From NCBI GenBank assembly GCA_007116035.1, contig SKJG01000076.1:1-64000 (forward strand): a stretch of 64,000 nucleotides of DNA, written 5' to 3'. This document shows, in pieces, positions 1-64,000 of the stretch. Within the stretch, counting starts at the first letter, position 1; every line of letters starts with the position of its first letter. This DNA comes from Thioalkalivibrio sp. (GTDB lineage: Bacteria > Pseudomonadota > Gammaproteobacteria > Ectothiorhodospirales > Ectothiorhodospiraceae). The notes below the pieces were generated by a model. It was given only the letters and a program-made list of their open reading frames with translations, was not told where the DNA came from and did not search any database. A program made the translations under genes and the position numbers.

Positions 1-654
1 CGGGAATTTGGTCCCTTTGAACGGGTTCTATGGGCCGTCGGCCGGCGCCCAAAGACGCGGGATATCGGCCTGGAGGCCGCTGGCGTCGAGATCCGCCCGA
101 ATCATACCGTTCCGGTGGACGAATGGCAGGAGACCAACGTACCTGGCGTGTTCGCCTTGGGCGACATCATCGGCAAGGGACCGCTGACACCCGTGGCCAT
201 CGCCGCCGGGCGCCGGCTTGCCGACCGTTGGTTCGTACCGGAACGGAACCCGTTACCGGTGGACTATCAGCAACTCCCGACGGTCACCTTCACCCACCCC
301 CCCACTGCCGCGGTCGGCATGACCGAGCCACAGGCGGTGGAACGCTTCGGCGACGCGGTACACGTGTACGAGACGGAGTACGGCGGCCTCGCCCGTGCCT
401 TCGCCGAAGCTGACATCGCACCGATTGCGATGAAGCTGGTCTGCGCGGGAGAGGACGAACGCGTGGTCGGCATCCACATGGTCGGCGATGCTGTAGACGA
501 GATGCTGCAGGGCTTCGCAGTCGCGGTGCGCATGGGTGCAACCAAGCGTGACTTCGACCTGACCATCCCGATCCATCCAACCAGCTCCGAGGAACTGGTT
601 ACGCTGAAGGTCTCGCGCCCCGGACAGATGGACCCTTTGGCCGACGCTGCCTGA
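1..654 (+). CDS. gor: Glutathione-disulfide reductase / pyridine nucleotide-disulfide oxidoreductase, C-terminal part (5' truncated by window)
   Basis: Frame 1 is open from base 1 (REFGPFERVLWAVGRRPKTRDIGLEAAGVEIRPNHTVPVDEWQETNVPGVFALGDIIG...), giving the second NAD/FAD motif (VFALGD) and dimerisation domain ending ..HPTSSEELVTL. Confidence 0.88.
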   Translation, partial: REFGPFERVLWAVGRRPKTRDIGLEAAGVEIRPNHTVPVDEWQETNVPGVFALGDIIGKGPLTPVAIAAGRRLADRWFVPERNPLPVDYQQLPTVTFTHPPTAAVGMTEPQAVERFGDAVHVYETEYGGLARAFAEADIAPIAMKLVCAGEDERVVGIHMVGDAVDEMLQGFAVAVRMGATKRDFDLTIPIHPTSSEELVTLKVSRPGQMDPLADAA

Positions 655-750
655 CCCGCGCGCGGCCAGGGACGGCCGTGGATTCCCTCTCCTCGCGGCC
701 TACCAGGCACCGTAGGAGCGCGCGAACACCCCCGGCCCAGCCGGGCCGAC

Positions 751-1704
751 TCATTGGTGCCATGCAAGGCCCCGAACGAATGCAACCCGTTCAGCAGGAC
801 TGAGGGCGCTCTGCGCTGCGCGCGCATCGATGCGTTCGACGCTACCCAGAAGGCCGGTGCCGTTCGCAATCTGCACGGCAAGGCCCGGCCGGGCGTTCAG
901 TTCGAGGATCAGCGGGCCGCGGTCGCGGTCGAGTACCACATCGACGCCAAGGTAACCCAGCCCGGTGAGTTCGTAACAGCCGGCGGCCAATTCCAGCAGG
1001 CGGCCCCAGCCGGGGATCGCGATACCACCTAGCGGGGCGCCAGTATCCGGGTGTCGATCGACGATGTCGTTCAGCAGAACGCCGTGGCCGGTGACGCCGG
1101 TGGCAATATCAATACCCGCCCCCACGGCGCCCTGGTGCAGGTTGGCCTTGCCGTCGGAGGCGCGGGTCGGCAGTCGCACCATCGCCATCGCGGGGTAGCC
1201 CTTGTAGACCACCGTGCGGATATCGGGCACACCCTGAAAACTGACCTGTTCGAACAACGGGTCGAAGAGGACCCGGTATTCGATCATCGCCCGATCCGGC
1301 TGGCCGCCGAGGCTGTACATGCCGCTCAGGATGTTGGAAACGTGGTGCTTGAGACCATCCAGATCCACCAGCAGGCCGGAGGCCTTGCGAAATTGCTCGC
1401 CCACCCTGCCCGTGAGCACCAGAATCCCGTTGCCACCGCTGCCGTGAGCGGGCTTGATCACAAAGTCCTCGCGCCCGGCGACGATGGCAGGAAGGTGCCG
1501 GACGTCGTGGTTGGTCTCGATCACCCCGTACAATTCGGGTACCGAGATGCCGGCGCCGAGCGCGACAGCCTTGGTCTGCAGCTTGTCGTCCACCAGGGGG
1601 TAGCGACTGCGCGGATTCAGTGCAGCGATCATCTGGGTGTTGCGGCGGTTCATGCCCACGACACCCTGGCGGCGCAGTTCCCCAGGGGTGATGAACCACT
1701 TCAT
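751..1704 (-). CDS. RimK-related alpha-L-glutamate ligase-like ATP-grasp protein
   Basis: MKWFITPGELRRQGVVGMNRRNTQMIAALNPRSRYPLVDDKLQTK...; ATP-grasp motifs FVIKPAHGSGGNGILVL and LILELNARPGL. Confidence 0.88.
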   Translation of the reverse strand: MKWFITPGELRRQGVVGMNRRNTQMIAALNPRSRYPLVDDKLQTKAVALGAGISVPELYGVIETNHDVRHLPAIVAGREDFVIKPAHGSGGNGILVLTGRVGEQFRKASGLLVDLDGLKHHVSNILSGMYSLGGQPDRAMIEYRVLFDPLFEQVSFQGVPDIRTVVYKGYPAMAMVRLPTRASDGKANLHQGAVGAGIDIATGVTGHGVLLNDIVDRHPDTGAPLGGIAIPGWGRLLELAAGCYELTGLGYLGVDVVLDRDRGPLILELNARPGLAVQIANGTGLLGSVERIDARAAQSALSPAERVAFVRGLAWHQ

Positions 1705-3230
1705 GGACCGGAGCGCCCGGCCAGCACCCGGAACCGCAGCAACTCAGACAGGCGGTACCCCGTATAACGCCCCAGCAGCAGAGTGGCAGCGAGCACGATC
1801 AGGAGTAGTTCCGGGAACACGAAGATCAGGTGCTCGATATAGGGATTGATCATCAGCAGATATCCGGCCACCGCGACCATCAGGCTTCCGATCCCCTGCC
1901 GGATCGCGTCCCCAGCCCCGTGCTCCTCCCAGACGATCGACATGCGTTCGATGGTCATCGCCAGGATCACCATGGGGAACAACGCGATGGCCAGACCATG
2001 TTCGATCCCCAGGCGGTGACTGAGGATACTCAAGGTGAGCATCAGCATCACCACGATGCTGACCACGGCCGCCAGCCGGGGTACCAGCAGCAGCTTCAGG
2101 TGTTCCAGATAGAACCGGATGGCCAGCCCCAGGGACACGATGAGGGTGAACAGGATCACCCCGCCGAGCAACTCGGTCTCGCGAAACGACAGTGCGATCA
2201 GTACCGGCATGAAGGTGCCGAAAGTCTGCACGCCGACCACGTTGCGCAAGAGCACGATGATCATCGCGCCGACCGGGACCATCAGAAGTACCCGGTACAT
2301 GTTCTGGGTCTGCACCGGCAGGCCGAACAGCGAAAAATCCATCACCCGGGAGTTCAGGAGTTTCGCGCGCTGCTGAGCGGTATCCACCGCGTCCTGAAAA
2401 TTTCGGCTGACCGCGAAGCTGACCTGCGCGTTGCCGGCACGGTTGAGTTCTATCGGATCCTCATCTCCGTACCACCAGACCAGGAAGTGATCGGGGTAGC
2501 CCACGCTGCCGTCGTTGGGGTTGATCGCAACCCACTCACGGGTGTTGTGGACCTCGAGCCAGGTCCGGGGCTGCAGGTCCCGGCCACGATCCGTCAACTG
2601 CAGCCCATGGGCCATGCGGGCCGGTATACGGGCACCCGCCAGCAGTTCGATCGCGACAGCCACGCGGTCGCGATCGCTGGCATTCCCGGGCTGGAACAGA
2701 CGCACGTTCTCATCGGCACCACTGAGCAGGTCGCGTACCAGCACGGTCGCGAAGCTGGTGATGTCGGCGGAACGCGCACGCACCTGCTCGACGATGGTCT
2801 CGGCCGCGGACCGGTAGGGCTCGTCCAGATCCGGGACATCGGCGGGGCCAGGGTAGTCCGGCTGGGTTCGCAGAGAGCGTTGCAACTGGTAGACCGTGGC
2901 ACGGTAGTAGACCACCTGCCGACCGCTCGGACTGCGTGTGGTCCAGGTTGCTTCCCGGTTAGCACCGTCCATACCGGTGGCCAAACCGTAGCCGCGGGAT
3001 ACGAAGTGTTCGTCCAGAAGGGCAAAGCCGGGTGGCTCATGCGGCAGGAACAGCCGGGCGGTGAGCGCGCCACCCGTTGGCTCGAACGCGACGCGCGCTT
3101 CGACGGTCCAGTTGTCAGTGGTCTGGGCCGGCAGCACCGGGAAGCCGAGATTCCAGACCTTGTGATAAAAGACCCCGAGGCTGAGCGCTGTCAGAAACAG
3201 AATCAGCAGCGGAAGGTGCAGGCGCCTCAT
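1701..3230 (-). CDS. Inactive transglutaminase-like domain fused to 7 transmembrane helices
   Basis: N-terminal TM, transglutaminase-like fold without the catalytic Cys (..GNASDRDRVAVAIELLAGARIPARMAHGLQ..WLEVHNTREWVAINPNDG), then multi-TM C-terminus; overlaps the downstream ligase gene by 4 bp. Confidence 0.85.
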   Translation of the reverse strand: MRRLHLPLLILFLTALSLGVFYHKVWNLGFPVLPAQTTDNWTVEARVAFEPTGGALTARLFLPHEPPGFALLDEHFVSRGYGLATGMDGANREATWTTRSPSGRQVVYYRATVYQLQRSLRTQPDYPGPADVPDLDEPYRSAAETIVEQVRARSADITSFATVLVRDLLSGADENVRLFQPGNASDRDRVAVAIELLAGARIPARMAHGLQLTDRGRDLQPRTWLEVHNTREWVAINPNDGSVGYPDHFLVWWYGDEDPIELNRAGNAQVSFAVSRNFQDAVDTAQQRAKLLNSRVMDFSLFGLPVQTQNMYRVLLMVPVGAMIIVLLRNVVGVQTFGTFMPVLIALSFRETELLGGVILFTLIVSLGLAIRFYLEHLKLLLVPRLAAVVSIVVMLMLTLSILSHRLGIEHGLAIALFPMVILAMTIERMSIVWEEHGAGDAIRQGIGSLMVAVAGYLLMINPYIEHLIFVFPELLLIVLAATLLLGRYTGYRLSELLRFRVLAGRSGP

Positions 3231-3841
3231 AACCCCCGCGCCACGTGCCGCTTCCCTGCCGCCGGGGCCGCATCGTAAGCCGAAGGATCAACTGCCGGGT
3301 GCAATCCCGTGGGGTCCGGGACGCCCTCCGGCAACGCGCAGCGGGGCGACTGGGTAAACGTCTCCGCCGGGTCCACCACGATGGCCCCCGCCATGTGATT
3401 ACGGCCCACCAGGGCCTGGTAATTCAGCTGCGTACGGTCGACCAGGTTCATTTCCTCTTCGCGGTAGACGCTACCCATGCACAGTCCGATCGTGACCACG
3501 GGCCGCCGCTGGTGCTCGCCATCGTGGCGAATGATCCGGACGTATCGGGTGACTTTGCGCTCCAGCCGCACCTTGCTGTCCGGAGTCTCGGGGTCGATGA
3601 TGTCAAAGGCGATCCAGCGCTCCCCATCGCGGCGGAAGGCCTCCTTGTTCAGCGCATTCAGCGACGATGTGGTGGCCCCGGTATCCATCTTGGCCTTCAG
3701 CGATATTCCTTCAGGAAAAATTTCGACCCGCTCGACCCAGCCGAAGATGGAACGGCTTGCGGGTTCGTCCGCGGCAAGGCCGCTGCTCGCAAAAAACAGG
3801 GTCAGCAGCAACGCAGCTGCGCGCAAAACGTGCGGGTACAT
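3227..3841 (-). CDS. Secreted RimB/retropepsin-like aspartic protease (annotated as ATP-dependent zinc protease)
   Basis: Signal peptide MYPHVLRAAALLLTLFFASSGLA; SIFGWVERVEIFPEGISLKAKMDTGATTSSLNA has the DTGA motif. Start chosen at internal Met; overlaps next gene by 4 bp. Confidence 0.82.
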   Translation of the reverse strand: MYPHVLRAAALLLTLFFASSGLAADEPASRSIFGWVERVEIFPEGISLKAKMDTGATTSSLNALNKEAFRRDGERWIAFDIIDPETPDSKVRLERKVTRYVRIIRHDGEHQRRPVVTIGLCMGSVYREEEMNLVDRTQLNYQALVGRNHMAGAIVVDPAETFTQSPRCALPEGVPDPTGLHPAVDPSAYDAAPAAGKRHVARGL

Positions 3842-4175
3842 CGGGTCCTCCATCGAATCCATCGGGCCAGCATTCACTGGCTCCTTTTGCCGGAGCCATA
3901 AGATTTTAATTATACGCGGATTCCGACCTCTTGAGGCATCAAGCGTTCCCATTGCCATGACCCCGTCACCCGTCCTTCGCCACGAATCCGGGAACCGTCG
4001 ACGGAACGCCACTTCCCGGACTGCGAACGATGCCCGCATCACGCAAACTCCGCGATCTGCGTCTACTATCACTGAAGCCTGCGGTCGTCAGGCAAAACAA
4101 GGTACGTGCGGTCCGCCCCCCGGGGCGAGGACATGCGCGGCTCATCAGCAGCCTGCTTGCCCGGAGGTAGCCGCG

Positions 4176-4409
4176 ATGAATGACGCCATCGCCGACGTGA
4201 CGGTACACATCGATGAGAGCATCGACCCCGAAACCCGGATCAGTCTTGAAAACAGACTCCTGGCCCTGAACGGCGTGGCCGCCGCATCCAGTGATAACGG
4301 GAGGTCCCACCTTCTGGTGGTGAAATTCGATCCCGAGAGACTGCAGAGTCACGATATTTTGCAGGCCGTGATCGCAACCGGTCTCCATGCGGAGCTGATC
4401 GGCCTCTGA
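4176..4409 (+). CDS. Small HMA-like (heavy-metal-associated fold) protein
   Basis: 77 aa MNDAIADVTVHIDESIDPETRISLENRLLALNGVAAASSDNGRSHLLVVKFDPERLQSHDILQAVIATGLHAELIGL; ferredoxin-like pattern, no CxxC. Confidence 0.6.
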   Translation: MNDAIADVTVHIDESIDPETRISLENRLLALNGVAAASSDNGRSHLLVVKFDPERLQSHDILQAVIATGLHAELIGL

Positions 4410-4579
4410 GGTGGCTCATTTGCCATGCACCGCGGTCCGCCTTGGTGGCTCGAGCCGATTGCCGCGCGTTCGGCCGGACCAAAGAGAGGCGATACGGGAA
4501 CAGACACACGACCCCGGGCGACAGCCCGCCCTTTCCGGCCATGTCGCACTCTTTCTGCGCGATTCCGCAACGGCCGGCG

Positions 4580-4764
4580 CGATCATCTCCAACTGCGTGA
4601 TCAACCTGTCTCCGGACAAACCCCCGGTCTTCCGGGGAGCCGCTTTTCGCATCCTGAAACCTGGCGGCCGGCTTGCCATCGGTGACGTCGTCGACAGCGC
4701 CGCGCGACCCCGGGACATGCGCAACGAACCTGTGCTCTACGCCGGCTGCATCGCCGGTGCGCCG
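4580..4764 (+). pseudogene. arsM: Fragment of arsenite S-adenosylmethyltransferase
   Basis: In-frame segment IISNCVINLSPDKPPVFRGAAFRILKPGGRLAIGDVVDSAARPRDMRNEPVLYAGCIAGA matches the conserved ArsM core (ISNCVINLSPDK..R.LKPGGR..ISDVV...LY.GC.AGA); the SAM-binding N-terminus and C-terminus are absent. Confidence 0.7.
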
Positions 4765-4817
4765 GTGACAGCCACGCTGATGCTCCCGCCGCCACCCCGG
4801 AAAAACCAGTGCGAGCA

Positions 4818-5627
4818 TCAGCTCGGTGCGTTTCCCGAATGGTTCCGCTCCGCAATCGGGACACCATACCGTTGTGCGAAAGCGACGACTTCCGCGCGCA
4901 GCGCCGGATCCAGACGGGCCATCACCTCGGCCTGGATGCTGTCCGGCACGCATCCGTAATACGCTTCGGCCATCGCCCCCGCGATACACGCCAGCGTGTC
5001 CGCATCACCGCCGAGCGAGACGGAGCGACGCACGGCATCCTCGAAATCCGTCGATTGCAGGAAGGCAGCGGCCGCGGCCGGCACCGTGCCCTGGCAGGTC
5101 ATGTCGAACCCGCCGCGGCTTTGCAGGGTGTTCCAATCGAGGTCGCAGTCGTAGCCGAAGCGCTCCCACAAGGAGGCCGCAATCCGGTCCTTACTCTGCC
5201 CTGTCCGCCCGGCCCACACCGCCGCCGCCACCGCCTGCGCGCCCTTGATCCCTTCCGGGTGATCGTGCGTGACCTCCGCGCTCCGGGCCGCCTCGCGCAA
5301 CACGGCGTCGAGATCGTCGAAGGCCCAGCCAATGGCCGCGACGCGCATCGCCGACCCGTTGCCGAAGCTGTTATACGCGGGTGCGTCCGCCTCGAAGAGC
5401 CAGCGGTAGAACCAACCGCCGTACCCGGCCCGCGGGTAGCGCCGTCCCCACTTCCGGAGCGAGTCCGCGTAGTCGGTACCGGCCATCACCGCGCTGGCCA
5501 CCGCAACCGTCAGAACCGTATCGTCCGTGAACCGCGAGCCGGGTACGAACAGTGGAAAGCCCTTCGGCTGAGGCGCCGCACCCTCGTGCACCGAACCAAT
5601 GATGTCGCCGGAAATGGCGCCGATCAT
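4818..5627 (-). CDS. ADP-ribosylglycohydrolase (DraG-like) family protein
   Basis: MIGAISGDIIGSVHE...FTDDTVLT...GGDADTLACIAGAMAEAYYG motifs. Confidence 0.9.
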   Translation of the reverse strand: MIGAISGDIIGSVHEGAAPQPKGFPLFVPGSRFTDDTVLTVAVASAVMAGTDYADSLRKWGRRYPRAGYGGWFYRWLFEADAPAYNSFGNGSAMRVAAIGWAFDDLDAVLREAARSAEVTHDHPEGIKGAQAVAAAVWAGRTGQSKDRIAASLWERFGYDCDLDWNTLQSRGGFDMTCQGTVPAAAAAFLQSTDFEDAVRRSVSLGGDADTLACIAGAMAEAYYGCVPDSIQAEVMARLDPALRAEVVAFAQRYGVPIAERNHSGNAPS

Positions 5628-5947
5628 GCATCACCTTCTGCACAAGGCTCTCGCATTCCAACACACCTCCGGCCATGTGCCGATTCGTGACGCCCAAGCG
5701 CAATCGTGGTGAAACCGTCCGCCTGCACCTTGCCGGCCTCGCTCTGTTCAGAGCCTCTCAAGGCAATCGCTGCGGCAACCCGGCAGCGTATTCCGCATGA
5801 CCCAGGGGTTTCTGCTGTCGGAACCGGACAGGAGACCTGCCCCCCTATTTTTGCACGCATTCCGTGGCATCGCTGTTCCAGGACTGCATACTGGGCATCT
5901 CTTCGGGTGTTTTCCCCGTGGCATGGGCATGAGGCGGACCAACTGAC

Positions 5948-6430
5948 ATGAAGGGCTCCTGGCGTGATCTTGTACTCCTCCTCCTTGTCGCAGGCGGATT
6001 TGCGACCGAGGCTGCCAGTTCGGAGTTGGCGGGCTATTGGTCCTGCCCCGCGAAGGTACAGCTGGCGGCCGTCGGCCAGAGTGAGCTGACCCTGCAGCTG
6101 GACACCCGCGCTCACCTGAATCCCGAGGGGCGTTACGAGAGCGAGGGGGATGCCATCGTGCTCTTCGGAAGGTGGCCGTTGACGCTGGCGGCGACGAGCC
6201 GTGGGCAATGGCTGCGCGAACAGCAGAACGTCACGGTCACCGTGGAAACGCTGGAACTGTCCCCAGGGTCGACTCTGGGCGTTGAACTGCAGCGCCAGCT
6301 GATCCTGCAGATCACGTCGCTGTTTCCGGAACTCCCACATACGCAGACCACGCGCATTCTCGCCGAAACGCCCACGCAGCTTGTGCTCGAAGACGCGTTT
6401 GGCGAGCAATACACCTGCAGCCGGTTGTAA
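5948..6430 (+). CDS. Hypothetical secreted protein
   Basis: Signal-peptide-like N-terminus MKGSWRDLVLLLLVAGGFATEAASS; intact 160 aa ORF; no family recognised. Confidence 0.6.
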   Translation: MKGSWRDLVLLLLVAGGFATEAASSELAGYWSCPAKVQLAAVGQSELTLQLDTRAHLNPEGRYESEGDAIVLFGRWPLTLAATSRGQWLREQQNVTVTVETLELSPGSTLGVELQRQLILQITSLFPELPHTQTTRILAETPTQLVLEDAFGEQYTCSRL

Positions 6431-6527
6431 GTCGAACGCAGCAACCGATGCCTATCGGTCCCCTGCCACGCCGTCGGGCTGCGCAGCATCGGAAACCTCA
6501 GCGCGGCGATTGGCTAGAATACGTGTC

Positions 6528-7130
6528 ATGGACGCCATCAGTGAGTTGGGCACCCTTCCCGCGCTGATGGCGGGCATCAGCCTGAGCGCCGCGGCGGGAT
6601 TGCGGGTGTTCCTGCCGGTGCTGGCGCTGGGGCTTGCCACGCGCTTCGGGCTGCTGGAACTGGGCGAGCAATTCGCCTGGCTGGCTTCCGACCCGGTGCT
6701 GATGGTGGTGGGCATTGCGGCCCTGCTCGAGATCGGCACGTACTACATCCCCATTGTCGACAACCTGCTCGACACCCTGGCCACTCCGGCGGCCATTGGG
6801 GGCGGCACGGTCATCGTTGCGGCGCTGCTGCCGGAGATGCACGGGCTACTGCAGTGGGGCATCGCGGCTCTGCTGGGCGGTGGTGCAGCGGGCATCACAC
6901 AGGGAACGACCGTGCTGGCGCGCGGCGTATCCACGGCGTCGACCGGCGGCCTCGGCAACCCCCTGATCGCGACTTCCGAAACCGGCGGCAGCCTGGTCGC
7001 GATCCTGCTCGCCCTGTTGATCCCGGTGGTCTTCGGTGTGGTGGTGATCCTGGTCCTGGCCTGGCTGCTGGTGCGGCTGGTCCGGCTGTTACGTAGCAGA
7101 CGGCACCGGGCACCGGCTCCCGGCGGTTGA
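6528..7130 (+). CDS. DUF4126-like integral membrane protein
   Basis: MDAISELGTLPALMAGISLSAAAGLRVFLPVLALGLATR...; multi-TM, AGLRVFLP motif. Confidence 0.8.
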   Translation: MDAISELGTLPALMAGISLSAAAGLRVFLPVLALGLATRFGLLELGEQFAWLASDPVLMVVGIAALLEIGTYYIPIVDNLLDTLATPAAIGGGTVIVAALLPEMHGLLQWGIAALLGGGAAGITQGTTVLARGVSTASTGGLGNPLIATSETGGSLVAILLALLIPVVFGVVVILVLAWLLVRLVRLLRSRRHRAPAPGG

Positions 7131-7290
7131 GAAAGCCGTCGCATCCCGGGTTACCTGCAGCATCGCCGTCTACGGGGCTCAATCCCCACAACGCAAAAGC
7201 ACCGATGAACCGCCCGGCCAGGCCCCATTGCGCAGCGGTAGCGAGTTCCTTATCGTCGCCAGCATCCTTGACTTTCGACGAGAGCGTGGC

Positions 7291-8811
7291 ATGAAGGTAC
7301 TGGTCGTTCTTGGGCACCCTCGCGTCGAGAGCCTGTGCGGAGCACTGGCCGCGGCGTTTGAAACGGGGGCACGAGAGGCCGGCGCCGAGGTCCGAAACTT
7401 GCGTCTCTCGGCGCTGGAGTTCGACCCCCACGTGCGCAGGGAATCACCGAACCAGCAGCCGCTGGAAGCGGGTTTACGGGAGGCACGGGAACTGATCGTC
7501 TGGGCCGAGCACCTGGTGTTCGTCTACCCGACCTGGTGGGGAACGATGCCGGCCTTGCTGAAAGGGTTCCTGGACCGGGTGTTTACCCCCGGCTTTGCGT
7601 TCCGGACCTGCGAGGGAGGCACCGGTTACCAGGGATTGCTGGGCGAACGTTCAGCGCAGTTGATCACGACCATGGATACCCCACCGCTGATTCATCGCCT
7701 GGTCTATCGCCAGCCCGGTCGCGAAGCGATGGCGCGTGCGACCCTGGGCTTCTGTGGCATCCGGCCGGTGCGCTCTCTGGTCTTCGGCCCGGTGCGGACC
7801 TCGAGCCCGGAGCAACGCCAGCGCTGGCTGGACCGCGCCCGCCGCCAGGGCCAGAGGCTGCAACGTGGCCGGTTCACACCCAGCGAGCGGCTGCGCCACA
7901 AAGCAAGCTCTTGGCTCCGGGGCGTGCGCCTACAGTTCTACCCGATGACCTGGCTGGCCTACACTGCCGGGGCGCTCGCAGCCGGGCCGCCGGGCGGCGT
8001 GTTCGGCAACCCGGTCTTCTGGCTGGGCTATCTCTGTCTGTTCCTGCTGGAGGTGGCGACGGTCCTGAGCAATGAACTGCTGGACGTACGCAGTGACCGC
8101 AACAACCGCTTCTTCAGCATGTTCACCGGAGGCTCCCGGGTGCTGGTCGAAGGCTTACTGAGCCCGCGGGAGGTTCAGGCCGGCATTGCGGTCAGCCTGG
8201 CCGCCTTCGTCGCGGCCACCGTGGCGCTCCTGACCCTGACGCCGGGCTCCGCAGCGGCAGCGCTCGCGGTGCTGGCTCTGCTGACGTTCCTGGCCATCGG
8301 CTACACCGTGCCGCCCATGAAACTCAGCTACCGCGGACTGGGCGAGATCGACGTGGCGGTCACCCACAGCCTCGGCGTGATCCTGTGTGGCTTCGTGTTC
8401 CTGGGCGGGCACTGGCAGGATCCGCTGCCTTGGCTGCTGAGCCTGCCGCTGCTGCTGGCGATCCTGCCGTCGATCACCCTATCGGGCATTCCCGACCTCG
8501 AAGCCGATGCGGCTGCCGGCAAGCGCACGCTGGCCGTACGCCTGGGGCACCGGAACACGCTGTGGCTGGCCACCGCGTTCACAGTACTCGCGGCGGCTGC
8601 GGCGGTACTATGGGACCTCTTCGGCGTGGCCAATGGGGCCTACGCGGGGATCGCCTATCTTGCCGTCCCTCACGCCCTGTGGCTGACTTGGCTGCTATAC
8701 AGACGCATCGAATCCGCGGCTTCTCCGGGCCGCATCGATGGCCTGATGGCGGCCTCTCTCACCTTCATACTCTGGTTTGGCATCGTCCCGGTACTGCGGC
8801 TCGCGGGTTGA
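7291..8811 (+). CDS. Fusion: N-terminal NAD(P)H-dependent (flavodoxin-like) quinone reductase + C-terminal UbiA-family prenyltransferase
   Basis: N-term MKVLVVLGHPRVESLCGALAAAFETGA..VYPTWWGTMPALLKGFLDRVF; C-term multi-TM with SNELLDVRSDRNN and GIPDLEADAAAGKRTLAVRLG prenyltransferase motifs, in one continuous ORF. Confidence 0.85.
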   Translation: MKVLVVLGHPRVESLCGALAAAFETGAREAGAEVRNLRLSALEFDPHVRRESPNQQPLEAGLREARELIVWAEHLVFVYPTWWGTMPALLKGFLDRVFTPGFAFRTCEGGTGYQGLLGERSAQLITTMDTPPLIHRLVYRQPGREAMARATLGFCGIRPVRSLVFGPVRTSSPEQRQRWLDRARRQGQRLQRGRFTPSERLRHKASSWLRGVRLQFYPMTWLAYTAGALAAGPPGGVFGNPVFWLGYLCLFLLEVATVLSNELLDVRSDRNNRFFSMFTGGSRVLVEGLLSPREVQAGIAVSLAAFVAATVALLTLTPGSAAAALAVLALLTFLAIGYTVPPMKLSYRGLGEIDVAVTHSLGVILCGFVFLGGHWQDPLPWLLSLPLLLAILPSITLSGIPDLEADAAAGKRTLAVRLGHRNTLWLATAFTVLAAAAAVLWDLFGVANGAYAGIAYLAVPHALWLTWLLYRRIESAASPGRIDGLMAASLTFILWFGIVPVLRLAG

Positions 8812-8954
8812 CTCGCATTTGCCGCGTTTGCGCGCACGATGCCGTGCGACGCAACCCCCACTGGTGCCATTCGCTTGCGCTCATCGGCACCCTACGCAGC
8901 GACAGGCGCAGGGTGCCGGGCAGCCGAACCGTACCCGGAACGGCGGTTCCGACC

Positions 8955-9164
8955 CTATCGGCGAACGCCAAAGAGGGTCAGCAGCAGGCCAACCACCACA
9001 GCGACACCGCCACCGATGAAGTACCACATGGTCTCATCGGTGAAGCGACCGGTCAGGGCCTCGTGTGCCTGGTCGACGAATCCCTCGGAGGCCTGCCAGC
9101 CGAAATAAAGGGCGACGATCCCTGCGACCAGCAGGGCGATACCGAGAATGCGAACAGGGCTCAT
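8955..9164 (-). CDS. DUF3185-like small membrane protein
   Basis: MSPVRILGIALLVAGIVALYFGWQASEGFVDQAHEALTGRFTDETMWYFIGGGVAVVVGLLLTLFGVRR. Confidence 0.8.
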   Translation of the reverse strand: MSPVRILGIALLVAGIVALYFGWQASEGFVDQAHEALTGRFTDETMWYFIGGGVAVVVGLLLTLFGVRR

Positions 9165-9287
9165 CCGTTTCCTCCTATGCAAGACCTGCCACCGCCGATC
9201 TCCACGGTAACGGCTGGCAGTCTCGAGATGGTTAATCGTCGCATCGGCGGCCAGAATCACCCTCCGGCCGCCGATACGAGGGAAAGC

Positions 9288-9452
9288 TCAGATCCGCGGT
9301 CTTCTGCCCGTAACCAGGAACACGAGCGCGAGCACCAGACCGACGACGAACAGGATCCAGGCGATGTTCGTGGCCGCTCCGGCAACGCCGGTCAATCCCA
9401 AAGCTCCCGCAACGATGGCGACGATCAGAAAGATCAATGCCCAGTAAATCAT
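9288..9452 (-). CDS. DUF1328-like small membrane protein
   Basis: MIYWALIFLIVAIVAGALGLTGVAGAATNIAWILFVVGLVLALVFLVTGRRPRI. Confidence 0.85.
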   Translation of the reverse strand: MIYWALIFLIVAIVAGALGLTGVAGAATNIAWILFVVGLVLALVFLVTGRRPRI

Positions 9453-9648
9453 GGCGACCTCCTTGTTACGAGTGGTGTTAATGACTCTAGCACCTGTACG
9501 GGATCTTTCCACCAAAATTTCGTCTCGGACGCGATCGGATAGAGGATGACTCAGACGCTTCGCCGGGACCCTGGGAACCTCCCGCCGCAACCCCCTCGAT
9601 CGAAACGGGAATCGCGGCACCACACGCCTGGAGGTGGGTCGAAATCGC

Positions 9649-10098
9649 TCACTCCGTGGTCACCGAGTCGGCATCGCTGGTCAACGCTGTGTCCAGCGTA
9701 TGCCAGCACAGCGTCGCGCACTTGACCCGCATCGGATATTCGTGAACGCCGGCGAGTGCGCCAAGGTTGCCGAGTTCGGCGGGATCGGTGTGCGGGTCAT
9801 CGCTGGTCAGAAGATCGTGCACATCGGCGAACAGGCGTTGCGCCTCGTCCACGGCCCTTCCTTTCACAGCCTCAGTGAGCATTGACGCGGATGCCATTGA
9901 AATCGCGCAGCCCACACCGATAAAACTGACGTCTTCGACCCGCCCCTCCACGACCTTCACGAACAGCCGCAACTGGTCCCCGCAAAGCGGGTTGTGGCCG
10001 TCCACCGCCCGGGTGGCATCGGGCATGTCGCGGAAGTTCCGGGGATGCCGCTTGTGATCCAGAATCAGTTCCTGGTACAGGTCGTTCAGTTCACTCAT
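9649..10098 (-). CDS. sufU: SufU/NifU-like Fe-S cluster assembly protein
   Basis: MSELNDLYQELILDHKRHPRNFR..NPLCGDQLRLF..FIGVGCAISMASASMLTE..RVKCATLCWHTL; conserved Cys positions; 4-bp overlap with sufS. Confidence 0.9.
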   Translation of the reverse strand: MSELNDLYQELILDHKRHPRNFRDMPDATRAVDGHNPLCGDQLRLFVKVVEGRVEDVSFIGVGCAISMASASMLTEAVKGRAVDEAQRLFADVHDLLTSDDPHTDPAELGNLGALAGVHEYPMRVKCATLCWHTLDTALTSDADSVTTE

Positions 10099-11342
10099 GC
10101 CAGAAGCTCCCGCGCATGCCGCAGGGCCGCCGCCAGCCGGTCGATCTCCTCCGCGGTGTTGTAGAAGGCCATCGCCGCCCGGGAGGTGGCGGGTACCTGA
10201 TAGAAGGTCATCACCGGCATCGCGCAGTGGTGGCCGGCGCGAACCGCCAGACCGCTGTGGTCGAGGATCGTGCCCATGTCGTGCGGGTGCACGTCGTCCA
10301 TCACGAAGGAAACCAGCGCAACCTTGTCTCGCGCCTCGCCGATGACACGCAGACCCGGGATGTCTTTCAGTCGATCGGTAGCGTACTCGAGCAAGCGGTG
10401 CTCGTAGACCGTCGCGGCGTCCCAGTCCAGCTTCTCGAGATACTCGATCGCCCGGCCCAGACCGATGGCGCCGGCGATGTCCGGGGTGCCTGCCTCGAAT
10501 CGGTAGGGCAGTCCCGCGAAGGTGGTTTTTTCGAAGCTCACCATGCGGATCATCTCGCCGCCGCCCTGGTACGGGGGCATCGCCTGCAGCAGGAGCTCGC
10601 GCCCGTAGAGGACACCGATGCCGGTGGGTCCGAACAGCTTGTGCCCGGAGAAGGCATAGAAGTCGCAATCCAGAGCCTGGACGTCCACCCGCATGTGCGG
10701 CACGGCCTGGGCACCGTCCAGCAGCACGGGAACCCCGTGTTCATGCGCCATCGCAACAATGTGCCGTACTGGGTTGATCGTTCCAAGCGCATTGGACACG
10801 TGCGTCAGGGCGAGCAGGCGCGTGCGGGCACTGAACAGACCGGGCAACGCCTCCAGGTCCAACTCCCCTTCCGGGGTGATCGGCAACACCCGCAGGACGA
10901 CACCACTCCGTTCGCGCAGCAGCTGCCAGGGGACGATGTTCGCGTGGTGCTCCATCGCAGTGAGGATGACCTCGTCACCCTCGCGCAATCCCTGCCCGAA
11001 GCTCGACGCCACCAGGTTGATGGCCTCGGTGGTGCCGCGCACGAAGACGATCTCGCGCGTCGAAGCGGCATTGATGAACCGCCGCACCGACTCGCGCGCC
11101 GCCTCGAACTCCGTCGTCGCCCGTTCCGCAAGCGCGTGGACACCGCGGTGCACATTGGCATTGTCGCGCCGGTAGTACTGGTCCATCGCCTCGATCACCG
11201 AGCGCGGCTTCTGCGTCGTCGCGGCGTTGTCGAGGTAGGCCAGCGGATGGCCATGCACCTCCTGGTCCAGAATCGGGAAGTCCCGCCGCACCCGCGCAAC
11301 ATCCCAGTCGGCAGCAGACGTGGGTTTGATGATCGCATTCAT
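10095..11342 (-). CDS. sufS: Cysteine desulfurase, SufS family
   Basis: FPILDQEVHGHPLAYLDNAATTQKPRSVI..; PLP-Lys region FYAFSGHKLFGPTGIGVLYG; RAGHHCAMPVM active-site Cys. Confidence 0.93.
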   Translation of the reverse strand: MNAIIKPTSAADWDVARVRRDFPILDQEVHGHPLAYLDNAATTQKPRSVIEAMDQYYRRDNANVHRGVHALAERATTEFEAARESVRRFINAASTREIVFVRGTTEAINLVASSFGQGLREGDEVILTAMEHHANIVPWQLLRERSGVVLRVLPITPEGELDLEALPGLFSARTRLLALTHVSNALGTINPVRHIVAMAHEHGVPVLLDGAQAVPHMRVDVQALDCDFYAFSGHKLFGPTGIGVLYGRELLLQAMPPYQGGGEMIRMVSFEKTTFAGLPYRFEAGTPDIAGAIGLGRAIEYLEKLDWDAATVYEHRLLEYATDRLKDIPGLRVIGEARDKVALVSFVMDDVHPHDMGTILDHSGLAVRAGHHCAMPVMTFYQVPATSRAAMAFYNTAEEIDRLAAALRHARELLA

Positions 11343-11565
11343 GGCAACGCCCTCGGCAGCTTTTGCGGCTCGGCTCCCCGATCCCATTCTCCGCAAACCA
11401 ACCTCCCGTGGGGCCGGCCCGATCGCTGACCAACAAGAGGAGACGAGTTCAACCACATCGCTCACCCTTGGCCCAATCCGTCATGCGGGTCAAGTTACGG
11501 GATCAATCGCCCGGTCTTGCCAGCGACCCGTAGAGGAGCCCGCGCAGGACGTCTCTGGGGTCTCT

Positions 11566-11851
11566 GGGGTCGGACCAAGCCAAGTCGTTGTTAAGACAAA
11601 GCACAAAGGCCCCAGTTGGGGTGAACGGGTACCTTAGAAGGCCATTTTGGATGGCCAAAACACCTGCTTAAGAGAAGCGATCGAGCCGCCAACCGATTCG
11701 CGGAGCGCATGAGGAGCCGGGTTGGCCGCGCCAAGGGTTTCCGCTGTTAGGGCGTCGTTTTGAGCACCCAAACTGGCCCTTTAAGCGCTTTTTCGGGGTG
11801 TTTTTCGCCTCAATTGCTATAGGGATCAATGGATTGGCTTGGTCCGACCCC
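11566..11851. mobile_element. Putative MITE-like non-coding element with 18-bp perfect terminal inverted repeats
   Basis: Left end ggggtcggaccaagccaa (11566-11583) is the exact reverse complement of right end ttggcttggtccgacccc (11834-11851); no convincing ORF inside; less GC-rich than surroundings; internal hairpin ggccat-tttgg-atggcc (11640-11656). Confidence 0.6.
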
Positions 11852-11857
11852 GTTGGA

Positions 11858-13435
<1,578 letters not shown>

Positions 13436-13612
13436 CTCGTCACCCAGTCATCGAGGGAAAAACCACCTGATTATCACGCAATCTCCGCAGGCCGTTCTGT
13501 CGGGAAAACGCACTCTGCGCGTTAGCCTTCCCCCGTACGAGGCGAGCCCTAGCGCCGATCGGGCGGCGGGAAACCCATCGGCCAGGGGCGGGGCTCCTTC
13601 CGTGCCGGGTTC

Positions 13613-13682
13613 GTAGGAGCGACCTCTGGTCGCGATCATGACCAAGACACACAGCTGGATCGCGGCCGGAGGCCGCTCCTAC
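13613..13682. repeat. Inverted pair of REP-like sequences
   Basis: gtaggagcgacctctggtcgcgatc ... gatcgcggccggaggccgctcctac, each itself an imperfect palindrome. Confidence 0.75.
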
Positions 13683-13728
13683 ATCCGCACCCCTGAGCCA
13701 CGGGCCGGACCAGCCGCGCGATCGGTCC

Positions 13729-15234
<1,506 letters not shown>

Positions 15235-15390
15235 TCAGTATAAAATTCGCGGGCATTCCGGTAAAGAAAACCTGTAGCGAGCCTGCAAGCGCCGCGCGTG
15301 ACTCAAGGCCCTTCTGGCTACCCGAGTCCCCGAGTCCGAGGTCTTCCCTGCTAAGCTGCGGATCCACCTGAGCCCTACGGCCGGAACCAC

Positions 15391-16824
15391 ATGGCAAGCG
15401 AGCGAAGCGTCCTCAGCGTCAGCGAACTGAATCAGCAGGCCGACGACCTGCTGCGCGCGCGACTGGGCGCGGTGTGGGTCGAGGGCGAGGTCTCCAACCT
15501 CAAGCGCTACGCTTCGGGACACCGATACTTCTCACTCAAGGACGCAAACGCGAGTGTCAGCTGCACGCTGTTCCGGGGGCAGAGCCGCAACGCAGCCACC
15601 TTTGCCGACGGCGACCGGGTTCAGATTTTGGGCCGCGCCGGCGTCTACACGGCCCGCGGCCAGTTTCAGATCATCGTCGAACGACTCGAGACTGCCGGAG
15701 AAGGACGCCTGCTGGCAGCTTTCCAGCGCTTGAAGGCGCGGCTGCTGGTGGAGGGACTGTTCGAGCCCGAACGCAAGTTGCCACTCCCGCCCCTGGTACA
15801 CCGGCTTGGCGTGATCACCTCACCCCAGGGCGATGTCCGCCACGACATCGCCCGCACACTGGCACGCCGCTTCCCGCTCCTGTTGCCCTTCAAGCTCTAC
15901 CCGGTCGCTGTACAGGGCGCTGCGGCAGTGCCCCAGATCGTGCAGGCGTTGGAACAGGCCAGCGAGGAGGCCATGGTGGACGTACTGATCCTTGCACGTG
16001 GCGGGGGCTCGCTGGAGGATCTCTGGGCCTTCAACGAGGAGGCCGTCGCCCGCGCAATCGCCGCCTGCCCGATCCCGGTGGTCACGGGGATCGGGCATGA
16101 GACCGACACCACCATCGCCGATTACGTCGCCGACCTGCGCGCCTCGACGCCCACCGCGGCTGCAGAGGCCGTGAGCCCGGATGGCGCGATGCTCAGCCGC
16201 CAACTGGCCGAGTCCCGGACCCGCATGCGCCAGGCGCTCGCCAGCCAGCTGCGGGCACGCCAACAGTCGCTGGCGCAGATGCTGGCGCGGCTGCGGCGCA
16301 TGCATCCGGGTCGGCGCCTGGAACAGCATCTGCTGCGCCTGGACGAACTGCGCGGCCGACTGGACCGGGGGGTTCGCGGTCAGAGGGAACGCCAGCGGTC
16401 CCGGCTGCGGCAGCTAGCGCTGGAACTGCGGCTGCACAGCCCGGCGCTGCGTATCGGGGCGTCACAGGCGCGCCTCCAGCAACTGCGGCATCGCCTCCTG
16501 CAGGCGCGTCCGTCCCGGTCACTGCAATTGCAGCGCGGCCGGATGGAAGGCCTGCAAGAACGCCTCCGGCGCGAAGTGCGCAATCGGCTGGGCCGGGACC
16601 GGTCACGGCTGGACGCCGTCGCCGGAAGGCTGAGGGCCCTGGACCCCGATGCCGTGCTGCAGCGCGGTTACAGCATCCTGATGACCGCCGACCAGCGGGT
16701 GATACGCAGCGCCGCACCGGAACTCGCCAACGCCCGCCTGCGTGCTCGACTGGCCCGTGGCGAGCTGGACCTGCAGGTCCTTGGCGTTCGCACGCAACCG
16801 GCGACCCGCAAGAAGCGCCCGTAG
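15391..16824 (+). CDS. xseA: Exodeoxyribonuclease VII large subunit
   Basis: SVSELNQQADDLLRARLGAVWVEGEVSNLKRYASGHRYFSLKD...VITSPQGDVRHDI...RGGGSLEDLWAFNEE...GIGHETDTTIADYVADLRASTPTAAAE. Confidence 0.95.
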   Translation: MASERSVLSVSELNQQADDLLRARLGAVWVEGEVSNLKRYASGHRYFSLKDANASVSCTLFRGQSRNAATFADGDRVQILGRAGVYTARGQFQIIVERLETAGEGRLLAAFQRLKARLLVEGLFEPERKLPLPPLVHRLGVITSPQGDVRHDIARTLARRFPLLLPFKLYPVAVQGAAAVPQIVQALEQASEEAMVDVLILARGGGSLEDLWAFNEEAVARAIAACPIPVVTGIGHETDTTIADYVADLRASTPTAAAEAVSPDGAMLSRQLAESRTRMRQALASQLRARQQSLAQMLARLRRMHPGRRLEQHLLRLDELRGRLDRGVRGQRERQRSRLRQLALELRLHSPALRIGASQARLQQLRHRLLQARPSRSLQLQRGRMEGLQERLRREVRNRLGRDRSRLDAVAGRLRALDPDAVLQRGYSILMTADQRVIRSAAPELANARLRARLARGELDLQVLGVRTQPATRKKRP

Positions 16825-16894
16825 GAGGCCCGCCCCCTGGCCGATCGGGCCCTGCGGACTGCTCACTCCCATCGCGACCAGAGGTCGCTCCTAC
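16821..16894. repeat. REP-like inverted pair at the convergent xseA / HAD gene junction
   Basis: gtaggaggcccgcc... (16821) and atcgcgaccagaggtcgctcctac (16871-16894); the second unit is the inverse of the 13613 unit. Confidence 0.65.
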
Positions 16895-17670
16895 AGGCCG
16901 GCCTCCCAGGCCAACCGGTGCCAGCGTTCCAGGCTGTCCAGATCGACATGACCGGCCGCGGGCGGCTCTCCCGCATGCACCGTTGCCGGGGCGCCGGGTT
17001 CACCGAACCCGTCCAGCACCGCCACAGAACCGGAGAAGTCCTCCCCCCGGGTATAGTCGTTGGTGGTCACCACGACCGCCAGTCCGGCGCCCCTCGCCGC
17101 CTGTACACCGTTATCCGAGTCCTCCAATGCCAGGCAGGCGCGGGCTGGCAGGTCCAGTTCCGCCAGCACGTGATGATAGATATCCGGAGCCGGCTTCTTG
17201 GCCGGGACGATGTCGCCGGCCCCGATGACCTCGAACCAGCCGATCCCCTCCTCTTCCAGGGTGGCGCGCAGCAGCGCGCTGACGTTCTCCGGGGTCGTGG
17301 TCGTGGCAATGGCCAGCCGCATTCCGGATGCGCGCGCCTCCTCCAGCAAGCGTCGTACGCCGGGCCGCAGCGGGATCGCACCCGTCGCCAACAGGGAAAC
17401 ATAGTGGCGAGTCTTGGCGGCATGCAGGGCCCTGATACGTGCGTCGATATCCGGCTCCTGCAGCATCGCCGGCCAGTCCTCGGAGATGAATTTCCGGATG
17501 CGCTCCTTGCCGCCGGTCACCGACAACAGCGCCCCGTACCGCGCGACGTCCCAGTGCCAGTCGAGACCGGCCTCGGCGAAGGCCCGGTTGAAGGCCACCC
17601 GATGGCCATCCCGCTCGGTATCAGCGAGCGTGCCGTCGACATCGAAGATCAGCGCAGCGAGTCTGTCCAT
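16891..17670 (-). CDS. HAD-superfamily phosphatase, CbbY-like
   Basis: MDRLAALIFDVDGTLADTERDGHRVAFNRAFAEAGLDWHWD...; ALEDSDNGVQAARGAGL. Confidence 0.85.
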   Translation of the reverse strand: MDRLAALIFDVDGTLADTERDGHRVAFNRAFAEAGLDWHWDVARYGALLSVTGGKERIRKFISEDWPAMLQEPDIDARIRALHAAKTRHYVSLLATGAIPLRPGVRRLLEEARASGMRLAIATTTTPENVSALLRATLEEEGIGWFEVIGAGDIVPAKKPAPDIYHHVLAELDLPARACLALEDSDNGVQAARGAGLAVVVTTNDYTRGEDFSGSVAVLDGFGEPGAPATVHAGEPPAAGHVDLDSLERWHRLAWEAGL

Positions 17671-17730
17671 GCCATCCTCCCGGAATCGGCCCGGGCAGCG
17701 CGCCCGGTCAAGCGTTTCAGGCCCCCGCCG

Positions 17731-17782
17731 ACGGCAAGCCCCCGCGCGTCTCGCGATCGCGGAGGACCCGGGGGCTTGCCGT
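17731..17782. repeat. 14-bp perfect inverted repeat between divergent HAD gene and dksA
   Basis: acggcaagcccccg (17731-17744) / cgggggcttgccgt (17769-17782), with palindrome cgcgatcgcg in the loop. Confidence 0.7.
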
Positions 17783-17836
17783 GGGGAGCCGACTCTGATA
17801 CTAAAGGCGCCCATTTCATGCTAGAGATCAGCGACG

Positions 17837-18289
17837 ATGGCCGCAAACCCGAAGAACGCCAAGCCCTCCTCCAAGCATATGGTCGCCAGCGGCATCGCCG
17901 CGTATGAGCCGGAAGCGGGCGAAGAGTATATGAGCAAGGCGCAACTGGCACATTTCCGGGAACTCCTGCTGATGTGGAAACAGGAGTTGGTGGAAGAAGT
18001 GAGCCGTACCGTCGGGCACATGAAGCAGGATGCGGCGAATTTTGCCGATCCCGCCGATCGCGCGACCCAGGAAGAGGAGTTCGGGCTCGAGCTGCGGGCC
18101 CGGGACCGGGAACGCAAGCTGTGCAAGAAGATCGACGAGGCCCTGCGCAACATCGATCTCGGCAACTACGGCTACTGCGAGGCATGCGGCGTCGATATCG
18201 GCATCCGCCGCCTCGAGGCGCGCCCGACCGCGACGCTCTGCATCGACTGCAAGACGCTGGCCGAGATCAAGGAGAAACAGATGGCATGA
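17837..18289 (+). CDS. dksA: RNA polymerase-binding transcription factor DksA
   Basis: YMSKAQLAHFRELLLMWKQEL...DPADRATQEEEFGLELRARDRERKLCKKIDEAL..YGYCEACGVDIGIRRLEARPTATLCIDCKTLAE zinc finger. Confidence 0.95.
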   Translation: MAANPKNAKPSSKHMVASGIAAYEPEAGEEYMSKAQLAHFRELLLMWKQELVEEVSRTVGHMKQDAANFADPADRATQEEEFGLELRARDRERKLCKKIDEALRNIDLGNYGYCEACGVDIGIRRLEARPTATLCIDCKTLAEIKEKQMA

Positions 18290-18326
18290 GGGCCGGCCAC
18301 CCTCCCCGGCGCCAGCCGGCGACGTC

Positions 18327-19253
18327 TTGACCACGTACGTCGGCCGCTTCGCGCCAACCCCTTCGGGCCCACTCCACCGGGGCTCCCTGACCGCAGCCGT
18401 GATCTCATGGCTGGACGCGCGCAGCCAAAACGGTCGCTGGCATCTGCGCATTGACGACATCGATCGCCCGCGCGCCGTACCGGGAGCCAGCGACGCCATC
18501 CTGCGCGCCCTCGACTGCTTCGGCCTGTCCTGGGACGGTCCCGTGGTCCGTCAGAGCCAGCGCGAGCAGGCCTACGAGGAGGCCGCAACGCGGCTGCAAT
18601 CGGATGGGCACGCCTTCCCCTGTGGCTGCTCCCGCAAGGACGTAATGACCGCCGGCCAGGCCGGCTGGGAGGGCCCCGTCTACCCGGGCACCTGCCGCAA
18701 TGGCCTCCCTGCGGGACGCAAGGCGCAGGCACTGAGGTTGCGGGCCGCCCAGCGCCACTGGACCCTCGTGGACCGCTGTCTCGGCCCGCTGGGATTCGAC
18801 CTGCATTGGCTGGGCGGTGACTTCGTGATCCGGCGCGCCGACGGTTTCTTCGCCTATCAGCTCGCGACGGTGGTCGATGACATTGGTCTCGGGGTCACCG
18901 ATGTCGTGCGGGGCATCGACCTCCTCGGCTCGGCACCCCGGCAGGTGCAGCTGTATCAGTCCCTGAAACGGACCGCCCCGCGCTACCTCCACCACCCGGT
19001 GGTGATTGCCGACAACCATCTCAAGCTCGCGAAGTCCTCGGGGGCCACTCCGGTCCACTGTCGTGACGCCGGCGCTTGCCTGGCCCGGGTGCTGACCGCG
19101 ATCGGCGTCCCCGGGATCGAAGCCGGCTTTGCGGCCAGCGGAGCCAGCGCCGTCGGCGAGTTGCTGCAGCATGCGCGCTCCCATTGGCATTCCCGCCTCT
19201 TGCCTGCGGGTCCGATCCCCGAGGCGCTCCTGCGCGTCAACGGAATATCATGA
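18327..19253 (+). CDS. gluQ: Glutamyl-Q tRNA(Asp) synthetase
   Basis: TTG start gives LTTYVGRFAPTPSGPLHRGSLTAAVISWLDARSQNGRWHLRIDDIDRPR...; follows dksA as in other Gammaproteobacteria. Confidence 0.9.
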   Translation: MTTYVGRFAPTPSGPLHRGSLTAAVISWLDARSQNGRWHLRIDDIDRPRAVPGASDAILRALDCFGLSWDGPVVRQSQREQAYEEAATRLQSDGHAFPCGCSRKDVMTAGQAGWEGPVYPGTCRNGLPAGRKAQALRLRAAQRHWTLVDRCLGPLGFDLHWLGGDFVIRRADGFFAYQLATVVDDIGLGVTDVVRGIDLLGSAPRQVQLYQSLKRTAPRYLHHPVVIADNHLKLAKSSGATPVHCRDAGACLARVLTAIGVPGIEAGFAASGASAVGELLQHARSHWHSRLLPAGPIPEALLRVNGIS

Positions 19254-19367
19254 AGGCCGTGCAACCGCGGAGATCAGGCCGGCGCCAAATGGCCAGGGGC
19301 AATACATCCAGGGGCAATACGTGATGAGAGACCTCGCAAATCGCGGATCTGGCTGGGCAGACTGCCG

Positions 19368-19538
19368 GTGAACCCGTCTGTTGGCGTGTTGCTCGTCGTC
19401 GTGGGAATCCTGCTGTTCCTGTCGCCGCTCGTCCCCTGGGTGGCCACGGTGGCACCGGCATGGTGGTGGCCTTTCGCGGCCTGGGCCGCGTTCATCGCCC
19501 TGATCGCCGTCAGCATGATGCGCCGCCGTGACCCTTAG
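19368..19538 (+). CDS. Small two-TM protein, CbrX-like, translationally overlapping cbrA-like gene
   Basis: GTG start, 56 aa VNPSVGVLLVVVGILLFLSPLVPWVATVAPAWWWPFAAWAAFIALIAVSMMRRRDP, overlaps the next start (19528) by 11 bp. Not listed in the supplied ORF track. Confidence 0.7.
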   Translation: MNPSVGVLLVVVGILLFLSPLVPWVATVAPAWWWPFAAWAAFIALIAVSMMRRRDP

Positions 19539-22458
19539 TCTCGGGTTGCTCTACACGGTCGGGGTCATTTCCCTGGCGCTGCTGTTCGGCATCGCCTTCG
19601 CTGCCGAACGCTCGCGGACCCTCGGCAGTCTCGCCGGCAACGCCTGGGTCTACACCCTGTCCCTGGGCGTCTATGCAACGTCGTGGACGTTCTACGGCAA
19701 CCTGGGTTTTCTCGAGACCCACGGGTATCTGTACCTGACCATCTATCTGGGCGTAACCCTGGCCTTCGCTGCGACGCCATGGCTGCTGCGTCCGATCCTG
19801 CGGCTGGCCCGCGAGCATCAGTTGACCTCGCTGGCCGATCTGTTCGCCTTCCGCTACCGCAGCCGCTTGACCGGACCATTGGTGGCCCTGTTCATGCTCG
19901 CCGGCGTCCTCCCCTATATCGCGCTGCAGATCAAGGCGGTGGCCGAATCCGCCGCGGTCCTGACGGCGGACACCCCGCCTCACCTGCTGGCATTGACGTT
20001 CAGCGCCACCATCGCCCTGTTCGCGGTCCTGTTCGGCGCCCGCCACATCTCGCCGCGCGAGAAGCACTCGGGCCTCGTCGTCGCCATCGCCTTCGAGTCG
20101 CTGGTCAAGCTGGTGGCCCTGCTGACCATCGCCGGCATCGGCCTGTTCGCGGTCTTTGGCGGACTGGCCGGCCTGGATGCCTGGCTGGAGCGCCATCCGG
20201 AGGCGGTCACCGCGCTGTACTCGCCCGTACTCGAAGGAGGCTGGTTCAGCCTGATGGTGCTGGCCTTCGCTGCCGCATTCCTGCTGCCCCGGCAATTCCA
20301 CATGCTGTTCACGGAGAACATCAACCCGAGGGCCCTGACCCAGGCCGCCTGGGGGTTTCCACTCTTCCTGCTACTGCTCAACCTGCCGATGCCCGTGCTG
20401 TACTGGGCCGGGCAAGCCGCCAACCTGACCCAGGACACGAATTACTTCGCCTTGGGATTGGCCGCCTGGCTCGAATCGCCGACGTTGGCCCTGCTGGTCT
20501 TCATCGGCGGGCTCTCCGCCGCCAGCGCAATGATGATCGTGACCACGCTGGCCCTGGCCAACATGGGCATGAACTACCTGTCGCTGCCGGCCCGGGTGCG
20601 TGAACGCAGGACATTGTCGGCCAACCTCTACCGAAACCTGCTGTGGGGCCGGCGCATGTGGATCGTCCTGATCATCGCGCTGGGCTACGGCTTCTACGGG
20701 CTCCTGCAGGTCGTCGAAGGGCTGGCCCAACTGGGCCTGATCTCCTTCGCCGCGGTCACCCAGTTCCTCCCCGGGCTGGTCGGCCTGCTGCTGTGGCCGC
20801 GCGCGACCCGGGTCGGGTTCCTGTTGGGCTTGAGTGCCGGCATCATCGGGTGGTTCTTCAGTCTGGTGGCGCCCCTGCTCGGCAACGCCGGCATCTGGCC
20901 TTCGGCACCCCAACTGCAGCAGACCCTGGGCGCGAGCGGTTTCGATGCGTGGACCTTCGCGTTGACGTTGAGCCTGGGTGCGAACGCCCTGCTGTTCGTT
21001 CTTGGTTCACTGCTGTCGCGCCCGAACCAGGAGGAGATCGAGGCCGGCCAGGCCTGCTGCCCCGGCGGATCCTTTTCTCCCACCGCCGGCCTGCCGCTGG
21101 CGCGCGACATCACCGAGATGGAGGCGGAACTGGGTGCGACGCTAGGCACGATGCCCGCCCGGCACGAGGTACAGCGGGCCCTGGACGATCTGGGGCTGCC
21201 GCGCCACACCCGTTCGCGGCGGGATCTGCAGCGCCTGCGCGAGCGCATCGAGCGCAACCTTTCCGGGTTGCTGGGTCCGGTCCTCGCCCGCATGATCGTG
21301 GACCAGCACCTGCGGCTGGACGCCGCAGGACGCTCCAGCCTCGGCGAGAGCCTTCGCCGCATCGAACAGCAGCTGGAAGACGTCCGGCTGCCGCTGACCG
21401 GCCTGGCCGCCGAACTCGACGCCCTGCGCCGCTTCCATCGGCAGATCCTGCACGAACTGCCGCTGGGCGTGTGCAGCACGACCGCGGGAGGTGAGATCAC
21501 CGGCTGGAACCACGCCCTGCGAGTCCTCACCGGCATTTCTACGGACAGCGCCGTCGGCCAGCTGATCGAGCGACTGGAGCGGCCGTGGGGCGGGCTGCTA
21601 CAGGCCTTCCTCGAGAGCGGGGATCGCCAGATCTACAAGCTGAACCTCGAAACGCGCCATGGCCCGCGACGGCTGAACCTGCACAAGTCCTCCCTCGAGG
21701 TGGTCACGGGCCGCCGCGAGGGCTACGTCATCCTGATCGAGGACGTAACCGCCCGGGTGCAGCTCGAGAGCGAGGTTGCGCACAGTGACCGTCTCGCCTC
21801 GATCGGCCGCTTCGCCGCAGGTGTTGCCCACGAGATCGGAAATCCCCTCGCCGGCATCGCATCGCTGGCACAGACCCTGCCTCTGGAAGACGATCCCAAG
21901 GAGATCCGCGACATTGCCGACGACATCATCGGACAGACGCGCCGCATCAATGCCATCGTGCAATCACTGATCGCCTTCGCACACTCGGATACGCCGCCAC
22001 GCAGCCGGTTCGAGCCAGTCGATCTGAACGACCTGGTCGCCGAGGCCACCCGCCTGACGCGGCTGGCGGGCCGCAAGGACATCCGCTACGACATCTCCGG
22101 GAACGAGGGCCTGTTTCTCCAGGGAGCGCGGCCCAAGCTGCTGCAGGTCTTCATCAATCTCCTGACCAACGCAGAGCAGGCCTCTCCGCCCGGCGCCACT
22201 ATCCACATCCGTGCGCAGCAAACCGGCAGCAGGGTACGGATCGAGATTCGGGACCAGGGTCCGGGGATCCAGGAAACCACGATCGACCGCCTGTTCGAAC
22301 CCTTTTTCACGACCAAACCGGCCGGACAGGGAACAGGCCTGGGGCTGCCGGTGGCCTACAGCATCGTACAGGACCACGGTGGTAGCCTTATGGCGACCAA
22401 TGCACCGGAAGGCGGTGCCCAATTCATCCTGACCTTTCCGCTTGGCGTACCCACATGA
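19528..22458 (+). CDS. CbrA/CrbS-type sensor histidine kinase with SSS transporter domain, PAS, HisKA and HATPase
   Basis: About 13 N-terminal TM helices of SSS type; H-box AAGVAHEIGNPLAGIASLAQTL; N-box NLLTNAEQASPPG; G-box GTGLGLPVAYSIVQDHGG. Confidence 0.92.
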   Translation: MTLSLGLLYTVGVISLALLFGIAFAAERSRTLGSLAGNAWVYTLSLGVYATSWTFYGNLGFLETHGYLYLTIYLGVTLAFAATPWLLRPILRLAREHQLTSLADLFAFRYRSRLTGPLVALFMLAGVLPYIALQIKAVAESAAVLTADTPPHLLALTFSATIALFAVLFGARHISPREKHSGLVVAIAFESLVKLVALLTIAGIGLFAVFGGLAGLDAWLERHPEAVTALYSPVLEGGWFSLMVLAFAAAFLLPRQFHMLFTENINPRALTQAAWGFPLFLLLLNLPMPVLYWAGQAANLTQDTNYFALGLAAWLESPTLALLVFIGGLSAASAMMIVTTLALANMGMNYLSLPARVRERRTLSANLYRNLLWGRRMWIVLIIALGYGFYGLLQVVEGLAQLGLISFAAVTQFLPGLVGLLLWPRATRVGFLLGLSAGIIGWFFSLVAPLLGNAGIWPSAPQLQQTLGASGFDAWTFALTLSLGANALLFVLGSLLSRPNQEEIEAGQACCPGGSFSPTAGLPLARDITEMEAELGATLGTMPARHEVQRALDDLGLPRHTRSRRDLQRLRERIERNLSGLLGPVLARMIVDQHLRLDAAGRSSLGESLRRIEQQLEDVRLPLTGLAAELDALRRFHRQILHELPLGVCSTTAGGEITGWNHALRVLTGISTDSAVGQLIERLERPWGGLLQAFLESGDRQIYKLNLETRHGPRRLNLHKSSLEVVTGRREGYVILIEDVTARVQLESEVAHSDRLASIGRFAAGVAHEIGNPLAGIASLAQTLPLEDDPKEIRDIADDIIGQTRRINAIVQSLIAFAHSDTPPRSRFEPVDLNDLVAEATRLTRLAGRKDIRYDISGNEGLFLQGARPKLLQVFINLLTNAEQASPPGATIHIRAQQTGSRVRIEIRDQGPGIQETTIDRLFEPFFTTKPAGQGTGLGLPVAYSIVQDHGGSLMATNAPEGGAQFILTFPLGVPT

Positions 22459-23762
22459 CACGCATTCTTCTGGTCGACGACGAGGCCACCATCCGCCGTG
22501 GCGTGCGGCGCTTCCTGGAACACCAGGGATTCGACGTGACCCTGGCCGAGGACCTCGCTGGTGCGCGCAGGCAGGCCTCAAACGGGGACTTCGACCTTTT
22601 GCTGGCCGACCTGCGTCTCCCCGATGGCGAGGGCACCACCCTGATCGGGGAGTACCCGCGGCTGCCCACGGTGATCATGACCAGCTATGCCTCCGTGCCC
22701 TCCGCAGTCGAGGCGATGAAATCGGGCGCGATCGACTACATCGCCAAGCCCTTCGACCATGATGCCCTGCTCCTGACTTTGCGTGCCGCCCTGCGCAGTA
22801 GCGGCCACGGCAAAGAGCAGACCGTAGCCACCTCCGATTCCTCGGAGGACTGCGGCCTGATTGGCCAGGATCCCGGCATCGTGACCCTCCGGCACCAGAT
22901 CCGGAGGGTCGCAACGGCGAACTCCACCGTGCTGATCCGGGGCGAGTCGGGCACCGGCAAGGAGGTCGCCGCGCGCGCGATCCACACGCTGAGCCCACGC
23001 GCCGGCCAGCCCTTCGTCCCGGTGAACTGCGCCTCGATCCCCGAGGGACTCGTGGAAGCCGAGCTGTTCGGGCATGCCCAGGGCGCCTATACAGGGGCGG
23101 TCAAGGCGCGCGCAGGCCTGGTTGAGGCTGCTCATCGGGGCGTGCTGTTCCTGGACGAGATCGGCGAGCTGGCACCCGCGGCACAGGCCCGTCTGCTGCG
23201 TGTCCTGCAGGAGGGAGAGATCCGGCCGGTCGGGGCGAACCAGGCGCGGCGCGTCGATGTGCGGCTCCTCGCCGCGACGCATCGGGACCTGGAGGCGATG
23301 ATCGAAGCGGGGGAATTCCGGGCCGATCTCTATTACCGCCTCCGCGTCCTGGAGATCCGGATCCCTCCACTGCGGGAACGCATGGAGGATCTGACCCTGC
23401 TCGCAAGCCACTTCCTGCGCGAACTCGAGTCGCGCTTCGACAAGCACGACGTCGTGCTGAGCGACGAGACCGTTGCCCGGATGATGCATTACTCGTGGCC
23501 GGGTAACGTGCGCGAACTGGAGAACGCCCTGGAACGAGCCGTGGTCCTGTCGGAAGGCAGCCGTATCGATTGGGAACACCTGGGGCTCGCCACTTCGGCA
23601 AAGGAGCCGCGGGGACAGCCGGGCAGCCTGAGCGACTACTTCCGACGCTTCGTGCTCGAGAATCAGGGCCGCATGAACGAGACCCAACTCGCCCAAGCCC
23701 TGGGCATCAGCCGCAAGACCCTCTGGGAGCGGCGACAACGCGAGAACCTGCCGCGGACTTGA
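22455..23762 (+). CDS. Sigma-54-dependent NtrC-family response regulator (CbrB-like)
   Basis: Receiver ILLVDDEATIRRG..LLLADLRLPDG..VIMTSYA; AAA+ GESGTGKE; sigma-54 contact loop GAYTGA; C-term Fis-type HTH LAQALGISRKTLWERRQR. Confidence 0.93.
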   Translation: MTRILLVDDEATIRRGVRRFLEHQGFDVTLAEDLAGARRQASNGDFDLLLADLRLPDGEGTTLIGEYPRLPTVIMTSYASVPSAVEAMKSGAIDYIAKPFDHDALLLTLRAALRSSGHGKEQTVATSDSSEDCGLIGQDPGIVTLRHQIRRVATANSTVLIRGESGTGKEVAARAIHTLSPRAGQPFVPVNCASIPEGLVEAELFGHAQGAYTGAVKARAGLVEAAHRGVLFLDEIGELAPAAQARLLRVLQEGEIRPVGANQARRVDVRLLAATHRDLEAMIEAGEFRADLYYRLRVLEIRIPPLRERMEDLTLLASHFLRELESRFDKHDVVLSDETVARMMHYSWPGNVRELENALERAVVLSEGSRIDWEHLGLATSAKEPRGQPGSLSDYFRRFVLENQGRMNETQLAQALGISRKTLWERRQRENLPRT

Positions 23763-23820
23763 CCATCGGCGGTGATCGCGAGGCCACGGCTTCGCCGTCA
23801 CCGACTACCTGTGAAACGCT

Positions 23821-23860
23821 GCGTTACGTTCCGTAACGCCGGCGTGTTACCGACAGTAAC
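23821..23860. promoter_or_regulatory. Two GTTAC-N5-GTAAC palindromes, candidate upstream activator sites
   Basis: gcGTTACgttccGTAACgc (23821-23839) and gtGTTACcgacaGTAACgt (23844-23862). Confidence 0.6.
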
Positions 23861-23925
23861 GTCGCGGCCCAGCTTGGTACTCGACCCGGCGAGTAACCCA
23901 TTCATTTCCATGGGTAATCCATGCC

Positions 23926-23941
23926 TGGCGCAGGTCTTGCA
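23926..23941 (+). promoter_or_regulatory. Sigma-54 (-24/-12) promoter
   Basis: TGGCGCAGGTCTTGCA matches TGGCAC-N5-TTGCA with GG-N10-GC spacing, 34 bp before the ATG at 23976. Confidence 0.75.
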
Positions 23942-23975
23942 GTAGGAAACGCTCATCCGATTGCACCAGGCACCC

Positions 23976-25853
23976 ATGTCCGACGGGCTCGACACAACCC
24001 GGGAATTCCTCAGCGCCCATGCCCCGTTCGACCGACTCGAGGCGGACGCGCTCGAGTTCCTGTTGCCGCGCCTGGAGACCCGCTTTTATGCCAGCGGCGA
24101 TCGCATCACCGATCCGGACCATGGCCCGGCGCAACGCTTCCACATCATTCGCCAGGGCCGGATTCGTGGTGAGACCCCCAGCGAAGACGAACAGATCTCG
24201 GGCAAGGCCTGGGAACTGATCCCCGGCGAGTCCTTCCCGATCGGGGCGCTGTTGGGGCGCCGGCCGGTGCATACGGTGCATCGCGCACTCGAAGACACGA
24301 TCTGCCTCGAACTCTCGGTCGAAGACTTCGACCGACTGCGTGCCCGTTCCCAGATCTTCAACGACTTCTGCTCGCGACGCCTCGCAAGCCTGCTCGACCG
24401 GGTGCACCAGGGGCTGCTCAGCCAGGGCCTGGGCAATGGGGGCGCCGGCAGCGGGCAACTGAACACGCCACTCGGGGCGCGGATCGCCAGGGAGCCGGTC
24501 ACCTGCGGACCCGACACACCGCTGCGGGAGGCCCTGACCGCGATGCGCGACCAACGGGTCGGCTCCATCGTTGCGGTCGACGGAGAACAGCGGCCGGTGG
24601 GCATCTTCACCATGACTGACCTGCTCGGCCGCGTCGCCCTGCAGGAGGTTGACCTCGATACCCCGCTACAGCGAGTGATGACGCCTGATCCGATTGCGCT
24701 TCCAGACTCCGCGCTGGGATTCGAGGGCATCGAGAGCATGGCCGAACACGGCATGAAGCACCTTTGCGTGGTCGCCGACGGGCGCCTGGTGGGCGTGCTT
24801 GGCGAGCGCGATCTGCTGACCTCGAATCCGTTGACGCTGGACCGCATGGTGCGGGGCATCCTGCGCGCTGAAGCGGTCGGCACCATCGCCGACCACCTCC
24901 GCGAGGTCCCGCGCATGATCGGCGCCGTGATCAGCCAGGGGGCGGAAGCCGACCAGATCCTGCGCCTGATCACCCGCATCAACGATCACGCGACCCGCCG
25001 GGTGCTGGTCCTGATGCGCCGGCAACACGATATCGACGGTATCGATTTCACCTGGCTCGCCTTCGGTTCCCAGGCGCGCGAAGAACAGGCCCTGCGCACG
25101 GACCAGGACAACGGCATCCTGTTTCAGTGCGAGAAGGGGCAGGAGGACGCGACCCGCGAGCGCCTGCTGCCCTTCGCCCAGGATGTGAACAAGGCACTCG
25201 ATGAATGCGGCTTCGACTTGTGCCCCGGAAACATCATGGCCGGCAATCCGGAGTGCTGCCTGAGCGGCCCGGAATGGAACCGGCGCTTCAGCCGCTGGAT
25301 CGACCAGGGCACGCCGGAGCACCTGCTGAAAAGTTCGATCTTCTTCGACATAAGAACCATCGACGGCGATGCCGACCCGGTGGAGTCCCTGCGTTCGCAG
25401 ATGCTGCGCAAAACGGCCTTCAACAGCCGCTTCCGCCGCCAGATGGCCGCCAACCAGATGAGCATCCGCCCGCCACTGGGCCTGTTCGGCGAGATCCGCA
25501 GCGGTGCCGACGGCATCAATATCAAGCTCCAGGGGCTCACGCCCTTCGTCGACGGCGCCCGGGTCATGGCGTTGGCGGCCGAGTTGCCCGCCACCCGCTC
25601 TCACGAGCGGCTGGACCAGGCCGTAGCCAGCGAGGTACTGCGTGAAAACGATGCCCGCGACTATCACGCCGCCCTGCGCTACCTGCAGATGCTGCGCCTG
25701 CGTACGCAGCAGCGCGCGCTGGACGCAGGGCGCGAGGACAGCAACCGAATCCGACCGGAGGAACTCGGCACTCTTGAGGCGCGCGTGCTCAAGGAGGCCT
25801 TCCGGCAGGCCCGCAAGCTGCAGGGGCAGCTTGCGGTTCAGTACCAGCTCTGA
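23976..25853 (+). CDS. Cyclic-nucleotide-binding-like / CBS / DUF294 putative nucleotidyltransferase (first copy)
   Basis: cNMP-like N-term, tandem CBS, FGSQAREEQALRTDQDNGILF nucleotidyltransferase motif. Confidence 0.9.
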   Translation: MSDGLDTTREFLSAHAPFDRLEADALEFLLPRLETRFYASGDRITDPDHGPAQRFHIIRQGRIRGETPSEDEQISGKAWELIPGESFPIGALLGRRPVHTVHRALEDTICLELSVEDFDRLRARSQIFNDFCSRRLASLLDRVHQGLLSQGLGNGGAGSGQLNTPLGARIAREPVTCGPDTPLREALTAMRDQRVGSIVAVDGEQRPVGIFTMTDLLGRVALQEVDLDTPLQRVMTPDPIALPDSALGFEGIESMAEHGMKHLCVVADGRLVGVLGERDLLTSNPLTLDRMVRGILRAEAVGTIADHLREVPRMIGAVISQGAEADQILRLITRINDHATRRVLVLMRRQHDIDGIDFTWLAFGSQAREEQALRTDQDNGILFQCEKGQEDATRERLLPFAQDVNKALDECGFDLCPGNIMAGNPECCLSGPEWNRRFSRWIDQGTPEHLLKSSIFFDIRTIDGDADPVESLRSQMLRKTAFNSRFRRQMAANQMSIRPPLGLFGEIRSGADGINIKLQGLTPFVDGARVMALAAELPATRSHERLDQAVASEVLRENDARDYHAALRYLQMLRLRTQQRALDAGREDSNRIRPEELGTLEARVLKEAFRQARKLQGQLAVQYQL

Positions 25854-25902
25854 CCATGTGTCGGAGGAGACCTTTCACACCAAGACCTAAGGAGAAATTC
25901 CC

Positions 25903-26163
25903 ATGACACAAGAGGAAAGCAGAGCCGCCTACTGGCGCGCGAATCTGCGGCTGCTCGCCATACTGCTGACGATCTGGTTCGTCGTGTCCTTCGGGTTCGG
26001 CATCCTATTGTCACAGCAGCTGAACGCCTTCAGCCTGGGCGGCTACCCGCTGGGCTTCTGGTTCGCGCAACAGGGTTCGATCTACACCTTCATCATCCTG
26101 ATCTTTTTCTACGCCTGGCGCATGAACGTGCTGGACCGTAAGTTCGACGTGCACGAGGAGTAA
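25903..26163 (+). CDS. DUF4212 small subunit of a sodium:solute symporter
   Basis: AYWRANLRLLAILLTIWFVVSFGFGILLSQQLNAFSLGGYPLGFWFAQQGSIYTFIILIFFYAWRMNVLDRKFDVHEE. Confidence 0.92.
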   Translation: MTQEESRAAYWRANLRLLAILLTIWFVVSFGFGILLSQQLNAFSLGGYPLGFWFAQQGSIYTFIILIFFYAWRMNVLDRKFDVHEE

Positions 26164-26169
26164 GAAAAA

Positions 26170-27942
26170 ATGGATCTCAAGACTCTAAGCTTCATCGTCG
26201 TCGGTGCGACCTTCGCCATCTACATCGCCATCGCGATCTGGGCCAAGGCCAGCACCACCTCCGAGTTCTACGTCGCCGGCAAGGGCATTCATCCGACACT
26301 GAACGGCATGGCGACCGCGGCCGACTGGATGTCGGCGGCCAGCTTCATCTCCATGGCGGGCCTGATCGCCTTCCTCGGCTTCACCGGTGGCGCCTACCTG
26401 ATGGGCTGGACCGGTGGCTACGTGTTGATGGCGCTGCTGCTCGCCCCCTACCTGCGCAAGTTCGGGAAGTTCACGGTGCCCGAGTTCATCGGTGACCGCT
26501 TCTACTCGAAAACCGCGCGCATCGTCGCGGTGATCAGCCTGCTGGTCATGTCCATCACCTATGTGATCGGGCAGATGCGCGGGGTCGGGATCGCCTTCTC
26601 CAACATCCTCGAGGTGGAACTGGCGACCGGCCTGTACGCGGGCATGGCGGTGGTCTTCATCTACGCCGTGTTCGGCGGGATGAAGGGCATCACCTACACC
26701 CAGATCGCGCAGTACGTGATCATGATCTTCGCCTACACGGTGCCTGCGGTGTTCATCGCCATCCAGTTGACCGGGCATCCGTTCCCGCAGATCGGCCTCG
26801 GCGGGACCCTGGCGGGCGAGGATACCTACCTGCTCGACGCTCTGGACAAGACGCTGATGGATCTTGGCTTCGCGGCCTATACGTCGGTTGCCGGCATGAC
26901 CATGCTGAACATGTTCCTGCTGACCCTGGCACTGATGATCGGCACCGCGGGTCTGCCGCACGTGATCATCCGCTTCTTCACCGTGCCGCGAGTCCGTGAC
27001 GCCCGCAAGTCCGCTGGCTGGGCGCTGGTGTTCATCGGCATCCTGTACACGACCGCGCCCGCCGTTGGAGCGATGGCCATGTACAACTTCATCAACACGG
27101 TCCAGCCCGGACCGGTCGGCGACCCCCAGGGCAACGTGATCATCGAGGAGCGACCCGACTGGATGCTGCGCTGGGAGCGGACCGGTCTGCTGCAGTGGGA
27201 AGACAAGAACGATGACGGCCGCCTGCAGTACTACAACGAGCGCAACACCGAGTTCGCCGAGATGGCGCGCGAGGAGTATGGCTGGGAAGGCAGCGAGTTC
27301 ACCCGGATCGACCGTGACATCATGGTGCTCGCCAACCCACAGATTGCAGGTCTGCCCAACTGGGTGATCGCGCTGGTCGCGGCGGGAGGTATCGCTGCGG
27401 CATTGTCGACAGCGGCCGGGTTGCTGCTGGCGATTTCGTCATCGATATCCCATGACCTGCTCAAGGGCGTGTTCATGCCGAGGATATCGGAGAAACGCGA
27501 GCTGATGGCCGGACGCATAGCGATGGGGGCCGCGATCCTGTTCGCGGGCTACCTTGGACTGAATCCACCCGGCTTCGCGGCCGAGGTGGTGGCGTTGGCA
27601 TTCGGTCTGGCTGCGGCCAGCCTGTTCCCGACCCTGATGATGGGCATTTTCTTCAAGCACATCAATCGTGAAGGCGCCATCGTCGGTATGCTCGTCGGCC
27701 TCGCCAGCACCCTGCTGTACATCTTCCTGTTCAAGGGCTGGTTCTTCTTCCCGGGCACGAACGTGTTCCCGGATACGGCTGACTACTGGCTGTTCGGCAT
27801 CAACCCGACCGGCTTCGGCGTGATCGGCGCGATCCTGAACTTCGCTGCCGCCTATGCGGTATCCAGCATCACCAAGGCCCCACCCGAGCACATCCAGAAG
27901 CTCGTGGAAGAGGTCCGTGTGCCGCGCGTGGGTACGAGTTAA
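26170..27942 (+). CDS. Sodium:solute symporter family protein (VC_2705 subfamily; acetate-type)
   Basis: Multi-TM SSS protein MDLKTLSFIVVGATFAIYIAIAIWAKASTTSEFYVAGKGIHPTLNGMATAADWMSAASFISMAGLIAFLGFTGG... Confidence 0.93.
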   Translation: MDLKTLSFIVVGATFAIYIAIAIWAKASTTSEFYVAGKGIHPTLNGMATAADWMSAASFISMAGLIAFLGFTGGAYLMGWTGGYVLMALLLAPYLRKFGKFTVPEFIGDRFYSKTARIVAVISLLVMSITYVIGQMRGVGIAFSNILEVELATGLYAGMAVVFIYAVFGGMKGITYTQIAQYVIMIFAYTVPAVFIAIQLTGHPFPQIGLGGTLAGEDTYLLDALDKTLMDLGFAAYTSVAGMTMLNMFLLTLALMIGTAGLPHVIIRFFTVPRVRDARKSAGWALVFIGILYTTAPAVGAMAMYNFINTVQPGPVGDPQGNVIIEERPDWMLRWERTGLLQWEDKNDDGRLQYYNERNTEFAEMAREEYGWEGSEFTRIDRDIMVLANPQIAGLPNWVIALVAAGGIAAALSTAAGLLLAISSSISHDLLKGVFMPRISEKRELMAGRIAMGAAILFAGYLGLNPPGFAAEVVALAFGLAAASLFPTLMMGIFFKHINREGAIVGMLVGLASTLLYIFLFKGWFFFPGTNVFPDTADYWLFGINPTGFGVIGAILNFAAAYAVSSITKAPPEHIQKLVEEVRVPRVGTS

Positions 27943-27959
27943 GCAACCCGCCCGCCTTC

Positions 27960-27990
27960 AGGCCCGCCGCAAGGCGGGCCTGATTCTTTT
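27960..27990 (+). terminator. Rho-independent terminator after symporter gene
   Basis: aggcccgcc-gcaa-ggcgggcct followed by gattctttt. Confidence 0.85.
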
Positions 27991-27996
27991 CGGATC

Positions 27997-28047
27997 GAAC
28001 CGCTAGTGCAGTGCAGCTAGTGCAGTGCAGCGTTGCGCTAGCGGTTC
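27997..28047. repeat. 14-bp tandem repeat (CTAGTGCAGTGCAG x2, 28003-28030) within a 10-bp inverted repeat
   Basis: gaaccgctag (27997-28006) ... ctagcggttc (28038-28047). Confidence 0.7.
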
Positions 28048-28069
28048 CATCTGGGGTAATGAATCAGGA

Positions 28070-29929
28070 ATGGATGCGGAACTGCAGGAGATCCGGGAAT
28101 TTCTCGCCGCAAGCCCTGACTTCGCGGTCTTGCCAGAGACGGCGTTGGACCGCCTCCCCAAGCAACTGATCGTGCGCTATCTGCGCCGGGGCAGCAGCTT
28201 TCCGCCGGTGGGCACGGAAGCCGGGGACCTCTGGCTCGTTCGCGCGGGCGCGGTGGACCTGCGGGACAGCCACGACGAACTGCTCGACAAGCTGGGCGAG
28301 GGTGACGTCTACGCGAACCCGGCGAATGGAGATCCGGTCACGCCGGTGATCGGGCGTGTGGTCGAGGACGCCCTCTTCTACCTGCTGCCCGCAAGGGACT
28401 CCGAGGAATTGCGGCGGCAACACCCAGAATTCGCGGAGCGCTTTGACCGCGCCAGCAGCCGCCCCAAGGAGAAGGCCCTCGCCGCACTGCAGGGCGCCGG
28501 CAGTCAGGGCGACAGCGTGCTAACCGTCTCGGTCGGCGAACTGATCACGCGCGCCCCCGAGTCCACCTCCCCTGACGCGAACATCCAGTCCGCCGCGCAG
28601 CACATGAGTGAACAGAATGTCTCCGCCCTGTTGGTGATGGCCGAAGACGAGCTGGTCGGGATCGTCACCGACCACGACCTGCGCAAGCGCTGCCTGGCGA
28701 CCGGACGATCACGCAAGGAGCCCGTGGGCAACATCATGAGCAGCCGGCTGCAGACGGTGACCCCGGAGACGCCGGCCTTCGAGGCGCTGCTGCTCATGTC
28801 CCGCCAGGACATCCATCACCTGCCGGTGCTGGCCGGAAAGCGTCCCGTGGGGCTGATCTCAACCACGGACCTGATCCGGCACCAGGGCACCAATGCCGTC
28901 TACCTGGTGCGGGACATCCGGCGCTGCGAGTCGGTGGCAGCCCTGTCCCGGGTGGCCAAGTCCCTCCCGGAACTGCAGATCCAGCTGGTGCAGTCGGGGG
29001 CCACCGCCTTCCATCTCGGGCAAGCCATCACGGCCGTGATCGACGCTCTGACCCGGCGCCTGCTGAAACTGGCCGAGGCCGAACTGGGCCCACCGCCGGT
29101 ACCCTACGCCTGGCTCGCCTGCGGCTCGCAGGGGCGTCGCGAGCAGACCGTGCACACGGATCAGGACAATGCCCTGATCCATGCGGACTCCGACCAGAAA
29201 GGTATCGACGCCTATTTCGTCCGTCTCGCCAACTTCGTGACGGACGGGCTCGACCGCTGCGGGCTGCCGCATTGCCCCGGCGGGGTGAGTCCGAAGAACA
29301 GCGACTGGCGGCGCAGCGTCAGCGACTGGCGGAACGCATTCGCAAAGGCCACCTACAATCCAGACTTGAAGGGTGCGATGCTTGCCGCGCATTACTTCGA
29401 TCTCCGCGTCGTGCACGGCGACGCCACGCTGTTCGACCCACTGCGCTCCGAGGCCCTCGCAAGCGGGGCACGACGACCCTTCATCAACCAGATGGTCACC
29501 AATGCCCTGCGCCATTCACCACCCCTGGGGTTCTTCCGGCAGCTGGTGCTGGTCCGTAGCGGCGAACAGGCCGACACGCTCGATGTGAAGAAACAGGGCC
29601 TGCTGCTCGTCTCGAGCCTGGCGCAGGTCTACGCACTTCTCGGAAGGCTGACCGGGATGCACACCATGGAACGGCTCCGGGGTGCCGTACAATTGGGTAT
29701 CATCAACCGCGATGCCGGGGCCAACCTCTGCGATGCCTACGAGACACTCGCCACCCTTCGCACCCGACACCAGGTCAACCAGCTGAAGGGCGGCCTGAGC
29801 CCCGACAATCACATTCCCCCGAAATCGCTGTCGGCGCTGGAGCGCGGGCACCTGAAGGACGCCTTTTCGGTCATCGCGACCATGCAGAAAAACCTCCGGG
29901 TGCAACTGGCCGGCACGGGATCGCTGTGA
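28070..29929 (+). CDS. Cyclic-nucleotide-binding-like / CBS / DUF294 putative nucleotidyltransferase (second copy)
   Basis: MDAELQEIREFLAASPDFAVLPE...; two CBS motifs; ACGSQGRREQTVHTDQDNALIH. Confidence 0.9.
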   Translation: MDAELQEIREFLAASPDFAVLPETALDRLPKQLIVRYLRRGSSFPPVGTEAGDLWLVRAGAVDLRDSHDELLDKLGEGDVYANPANGDPVTPVIGRVVEDALFYLLPARDSEELRRQHPEFAERFDRASSRPKEKALAALQGAGSQGDSVLTVSVGELITRAPESTSPDANIQSAAQHMSEQNVSALLVMAEDELVGIVTDHDLRKRCLATGRSRKEPVGNIMSSRLQTVTPETPAFEALLLMSRQDIHHLPVLAGKRPVGLISTTDLIRHQGTNAVYLVRDIRRCESVAALSRVAKSLPELQIQLVQSGATAFHLGQAITAVIDALTRRLLKLAEAELGPPPVPYAWLACGSQGRREQTVHTDQDNALIHADSDQKGIDAYFVRLANFVTDGLDRCGLPHCPGGVSPKNSDWRRSVSDWRNAFAKATYNPDLKGAMLAAHYFDLRVVHGDATLFDPLRSEALASGARRPFINQMVTNALRHSPPLGFFRQLVLVRSGEQADTLDVKKQGLLLVSSLAQVYALLGRLTGMHTMERLRGAVQLGIINRDAGANLCDAYETLATLRTRHQVNQLKGGLSPDNHIPPKSLSALERGHLKDAFSVIATMQKNLRVQLAGTGSL

Positions 29930-30633
29930 TCCGCCCGGGACCCTGGGTCTTCTGCTGGCGTCGCCATCGCCTGGCGGCACGCCTGCCCCAGAACCCGCTC
30001 CGCGACTACCTCCGCCACGAGATGCCCGACCTAAACGGGGACTGCAGCAGCACTCCGTTCCTCGCCGTAGATTTGGAGACCACCGGCCTGAATCCCAGAG
30101 AGGACCAGATCCTGAGTATCGGCTGGGTCGCGATGGACGGCCTGGCCGTCCGCCTGGCCACGGCCGAACAGCGTTGGGTCCGGCCCACGCGGGACATTCC
30201 GGAGGCCAGCGCAGTGGTTCACCAGATCACCGACGACCAGGCCGCGCGTGGCGGCAGCTTGGGCGAAGCCCTGGCCCATCTGCTCAGCGCACTGGCGGGC
30301 CGCGTGATGCTTGCCCACCACGCCGCCGTGGAGACCGGTTTCCTCGACCGGGCCTGTCTCGCGGAATATGGTCATCCCTGCATGATTCCTACCGTCGATA
30401 CCCTGAAGCTGGCCCAGGACGAACTCGCACGTCGGCAGGAGACAGCGCGCTCGGGCGGACTGCGGTTGAACGCTCTGCGGCAGCAGTACAACCTGCCCCG
30501 CTACCGTGGTCACGACGCGCTGCTCGACGCACTGGCCGCGGCAGAGTTGTTCGCCGCACAGATCACCCATCGGGCCGAGGGGCGTCCGCTGCCCCTGCAC
30601 CGCGTGCTGCACCGGCCCGGCCCCCTATGGTGA
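29926..30633 (+). CDS. 3'-5' exonuclease (DnaQ/DEDD family)
   Basis: FLAVDLETTGLNPREDQILSIGWV; HHAAVETGFLD; YRGHDALLDALAAAELF; 4-bp overlap with preceding gene. Confidence 0.9.
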   Translation: MIRPGPWVFCWRRHRLAARLPQNPLRDYLRHEMPDLNGDCSSTPFLAVDLETTGLNPREDQILSIGWVAMDGLAVRLATAEQRWVRPTRDIPEASAVVHQITDDQAARGGSLGEALAHLLSALAGRVMLAHHAAVETGFLDRACLAEYGHPCMIPTVDTLKLAQDELARRQETARSGGLRLNALRQQYNLPRYRGHDALLDALAAAELFAAQITHRAEGRPLPLHRVLHRPGPLW

Positions 30634-30798
30634 CACGGGGTGGGGAATGCGCAGGCAGATTGCAAGGCACATGCTATTCTCGATGATTGCACAGCGGCGT
30701 CAGAGGGAGCCACTGGTACATCCCAGAGCATGCAGAAACCGGGGGCCGCGCCGACGGTCCCTCGAACAACCAAGACCTGGACCATTTGGAGGCAAGAG

Positions 30799-32757
<1,959 letters not shown>

Positions 32758-32773
32758 GCCCTTACCCACGGTC

Positions 32774-32797
32774 CCGCCCCGGTCTCGACCGGGGCGG
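32774..32797 (+). terminator. GC-rich hairpin after acs, terminator-like but no U-tract
   Basis: ccgccccggtc-tc-gaccggggcgg. Confidence 0.4.
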
Positions 32798-32867
32798 TGC
32801 CCGCGCGCGGCAACACTGACGTCCACCGACCCGTCCTTGTTTCGAACAACACGCAGCAGGAAGCCTC

Positions 32868-33518
32868 ATGTCGACCCGACAAACATCCTACCCGTTGTTC
32901 CTGATCGCGCTGGCACTCGCGTATACCCCGATTCATGCCGGACCTCCCGAGGTCGGCATCACCGCCACGATGGACCGCGTGGAAGTCCTGCATGGGGGAG
33001 AACCCGTGATCATTCAGCGCGATCAGGATACGTTCAACATCGTCACACCCGACTTCAGCATGACCTCGCGGCCGTGCCCGCCCTACTGCATCCAGCCGAT
33101 GTCGGCCGGACCCGGAATCGAAACGCTGGGTGAAATCGAATTGATCGATTACCTGAAGCGGGCGGGCGAGGACGACAGCATCCTGGTGATCGACTCGCGC
33201 ACGGCCCAGGAATACGAGCGGGGTACGATTCCCGGCGCGATCAATCTCCCCTGGGACCGCCTGCATTTCGGTTCCGGCGCGGACCCGGCACAGGTCGAGA
33301 GCTACCTGGAAAATTTCGGGGTGATCTTCGATGGCAGCTTCCATGACTTCAGCCAGGCCAAGACGTTGGTGCTGTTCTGCAACGGCCCATGGTGTGGCCA
33401 GTCACCCACGAACATACGCACCCTGACCAACCTGGGCTACCCCGCGGACCGGCTGAAATGGTACCGGGGAGGCATGCAGCTGTGGCACCTGCTCGGGCTG
33501 ACGGTGATCAAGCCCTGA
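32868..33518 (+). CDS. Secreted rhodanese-like domain protein
   Basis: Signal peptide; LVIDSRTAQEYERGTIPGAINLPW; LVLFCNGPWCGQSPTNIRTL active-site Cys loop. Confidence 0.85.
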   Translation: MSTRQTSYPLFLIALALAYTPIHAGPPEVGITATMDRVEVLHGGEPVIIQRDQDTFNIVTPDFSMTSRPCPPYCIQPMSAGPGIETLGEIELIDYLKRAGEDDSILVIDSRTAQEYERGTIPGAINLPWDRLHFGSGADPAQVESYLENFGVIFDGSFHDFSQAKTLVLFCNGPWCGQSPTNIRTLTNLGYPADRLKWYRGGMQLWHLLGLTVIKP

Positions 33519-33671
33519 CCGGATGGTGCCCGGCCGAGGGTCGTCACCGGGCGCCGAGAGGTCGGACGAACCGCAGCGGAACGACCCGACACAGCGGCGC
33601 ATGCGTCGGCATCAGCCGGTACAATTCGCTCCGCTCCCGGGTACCCTGCGGCGAATAGCCCACGGTTTTCG

Positions 33672-33700
33672 TTGACGCTGGCGGTGCCCGGTCCTAGTAT
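33672..33700 (+). promoter_or_regulatory. Candidate sigma-70 promoter for Anbu gene
   Basis: TTGACG - 17 bp - TAGTAT, 35 bp upstream of the ATG. Confidence 0.5.
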
Positions 33701-33734
33701 TCCGGGTCCGCATTGCCCCGGATGTCCCCCGCCG

Positions 33735-34538
33735 ATGACTTACTGTGTTGCGATCAAGCTCGATGACGGCCTGGTGTTCGCCTCCGACTCGCGAACCAAT
33801 GCCGGGGTGGACCAGGTCAGCACCTACAGCAAGATGCACACCTTCGAAACCGAGGGTGAACGTCTGTTCGTCGTGCTCACGGCGGGCAATCTCGCGACCA
33901 CGCAGGCGGTGGTCAACCGTCTCAAGCGCGAGATGGAGGAAGGCGTCGAGGGCAGTTTCGCCGACGTCGCCCACATGTCCGAGGCGGCCGAGTATCTCGG
34001 CCGGGTGAACCGGGAGGAACAGGAGAAGCATTCGGAGGCATTGTCCAAATCCGGCATCGTCGCGGAAGCCACGCTGATCATCGGCGGCCAGATCCAGGGC
34101 GAGGAGCCGCAGCTCTATCGCGTGTACCCCCAGGGCAATTACATCACGACCAGCATGCACACCCCGTTCCTGCAGATCGGCGAGAGCAAGTATGGCAAAC
34201 CGATTCTCGACCGCATCATCACCCCCTCTACGCAACTGGGCGATGCCGCACGCTGTGCCCTGGTGTCCATCGACTCCACCATCCGCTCGAACCTCACCGT
34301 CGGTCCTCCGCTCGAAGTCTTCGTCTACGAAGGAGGCTCGTATGCCTTCGAGCACTACCTGTGCCTCGAGGCCGACAACGACTATCTGCACGCCCTGACC
34401 CACGCCTGGGACGATAACATCAAGAAGGCCTTCATCGATCTGCCGCGCTTCGACTGGGAGGCGACGAAGGGGAGGAAAAAACGCGGGACCCTGTTCCACG
34501 CCCGCGCATCCAAGCAGACGTCCAAAACGGCCCGCTGA
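33735..34538 (+). CDS. Anbu-type proteasome-family protease (HslV/20S beta-like Ntn hydrolase)
   Basis: MTYCVAIKLDDGLVFASDSRTNAGVDQVSTYSKMHTFETEGERLFVVLTAGNLATTQAV...; after Met removal Thr1 and Asp17 align with proteasome-type catalytic residues, Lys at 32. Confidence 0.92.
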   Translation: MTYCVAIKLDDGLVFASDSRTNAGVDQVSTYSKMHTFETEGERLFVVLTAGNLATTQAVVNRLKREMEEGVEGSFADVAHMSEAAEYLGRVNREEQEKHSEALSKSGIVAEATLIIGGQIQGEEPQLYRVYPQGNYITTSMHTPFLQIGESKYGKPILDRIITPSTQLGDAARCALVSIDSTIRSNLTVGPPLEVFVYEGGSYAFEHYLCLEADNDYLHALTHAWDDNIKKAFIDLPRFDWEATKGRKKRGTLFHARASKQTSKTAR

Positions 34539-34665
34539 GCGATCCGGAAACGTCGATCCGGGTCCCGTCCAAAAGGCTCAGGACGAACGGCGCTTCATTC
34601 CCGCGCGCGGTGCGCTCGTTCAACCATGAACGGCATGGGCTTGTGCAGGCTAGACCAGAGCCGCC

Positions 34666-35571
34666 TCACGCGTCCTGAGCCGACGTCCCCTCGATCCGCT
34701 GCACATCCACCGAGACCATCAGCGTGTGCTTGGCGCCACTGCCGCGGACGACCCCACGGATCGGCGCCACATCACCGTAGTCGCGGCCCCAGGCCAGGGT
34801 GACGTAGCGCTGATCCGGCACGGTGTCGTTGGTGGGGTCGAATTCCAGCCAGCCGCGGATCGGATCATAGAGCGCGAACCAGGCATGCGTTGCGTCCGCA
34901 CCCACGAGCCTTGGCCTACCGGGGGGCGGGAGGGTCTCGAGGTATCCGGACACGTAACGAGCGGGAATGCCCAGCGTGCGGCTGCACGCGATCGCGAGAT
35001 GGGCAAAATCCTGGCAAACGCCGACGCGCCTGGCGACCACATCGCTCAAGGGCGTGCTGACCTCGGTCTGCCCAGGTCGGTAGGCGAACTCGTCGAAGAT
35101 GAAGCGCGACAGTTGCAGGCCCAGCGCCTCGACGCCCTGCTCCGGGTCCACGGTCAGCCCCACGCGCTGCAGCAGGTCCGACAGTTCGGGCAGTAACGGC
35201 GACGCCTGGCTGAAACCGCGCGCCTCCAGCGCGGCAGGCCGGCAATCCCCGCGCAGGTGCTCGCGGACTTCGGCCAGCGACAGCGGGGGATCGAACGGCA
35301 GTTCCGCCTCGACCATGACCCTGCCCACCTCCGACACGGTGGTCACGCTCCATTCCCGGTGTGCTTCCTGGATGCCGAGAATGCTGGCCGGGTTCCCGAA
35401 GGCGTCCTGGTACGCTGCCAGGTAGCTGGCCTGCGGAACGACGTTGATCTGGAAGGCGTGCAGCCTCTGCAACGGCGTCGCTCGCGGCTTGAGCCGCAAC
35501 TCGTTGAGGCTGCCGTGTACCTTGGCAGGGTAACGGTACCGGGTGATATGGGTGATCCGGTACCGCATCAC
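34666..35571 (-). CDS. Transglutaminase-like cysteine protease family protein (small)
   Basis: MMRYRITHITRYRYPAKVHGSLNELRLKPR; triad context GVCQDFAHLAIAC / ATHAWFALY / EFDPTND. Confidence 0.92.
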   Translation of the reverse strand: MMRYRITHITRYRYPAKVHGSLNELRLKPRATPLQRLHAFQINVVPQASYLAAYQDAFGNPASILGIQEAHREWSVTTVSEVGRVMVEAELPFDPPLSLAEVREHLRGDCRPAALEARGFSQASPLLPELSDLLQRVGLTVDPEQGVEALGLQLSRFIFDEFAYRPGQTEVSTPLSDVVARRVGVCQDFAHLAIACSRTLGIPARYVSGYLETLPPPGRPRLVGADATHAWFALYDPIRGWLEFDPTNDTVPDQRYVTLAWGRDYGDVAPIRGVVRGSGAKHTLMVSVDVQRIEGTSAQDA

Positions 35572-38144
35572 ACCGCACGAGCCACGAGGGGCAGCGTGGG
35601 CGCGGGAGCGAGGTAATGCGCGAACATCGCCTGGTAGCAGGCCGCCAGCTCCTGCTGCTGCTGAAGCAGCAGCGCATCGAGGTCCGCACGCAGCCCGTCC
35701 TTCGGCTCGGCCCAGCCTCCGACAACAGCGAGACGGAGCCGGGAACGGGCCTCCTCGAGGTGGCGGGCATGCGCGGGCAGGCGTTCGCCGTGGTCGAGAC
35801 GCGGCAACTGCCCGACATGCTCCACCAGGCGGTCCAGTTGATAGATCAGTGCCCTTGGGTTCTCCGGCTCCAACAACAGCAGGTCCAGCAGCCCGAGCGC
35901 ATTGCGCTGGTTTTCCGGCCGGGAACGGAAGATGGACAGGCTCTCGGCGAAGGCCAGCACCATATCGCCCAACAGCACCGCCTGTCGCGGCTCGGGCGGC
36001 ACCACCAGCGTCGCGCGCAGGAGATTCACCAACATCAGGCCACGTTCCAGTCGCCGTCCGCTATCCATGAAGCGCCAGCCGTGATGGCGCAGCATGCTCT
36101 CGTGGGTCAATCCCGAAAGAGCCAGCAGGTGGACCGTGAGCTCGTCCAGGATACTTTCCGCCGCCAGCGGATCCCGCAAGGCCGCCAGGGGTTGCCCGAC
36201 TTCCCTGAGTCCCGTCAGTACGCGCACGCTCTCCGCCGAGAGCCGGTCGCGCAGGGCGTTGGCGGTATTGTGCAGGGCATTCAGTGCCGAAGACACACTG
36301 CCCGGGACACGGGCATCGGTCAGCAGACGAAGGAGTTCCGACTCCGGTCGATGGAGATTCCTGCCCTTGCCATCGGCCCCGACAAACCCCGGATAGCTGC
36401 CACTGAGGTGTGTCAGCGCCCGCAGCATGTAGCCGGAGACCTCATCGCCCGACCGGGCCTCGAAGCGCGCCACCTGCAGCCGTCGAAGAACCAGTCGCAG
36501 CCAGCGGATCAGGCCTTCGGCGCGTTCGGCGTAACGCCCGGCCCAGAGCAGGTTGTCGGCGACCCGGCGCGGCAGACTCGAAGGCTGGCTGACGCCGGCT
36601 TCCGGTTCCGGGAATGCGTCGGCGCGCGGAGGTGCCGCGCCAACCCGGCGCAACACCCAGGTGTCCTTGCTGACCCCTCCCTCCTGGTTCGAAACCATCC
36701 GGGTCTCGGGGCGGCTGGCGACCCGGGTCAGGCCCCCGGAAAGCACGAGAGGGCCGTCAGGGGACTGGCAGGTAAAGGCCCGCACGGTCCCGTGCCGAGG
36801 CTCAAGAAAACCCGCCTCGTTCAGGCAGGGCATGGTCGAGAGTCCGATGCATTCCTGGCCCACGAACCGTGTCGGCTGCCCCCGGATCTGCGCACAGAGG
36901 CGACGACGTTCCTCCTCCGGCAGCCCGGCCAGGAACATCGGCCTGCCCCCCTCGGTTCGATCGACGCTGCGGACCACGAAGGACTCGCTGTGCGCCATCA
37001 CGTGTTCCAGCGAGTCCGGGTCGCCGCACCACCAGGTCGCGACCGAAGGCATCAACAGGTCCTCACCCAGCGCAAACCGGGCGATTGCGGGCAGAAATGC
37101 CGGCCAGGCCGGGCTTTCCAGCAGCCCGGTACCGAGGGCGTTTGCCACGACGACATTGCCGCGGCGTACGGCCTCGACCAGACCGGCGACACCGAGCCTG
37201 GAATCGGGGTTCAGGCTCAGCGGATCACACCATGCGTCGTCGACCCGGCGCAGGATCACGTCGACCCGCTCCAGCTGACCCAGCGTGCTGAGCCAGATGA
37301 AGCCGTCGCGGAACACGAGATCCTGCCCCTGGACCAAGGCCAGGCCCAGTTGCCGCGCAAACAGCACGTGCTCGAACCAGGCCTCGTTCAATGGCCCCGG
37401 GGAGAGCAGGACGATACGCGGCTCCGGCACCGAGGGCACGAGGTCGCGGAGGCCCTGGTACAAGCCACGGAAGAATGGGCCCAGCCCCTGCACGCCGAGT
37501 TCCGAGAAAGCCGCCGGCCAGGTTCGTGAAAGGATCTCCCGGTTCTGCAGGGCATAGCCCGCACCCGAGGGCGCCTGGGTACGGTCGCCGAGCACCCAGA
37601 AGCGTCCGTCAGGCCCCCGGGCAAGATCGGCGGCGTAGAGAGTCAGGGCCGGGAGATCGGGCCGCAGCGTGCCCCGTACCGGTTGCAGAAAGGCGCTGTG
37701 CGCGGCCAGGAACTCCGGCGGCAGGATGCCCGCCCGCAGCAACTCGCCCGGACCCAGCACATCCTGGATGATCCACTCGAACAGGCCTGCGCGTTGCACC
37801 AGCGCCTTCTCGATCCCGGCCCACTCCTCGGCATCCAGAAGGTGGGGAATCGCGTCCAGCGGCCAGGGGCGCTGGACGCCGACCGGGTCGGAATAGACGT
37901 GGTAGGTTACGCCCAGTTCGTCGACCAGGCGTCGGGTCTCCCTGCCGATGTCGCGCAACACGCTGCCTTCGTGGGCGCCCAGTGCCCTCAACAACGGCAC
38001 CCACTGCGGCCGAGGCGTACCATCCGGCTGCAGCAATTCGTCGGCGTCTCCGGACACGGGAGCATAGGCTCCGAGCGCCGTGACCAGGGGATCCCCCTGA
38101 CGTCCCGCGGTCTGTCCCTGGGCCTGCCCCTGCGGCAGGCTCAT
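35568..38144 (-). CDS. Fusion of circularly permuted type-2 ATP-grasp and alpha-E (DUF403) domains
   Basis: MSLPQGQAQG..LGVTYHVYSDPVGVQRPWPLDAIPHLLDAEEWAGIEKALVQRAGLFEWIIQDVLG... ATP-grasp; then SLPRRVADNLLWAGRYAERAEGLIRWLRLVLRR alpha-E start; single ORF. Confidence 0.9.
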   Translation of the reverse strand: MSLPQGQAQGQTAGRQGDPLVTALGAYAPVSGDADELLQPDGTPRPQWVPLLRALGAHEGSVLRDIGRETRRLVDELGVTYHVYSDPVGVQRPWPLDAIPHLLDAEEWAGIEKALVQRAGLFEWIIQDVLGPGELLRAGILPPEFLAAHSAFLQPVRGTLRPDLPALTLYAADLARGPDGRFWVLGDRTQAPSGAGYALQNREILSRTWPAAFSELGVQGLGPFFRGLYQGLRDLVPSVPEPRIVLLSPGPLNEAWFEHVLFARQLGLALVQGQDLVFRDGFIWLSTLGQLERVDVILRRVDDAWCDPLSLNPDSRLGVAGLVEAVRRGNVVVANALGTGLLESPAWPAFLPAIARFALGEDLLMPSVATWWCGDPDSLEHVMAHSESFVVRSVDRTEGGRPMFLAGLPEEERRRLCAQIRGQPTRFVGQECIGLSTMPCLNEAGFLEPRHGTVRAFTCQSPDGPLVLSGGLTRVASRPETRMVSNQEGGVSKDTWVLRRVGAAPPRADAFPEPEAGVSQPSSLPRRVADNLLWAGRYAERAEGLIRWLRLVLRRLQVARFEARSGDEVSGYMLRALTHLSGSYPGFVGADGKGRNLHRPESELLRLLTDARVPGSVSSALNALHNTANALRDRLSAESVRVLTGLREVGQPLAALRDPLAAESILDELTVHLLALSGLTHESMLRHHGWRFMDSGRRLERGLMLVNLLRATLVVPPEPRQAVLLGDMVLAFAESLSIFRSRPENQRNALGLLDLLLLEPENPRALIYQLDRLVEHVGQLPRLDHGERLPAHARHLEEARSRLRLAVVGGWAEPKDGLRADLDALLLQQQQELAACYQAMFAHYLAPAPTLPLVARAV

Positions 38145-38157
38145 CGGAAACGCAGAA

Positions 38158-41100
38158 TCACTGCGAAGGCTCCGGACCCCGGCGCAGATCCAGCGTGTGG
38201 GGATACTCGGGATTCCAGCCCTCGGCCGGTGGCGCCAGCGGCCTGACCCCGCTGCCCTCGGGCAGGAAACGACGCTCGCTGGCGACCGGGCCGGCCACCA
38301 CGGTGCGTGGCTCCAGGGGTCCCGGCGAATGGCCGTAGGGCCAGAACCGCGCCATGCGCCGGGCCTCGGCCTCGAAGGCGTTGACCGGGAAGGTCTCGTA
38401 GTTGCGCCCGCCGGGATGCACCACGTGATAGGTGCAACCGCCGATGGCGCGGCCGTTCCAGGTGTCGACCAGGTCGAACACCAGCGGTGAATGCACGGCG
38501 ATGGTCGGGTGCAGCGCAGCGGCCGGCTGCCAGGCACGGTAACGCACGCCCGCCACCTTCGTGCCCTGGATGCGCGTCGGGCGCAGCGGCACCCGGCGGC
38601 CATTACAGGTCAATACGTAGCGGTCGCCCGACAGGCCGGTCACCCGCACCTGCAGGCGCTCCAGGGACGAATCCACGAAGCGGGAAGTCCCGGACTGCGT
38701 CACCTCCTCTCCCAGCACGTGCCAAGGCTCGATCGCCATCTTCAATTCGATCTCGATCTCGCCGATCTGCACCCGGCCGAAGGTCGGAAAACGGAACTCG
38801 AAGAAAGGAGCCAGCCACTCGAGGTCGAAGGGGTAGCCGTCGCGCTGCAACTCCTCCACCACCTCGCGCAGGTCATTCTCCACGTAGTGAGGCAGCAGGA
38901 AGCGGTCGTGCAGTGCCGTTCCCCAGCGCACCAGCCGGTGCCGGTACGGCTTGCTCCAGAAGCGCGCGACCAAGGTCCGCAGCAGCAGCATCTGCACCAG
39001 GCTCATCCGGGCGTGCGGCGGCATCTCGAAGGCCCGCAGTTCCAGGATGCCGAGCCGGCCCGAGGCGGTATCGGGAGAATACAGCTTGTCGATGCAGAAT
39101 TCGGCGCGGTGCGTGTTACCGGTAATGTCCACCAGCAGGTTGCGGAACAGCCGGTCCACCAGCCAGGGCTCGGCACACTCCCCCTCCGGCATCTGGGACA
39201 GCGCGATCTCGAGTTCGTAGAGGTTCTCGTGCCGGGCCTCGTCGACCCGGGGCGCCTGCGAGGTGGGGCCAATGAAGGTTCCGGAAAAGAGGTACGACAG
39301 GCCCGGGTGATGCTGCCAGAAGGTCAGCAGCGACCCGAGCAGGTCCGGACGCCGCAGCAGGGGGCTGTCGGCAGCGGTGGCGCCGCCCAGCGTCACGTGG
39401 TTGCCGCCACCCGTCCCGGTGTGGCGGCCGTCGAGCATGAATTTCTCGGTACCCAGACGGGTGAGGCGCGCCTCGGCGTAGAGGGTGGTGATGATCTCCT
39501 TCAAGTCCTCCCAGTTCGACGACGGGTGAATATTGACCTCGATCACGCCCGGATCCGGCGTCACCATCAACCGCTGCAGCCGGGAATCCCGCGGCGGCTC
39601 GTAGCCCTCGAGGACGACCGGAAGACCCAGCTCGGCGGCGGTGGTCTCGATACGGTCGACGAGCGCCAGGTAGTCCTCGAGCAGCGGTAGCGGCGGCATG
39701 AAGAGGTGCAGCCGGCCGTTGCGGGCCTCGAAGGCCAGGGCCGTGTGCGGTATCTCGATGACCTCCTCTCGGGTCGAGGGCTGTGGCTTGTCCCGCTGCG
39801 GGACCGGTACCACCCCGGATTCCGGAATGAATACCGGCAACGCTCCAAGCTCGTCGAAGGGATCCCGGGGCTGCGGCTGGACTTCGACTTCGCGCGTCAC
39901 CGACCAGGGCAGGCGATCCAGCGGCAGGCGCAGGCCCATCGGGGAGTCGCCCGGAATCAGCCGCAACCGGCCATCCCGGAACGGCCAGGGTCCGGTCCGC
40001 CAGGTCTCGTACTCGCGGGCCAGCGGCAGCACGAAGCCCGCGGGGTTCTCCAGGCCGTGACTCAGGAAGCGCGCGAGGCGTTGCCGTCCCGCCGGCGCCT
40101 TCAGGTCCGCCTTTTCCGGGTCCAGCCCCAGCGGCAGGTTGTCCTCCGACCATGCGGCATGAAAGGGATCCTCGAAGGCAGGGATCAGATCGTCGCGGGT
40201 CAGGCCCAGCTTGACGACCAGAGCCTCTGCGAACCGCTGGGCCGCATCGAGTGTGTGGCCGTAATCCTGGCTGAAATCGGCCAACCATTGCGAATCGTGC
40301 CAGACCGGCTGGCCATCACGGCGCCAGAAGATGCCCAGCGCCCAGCGCGGCAGCGCTTCGCCCGGATACCACTTGCCCTGCCCGAAATGCAGCAGCCCGC
40401 CGGGCGCGAATCGATCGCGCAGGCGGCGGCTCAACTCACGGGAGAGACGGCGCTTGTCCGGGCCGTCGGCACGGGTGTTCCATTCCGGGCCGTCCATGTC
40501 GTCGATGGATACGAAGGTCGGCTCCCCACCCATCGTCAGTCGGACGTCCATCGCGCGCAGTTCCGCGTCGACGCGCTGACCCAGACCGTCGATGGCGACC
40601 CACTGGTCGTCGCTGTAGGGCCGCGTCACACGCGGATCCTCGTGGATGCGCTGGACCCGGTTGTCGTGCACGAACGAAACCTCGCAGGCCTCGGTATAAC
40701 CGGTTACGGGCGCCGCCGAGATCGGATCGGGCGTGCAGGCCAAAGGGATATGTCCCTCGCCGGCAAACAGGCCGGAGGTCGGATCCAGGCCGACCCAGCC
40801 GGCCCCGGGAATGTAGACCTCGGTCCAGGCGTGCAGATCGGTGAAGTCCACTTCCGTCCCGGAGGGACCGTCCAGGGACTTCTCGTCGGCCTTCAGCTGG
40901 ACGAGGTAGCCGGAGACGAAACGCGCCGCCAGCCCCTTGTGGCGCAGGATCTGCGCCAGCAACCAGGCCGAGTCGCGGCAGGAGCCGATCCGCCTCTCCA
41001 GCGTCTCCTCGCAGGACTGGATGCCCGCCTCCATGCGCACGCTGTACGCGATGTCCTGATTCAGGCGCCGGTTCAGTTCGACCAGGAAATCGACGATGCT

Positions 41101-41517
41101 CTCGTGGGATTCGGGCACCTCTTCCAGCCAGGCCCGCAGCAAAGGCCCGGCCTCCGAGACCTCGAGGTAGGGCACCAGCTCCTTGGCGAGGATGCCGTCA
41201 TAGACGAAGGGGTAGTGCTCGGCATAGCTCTCGACGAAGAAGTCGAAGGGATTGATGACCGTCAGCTCGGCAATCAGGTCGACATTGACCTCGATGAAGC
41301 GGACCGCCTCGGGGAAAGTCACCCGGGCCAGCCAGTTACCGAACGGATCCTGCTGCCAGTGGATGAAGAACGGCTCGGGCGCGATGTTCAGCGAATACCC
41401 CAGGACCGGCGTCCGGCTGTGGGCGGCCGGGCGCAGCCGGATCACGTGCGGCGACACGCGTACCAGGCGGTCGAACTCGTAGCGGGTGTGATGCGTCAGT
41501 CCTACGCGTATCGCCAT
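38158..41517 (-). CDS. Large transglutaminase-domain protein with DUF2126
   Basis: MAIRVGLTHHTRYEFDRLVRVSPHVIRLRPAAHSRTPVLGYSLNI; triad context GSCRDSAWLLAQIL / LHAWTEVY / GLDPTSGLFAGEGHIPLA; long DUF2126 C-terminus. Confidence 0.93.
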   Translation of the reverse strand: MAIRVGLTHHTRYEFDRLVRVSPHVIRLRPAAHSRTPVLGYSLNIAPEPFFIHWQQDPFGNWLARVTFPEAVRFIEVNVDLIAELTVINPFDFFVESYAEHYPFVYDGILAKELVPYLEVSEAGPLLRAWLEEVPESHESIVDFLVELNRRLNQDIAYSVRMEAGIQSCEETLERRIGSCRDSAWLLAQILRHKGLAARFVSGYLVQLKADEKSLDGPSGTEVDFTDLHAWTEVYIPGAGWVGLDPTSGLFAGEGHIPLACTPDPISAAPVTGYTEACEVSFVHDNRVQRIHEDPRVTRPYSDDQWVAIDGLGQRVDAELRAMDVRLTMGGEPTFVSIDDMDGPEWNTRADGPDKRRLSRELSRRLRDRFAPGGLLHFGQGKWYPGEALPRWALGIFWRRDGQPVWHDSQWLADFSQDYGHTLDAAQRFAEALVVKLGLTRDDLIPAFEDPFHAAWSEDNLPLGLDPEKADLKAPAGRQRLARFLSHGLENPAGFVLPLAREYETWRTGPWPFRDGRLRLIPGDSPMGLRLPLDRLPWSVTREVEVQPQPRDPFDELGALPVFIPESGVVPVPQRDKPQPSTREEVIEIPHTALAFEARNGRLHLFMPPLPLLEDYLALVDRIETTAAELGLPVVLEGYEPPRDSRLQRLMVTPDPGVIEVNIHPSSNWEDLKEIITTLYAEARLTRLGTEKFMLDGRHTGTGGGNHVTLGGATAADSPLLRRPDLLGSLLTFWQHHPGLSYLFSGTFIGPTSQAPRVDEARHENLYELEIALSQMPEGECAEPWLVDRLFRNLLVDITGNTHRAEFCIDKLYSPDTASGRLGILELRAFEMPPHARMSLVQMLLLRTLVARFWSKPYRHRLVRWGTALHDRFLLPHYVENDLREVVEELQRDGYPFDLEWLAPFFEFRFPTFGRVQIGEIEIELKMAIEPWHVLGEEVTQSGTSRFVDSSLERLQVRVTGLSGDRYVLTCNGRRVPLRPTRIQGTKVAGVRYRAWQPAAALHPTIAVHSPLVFDLVDTWNGRAIGGCTYHVVHPGGRNYETFPVNAFEAEARRMARFWPYGHSPGPLEPRTVVAGPVASERRFLPEGSGVRPLAPPAEGWNPEYPHTLDLRRGPEPSQ

Positions 41518-41640
41518 GCCCTGCTCTCCCGTTCATCGTCTTTACCGGCGCGGAAGCCCGCTGCCGGAGTACTGTCCATCGCCATCCGATCGGTCGCCGC
41601 GTCCGAACCGGACGTCGTGCCAATGCCGCGCACCCTGCAA

Positions 41641-42582
41641 TCAGGCGGCCTTTTCCAGGCTGAACCAGGTGTCGACGATTGCGTCATGGATCTCGGCAAT
41701 GTCCTGCTGCAGGCTGTCGAGGAAGTCGTGCAGCCGATCCTCGGAGATCAGCTGATCCACGTCGGCCCCCAATGCATGACGCCGCGCCTGCATGACCAGG
41801 CGCAGTGGCACCTCGTTGCGCGGCAGACGCTCCAGGGCCTCCTGCACATAGCGCAGGGCATGGGCGACCGCGCGCGGGAACGGGATGTCCTGAAGCAGGA
41901 AGCGCACGACGTCTGCGCCATTGATCCGCCGCTTCACGTGCTGGCGGTACATCTGGAACCCGCTCTGGGAACGCAGGATGCTGGTCCAGAGCAGTCCGTC
42001 GTAGGGACTCGGGTCGTCGCTGGCTTTTTTCAGGAAACGAATGGCACCGACGTCGATCTGGCGGGAGGTCATGTCGGCCCGTTCCAGGTTGCGACCGAGG
42101 CGGATGAAGTCATACGCGGGGTCGTGGCTCATGCACCCGGCCAGCAGGCCGGTCAGCGTCTGGCAGCGCTGCACGATCTCGCTGAGAAACTGGTAGCGGC
42201 CCCGCTTGCCGATGCCCGCGTCCATGTTGTCGCGCGCGAAGAGATAGAGTTCGTTGACGATCTCCCAAGCCTCCGATGGCACCAGGTCGCGGGTCGTGCG
42301 CACGTTCTCGCGCGCGGACTTCAGCGAACTGAAGACCGAGCTTGGATTGTAGTGATCCGCGAGCAGGAACTTCACGCAGTTGCGCTCGTCGTCGCGCTGA
42401 TAGTGCTCATCGAAGATGTCGTCCGTGCCGGTCACCGCCACCAGCCCCTTCCACGACAGCTTCACCGTCTTGGGCATGTCCAGAGACACGAGATTGAACG
42501 ACATGACCATGCGCGCGGTGTTCTCGGCACGTTCGATGTACCGCGCCAGCCAGTAGAGCCTTTCCGCTACTCTCGAAAGCAT
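41641..42582 (-). CDS. Alpha-E (DUF403) domain protein
   Basis: MLSRVAERLYWLARYIERAENTARMVMSFNLVSLDMPK... Confidence 0.92.
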   Translation of the reverse strand: MLSRVAERLYWLARYIERAENTARMVMSFNLVSLDMPKTVKLSWKGLVAVTGTDDIFDEHYQRDDERNCVKFLLADHYNPSSVFSSLKSARENVRTTRDLVPSEAWEIVNELYLFARDNMDAGIGKRGRYQFLSEIVQRCQTLTGLLAGCMSHDPAYDFIRLGRNLERADMTSRQIDVGAIRFLKKASDDPSPYDGLLWTSILRSQSGFQMYRQHVKRRINGADVVRFLLQDIPFPRAVAHALRYVQEALERLPRNEVPLRLVMQARRHALGADVDQLISEDRLHDFLDSLQQDIAEIHDAIVDTWFSLEKAA

Positions 42583-42583
42583 C

Positions 42584-44032
42584 TCAGGCCTCCTCGTCCA
42601 CGATCCAGGTGTCCTTGCTCCCCCCACCCTGTGAGGAATTCACGACCAGCGAACCCTTGCGCATTGCCACCCGGGTCAACCCACCGGCGGTCACGTCGGT
42701 ACGCACGCCCTGCAGCACGAAGGGCCGCAGGTCCAGGTGACGCGGCTCAAGACCTTCCTCGCAGAGGGTGGGCGCCACCGACAGGCTCAATGTCGGCTGG
42801 GCGATGTAATTGCGCGGGTCCTTCTTGATCAGCTGCGCAAACTCGGCACGCTGCTTCTTGGTCGCGTGCGGACCCACGAGCATCCCGTAGCCCCCCGATT
42901 CGTTGGCAGGCTTGACCACCAGTTCGTCCAGATGCTCCAGCACGTACTCGCGTTCCTTCTCGTTCACGCAGAGGTAGGTCGGCACGTTCGGAATGATCGG
43001 ATCCTGGTCCAGGTAGTACTTGATCATGTCCGGCACGTAGGCATAGATCACCTTGTCGTCGGCCACGCCGGACCCGGGTGCGTTCGCGATCCCGACCTTG
43101 CCGTTGCGCCAGGCGCGCATCAGGCCGGGCACACCGAGCATCGACTCGGCGTTGAACGCCTCGGGATCCATGAATTCATCGTCGATACGGCGGTAGATGA
43201 CGTCGACCCGCTCGAGTCCCTGGATGGTGCGCATGTAGACGCAGTCGTCGTCGCCCACGACCAGGTCCGCACCCTCCACCAGTTCGGCACCCATGCGCTG
43301 GGCCAGGAACGAGTGTTCGAAATAGGCCGAGTTGAAGATCCCGGGCGTCAGAACCACGACCTCGGGGAAATCCTGCGGTCGCGGCGAGATCGACGCGAGC
43401 ATGTCGAAAAGCTGGGTCGGATACTCGTCCACCGGAAGAATGCTCGAGTTCTCGAAGACCTCCGGGAACACCCGCTTGGTCACCTGGCGGTTCTCCAGCA
43501 TGTACGACACGCCGGAAGGTACCCGAAGGTTGTCCTCCAACACGAAGAGGGTGCCGTCCCCGTCCCGCACCAGGTCCGAACCGCAGATGTGCGCCCAGAC
43601 CCCATGCGGGGGGTGGATCCCCCTGCACTGCTCGCGGAAGTTCTTCGAGTTGTTGAGCACGTACTTCGGCAGGATCTTGTCGCGGAAGATCTTCTGATCA
43701 TTGTAGACGTCGTCGATGAAGAGGTTGAGCGCGGTCAGCCGCTGCACCAGCCCCTTTTCCACCGTCTGCCACTCGCGCTTCGGGATCACGCGGGGGATGA
43801 TGTCGAACGGCCAGGCGCGGTCGATGTTCTCGCCCTCGCTGTAGACGGTGAAGCTGATCCCCATTTCCAATATGGCGTGGTCGGCGGCCTGCTTGCGGGT
43901 CTGCAGTTCCTGGTCGTCCAGGGAACTGAGGTAGTCCGTGAGTTTCTTTGCCACCGGACGCGGCTTGCCGCGCGACTGAATCAGTTCGTCGTAAAAGGGA
44001 GTGGGATCATACGACTTCCAGTCAATGGACAT
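42584..44032 (-). CDS. Circularly permuted type-2 ATP-grasp protein
   Basis: MSIDWKSYDPTPFYDELIQSRGKPRP...GISFTVYSEGENIDRAWPFDIIPRVIPKREWQTVEKGLVQRLTALNLFIDDVYNDQKI...LVVKPANESGGYGMLVGPHAT. Confidence 0.93.
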   Translation of the reverse strand: MSIDWKSYDPTPFYDELIQSRGKPRPVAKKLTDYLSSLDDQELQTRKQAADHAILEMGISFTVYSEGENIDRAWPFDIIPRVIPKREWQTVEKGLVQRLTALNLFIDDVYNDQKIFRDKILPKYVLNNSKNFREQCRGIHPPHGVWAHICGSDLVRDGDGTLFVLEDNLRVPSGVSYMLENRQVTKRVFPEVFENSSILPVDEYPTQLFDMLASISPRPQDFPEVVVLTPGIFNSAYFEHSFLAQRMGAELVEGADLVVGDDDCVYMRTIQGLERVDVIYRRIDDEFMDPEAFNAESMLGVPGLMRAWRNGKVGIANAPGSGVADDKVIYAYVPDMIKYYLDQDPIIPNVPTYLCVNEKEREYVLEHLDELVVKPANESGGYGMLVGPHATKKQRAEFAQLIKKDPRNYIAQPTLSLSVAPTLCEEGLEPRHLDLRPFVLQGVRTDVTAGGLTRVAMRKGSLVVNSSQGGGSKDTWIVDEEA

Positions 44033-44260
44033 CCGGGCCATCCTCGCGCAAAAGGGAAGCGGAACGTCCGCTACTCTAACCCACCCGGAGCCCAGCAAGA
44101 ACCCTGCCGATTCCCTGCCGTTCGTCGGACGAGCACGCCCAATAGCGATGGGGCCAGCCTGCACCAAAGCGGCGCCGATCCATGCCCCGGTCTCTCGAAG
44201 ACGCATGCGAACGGTGCAGGAAATGACGCGGGAGCGAGACCTCCACGCCGGCTGTGACCC

Positions 44261-44881
44261 TCAGGCGGGCTTGGTGAACTGAATCTGCTTCCAGTAGCCG
44301 AACAGACTCGCCGGTTCGATGGCCACCGGCTGCTGACCGGCCACCGCGACGAAATCGGACAGTTCCATGTCCGGGCGGAATCCGACTGCGCGGGACAGCG
44401 GCCGCAGGCTGCGCTCGAAGCTGCGCAGGATCCATTGTCGCGACGCGAAATGATTCACCACGAGGATCTGCCCACCAGGCCGGCAGACGCGCCACATTTC
44501 GGAAAACAGCCGATCGGGATTCGGTACGACCGAGGCCACGTACATCGCCACCACCGCGTCGAAGCTGTCGTCGGCAAAGCCCAGGTGTTCAGCGTTCATC
44601 TCGGCGAGGCCGGTGACCGCGGGACACATGCCATCCGCGACGCGCTGGCGCGCGATTTCCAGCATCTCCCGGCTGACGTCGATTCCGACCACCTCCGCGT
44701 CCGGACAGTAGAACGGCAGCGAGATACCGGTTCCCACGCCGACCTCCAAAACGCGCTTGCCAGAGACCGGCGCCAGTGTCTTCAGCGCAAGGCGACGCCC
44801 TTGGGCAAAGACGCGGCCGAAGATCACGTCGTAGTGCCTCGCGTAGCGGCGATAGCTCTTGCGTATGCTGACCAGATCCAC
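44261..44881 (-). CDS. Class I SAM-dependent methyltransferase (PmtA-like phospholipid N-methyltransferase)
   Basis: RYARHYDVIFGRVFAQGRRLALKTL...VLEVGVGTGISLPFYCPDAEVVGIDVSREMLEIA. Confidence 0.85.
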   Translation of the reverse strand: MDLVSIRKSYRRYARHYDVIFGRVFAQGRRLALKTLAPVSGKRVLEVGVGTGISLPFYCPDAEVVGIDVSREMLEIARQRVADGMCPAVTGLAEMNAEHLGFADDSFDAVVAMYVASVVPNPDRLFSEMWRVCRPGGQILVVNHFASRQWILRSFERSLRPLSRAVGFRPDMELSDFVAVAGQQPVAIEPASLFGYWKQIQFTKPA

Positions 44882-44955
44882 GGCCGATGCCCCTTAGCGA
44901 AGTGTCGTCACGTCCGAGCGCGGGCCGCCCCGCGCAGACAGGTCAACGAGCCGCA

Positions 44956-47040
44956 TCAGGCCGCTTCGATGGCCTTCATGCTGAGCCGGATGCGCCCCTG
45001 CTTGTCGACCTCCAGCACCTTCACCGTCACGGTATCGCCTTCGGTCAGGAAGTCGCTCACGTTCTCGACGCGGTCGTTCGAGATCTGGGAGATGTGCACG
45101 AGGCCGTCCCGCCCCGGCAGGATGGCCACAAAGGCGCCGAAGTCCATGATCTTGACCACGCGACCGCTGTAGATCCGCCCCACCTCGACGTCGGCGGTGA
45201 GTTCCTCGATCCGGCGCTTGGCCTCCTCTCCGGCGGCCTGATCGGTGGAGGCGATCTTCACGCTGCCGTCGTCGGAGATGTCGATCGACGTCCCGGTCTC
45301 CTCGGTCAACATGCGGATGGTCGCACCGCCCTTGCCGATCACGTCCCGGATCTTCTCCGGGTTGATGCGCATGGTGATGAAGCGCGGGGCGTAGCTGGAC
45401 ATCTCGGTGCGGTGCGAACTGATCTCATCGCCCATCCTTTCCAGGATGTGCAGCCGCCCCGCGCGCGCCTGCTCCAGCGCTCGTTCCATGATCTCGCGGG
45501 TGATGCCCTGGATCTTGATGTCCATCTGCAGTGCAGTGACACCGCCCGTGGTGCCGGCCACCTTGAAGTCCATGTCGCCGAGATGGTCCTCGTCGCCGAG
45601 GATGTCGGAAAGCACGGCAAAGCGGTCGCCTTCCTTGATCAAGCCCATGGCGATGCCGGCCACGGGGGCCTTCAGCGGGACCCCGGCATCCATCAGCGCC
45701 AGGCTGGTTCCACACACCGAGGCCATGGAGCTGGAGCCATTCGACTCGGTGATCTCGGAGACCACGCGGACCACGTAGGGGAAACTGTCTTCCTTCGGCA
45801 TCACCGCCTGTACGCCGCGCTTGGCCAGACGGCCATGACCGATCTCCCGGCGCTTCGGCGAGCCGACCATGCCGGTCTCGCCGGTGCAGTACGGCGGGAA
45901 ATTGTAATGCAGCATGAAGCGATCGCGGCGCTCGCCTTCGATCGCGTCGATGACCTGGGCATCACGATCGGTCCCCAATGTCGCCACGACCAGCGCCTGC
46001 GTCTCGCCGCGGGTGAACAGGGCCGAACCGTGGGCGCGCGGCAGCACGCCGGTACGCACGGTGATCGGACGTACGGTGCGGTTGTCACGGCCGTCGATGC
46101 GCGGGTTCCCGTCCAGGATCCGGTCGCGAACGATGCGGTATTCGAGGTCGTGGAACGCGGTCTTCACCGCATCGGCCGAGGGCGCGCCCTCGGCACCGGT
46201 GGCCAGCTGCTCGACGACGCTCGCGCGCAGGCTGTTCAGGCGATCGGTACGCGCCTGCTTCTCGGGGATCTGGTAGGCGTCGATCAGGAGATCGCGGGAG
46301 ACACCGGCAACCCGGTCCTCGAGATGACTGTCGTCCGCCGGCGGGGTCCAGTCCCAGGCGGGCTTGCCGACGTCGGCGGCGAGTTCCTTGATCGCCTGGA
46401 TGGCGGCCTGCATCTGCTCGTGCCCGAACATGACCGCGCCCAGCATCACTTCTTCCGAGAGCTCGCTGGCCTCGGACTCGACCATGATCACCGCGTTCTC
46501 GGTGCCGGCGACCACGAGGTCGAGATCGGATTCCGCCAGTTCGCTTGCCGTCGGGTTCAGCAGGTATTCACCGTCCCGGTAACCGACGCGGGCGGCGCCG
46601 ATGGGGCCGGCGAAGGGGACACCGGAAACCGCCACCGCAGCCGATGCGCCGATCAGGGCGGGAATGTCCGGATCCACCTCGGGATTGATCGACATGACCG
46701 TCGCAACGATCTGGGTCTCGTGCTTGAAACCCTCGGGAAACAGCGGTCGCAGCGGCCGATCGATCAGGCGGCTGGTCAGGGTCTCCTTTTCGTTGGGGCG
46801 CCCCTCGCGCTTGAAGAAGCCGCCGGGAATCTTGCCCGCGGCGTAGGTCCGCTCCTGGTAATTCACCGTCATCGGGAAGAAGTCGCGGCCAGGATCGGCG
46901 TCCTTGCGTGCCACCACGGTGACCAGCACCACGGTGTCCGCCACGTTGACCAGGACGGCTCCGTTAGCCTGGCGGGCGATGCCGCCGGTCTCTAGGATGA
47001 CCGTGTGATTTCCGTACTGAAACGTCTTCTTGTATGACAC
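44956..47040 (-). CDS. pnp: Polyribonucleotide nucleotidyltransferase
   Basis: Two RNase PH domains, KH ([19 protein letters not shown]) and S1 domains. Confidence 0.97.
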
Positions 47041-47067
47041 GCTTTGTCTTCCCGCTTCTTGGTGAAC

Positions 47068-47337
47068 TTAACGACGCAGACCGAGGCTCTGCACGAGCGC
47101 CTGGTAACGCTCCTGGTCCCTGCCCTTCAGATAGGTCAGCAGCTTACGCCTTTGATTGACCATCTTGAGGAGACCGCGACGCGAGTGGTGATCCTTCTTG
47201 TGGGTCTCGAAGTGCCCCATCAGGTGCTTGATGCGCGCGGTCAGCAGGGCAACCTGGACCTCGGGCGAACCGGTATCCGTCGGATCGCGGCGATATTCCT
47301 CGACGATGGTCGTCTTGGTTTGGGTATCGAATGACAT
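47068..47337 (-). CDS. rpsO: 30S ribosomal protein S15
   Basis: [71 protein letters not shown]... Confidence 0.97.
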
Positions 47338-47539
47338 GTCGTGCTTGACTCCTGAGACGTAAACCTTGGTTGTATGGCCCTGCGGGCGTGGCCCCGCACC
47401 CTCTTCCACCGGAACCTCGTCCGCAGCCCGAATCATCCCCTGATTCCGGGTGCGGCGCACGGCCGCGCGGCGCGAACGCAAGCCTTCGCAGCATGGGCGT
47501 TGGCGAAGGCGCGAAATAGTAGCATGCAAATGCCATGAA

Positions 47540-48460
47540 TTAACAGGAATGGGCGGACACGAACAGACGTCTGGGCGCAACGCGGCCGTCATCCTGCAAC
47601 TCGCCGATGCCCAGGAACTCGCCATTGGCACCGTAGAGCCGCAATGGTCCCATCTCCCTGACCCCCGGGACGAACACCGGCTGCCCCTGCCGCAGGAAGC
47701 GGCTACTGGCCGCGTCCAGTCGCACCTCCGGGCGATCGGCCAGCGCGCGGTCCGCGGGCAGGAGCCAGCGCTCGACCGCCTGGGGGCCACCCTCGGCGGA
47801 GGCCGCCTCCAACGTCTCCATACTGACCATGCCCGCCGCGTCGAAGGCGCCGTGACCGGTGCGGCGCAGCTCCGCCACCGTCGCTCCGCAACCCAGCGCC
47901 CGCCCGAGATCCTGCACCAGAGTCCGGATGTAGGTGCCCTTGCTACAATGCACATCCAGGCGCAGACGGTCGGGAGCCACCGGCTCGACCGACAGCGAAT
48001 GAATGGTCACCTCGCGCGCGGGGCGCTCGACCTCGATGCCCCTGCGCGCCAGTTCGTAGAGGCGCTGACCCTCGTGCTTCAGCGCCGAGTACATCGGCGG
48101 AATCTGCTGAATCCGCCCTCGCAGCGCCGCGCAGGCCGCCTCGATCTCGGCAGCCGACAGCTCGGGCACCGGCATCTGCCGAAGGACCTCGCCTTCCAGG
48201 TCACCGGTCGCGGTCTCGACGCCAAGGCGGGCCACGGTCATGTAGCGCTTGTCCGCGTCGAGCAGCCAGCCGGAGACCTTCGTGGCCTGTCCAAAACACA
48301 GCGGCAGGAGCCCTGTGGCCAGCGGGTCCAGGCTCCCGGTATGCCCCGCCTTCCGGGCCGCAAGCAGATACTTGACCCGCCCCAGGGCCTGATTCGAGCT
48401 CAGCCCCAACGGCTTGTCGAGCAGGAGAATGCCGTCGACATCGCGGCGCTGTATCGGCAT
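47540..48460 (-). CDS. truB: tRNA pseudouridine(55) synthase
   Basis: [57 protein letters not shown]. Confidence 0.96.
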
Positions 48461-48507
48461 GGCAGGGGACCGCGTTCGATGCTCCGGACCGCGGGGCTCG
48501 GAGGGCG

Positions 48508-48936
48508 TCAGTTCCGGGGCTCGGCGCCGGTTTCGTTGCCGGATTCCTCCGGCGCGCCGGCGTCGGGGTGCCGGGCCTCATCCTCTGCGATCGCGGAATC
48601 GATCAAGGCAGAGATCCGCGCCCCCCGTTCAGGGGTATCGTCATAGATGAAACGCAGGGTTGGCACGCTGCGCAGACGCAGCCGCGTGCCCAGGACCCGG
48701 CGCAGGTAGCCCGCCGCATGATTCAGACCCTGTTCCGCCTCGATCCCCTTTTCTTCGCCACCCAGCTGGGTGAAGAAGACCTTGGCATGGGCGAGATCGC
48801 GGGACACCTCGACGCCGGACAGGGTTACCATCCCGACGCGCGGATCCTTGACCTCGAGCCGGATCAGGTCGGCCAGCTCCCGCTGCATCTGGTCGCCGAC
48901 CCGGTCGCTGCGCTGATAATCCCGCTTCGCGGCCAT
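48508..48936 (-). CDS. rbfA: 30S ribosome-binding factor RbfA
   Basis: RSDRVGDQMQRELADLIRLEVKDPRVGMVTLSGVEVSRDLAHAKVFFT. Confidence 0.95.
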   Translation of the reverse strand: MAAKRDYQRSDRVGDQMQRELADLIRLEVKDPRVGMVTLSGVEVSRDLAHAKVFFTQLGGEEKGIEAEQGLNHAAGYLRRVLGTRLRLRSVPTLRFIYDDTPERGARISALIDSAIAEDEARHPDAGAPEESGNETGAEPRN

Positions 48937-51677
48937 CAGAGCGTCCGGGCCACTTCGACCCGCTGGTAGACTTCGATCTGGTCGCCGGGGCGCACGTCGT
49001 TGTAGTTCTTGACCGCGATGCCGCACTCGGTACCGGTCTTGACTTCGTTGACGTCATCCTTGAAGCGCCGCAGGCTCTCGAGTTCGCCCTCGTAGATGAC
49101 CACGTTGTCGCGCAGCACGCGGATCGGATTCCCGCGCTTGACGGTGCCCTCGACCACCAGGCAGCCCGCAACGGCGCCAAAGCCCGAGGCTTTGAAGACA
49201 TCGCGCACCTGCGCGAGACCGACGATCTCCTCGCGCATCTCCGGGGACAGCAGCCCGGTCAGCGCCTGCTTCACGTCCTCGATCGCCTCGTAGATGACTG
49301 AGTAATAGCGCAGATCGATCTCGTTATCTGCGGCGAGACGCCGGGCGCCGGCGTCGGCACGGACGTTGAAGGCGATGATGATCGCCTGGCTGGCCATCGC
49401 CAGGTTGATGTCCGATTCCGAGATCCCGCCCACGCCGGTGGACACGACCTTGACGCGCACCTCGTCGGTAGAGAGCTTGATCAGCGCATCGCGCAGCGCC
49501 TCCGCCGAACCCTGCACATCGGTCTTCAACAGGATGTTGACCGTGGCAATCTGTCCATCCTGCATCTGGTTGAAGATGTTCTCGAGCTTGGAGGCCTGCT
49601 GAGCGGCGAGCTTGTGCTCGCGCTGACGGGTCTCGCGATGGGCCGCCACGTCACGCGCGGTCTTCTCGTCCGCTACCACGAGGACCTCGTCGCCGGCATT
49701 GGGTACGCCGGAGAGACCAAGCACCTCGACCGGCATCGACGGACCCACGGATTTCACCGCAGCGCCGGTATCATCGAACATCGCCCGCACCCGGCCGTAT
49801 TCCTGACCGCTCAGCATGATGTCGCCATGCTTCAGGCGTCCGGCCTGCACCAGCACCGTCGCCACCGGCCCCCGACCCTTGTCCAGGCGCGACTCGATGA
49901 CCACACCGCGCGCAGCGCCCTGATCCGGGACCTTCAGTTCCATCACTTCGGCCTGCAGGCCCACCGCTTCCAGCAGTTCGTCGATGCCCTGGCCGGTCAG
50001 CGCCGACACGGGCACGAACTGCGTGTCACCGCCCCAGGCCTCGGGCATCACCCCGCGCTGGGAGAGCTCGTTCATCACCCGCTCCGGGTCGGCAGCGGGC
50101 TTGTCAATCTTGTTGACCGCAACGACCAGCGGGACACCGCCGGCCTTGGCGTGCTCCACCGCCTCGATGGTCTGGGGCATCACGCCGTCGTCGGCGGCCA
50201 CCACCAGGATCACGATATCGGTCGCTTTTGCACCGCGCGCACGCATCGCCGTGAAGGCGGCGTGACCGGGGGTATCGAGGAAGGTGATCCCGTCCTTGGA
50301 GTTCGGCACATGGTAGGCGCCGATGTGCTGGGTGATGCCACCGGCCTCCCCGGAAGCGACCTTGGTCTTGCGGATGAAGTCGAGCAGCGAGGTCTTGCCA
50401 TGATCGACATGGCCCATCACCGTCACCACCGGCGGACGCGGCTTGGCCTCGCCGGTCTGGTGGATGTCCACGGTGATCTCGTCCTCGATGCTCCGTGCCT
50501 GTGCCGCCACTGCCTTGTGGCCCATCTCCTCGACGACCAGCACGGCCGTGTCCTGGTCGATGCTCTGGTTGATGGTCGCCATCACGCCCATACCCATCAG
50601 CGCCTTGATCAACTGGGGGGCCTTGATCGCCATGGCCTGGGCCAGTTCTCCGACGGTAATCGTCTCGGGGATCTCGACCTCGCGCACCACCGGTGCGGTC
50701 GGACGAGCGAAACCATGCTTGCTCGCCACCGCCGCGGCGGCGGCAGTCTGCGCGACCCGGCTCTTGCCCTTTTCGCGCCGGCCGCGGCGCTCACCCGCGA
50801 CGTGCAGTTCCTTGCGTCCGCCCTCTTCGTCACGGCCGCCACGGCGTCCCTTCTTGCGGGCAGGCTCGGCGGCCTTGGACGGTGCATCCACGCGTGCCTT
50901 GGCCTCCTTTTCGGTCAGTAGCCGCTGGGCCTCTTCCTTGCGTTCCAGACGGGCCTTTTCCTCGGTCTTGGCCAACAGGGCCTCGGCTTCCTCCCGTTGC
51001 TTGGTTTCCTGGCGCTGCTTGCGCTCCTCCTGCTCCTGCTGGCGCAACTCCACCGCGCGGCGCATTGCGTCACGCTCGACCTCGACCTGGCGTGCCAGTT
51101 GCTCGGTCCGACTGAGGGGTTTGGCCTTCGCCTTCGGTTCCGCCTTGGCAGGCGGCTCTTCGACAGGCTCGGCGGCGGTTTCCGCGACGATCGGCTCGGG
51201 TTCAGGGGCCTGTACAGGCTCTGGTGCAGGCGTGGGTTCGACCACGGGCTCGGGCGCCATCTCGGCAGGAGCCGCTTCCGGTGCCGGAGACGGAATCTCG
51301 GGCGCCGTCGTTGCCTCCGGCAGCGCATCGGCACGAACCGTCACGGGCTCTGGAACCGCCTCGGGCTCGGGGGCCTTGCGCACGATCTGGCGACGCTTGC
51401 GCACTTCCACGTTCACGGTCTTGGTTCGGCCCTGGCCCGCGTTGACCTTCAGGGTCTGCGTGGTGGCCCGGCGCTTCAGCGTCATGCGGCCCGCCTCGCT
51501 CTTGTCGCTGGCGCCGTGCGCCTGCCGGAGGTGGTCGAGCAAGCGCAGCTTCTGCGCATCGGTCACCTTGGCAGCCGGCCCGTCCACCTCAACGCCCGCC
51601 TCTTTCATCTGACCAATGAGACGGTCCACCGGCGTACCCACCGATTCCGCGAATTGCTGTACTGTCATCTGCGACAT
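48936..51677 (-). CDS. infB: Translation initiation factor IF-2
   Basis: [58 protein letters not shown]. Confidence 0.97.
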
Positions 51678-51745
51678 TGCGCCTACCTCCTATCCAATTC
51701 TAACCGCTTGCACACTGCGGCATGGCCACGACCACTGCGCCGCAT

Positions 51746-53242
51746 TCAAGCGTCCGCTGCGAACCAGGGTGCCCGGGCCGTCATGATCAGCTCCGCGGCC
51801 TTCTCGGGATCGATTCCGATCGCTTCCACCACATCGTCCACCGCCTGTTCGGCCAGGTCTTCCATGCAGCAGATGCCGTGGGCCGCCAGCTTGTTGGCCA
51901 GCGCCTGGGTCATGCCCTCCATGCTGACCAGATCATCCGCGGGCTGCGCGCCCTCGAGTTGTTCCTCGGCGGCGATCGCCCGGGTCAACAGTGCGTCACT
52001 TGCTCGCGAGCGAAGTTCCGCGACCATATCGGCATCGAACTCCTCGATGGCCAGAAGCTCCTCTTCCTCGACGTAAACCACCTCGTCGAGGGTGGTGAAG
52101 CCCTCCTGCACCAGGATGGCCGCGACCTCCTCGTCGACGTCCAGCGCGTCCATGAACTGCTGCTGGACCTGCTGGGCCTCGGCGTCGCTCTTTTCCGCGG
52201 CCTGCGCCTCCGTCATCACGTTCAGTTCCCAGCCCGTGAGCTGGGACGCGAGCCGGATGTTCTGCCCTCCACGCCCGATCGCCAGGGAAAGCTTGTCCTC
52301 GGCCACCGCGATGTCCATGCTCTGCTTTTCCTCGTCGACCACGATCGACAGAACCTCGGCGGGTGACATCGCGTTGATGACGAACTGGGCCGGATTCTCG
52401 TTCCAGACGATGATGTCGATGCGCTCGCCGGCCAACTCGTTGGAGACCGACTGGACGCGCGAACCACGCATGCCCACGCAGGCGCCCACGGGATCCAGCC
52501 TCGGATCATTGGAGCGCACGGCAATCTTCGCGCGCATGCCGGGATCGCGGGCCGCCCCCATGATCTCGATGATGTTCTGCCCCACCTCGGGTACTTCCAG
52601 CTTGAACAGTTCGATCAGGAATTCGGGTGCCGTGCGGCTGATGAAGAGTTGCGGACCACGCGCCTCCGGCCGGATCTCACGAAGGTAGCCACGCAAACGG
52701 TCATTGTTGCGCACGGATTCACGGGGAATCATGTGCTCACGCGGGATCAGCGCCTCGGCATTGGCGCCCAGGTCCAGGTAGACGCCATTGCGATCGGTGC
52801 GCTTCACGATTCCCATCACCAGCCCACCGACCCGGGACTGGTATTCCTCGATGACCTTCGCACGCTCGGCCTCACGCACCTTCTGAACGATCACCTGCTT
52901 TGCCGTCTGGGCGGCGATGCGACCGAAGTCCACCGCCGGCACCGGTTCCTCGATCACATCGCCGATCTCGATCTCGGGATTCTTCTGCCGCGCGTAGGAG
53001 AACAGGATCTGGTGGTCCGGCGACTCGAACTCGGGATCGTCGTCGTCCAGCACCGTCCAGCGCCGGAAGGCCTCGTAATCCCCGGAATTCCGGTCGATCT
53101 TCACCCGCACGTCCATCTTGCCACCGTGACGCTTGCGCGTCGCCATGGCCAGCGCCGATTCCAGCGCCCCGAAGATGACGCCCTTGTCCACACCCTTTTC
53201 GTTCGAAACGGCGTCGACGACCAGCAGGATCTCCTTGTTCAT
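51746..53242 (-). CDS. nusA: Transcription termination/antitermination factor NusA
   Basis: MNKEILLVVDAVSNEKGVDKGVIFGALESALAMATRK; S1 and KH domains; two C-terminal repeats. Confidence 0.97.
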   Translation of the reverse strand: MNKEILLVVDAVSNEKGVDKGVIFGALESALAMATRKRHGGKMDVRVKIDRNSGDYEAFRRWTVLDDDDPEFESPDHQILFSYARQKNPEIEIGDVIEEPVPAVDFGRIAAQTAKQVIVQKVREAERAKVIEEYQSRVGGLVMGIVKRTDRNGVYLDLGANAEALIPREHMIPRESVRNNDRLRGYLREIRPEARGPQLFISRTAPEFLIELFKLEVPEVGQNIIEIMGAARDPGMRAKIAVRSNDPRLDPVGACVGMRGSRVQSVSNELAGERIDIIVWNENPAQFVINAMSPAEVLSIVVDEEKQSMDIAVAEDKLSLAIGRGGQNIRLASQLTGWELNVMTEAQAAEKSDAEAQQVQQQFMDALDVDEEVAAILVQEGFTTLDEVVYVEEEELLAIEEFDADMVAELRSRASDALLTRAIAAEEQLEGAQPADDLVSMEGMTQALANKLAAHGICCMEDLAEQAVDDVVEAIGIDPEKAAELIMTARAPWFAADA

Positions 53243-53286
53243 TCAATACCTCTCCACTACTTCGGCGGGCTGCCACCGATGGTTGA

Positions 53287-53757
53287 TCAACGACTGGGTT
53301 CGGTCGGCTCCAGCAGCCGGGCCCTGGCGATGGCGCCAAACGGCAACGCGTAAGCGACCCCGTCGACCTCCACCTCGATCCCGCTGTCGGAGACCGAAAG
53401 CAGGCGCCCCCGGAAGTTGCGGCGGCCATGTTCAGGCCAGGCCAAACGCACCTTCACCTCGCCGCCGGCGTACTGGCGGTAGTGCGCGGGCGTGAACAGC
53501 GGCCGCTCGATGCCCGGGCTGGAGACCTCCAGGGTGTATTCGCCCCGGATAGGCTCCTCGACATCGAGCACAGCGCTGACCTGGTCACTGACCGCGCTGC
53601 AGTCGTCCACGTTGATACCGTCGGGGTGGTCGATGTAGATGCGCAGCAGCACCGGGGTCGATCCCGAATAGTGTTCCACACCCCACAACTCAAAACCGAG
53701 TGCCCGCACCACCGGCTCGAGCATCGCACTGATCTGTTCCGACTTGTCCAACGACAT
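53287..53757 (-). CDS. rimP: Ribosome maturation factor RimP
   Basis: VRALGFELWGVEHYSGSTPVLLRIYIDHPDGINVDDCSAVSDQVSAVLDVEEPIRGEYTLEVSSPGIERPLF. Confidence 0.96.
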   Translation of the reverse strand: MSLDKSEQISAMLEPVVRALGFELWGVEHYSGSTPVLLRIYIDHPDGINVDDCSAVSDQVSAVLDVEEPIRGEYTLEVSSPGIERPLFTPAHYRQYAGGEVKVRLAWPEHGRRNFRGRLLSVSDSGIEVEVDGVAYALPFGAIARARLLEPTEPSR

Positions 53758-53820
53758 CTCACTCCACGCGCCCGCCGGGACACACCCGCCGGCCACCATC
53801 GCAAAATTCCGGGCAGCAAC

Positions 53821-53842
53821 AAAAAAGGGGCGAACCGCCCCC
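53821..53842 (-). terminator. Intrinsic terminator / attenuator 64 bp upstream of rimP
   Basis: Minus strand GGGGCG-gtt-CGCCCC-TTTTTT. Confidence 0.75.
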
Positions 53843-53913
53843 ACGGACCTCCAAGCGCGACAGGCCCACAGACCTTCGCACCCCGACCTCCGGATACAGA
53901 GGACCGCGAACCT

Positions 53914-54078
53914 AACAATAAAGGCCCCAATCGGGGCCTAATAAAGTCATTTGGTAGCGGGCCGAGTCAAGACTCGCGGGTCTTGTCCCTGCTCAACGAC
54001 CAGCTGAGTCGATCTCAGCACCTCAGGAGGACCGCCACCGAGGTCCCCGTGTGGCCACCTGTGGCCCGTTCACATGGG
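53914..54078 (-). ncRNA. Candidate rimP-nusA operon leader RNA (or independent small RNA) ending at an intrinsic terminator
   Basis: Minus-strand promoter (54085-54113) followed about 155 nt later by terminator aggcccc-gatt-ggggcct-TTATTGTT (53914-53940). Confidence 0.55.
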
Positions 54079-54084
54079 AGGTGA

Positions 54085-54113
54085 ACTATACCCCAAGCGG
54101 GCGCACGGCGCAA
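54085..54113 (-). promoter_or_regulatory. Sigma-70 promoter of the rimP leader
   Basis: TTGCGC - 17 bp - TATAGT on minus strand. Confidence 0.65.
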
Positions 54114-54179
54114 AGCAATGGACTGCGCTGGCTTGCAGCTGCTGCGTCCTGCCGAGAGTTCGGTGCCCGGGAGGGGAGG

Positions 54180-55229
54180 TCAGACGATGGGTAAGGGTTC
54201 CATGGGCTCGCTGGGAATGGGTTGCAACTCACTGTGGAAGGATTGGATCCCGGCGGCGACCAGCTTCGGGGCCTCGAAACGACCGATGTGAAACAAGGCC
54301 TCCCCCTCGTGCACCAAGGGTTGGTTGCTGCGCCCGATGACGATGCCGCTGGCGCTGGCCTCGACCGGGTCTTCGTGGCCGGTGACAGGGTCGGCGATGA
54401 GGGCGAGCACCTGGCCCTTGTTCACCCGCGCCCCCAGGCCGACTCGCGGCAGGCACAGGCCACTCTCCGGGGCGCGCACCCAGAGGCTGGAGCGGGCGAT
54501 GAAGGGTTCAGCACGGACCTTGCGTGGGTGGCCGGGGGTCAACATGCCGATCGCGCGCATGACCCCGACGACGCCGGCGACCCCTGCCCGGATCGCCAAC
54601 TCTTCCAGTCGCAGGGCCTCGCCCGCCTCGTACAGCAACATCCTCACCCCGGCCTCGGCAGCGGCCTCGCGCAGGGAGCCGTCGCGCAGGCTGGAGTTGA
54701 TCAGCACCGGGACGCCGAAGGCGCGCGCGAGCTGTTCGGTGGGGGCATCATCGAGGTTGGCACGGATCTGCGGCAGGTTGGCGCGGCCGATCGCGCCGGT
54801 GTGGAGGTCGATGCCGTGCGTGCAGCGGGCAACGATCCGGGACATGAAGGTATGGGCGAGGCGGGCGGCCATCGAGCCGGTTTCGTGTCCGGGAAAGCTC
54901 CGGTTCAGGTCGCGCCGGTCGGGCAGGTAGCGGGAGTGGTCGAGTACCCCGTACAGATTCACCATCGGCACCGCGAGCAGGGTGCCACGCAGATTGTGCA
55001 GGGTGCGTTGCTTGAGCAGGCGACGAATGATCTCTACGCCGTTCAGTTCGTCGCCGTGGATTGCAGCGCTGACAAACAGGACCGGACCCGGCTTGCGCCC
55101 GTGCAGGACGTGCACGGGCAGCGTCACCGGCGTGCCGGTGAACAGTTGCGCAAGTTGCAGGTTGACGAGGGCGCGCTGCCCCGGGGCGATGCAGGTGCCG
55201 TCGATGCAGAATGCGCTGGGCTTGTTCAT
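54180..55229 (-). CDS. Succinylglutamate desuccinylase/aspartoacylase family protein
   Basis: VLFVSAAIHGDELNGVEIIRRLL (HxxE zinc motif); DLNRSFPG; HGIDLHTG. Confidence 0.9.
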   Translation of the reverse strand: MNKPSAFCIDGTCIAPGQRALVNLQLAQLFTGTPVTLPVHVLHGRKPGPVLFVSAAIHGDELNGVEIIRRLLKQRTLHNLRGTLLAVPMVNLYGVLDHSRYLPDRRDLNRSFPGHETGSMAARLAHTFMSRIVARCTHGIDLHTGAIGRANLPQIRANLDDAPTEQLARAFGVPVLINSSLRDGSLREAAAEAGVRMLLYEAGEALRLEELAIRAGVAGVVGVMRAIGMLTPGHPRKVRAEPFIARSSLWVRAPESGLCLPRVGLGARVNKGQVLALIADPVTGHEDPVEASASGIVIGRSNQPLVHEGEALFHIGRFEAPKLVAAGIQSFHSELQPIPSEPMEPLPIV

Positions 55230-55299
55230 GTCATCCGTTGCAGAAAAATCCATTCTCGTGGCGAGGCCAAGCATGGACGCGGCACGGCTGCACCGCTGT

Positions 55300-56223
55300 T
55301 CAACCCTTGCTGCCGCGCGTACGCGTGCGACTGCGGCTGGTTTGGCGCCCGGCCAGGGATTTCTCCACGAACTTGACGATCAAGCCGGCCACGTCCTTGC
55401 CGCTCGCGGCCTCGATACCTTCCAGACCGGGCGAGGAATTCACCTCCATGACCACCGGTCCATGGTTGGAACGCAGGATGTCCACGCCCGCCACGTTGAG
55501 ACCCATGATCTTGGCGGCACGCGTCGCGGTCGCGCGCTCCTCGGGACTGAGGCGGGTCAGCGAGGCGCTCCCGCCGCGATGCAGGTTCGAGCGGAATTCG
55601 CCCTCCTTCCCCTGCCGTTTCATGGCCGCGACCACCTTGCCGTCGACCACGAAACAGCGGATGTCGGCTCCGCCCGCCTCCTTGATGAACTCCTGCACCA
55701 GGATGTTCGCCTTGAGCCCCATGAAGGCCTCGATGACGCTCTCGGCAGCCTGCTGCGTCTCGGCCATGACCACACCGATGCCCTGCGTCCCCTCCAGCAG
55801 TTTGATCACCGCCGGGGCCCCACCGACCATCTTCATCAAGTCCTGCACGTCGTCGGGCTTGTGCGCGAAGCCGGTCACGGGCAGGCCCACACCCTCGCGC
55901 GCGAGAAGTTGCAGGGAACGCAGCTTGTCGCGCGAGCGGGTGATGGCCACCGATTCGTTGAGCGGCATGACCCCCATCATCTCGAACTGGCGCAACACCG
56001 CCGTGCCGTAAAAGGTCACCGAGGCCCCGATGCGTGGGATCACCGCGTCGAAGCCGGTGAGCGCCTCGCCCTTGTAGTGGATGCTGGGGCGGCGCGAGGT
56101 AATGTTCATGTAACAGCGCAACACGTCCAGCACGCGCGCCTCATGGCCACGCGCCGTGCAGGCCTCCACCAGGCGGCGCGTGGAATAAAGTTTCGAGTCG
56201 CGCGAGAGTACAGCGATCTTCAT
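55300..56223 (-). CDS. rimK: RimK, ribosomal protein S6--L-glutamate ligase type ATP-grasp protein
   Basis: [41 protein letters not shown]...[23 protein letters not shown]...[25 protein letters not shown]. Confidence 0.95.
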
Positions 56224-56331
56224 CGACAGTCCTTGGGATCCGGCCAAACAGAGCTGAGGAATTTCTGCCCTGCCCGACTTCTCGGGTTCGGAGGAACGTT
56301 GGCTTGGAGCCTAAACCGATGTTTCAAAACT

Positions 56332-56364
56332 AAAAAAACCCGCATCGGGGCAGGATGCGGGTTT
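56332..56364 (-). terminator. Intrinsic terminator after tRNA-fMet
   Basis: Minus strand AAACCCGCATC-ctgcccc-GATGCGGGTTT followed by TTTT (11-bp stem). Confidence 0.9.
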
Positions 56365-56378
56365 GATGACACTTGAGT

Positions 56379-56455
56379 TGGTAGCGGGGGCAGGATTTGA
56401 ACCTGCGACCTTCGGGTTATGAGCCCGACGAGCTGCCAGACTGCTCCACCCCGCA
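56379..56455 (-). tRNA. Initiator tRNA-fMet (CAT)
   Basis: 77 nt TGCGGGGTGGAGCAGTCTGGCAGCTCGTCGGGCTCATAACCCGAAGGTCGCAGGTTCAAATCCTGCCCCCGCTACCA; GGG/CCC anticodon-stem pairs and unpaired 1:72 position; encoded CCA. Confidence 0.95.
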
Positions 56456-56468
56456 TCAGAGGAGCGAG

Positions 56469-56497
56469 ACTATACCAAAGACATACCCGGCCCGCAA
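56469..56497 (-). promoter_or_regulatory. Sigma-70 promoter of tRNA-fMet
   Basis: TTGCGG - 17 bp - TATAGT on minus strand. Confidence 0.65.
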
Positions 56498-56550
56498 GGT
56501 GCAGGTCGCGCGGACACGATTGCGCGTTCGGCGTTTCTTCTCCGCCGCAC

Positions 56551-58476
56551 CTACGCAGAGGCGGCCTTCGGCTGGGCGCAGCGCACCTCCCCACCGGCTG
56601 CGATACAGATGCGGTCACGGCCGGCGTTCTTTGCGGCATAAAGCGCCTTGTCGGCCAACGCCGTCAGGGTGTCCACATCGTCCGTACCGTCCTCCTTCGC
56701 GGCCAATCCGACGCTGATGGTCACCCGCACTCTGGCTTCGCCCGCCTCGATCTCCAGCGAACGGACCGCCAAACGCAATCTTTCGGCGGCAACCAGCGCA
56801 GAACGTGCATCCGCGTTTCTGCACACCACCAGAAACTCCTCGCCACCTATCCGGCAGACATGGTCATCCGTGCGCGCAGACGCCCTGAGAGCGGTCGCCA
56901 ATTCGACCAGTACCCGGTCACCCACCGCGTGACCATGATGGTCGTTGATGCCCTTGAACTGGTCGACATCGACCAGTAGGACTGTCAGCGGCAATCCGCC
57001 CCGCTCGGAGGCACTCCACGCCTGGCGCAGGGCGTCCATGCCGGCACGTCGGTTGGGCAGGCCGGTCAGGACATCGGTAAGGGCCGCAAGCTCGAGCTTG
57101 CGGTTGGTGATCGCCAGCTCCGCCGCGAACTGCTTGAGCTGGGCGCGATCCTGCTCCCAGGCCTCCATCAGCCGCACGTGATGCGAAGCCGCCCGAACCC
57201 GTGCGCGCAGCGCGTACACGCTGACCGGCTTGATCAGATAATCGTCCACGCCGGACTCGAAGGCCTCGGCCAGCCTCCCGTCCGTCTCGACGCCGGTCAA
57301 CAGGATCAGAAAAATGGACTTGCCCCAGTCCGTCGCGCGCAGCGCCCGACAGAAGTCGAGGCCTTCATCGCCCGACATCATGCCGTCGATCAAAACCACC
57401 TGCGGCTGCACCTCGAGGGCGAGGCCCAGGGCCTCCTCGCCGTTCGCGGCCGAGTACACGGTATGGCCCATGCGGGCTAACATCCCGCTCAGCAGTAACC
57501 GCGCGGAGGCGTCGTCCTCCAGCACCAGCACGCGGAACGAGGCCGGGTCGGAGAATTCTCCCGGCTTCGAAGCCGCCGCCCGGGAAAGTTTTGCGAACGG
57601 ATGGATGAAGCGCACCGGCACCTGCAGCATCTCGCTCCACTCGTGCCACTCCTTCACGATCCGGTCGACGAGTGCGCCCAGATCATCGGCATCGAGTCCG
57701 ATCCTGCCCCCCAGCAGCATGAGCTCGCTGATGCTCTCACCCCGGCCACCGTCCGACGCCAGGCCAAGATTCGCGATCCGGCTGGCAAGGAAGAACAGAT
57801 GCACGATCCGATGCGGCCGCGAACCCTCCACGAAACCCGATGCCTCGGGCCTTTCATGGTAGTAGACGGGCTCCGCGAGCGCCCTGGGAATGCCATAGTC
57901 GCGCAGCAACTCGGCGGTGCACTCGTTGTGGTCGATCTGGAGGGCCTGGCGCTCCAGTGCGGCCAGCGACCCGCCTTCCCGATGGGCCCGGCGCAGCACT
58001 TCGCTGTACTCCGCCGGGTAGACCGTAGCCAATGCCAGAGAGCCGATACCGGCCAATAATCCGCAAGCGAAAAGGTCATCGGGGGACGCCGCGCGGCTGA
58101 GATCGCCCAGCTCCCGCGCGGCGAGGGCCATCAACAGGGAACGGGACCAGAAGTCCTCGTAATTGAAGGCTTCGCAGGGCCCGTCTCGGTATTGGTCCAC
58201 GAGCGAAAAACCCAGGCTGACCTGCCGCACCGTGCCCAGCCCGAGCCGTACGATGGCCTCCCGCACGGACGCCACGGCTCTCCCCGCCCGCGCCGCCGAG
58301 TTGGCCAATCGCAGCAGGCGCCCCGCCAGGGCGGGATCGGTCTGGACCACGTTGGCGACTGCATCCATCGTCGCGTCTTCCCTGCGACACACTTCCACGA
58401 CCGCGAAGGCCACCCCTTTCGGGCTTGGCAGCTGTCCGCTATCCCTCAGTTCTGCGATCGGCATGTCGCTCACCAC
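56551..58476 (-). CDS. HDOD - receiver - GGDEF diguanylate cyclase protein
   Basis: HDOD N-term (VQTDPALAGRLLRLANSA..VREAIVRLGLGTVRQVSLG); REC (VLVLEDDASARLLLSGML..VVLIDGMMSGDEG); GGDEF with GGEEF and I-site RTDD 5 residues upstream. Confidence 0.92.
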   Translation of the reverse strand: MVSDMPIAELRDSGQLPSPKGVAFAVVEVCRREDATMDAVANVVQTDPALAGRLLRLANSAARAGRAVASVREAIVRLGLGTVRQVSLGFSLVDQYRDGPCEAFNYEDFWSRSLLMALAARELGDLSRAASPDDLFACGLLAGIGSLALATVYPAEYSEVLRRAHREGGSLAALERQALQIDHNECTAELLRDYGIPRALAEPVYYHERPEASGFVEGSRPHRIVHLFFLASRIANLGLASDGGRGESISELMLLGGRIGLDADDLGALVDRIVKEWHEWSEMLQVPVRFIHPFAKLSRAAASKPGEFSDPASFRVLVLEDDASARLLLSGMLARMGHTVYSAANGEEALGLALEVQPQVVLIDGMMSGDEGLDFCRALRATDWGKSIFLILLTGVETDGRLAEAFESGVDDYLIKPVSVYALRARVRAASHHVRLMEAWEQDRAQLKQFAAELAITNRKLELAALTDVLTGLPNRRAGMDALRQAWSASERGGLPLTVLLVDVDQFKGINDHHGHAVGDRVLVELATALRASARTDDHVCRIGGEEFLVVCRNADARSALVAAERLRLAVRSLEIEAGEARVRVTISVGLAAKEDGTDDVDTLTALADKALYAAKNAGRDRICIAAGGEVRCAQPKAASA

Positions 58477-58546
58477 GAGTTTCCCGTTGGGGCGACCGTC
58501 CCACGCGCGCCGCCCCAGGGACTACACGCCCGTTGGGGGTCCTGAG

Positions 58547-59992
58547 TCAACCGGAAATGGCATAGTGGGTCAGGGTCAGCAGCAGGCCGGGGAAGATGCC
58601 CAGTGCCAGTACGGCCAGGCCATTGATGCTGATCGCCGTTGCGAAGACCCCGCCCCGATCTGCGGGCGCACGTTCCACGACCGGCTCGTCGAAGAACATC
58701 AGCTTCACCACGCGCAGGTAGTAGAAGGCGCCGATGATCGAGAAAATCACCGCGTACACGCCGAGCCAGACATACCCGGCGCCGATCGCCGCCTGGATCA
58801 CCGCAAGCTTGGCGAAGAAGCCGACCGTCGGCGGCACCCCGGCCATGGAGAACAGGAGCAACAGCATCAGGAAGGCAAACCAGGGATTGCGTCGCGCCAG
58901 ACCCTTGAAATCCTCCAGCTGGTCGGCCTCGAAGCCGCGCCCGGACAGCAGGATGATCATGCCGAAGCCGCCGGCGGCGGTCAGGGCATAGACGATGATG
59001 TAGAACATCGCCGAGGCGTAACCGGTGTCCGTGCCGGCCAGAATGCCCATGAACAGGAAACCGACATGGGCAATGGTCGAATACGCGAGCATGCGCTTCA
59101 GGCTGGTCTGGGCGATCGCGATCACGTTACCCACCGTCAGGGACAGCACCGCGAGCACCACCAGCATGCCCTGCCAGTCGCCATGCAGCGGACCCAGACC
59201 CTCGACCAGCAGCCGCATCAGCAGCGCGAAACCGGCGATCTTGGGTGCCGTCGCGATGAACAGCGTGACCGCCGTCGGCGCGCCGTCGTAGACGTCGGGT
59301 ACCCACATGTGGAACGGGACCGCGCCAAGCTTGAACGCCACGGCCACCACCACGAACACCAGCCCGAACACGAGCGGCACGTTCATGCCTTCTTCGGCAG
59401 CGGTCAGCGCCGCGGCCACGGTCGCGATGTCCAGGCTGCCGGTCATGCCGTAGATCATCGACAGCCCGTACAACAGTAGACCCGAGGCCAGCGCACCCAG
59501 CACGAAGTACTTCATCGCGGCCTCGGAGGCCCGGGGCGAGTCGCGCCAGAAGGCCACCAGCGCGTAGGAGACCAGGGCCAGCAATTCCAGTCCCAGGTAC
59601 AGGGTCAGGAAATTGTGCGCCGAGATCATGATCATCATTCCCAGCACGCCGAACAACCCGAGCACGTAGAACTCGCCCTTGTAGATATCGCGCTCCATCA
59701 GGTAGGGGCGCGAGTACAGGAACACGAAGAACGTGACCACGTAGGTAGCCAGCTTCAGCACGTCGCTCATCGGATCGGCGACGAAGGTGCCGTGGAAGGT
59801 GATCTGGGTCTCGGGACCGGCCAGCCAGAAGGTCAGGCCCGCGGCTCCGAGCAGGGTCGCCTGGACCAGGCCGTAGGTGATGTCGCGGCGCGAGTCCGGA
59901 AGGAAGGCGTCCAGCACCAGGATCAGGCAGGCCATGCCCAGCACGAACATCTCGGGCACCGCGGGCAGGAAGGCTGGAATCTCGAAATTCAT
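58547..59992 (-). CDS. nuoN: NADH-quinone oxidoreductase subunit N
   Basis: [32 protein letters not shown]...; proton-pumping family; nuoK-L-M-N order. Confidence 0.95.
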
Positions 59993-60005
59993 GTCAGGTC
60001 CTGTA

Positions 60006-61529
60006 TCAGAGCGCAGGCAGCTTCGACTGGGCGATGTGGGCCACGAGGTGGTCGATGGTGGCATTCATCACGTCGAGCAGCGGGGCCGGCCAGACGCCGA
60101 GCAGCAGCACGAAGAACGCGAGGACGCCCATGATCAGGAACTCACGGCGGTCCAGATCCTTCAGCTTGGCCACATTGTCATTGCCGATTTCGCCGAAGAT
60201 CACCCGCTTCACCAGCCACAGCGTGTACGCCGCCGCCAGGATCAGCGTGGTGGCCGCGAGGAAGGCCAGCCAGAAATCGGCCCGGAAGGCGGCCAGGATC
60301 ACCATGAACTCCCCGACGAACCCGGAGGTCCCGGGGAGCCCCGTGTTGGCCATCGCGAACAGCACGAAGAAGGCCGCAAACCAGGGCATGGTGTTCACCA
60401 CCCCGCCGTAGTCCGCAATGTTGCGGCTGTGCAGGCGGTCGTACAGCACGCCCACCGCGAAGAACATCGCGGCGGAGATGAAGCCATGCGAGATCATCTG
60501 GACCATACCGCCGGCGATGCCCATCGAGGCCCCGGACCAGTCGCCGGTGTTGCGGAAGATCATGAAGGCGATGAAGAAACCGAGGGTGACGAAGCCCATG
60601 TGCGCGATCGACGAATAGGCGATCAGCTTCTTCATGTCGCTCTGCACCAGCGCCACCAGCCCGATGTAGACGACGGCGATCAGCGACAGGGTGATCACCA
60701 GCACGTCCAGCACCGCGGCCGCGTCCGGGGTGATCGGCAGGCTGAAGCGCAGGAAGCCGTAACCGCCGATCTTCAGCATGATCGCCGCCAGGATCACCGA
60801 GCCGCCGGTCGGCGCCTCGACGTGCGCGTCCGGCAGCCAGGTGTGCACCGGGAACATCGGGATCTTCACCGCGAACGCCGCGAAGAAAGCCAGGAAGATC
60901 AGGATCTGCGCCGTCATCGGCAGCGGCAGGTGGTGGAAGTCCAGGATCGCGAAGCTGCCGGACTGCAGGTACATGTAGATCAGCGCGATCAGCATGAACA
61001 CCGAGCCCAGGAAGGTGTACAGGAAGAACTTGATCGTCGCATAGACGCGCCGCGGCCCGCCCCAGATGCCGATGACCAGGAACATCGGGATCAGCATGGC
61101 CTCGAAGAACACGTAGAACAGCACCGCGTCCAGCGCCGAGAACATGCCGATCATCAGCCCCTGCATCACCAGGAAGGCGGCCACGTAGTAGCCGACCTGC
61201 TCCTTGACCGAGCCCCACGCGGCGATCACCACCAGCACGGTGGTCAACGTGGTCAGCAGGATCAGCGGCATGGAGATGCCGTCCACCCCCAGGTGGTAGT
61301 GGACATTGAAGGCCGCAATCCAGGGCGTGAACTCCTGGAACTGCATCTCGGCGGTGCCGCGCTCGAAGGTGAACCACAGCAGCAGGCTGACAACGAAGGT
61401 GGCCAGCGCGACCGCCAGCCCCAGACGCAGCGCGACCGCCGGCGCGTCGCGACCCGCCGCGAGCGTCAGGAAACCGCCCAGGATCGGCAGCCAGATCAGC
61501 AGACTCAGGATGGGCCAGTCAGTAAACAT
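60006..61529 (-). CDS. nuoM: NADH-quinone oxidoreductase subunit M
   Basis: [29 protein letters not shown]..; [38 protein letters not shown]. Confidence 0.96.
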
Positions 61530-61686
61530 GGTCGTTCCTTGATGGAGCCGGGACGCAGCAACGGCACAGCGACTCCACGGCGGCTCCGACCATCGCGCAG
61601 GTCAACCCGGCGCTTGGGCGGTGACGGGACCCGGACCGCTCGGCGGGACTGGAGGAATATCGTGCTGTCATCATGGCGGCAGGCAT

Positions 61687-63690
61687 TCAGATCACGAAGG
61701 CGAAGATCAGGACCAGCAGGCCGATGATCATCACGAAGGCGTAGTGGTAGAGAAAACCGGTCTGGATTCCGCGCACCCGCGCCGCGATCCAGCCGACCGA
61801 GCGGGCGGTCCCGTTGACCAGCAGGCCGTCGATCACCATGGCATCGCCATAGCGCCACAGCCAGCGGCCTAGGCCGCGCGACCCGGCCGCGAAGACCCGG
61901 TCGTTGAAGGTGTCGAAGCCATATTTCTCCTCGAGAATCCGCACGCCCAGGCGCAGGCGTTCGGCGATCACCCCGGGCAGGTCCGGGCGCTTCATGTACA
62001 GGTACCAGGCCGTACCCAGACCGGCGATCGCGAGCCAGAAAGCTGGCAGCATCAGGCCGTCCAGAACGAAGGCCAGAACGCCGGTGTAGGTCTCACCCTT
62101 CATGCCCAGCACGTCCTGCTCCTCCAGCACGAACAGACTGTCCGCGAAGAAGTCACCGAACAGCATCGGGCCGATGAAGTAACCGGCCACCACCGACGGG
62201 ATCGCCAGCAGGATCAGCGGCACGGTGACGACCCACGGCGACTCCTTCGGCTTTGCCGGTCCGTGGTCGTCGTGGTGATCGTCGTGATGATCATCGCCAT
62301 GGTCCGGCATGTACTGGTGCGCCTGGTCGTAGCGCTCCTTGCCGTGGAATACCATGAAAAACATGCGGAAGGTGTAGAGCGCGGTCACGAACACCCCGAG
62401 CAGCACCAGCCAGTACGCAAAGCCGGCCCCGGGAGTCTCGGAGTACCCCACCGCCTCGATGATCGCGTCCTTGGAGAAGAAGCCGGAGAAAAACGGGAAG
62501 CCGATCAGCGCCAGCGAACCGATCAGGGCGGTCGCGTACGTGATCGGCATGTACCGGCGCAATCCGCCCATCGCACGCATGTCCTGCAGGTGGTGCATGG
62601 CGACGATCACCGAACCCGCGGCCAGGAACAAAAGCGCCTTGAAGAACGCGTGGGTCATCAGATGGAACACGGCCGCCGCGTAGGCGGAGGCCCCGAGCGC
62701 GACCGTCATGTAACCGAGCTGGGAGAGCGTGGAATACGCGACCACGCGCTTGATGTCGTTCTGCACCAGCCCGATCAGGCCCATGAAGAAGGCCGTGATC
62801 GCACCAATCACCAGGATGAAGCTCAGCGCCACCACCGAGAACTCGTACAGCGGCGACATGCGCGCGACCATGAAGATCCCGGCGGTGACCATGGTCGCGG
62901 CGTGGATCAGCGCGGAGATCGGCGTCGGGCCCTCCATCGAGTCGGGCAGCCAGACGTGCAGCGGGACCTGGGCCGACTTGCCCATCGCGCCGATGAACAG
63001 GAAGATCAGCGCCACGTCGAGCAGACCGAAGGTACCGCCCGGCCACAGGGTGATGGTGGCGTCGCGCATCGCCTCGGCCTCGCCGAAGACCTCGGTGTAG
63101 TTCAGGCTGCCGGCATAGAAGACCAGCGTCGCGATCCCGATCAGGAAGCCGAAGTCCCCGACCCGGTTCACGATGAAGGCCTTCATGTTCGCGTAGATCG
63201 CGGTCGGCCGCTTGTACCAGAAGCCGATCAGCAGGTAGGAGACCAGGCCCACCGCCTCCCAGCCGAAGAACAGCTGCAGGAAGTTGTTCGCCATCACCAG
63301 CATCAGCATCGAGAAGGTGAACAGCGAGATGTAGGAGAAAAAGCGCTGATAGCCGGGATCGTCGGCCATGTAGCCGATGGTATAGATGTGCACCATCAGC
63401 GAGACAAAGGTCACGACCAGCATCATCATCGCGGTCAGGTTGTCGACCAGGAAGCCGATCTCGAAGTGCAGCCCGTCGCTGACCATCCAGGTGTAGACGG
63501 TCTCGTTGTAGACCGGCGTGCCCCCGAACACATGGGCGTAAAAGACCACGACCGAGAGCACGAACGAGACCGCGACCCCGAAAATGGTCACGCTGTGCGC
63601 GCCCACGCGGCCCACCTGCCGCCCGAACAGGCCAGCAATGACCGCACCCAGCAGCGGCGCCAGAACGATGATCAGGTATACCGTATCCAT
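61687..63690 (-). CDS. nuoL: NADH-quinone oxidoreductase subunit L
   Basis: IGAMGKSAQVPLHVWLPDSMEGPTPISALIHAATMVTAGIFMVARMSPLYE. Confidence 0.96.
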   Translation of the reverse strand: MDTVYLIIVLAPLLGAVIAGLFGRQVGRVGAHSVTIFGVAVSFVLSVVVFYAHVFGGTPVYNETVYTWMVSDGLHFEIGFLVDNLTAMMMLVVTFVSLMVHIYTIGYMADDPGYQRFFSYISLFTFSMLMLVMANNFLQLFFGWEAVGLVSYLLIGFWYKRPTAIYANMKAFIVNRVGDFGFLIGIATLVFYAGSLNYTEVFGEAEAMRDATITLWPGGTFGLLDVALIFLFIGAMGKSAQVPLHVWLPDSMEGPTPISALIHAATMVTAGIFMVARMSPLYEFSVVALSFILVIGAITAFFMGLIGLVQNDIKRVVAYSTLSQLGYMTVALGASAYAAAVFHLMTHAFFKALLFLAAGSVIVAMHHLQDMRAMGGLRRYMPITYATALIGSLALIGFPFFSGFFSKDAIIEAVGYSETPGAGFAYWLVLLGVFVTALYTFRMFFMVFHGKERYDQAHQYMPDHGDDHHDDHHDDHGPAKPKESPWVVTVPLILLAIPSVVAGYFIGPMLFGDFFADSLFVLEEQDVLGMKGETYTGVLAFVLDGLMLPAFWLAIAGLGTAWYLYMKRPDLPGVIAERLRLGVRILEEKYGFDTFNDRVFAAGSRGLGRWLWRYGDAMVIDGLLVNGTARSVGWIAARVRGIQTGFLYHYAFVMIIGLLVLIFAFVI

Positions 63691-63696
63691 GGCGCC

Positions 63697-64000
63697 CTAC
63701 CCCTTCATTGCGTCCAGATCCTGGACGTTGATGGTGCTTCGGTTGCGGAACAGCAGCACGAGGATCGCAAGGCCGATGGCGGCCTCGGCCGCAGCGACGG
63801 TCAGGATGAAGAACACGAACACCTGGCCCGCGAGATCCTGCAGGAAGAACGAGAACGCGATGAAGTTGATGTTCACCGCGAGCAGCATCAGCTCGATGCA
63901 CATCAGCAGAACGATCACGTTCTTCCGGTTCAGGAAGATGCCGGCCACGCTGATCGAAAACAGCAGCGCAGCGAGCACCAGATAGTGCGACAGCGTAATC
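63697..64000 (-). CDS. nuoK: NADH-quinone oxidoreductase subunit K (start codon truncated at window end)
   Basis: [50 protein letters not shown]; frame stays open to base 64000. Confidence 0.95.

Follow-up and report, generated by a model that had tools for sequence, protein, structure and literature searches.

The cbrB-DUF294a gap and the genes around it

The window, i.e. the whole stretch of 64,000 nucleotides that was analysed, comes from a soda-lake sulfur bacterium and carries the gene order gluQ-cbrX-cbrA-cbrB, which is the CbrAB layout and is matched in relatives, many of which also have the gluQ-like gene upstream of cbrA. A gap of 213 bp holding two palindromes, an IHF-like box and a sigma-54 element separates cbrB from DUF294a, the first gene of an operon that ends with an acetyl-CoA synthetase gene (Table 1).

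Table 1. Features of the window, in order along the forward strand
Feature	Position	Strand	Basis or remark
gluQ-like gene (glutamyl-Q tRNA(Asp) synthetase family)	18030..19253	+	Pfam tRNA-synt_1c; lies 5' of cbrXAB
cbrX-like small ORF, 56 aa, hydrophobic	19368..19538	+	11-nt overlap with cbrA start
cbrA orthologue, 976 aa	19528..22458	+	SLC5-like membrane half, PAS, HisKA, HATPase
cbrB orthologue, REC-AAA+(sigma-54)-HTH response regulator	22455..23762	+	domains, recognition helix, tree
Enhancer palindrome 1, GTTACGTTCCGTAAC, proposed CbrB dyad	23823..23837	.	perfect GTTAC-N5-GTAAC
Enhancer palindrome 2, GTTACCGACAGTAAC, proposed CbrB dyad	23846..23860	.	perfect GTTAC-N5-GTAAC
IHF-like box, TAACCCATTCATT (reverse of WATCAANNNNTTR, one mismatch)	23894..23906	-	pattern comparison across promoters
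Sigma-54 -24/-12 element, TGGCGCAGGTCTTGCA	23926..23941	+	GG-N10-GC, conservation, RpoN gene in genome
Predicted transcription start	23953..23953	+	analogy with the CrcZ model of L040
DUF294a: cNMP-binding, CBS, DUF294/DUF294_C; putative nucleotidyltransferase	23976..25853	+	first operon gene, ATG at 23976
Sodium/substrate symporter small subunit (DUF4212 type)	25903..26163	+	TIGR03647
VC_2705-family sodium/solute symporter large subunit, ActP/MctC-like	26170..27942	+	TIGR03648, 823 bits
DUF294b, second DUF294 protein	28025..29929	+	
DnaQ/DEDD-type 3'-5' exonuclease	29926..30633	+	
acs, acetyl-CoA synthetase (acetate--CoA ligase)	30640..32757	+	TIGR02188 equivalog

The two palindromes GTTACGTTCCGTAAC and GTTACCGACAGTAAC lie 23 bp apart, start to start, exactly as a sequence-only reading of this DNA had described them, and the 70-105 bp upstream that it gave for their position corresponds to 65-103 bp when measured from the -24 element, or to about -93 to -130 with respect to the predicted transcription start (about 23953). 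A scan of the whole assembly of 3,034,046 bp returned only two perfect GTTAC-N5-GTAAC sequences, which are this very pair, while base composition leads one to expect about 0.93 for the genome and 0.02 for the window; moreover, the chance of finding a second perfect palindrome at no more than 40 bp from the first is p about 2e-5. The palindrome pair is thus confirmed as an observation far above chance. The sigma-54 element likewise has the exact GG-N10-GC spacing claimed for it, with GG at 23927-23928 and GC at 23939-23940; it carries one mismatch to the sigma-54 consensus used and ends 34 bp 5' of the DUF294a start codon. Loose -24/-12 matches occur in the window at chance frequency (30 found, 27.8 expected), and TGGCGCAGGTCTTGCA, unremarkable alone, takes its significance from the fact that its core is kept at a fixed distance in 44/44 orthologous promoters. 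The source genome has an rpoN gene, whose product shows the RpoN DNA-binding domain at E 2.9e-67. Given that the CrcZ model in L040 begins 13 nt past the C of the -12 GC, the start was placed by analogy near 23953, and the leader of the DUF294a transcript would accordingly count about 23 nt.

Concerning the regulator, the sequence-only reading spoke of a CbrB-like activator, and gene order, recognition helix and clade identify it as a true CbrB orthologue. Indeed, the CbrB tree places it in one clade with Pseudomonas CbrB (51 rows, support 100/99) and leaves the ten other sigma-54 activators of the source genome that were placed in it all outside. The recognition helix LGISRKTLWERRQR is nearly identical to LGISRKCLWERRQR of Pseudomonas, and the helix LGISRKxLWERRQR, common to both, is absent from the other readable sigma-54 activators of the source genome. 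Among named relatives, the regulator is closest to those in two Thioalkalivibrio metagenome assemblies (80% identity). The kinase shows PAS, HisKA and HATPase domains by Pfam and no receiver domain, and is 45% identical over its full length to Pseudomonas CbrA (L022); its membrane half gave no Pfam SSF call even at E 5 but shows homology to Pseudomonas CbrA throughout. The cbrX-like ORF has two membrane-helix-like stretches, as judged by eye, and has counterparts in relatives; Pseudomonas cbrX encodes 58 aa, with a 17-nt overlap into cbrA (PMC8871633). Gene order, domain layout, tree and recognition helix all assign the CbrA-CbrB pair of the window to the CbrAB family.

On the target side, the symporter is of the two-subunit SSF type (TIGR03647/TIGR03648 pair), and the operon content suggests that its role is probably acetate scavenging, by uptake and activation. 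Acetate is, with moderate confidence, the likeliest substrate of the symporter, another short monocarboxylate being possible. Similarly, at other cbrB loci with GTTAC/GTAAC sites the gene directly behind the promoter is acs (L014) or the SSF symporter pair (L013, L042), even though the neighbours of cbrB are different there.

Conservation of the enhancer-promoter and its link to DUF294a

The family sample comprised 47 Ectothiorhodospiraceae genomes, of which 44 have a DUF294a orthologue, and all 44 promoters were inspected; since many of the genomes are closely related, the counts are not independent events. The exact double palindrome is found in 27/47 genomes, in one place each (on two contigs in one fragmented assembly), and a DUF294a orthologue lies directly downstream in 27/27, while the reversed-pattern control is found in none of the 47. 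At least one perfect palindrome is present at 44/44 DUF294a orthologues, and the neighbouring palindrome, at a distance of 19-23 bp, is perfect in 27 promoters, departs from the pattern at one position in 6 and at two positions in 11. The arms of the palindromes are constant and the inner N5 spacers are free to vary; spacers and spacings differ from genus to genus, and the pattern is seen across five genera and four further families. The sequence-only reading had pointed out a 5-bp spacing unlike that of Pseudomonas; this spacing is conserved through the lineage of the window as a feature of it and is not noise. Of 369 genomes sampled across the class, only 7 have the exact pair, each time before DUF294a, the four pairs from outside the family being also 5' of this gene.

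The rest of the promoter is equally constant. The GG-N10-GC core is present in 44/44, either 52-55 or 61-65 bp past the enhancer, two distance classes that differ by about one helical turn, and its -12 element stands 34-85 bp from the DUF294a start codon. All 44 also have an IHF-like sequence whose end falls 16-19 bp 5' of the -24 element, with one mismatch in 27, two in 12 and three in 5; in the 27/27 exact-pair promoters that carry it the mean is 1.6 mismatches, compared to 3.5 in shuffles.

In several genomes, namely those of the Thioalkalivibrio ALJ/ARh group, G012 and G022, cbrB is not adjacent but on another contig or far off, and in G016 it is about 1 Mb from the palindromes. At these moved loci the palindromes, the IHF-like box and the sigma-54 element all remain before DUF294a, and a function linked to the cbrB end is thereby excluded; the palindromes as part of the cbrB 3' end were accordingly rejected, since they travel with DUF294a.

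The genome scan for GTTAC-N5-GTAAC that the sequence-only reading had proposed was run as a full listing of perfect palindromes in 15 genomes, which gave 33 sites located almost exclusively at the DUF294a operon or upstream of cbrA: 26 in the DUF294a promoter and five upstream of cbrA, i.e. 31/33. The remaining two lie before a porin-like gene in G135 and near a glnB-like gene, the latter with no sigma-54 element by it. On this evidence, CbrB in the group of the window would be a dedicated one-operon regulator, as opposed to the global CbrB of Pseudomonas, and imperfect or split sites could be additional targets. The G135 locus (L255, G135:C1:286242) shows a dyad pair, the second degenerate, together with a TGGCACGACCCTTGTT / TGGCAC-like element, and the start of its downstream gene reads like a secreted porin; it is a possible extra CbrB target outside the family.

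The dyad upstream of cbrX-cbrA and the nature of the palindromes

A perfect dyad also precedes cbrA in about 22 loci that span many families: one set of 12, and 10 out of a second set of 12 cbrB loci taken from other families, with 0.0007 expected in the second set. The dyad is single at this place, in most cases about 20-35 bp 5' of the cbrX start, and adjoins a conserved TAGGCT/TAAGCT-like element. With respect to the cbrA start it is found at -217 (L010), -223 (L011), -196 (L013), -226 (L164), -231 (L166), -188 (L170) and -189 (L171), and it occurs as well in L227-L231, L233-L235, L237 and L238. In Thioalkalivibrio the palindrome is absent upstream of cbrA, and many Pseudomonas have only a GTTAC half-site near -217 of cbrA. 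From this distribution, the cbrX-cbrA-cbrB genes are probably under CbrB control themselves in most relatives, Thioalkalivibrio and Pseudomonas excepted. Since there is no room at cbrX for an enhancer-spaced sigma-54 promoter, we infer autoregulation there, perhaps repression. This palindrome at the cbrX-cbrA-cbrB promoter of relatives, the acetate operon and the IHF-like box are features beyond those of the sequence-only reading.

The same distribution bears on which protein would bind the dyads. They could belong to another operon-specific regulator, such as an acetate repressor or another sigma-54 activator, with the neighbourhood of cbrB being coincidental, and the separation of cbrB from the palindromes in the Thioalkalivibrio ALJ/ARh group, G012 and G022 fits with such an arrangement. 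However, the half-site is the CbrB subsite mapped in Pseudomonas (PMC6296734) and the identical dyad stands upstream of cbrA in the loci of many families described above. Furthermore, cbrB is present in every palindrome-bearing genome checked, three outside the family included, whereas only 17/185 sampled class genomes, from 16 families, have a CbrB relative at the strict threshold. We consider another regulator very unlikely, and a CbrB-bound sigma-54 enhancer is suggested with high confidence by this comparison of genomes.

Besides the relatives in these 16 families, there are CbrAB homologues in Myxococcus. CbrAB has been described as exclusive to Pseudomonadaceae in papers defining and reviewing the CbrB regulon (PMC6296734, PMC8871633), statements that need revision given relatives in so many families, and nothing relevant was found in the literature on CbrB in Halomonas, Marinobacter or Thioalkalivibrio. 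In Myxococcus qinghaiensis (L020), clustered GTTAC/GTAAC half-sites are seen 70-130 bp after the cbrB homologue; the next gene reads like that of a secreted protein, and acs and a symporter-like gene are found further on.

Inverted repeats might also act in RNA, as a hairpin that terminates or attenuates the cbrAB transcript, instead of as protein-binding DNA. The region 23763-23925 does fold more stably than shuffles (z -3.5), and the palindromes form one long inverted repeat in some species (L115, L116). Yet no terminator-like site with a T run was found, the repeats are kept where cbrB is not upstream and at fixed helical distances to the sigma-54 site, and the dyad occurs upstream of cbrX-cbrA as well, so that an RNA hairpin appears so improbable as to be nearly negligible. 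With regard to the long repeats, the palindromes and spacer of L115, L116 and L157 make up one nearly perfect inverted repeat of 37-38 bp, in which the N5 spacers are related too; the window is without such a long repeat.

Relation to known systems and proposed function

The half-sites, matched to Pseudomonas CbrB subsites in the sequence-only reading, agree with the published TGTTAC/GTAACA (PMC8871633, PMC6296734), a subsite mapped in P. putida by mutagenesis and binding assays (PMC6296734). As at the crcZ/crcY promoters of Pseudomonas (PMC6296734, PMC8871633), an orthologous regulator is encoded and the promoter occupies the same spot after cbrB, with GTTAC/GTAAC half-sites and an IHF-assisted sigma-54 promoter, IHF being predicted here. 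The arrangement differs: the published consensus is TGTTAC-N12-14-GTAACA-N15-19-GTAACA (PMC8871633, PMC6296734), i.e. F1-N12-14-R1-N15-19-R2 subsites, whereas the window has two contiguous N5 dyads whose distance lies within the family range of 19-23 bp. The output differs as well, being the sRNA CrcZ in Pseudomonas and, by prediction, a protein-coding acetate operon in the window, where the DUF294-acs operon occupies the place of crcZ after cbrB.

The position of crcZ and the identical half-sites would also suit a promoter driving a CrcZ-like small RNA, with the DUF294 operon served by run-through or by another promoter. Against this, the predicted start is separated from the DUF294a ATG by only about 23 nt, the -12 element keeps its short distance to the start codon in 44/44 promoters, and the promoter went along with DUF294a in the moved loci. 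Furthermore, CrcZ gave no match at gathering score in the window and none in six family genomes, compared to strong matches in three Pseudomonadaceae genomes, and we regard the small RNA as extremely unlikely. Terminator, attenuator and sRNA readings were thus set aside, given the lack of both a T-run terminator and CrcZ and the footprint at DUF294a.

Other cbrB loci show different surroundings. In the region about 150-330 bp past cbrB of a Lysobacteraceae MAG (L050), GTTAC/GTAAC sites and a sigma-54 element lead into about 150 bp that close with a GC-rich hairpin and a T run (terminator-like), and acs comes next; this could represent an sRNA unlike CrcZ. Several GTTAC/GTAAC half-sites lie within the first 360 bp after cbrB in Marinobacter, Oceanospirillales and relatives (L026, L029, L030, L053, L064, also L018, L019, L021 and L062), most of these loci having a near-consensus sigma-54 element. 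Rfam gave no CrcZ match in L026, L029, L030, L053 and L064, nor altogether in eight cbrB loci, of which seven are Marinobacter, Halomonas-like, Halospina, Oceanospirillales-type or other gammaproteobacterial contigs and one is a Lysobacteraceae MAG. The Marinobacter/Oceanospirillales-type loci are candidates for unannotated CbrB-driven transcripts.

The CrbS/CrbR system of Vibrio and Pseudomonas (PMC5715377, PMC5436829) resembles that of the window in placing an SLC5-type kinase over acetate genes. Its targets are acs, actP and a cNMP/CBS/nucleotidyltransferase gene (PMC5715377, PMC5436829); in Pseudomonas fluorescens the CrbS/R acetate regulon includes ActP and Pflu5625, a protein similar in kind to DUF294a (PMC5715377). 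However, CrbR is LuxR-type and CrbS has a receiver domain, while CbrB of the window is of the sigma-54 type and CbrA is without a receiver. With the same query, one SLC5-type kinase was found in the source genome (CbrA) versus two or three in Pseudomonadaceae genomes, and no CrbS (hybrid SLC5 kinase) was found in the source genome; given this single kinase, CbrAB seems to do the work of CrbS/R there.

In terms of geometry, the enhancer of the window resembles those of NtrC. The NtrC enhancers at glnA are two TGCACC-N5-GGTGCA dyads, and both types have a pair of dyads, each centred on 5 bp, located 5' of a sigma-54 promoter, and share the 6-5-6 geometry; they differ in the half-site and in having CbrB instead of NtrC. 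It is from this geometry that binding of CbrB as a dimer is proposed, Pseudomonas CbrB being reported as monomeric, on non-palindromic subsites (PMC6296734).

Taken together, the site is very probably a CbrB-controlled enhancer-promoter of an operon for uptake and activation of acetate or short monocarboxylates. The comparative evidence supports the proposal of the sequence-only reading that the upstream activator directly controls the DUF294-symporter cluster. In the proposed mechanism, CbrA would sense carbon status, for which acetate may be the signal as well as the substrate, and phosphorylate CbrB. Two CbrB dimers would then bind the two GTTAC-N5-GTAAC dyads on about the same face of the DNA and assemble the AAA+ ring, IHF would bend the DNA between enhancer and promoter, and the ring would open the RpoN-polymerase at 23926-23941, giving a transcript DUF294a-DUF4212-SSF-DUF294b-exonuclease-acs with its short leader.

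With respect to the literature, what appears to be new is that CbrAB occurs outside Pseudomonadaceae, that the NtrC-like dyad is contiguous and that the predicted output is a protein-coding acetate operon. CbrAB may be an older, autoregulated and nearly single-target acetate/monocarboxylate switch of Gammaproteobacteria with contiguous NtrC-like dyads, from which the Pseudomonas form (CrcZ/Crc, split subsites) would have derived by exchange of the gene behind the enhancer-promoter and opening of the dyad by about one helical turn; we hold this evolutionary reading with moderate confidence and give it an even chance. The CbrB binding site has been held too relaxed for prediction (PMC6296734, PMC8871633). 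A dyad so sharp and nearly unique in the genome would make the CbrB DNA code and regulon predictable, and CbrAB of the window type could serve as a simple single-target model system. The signal of CbrA may relate to acetate or other monocarboxylates, and one conserved enhancer-promoter module would drive either a regulatory RNA or a metabolic operon.
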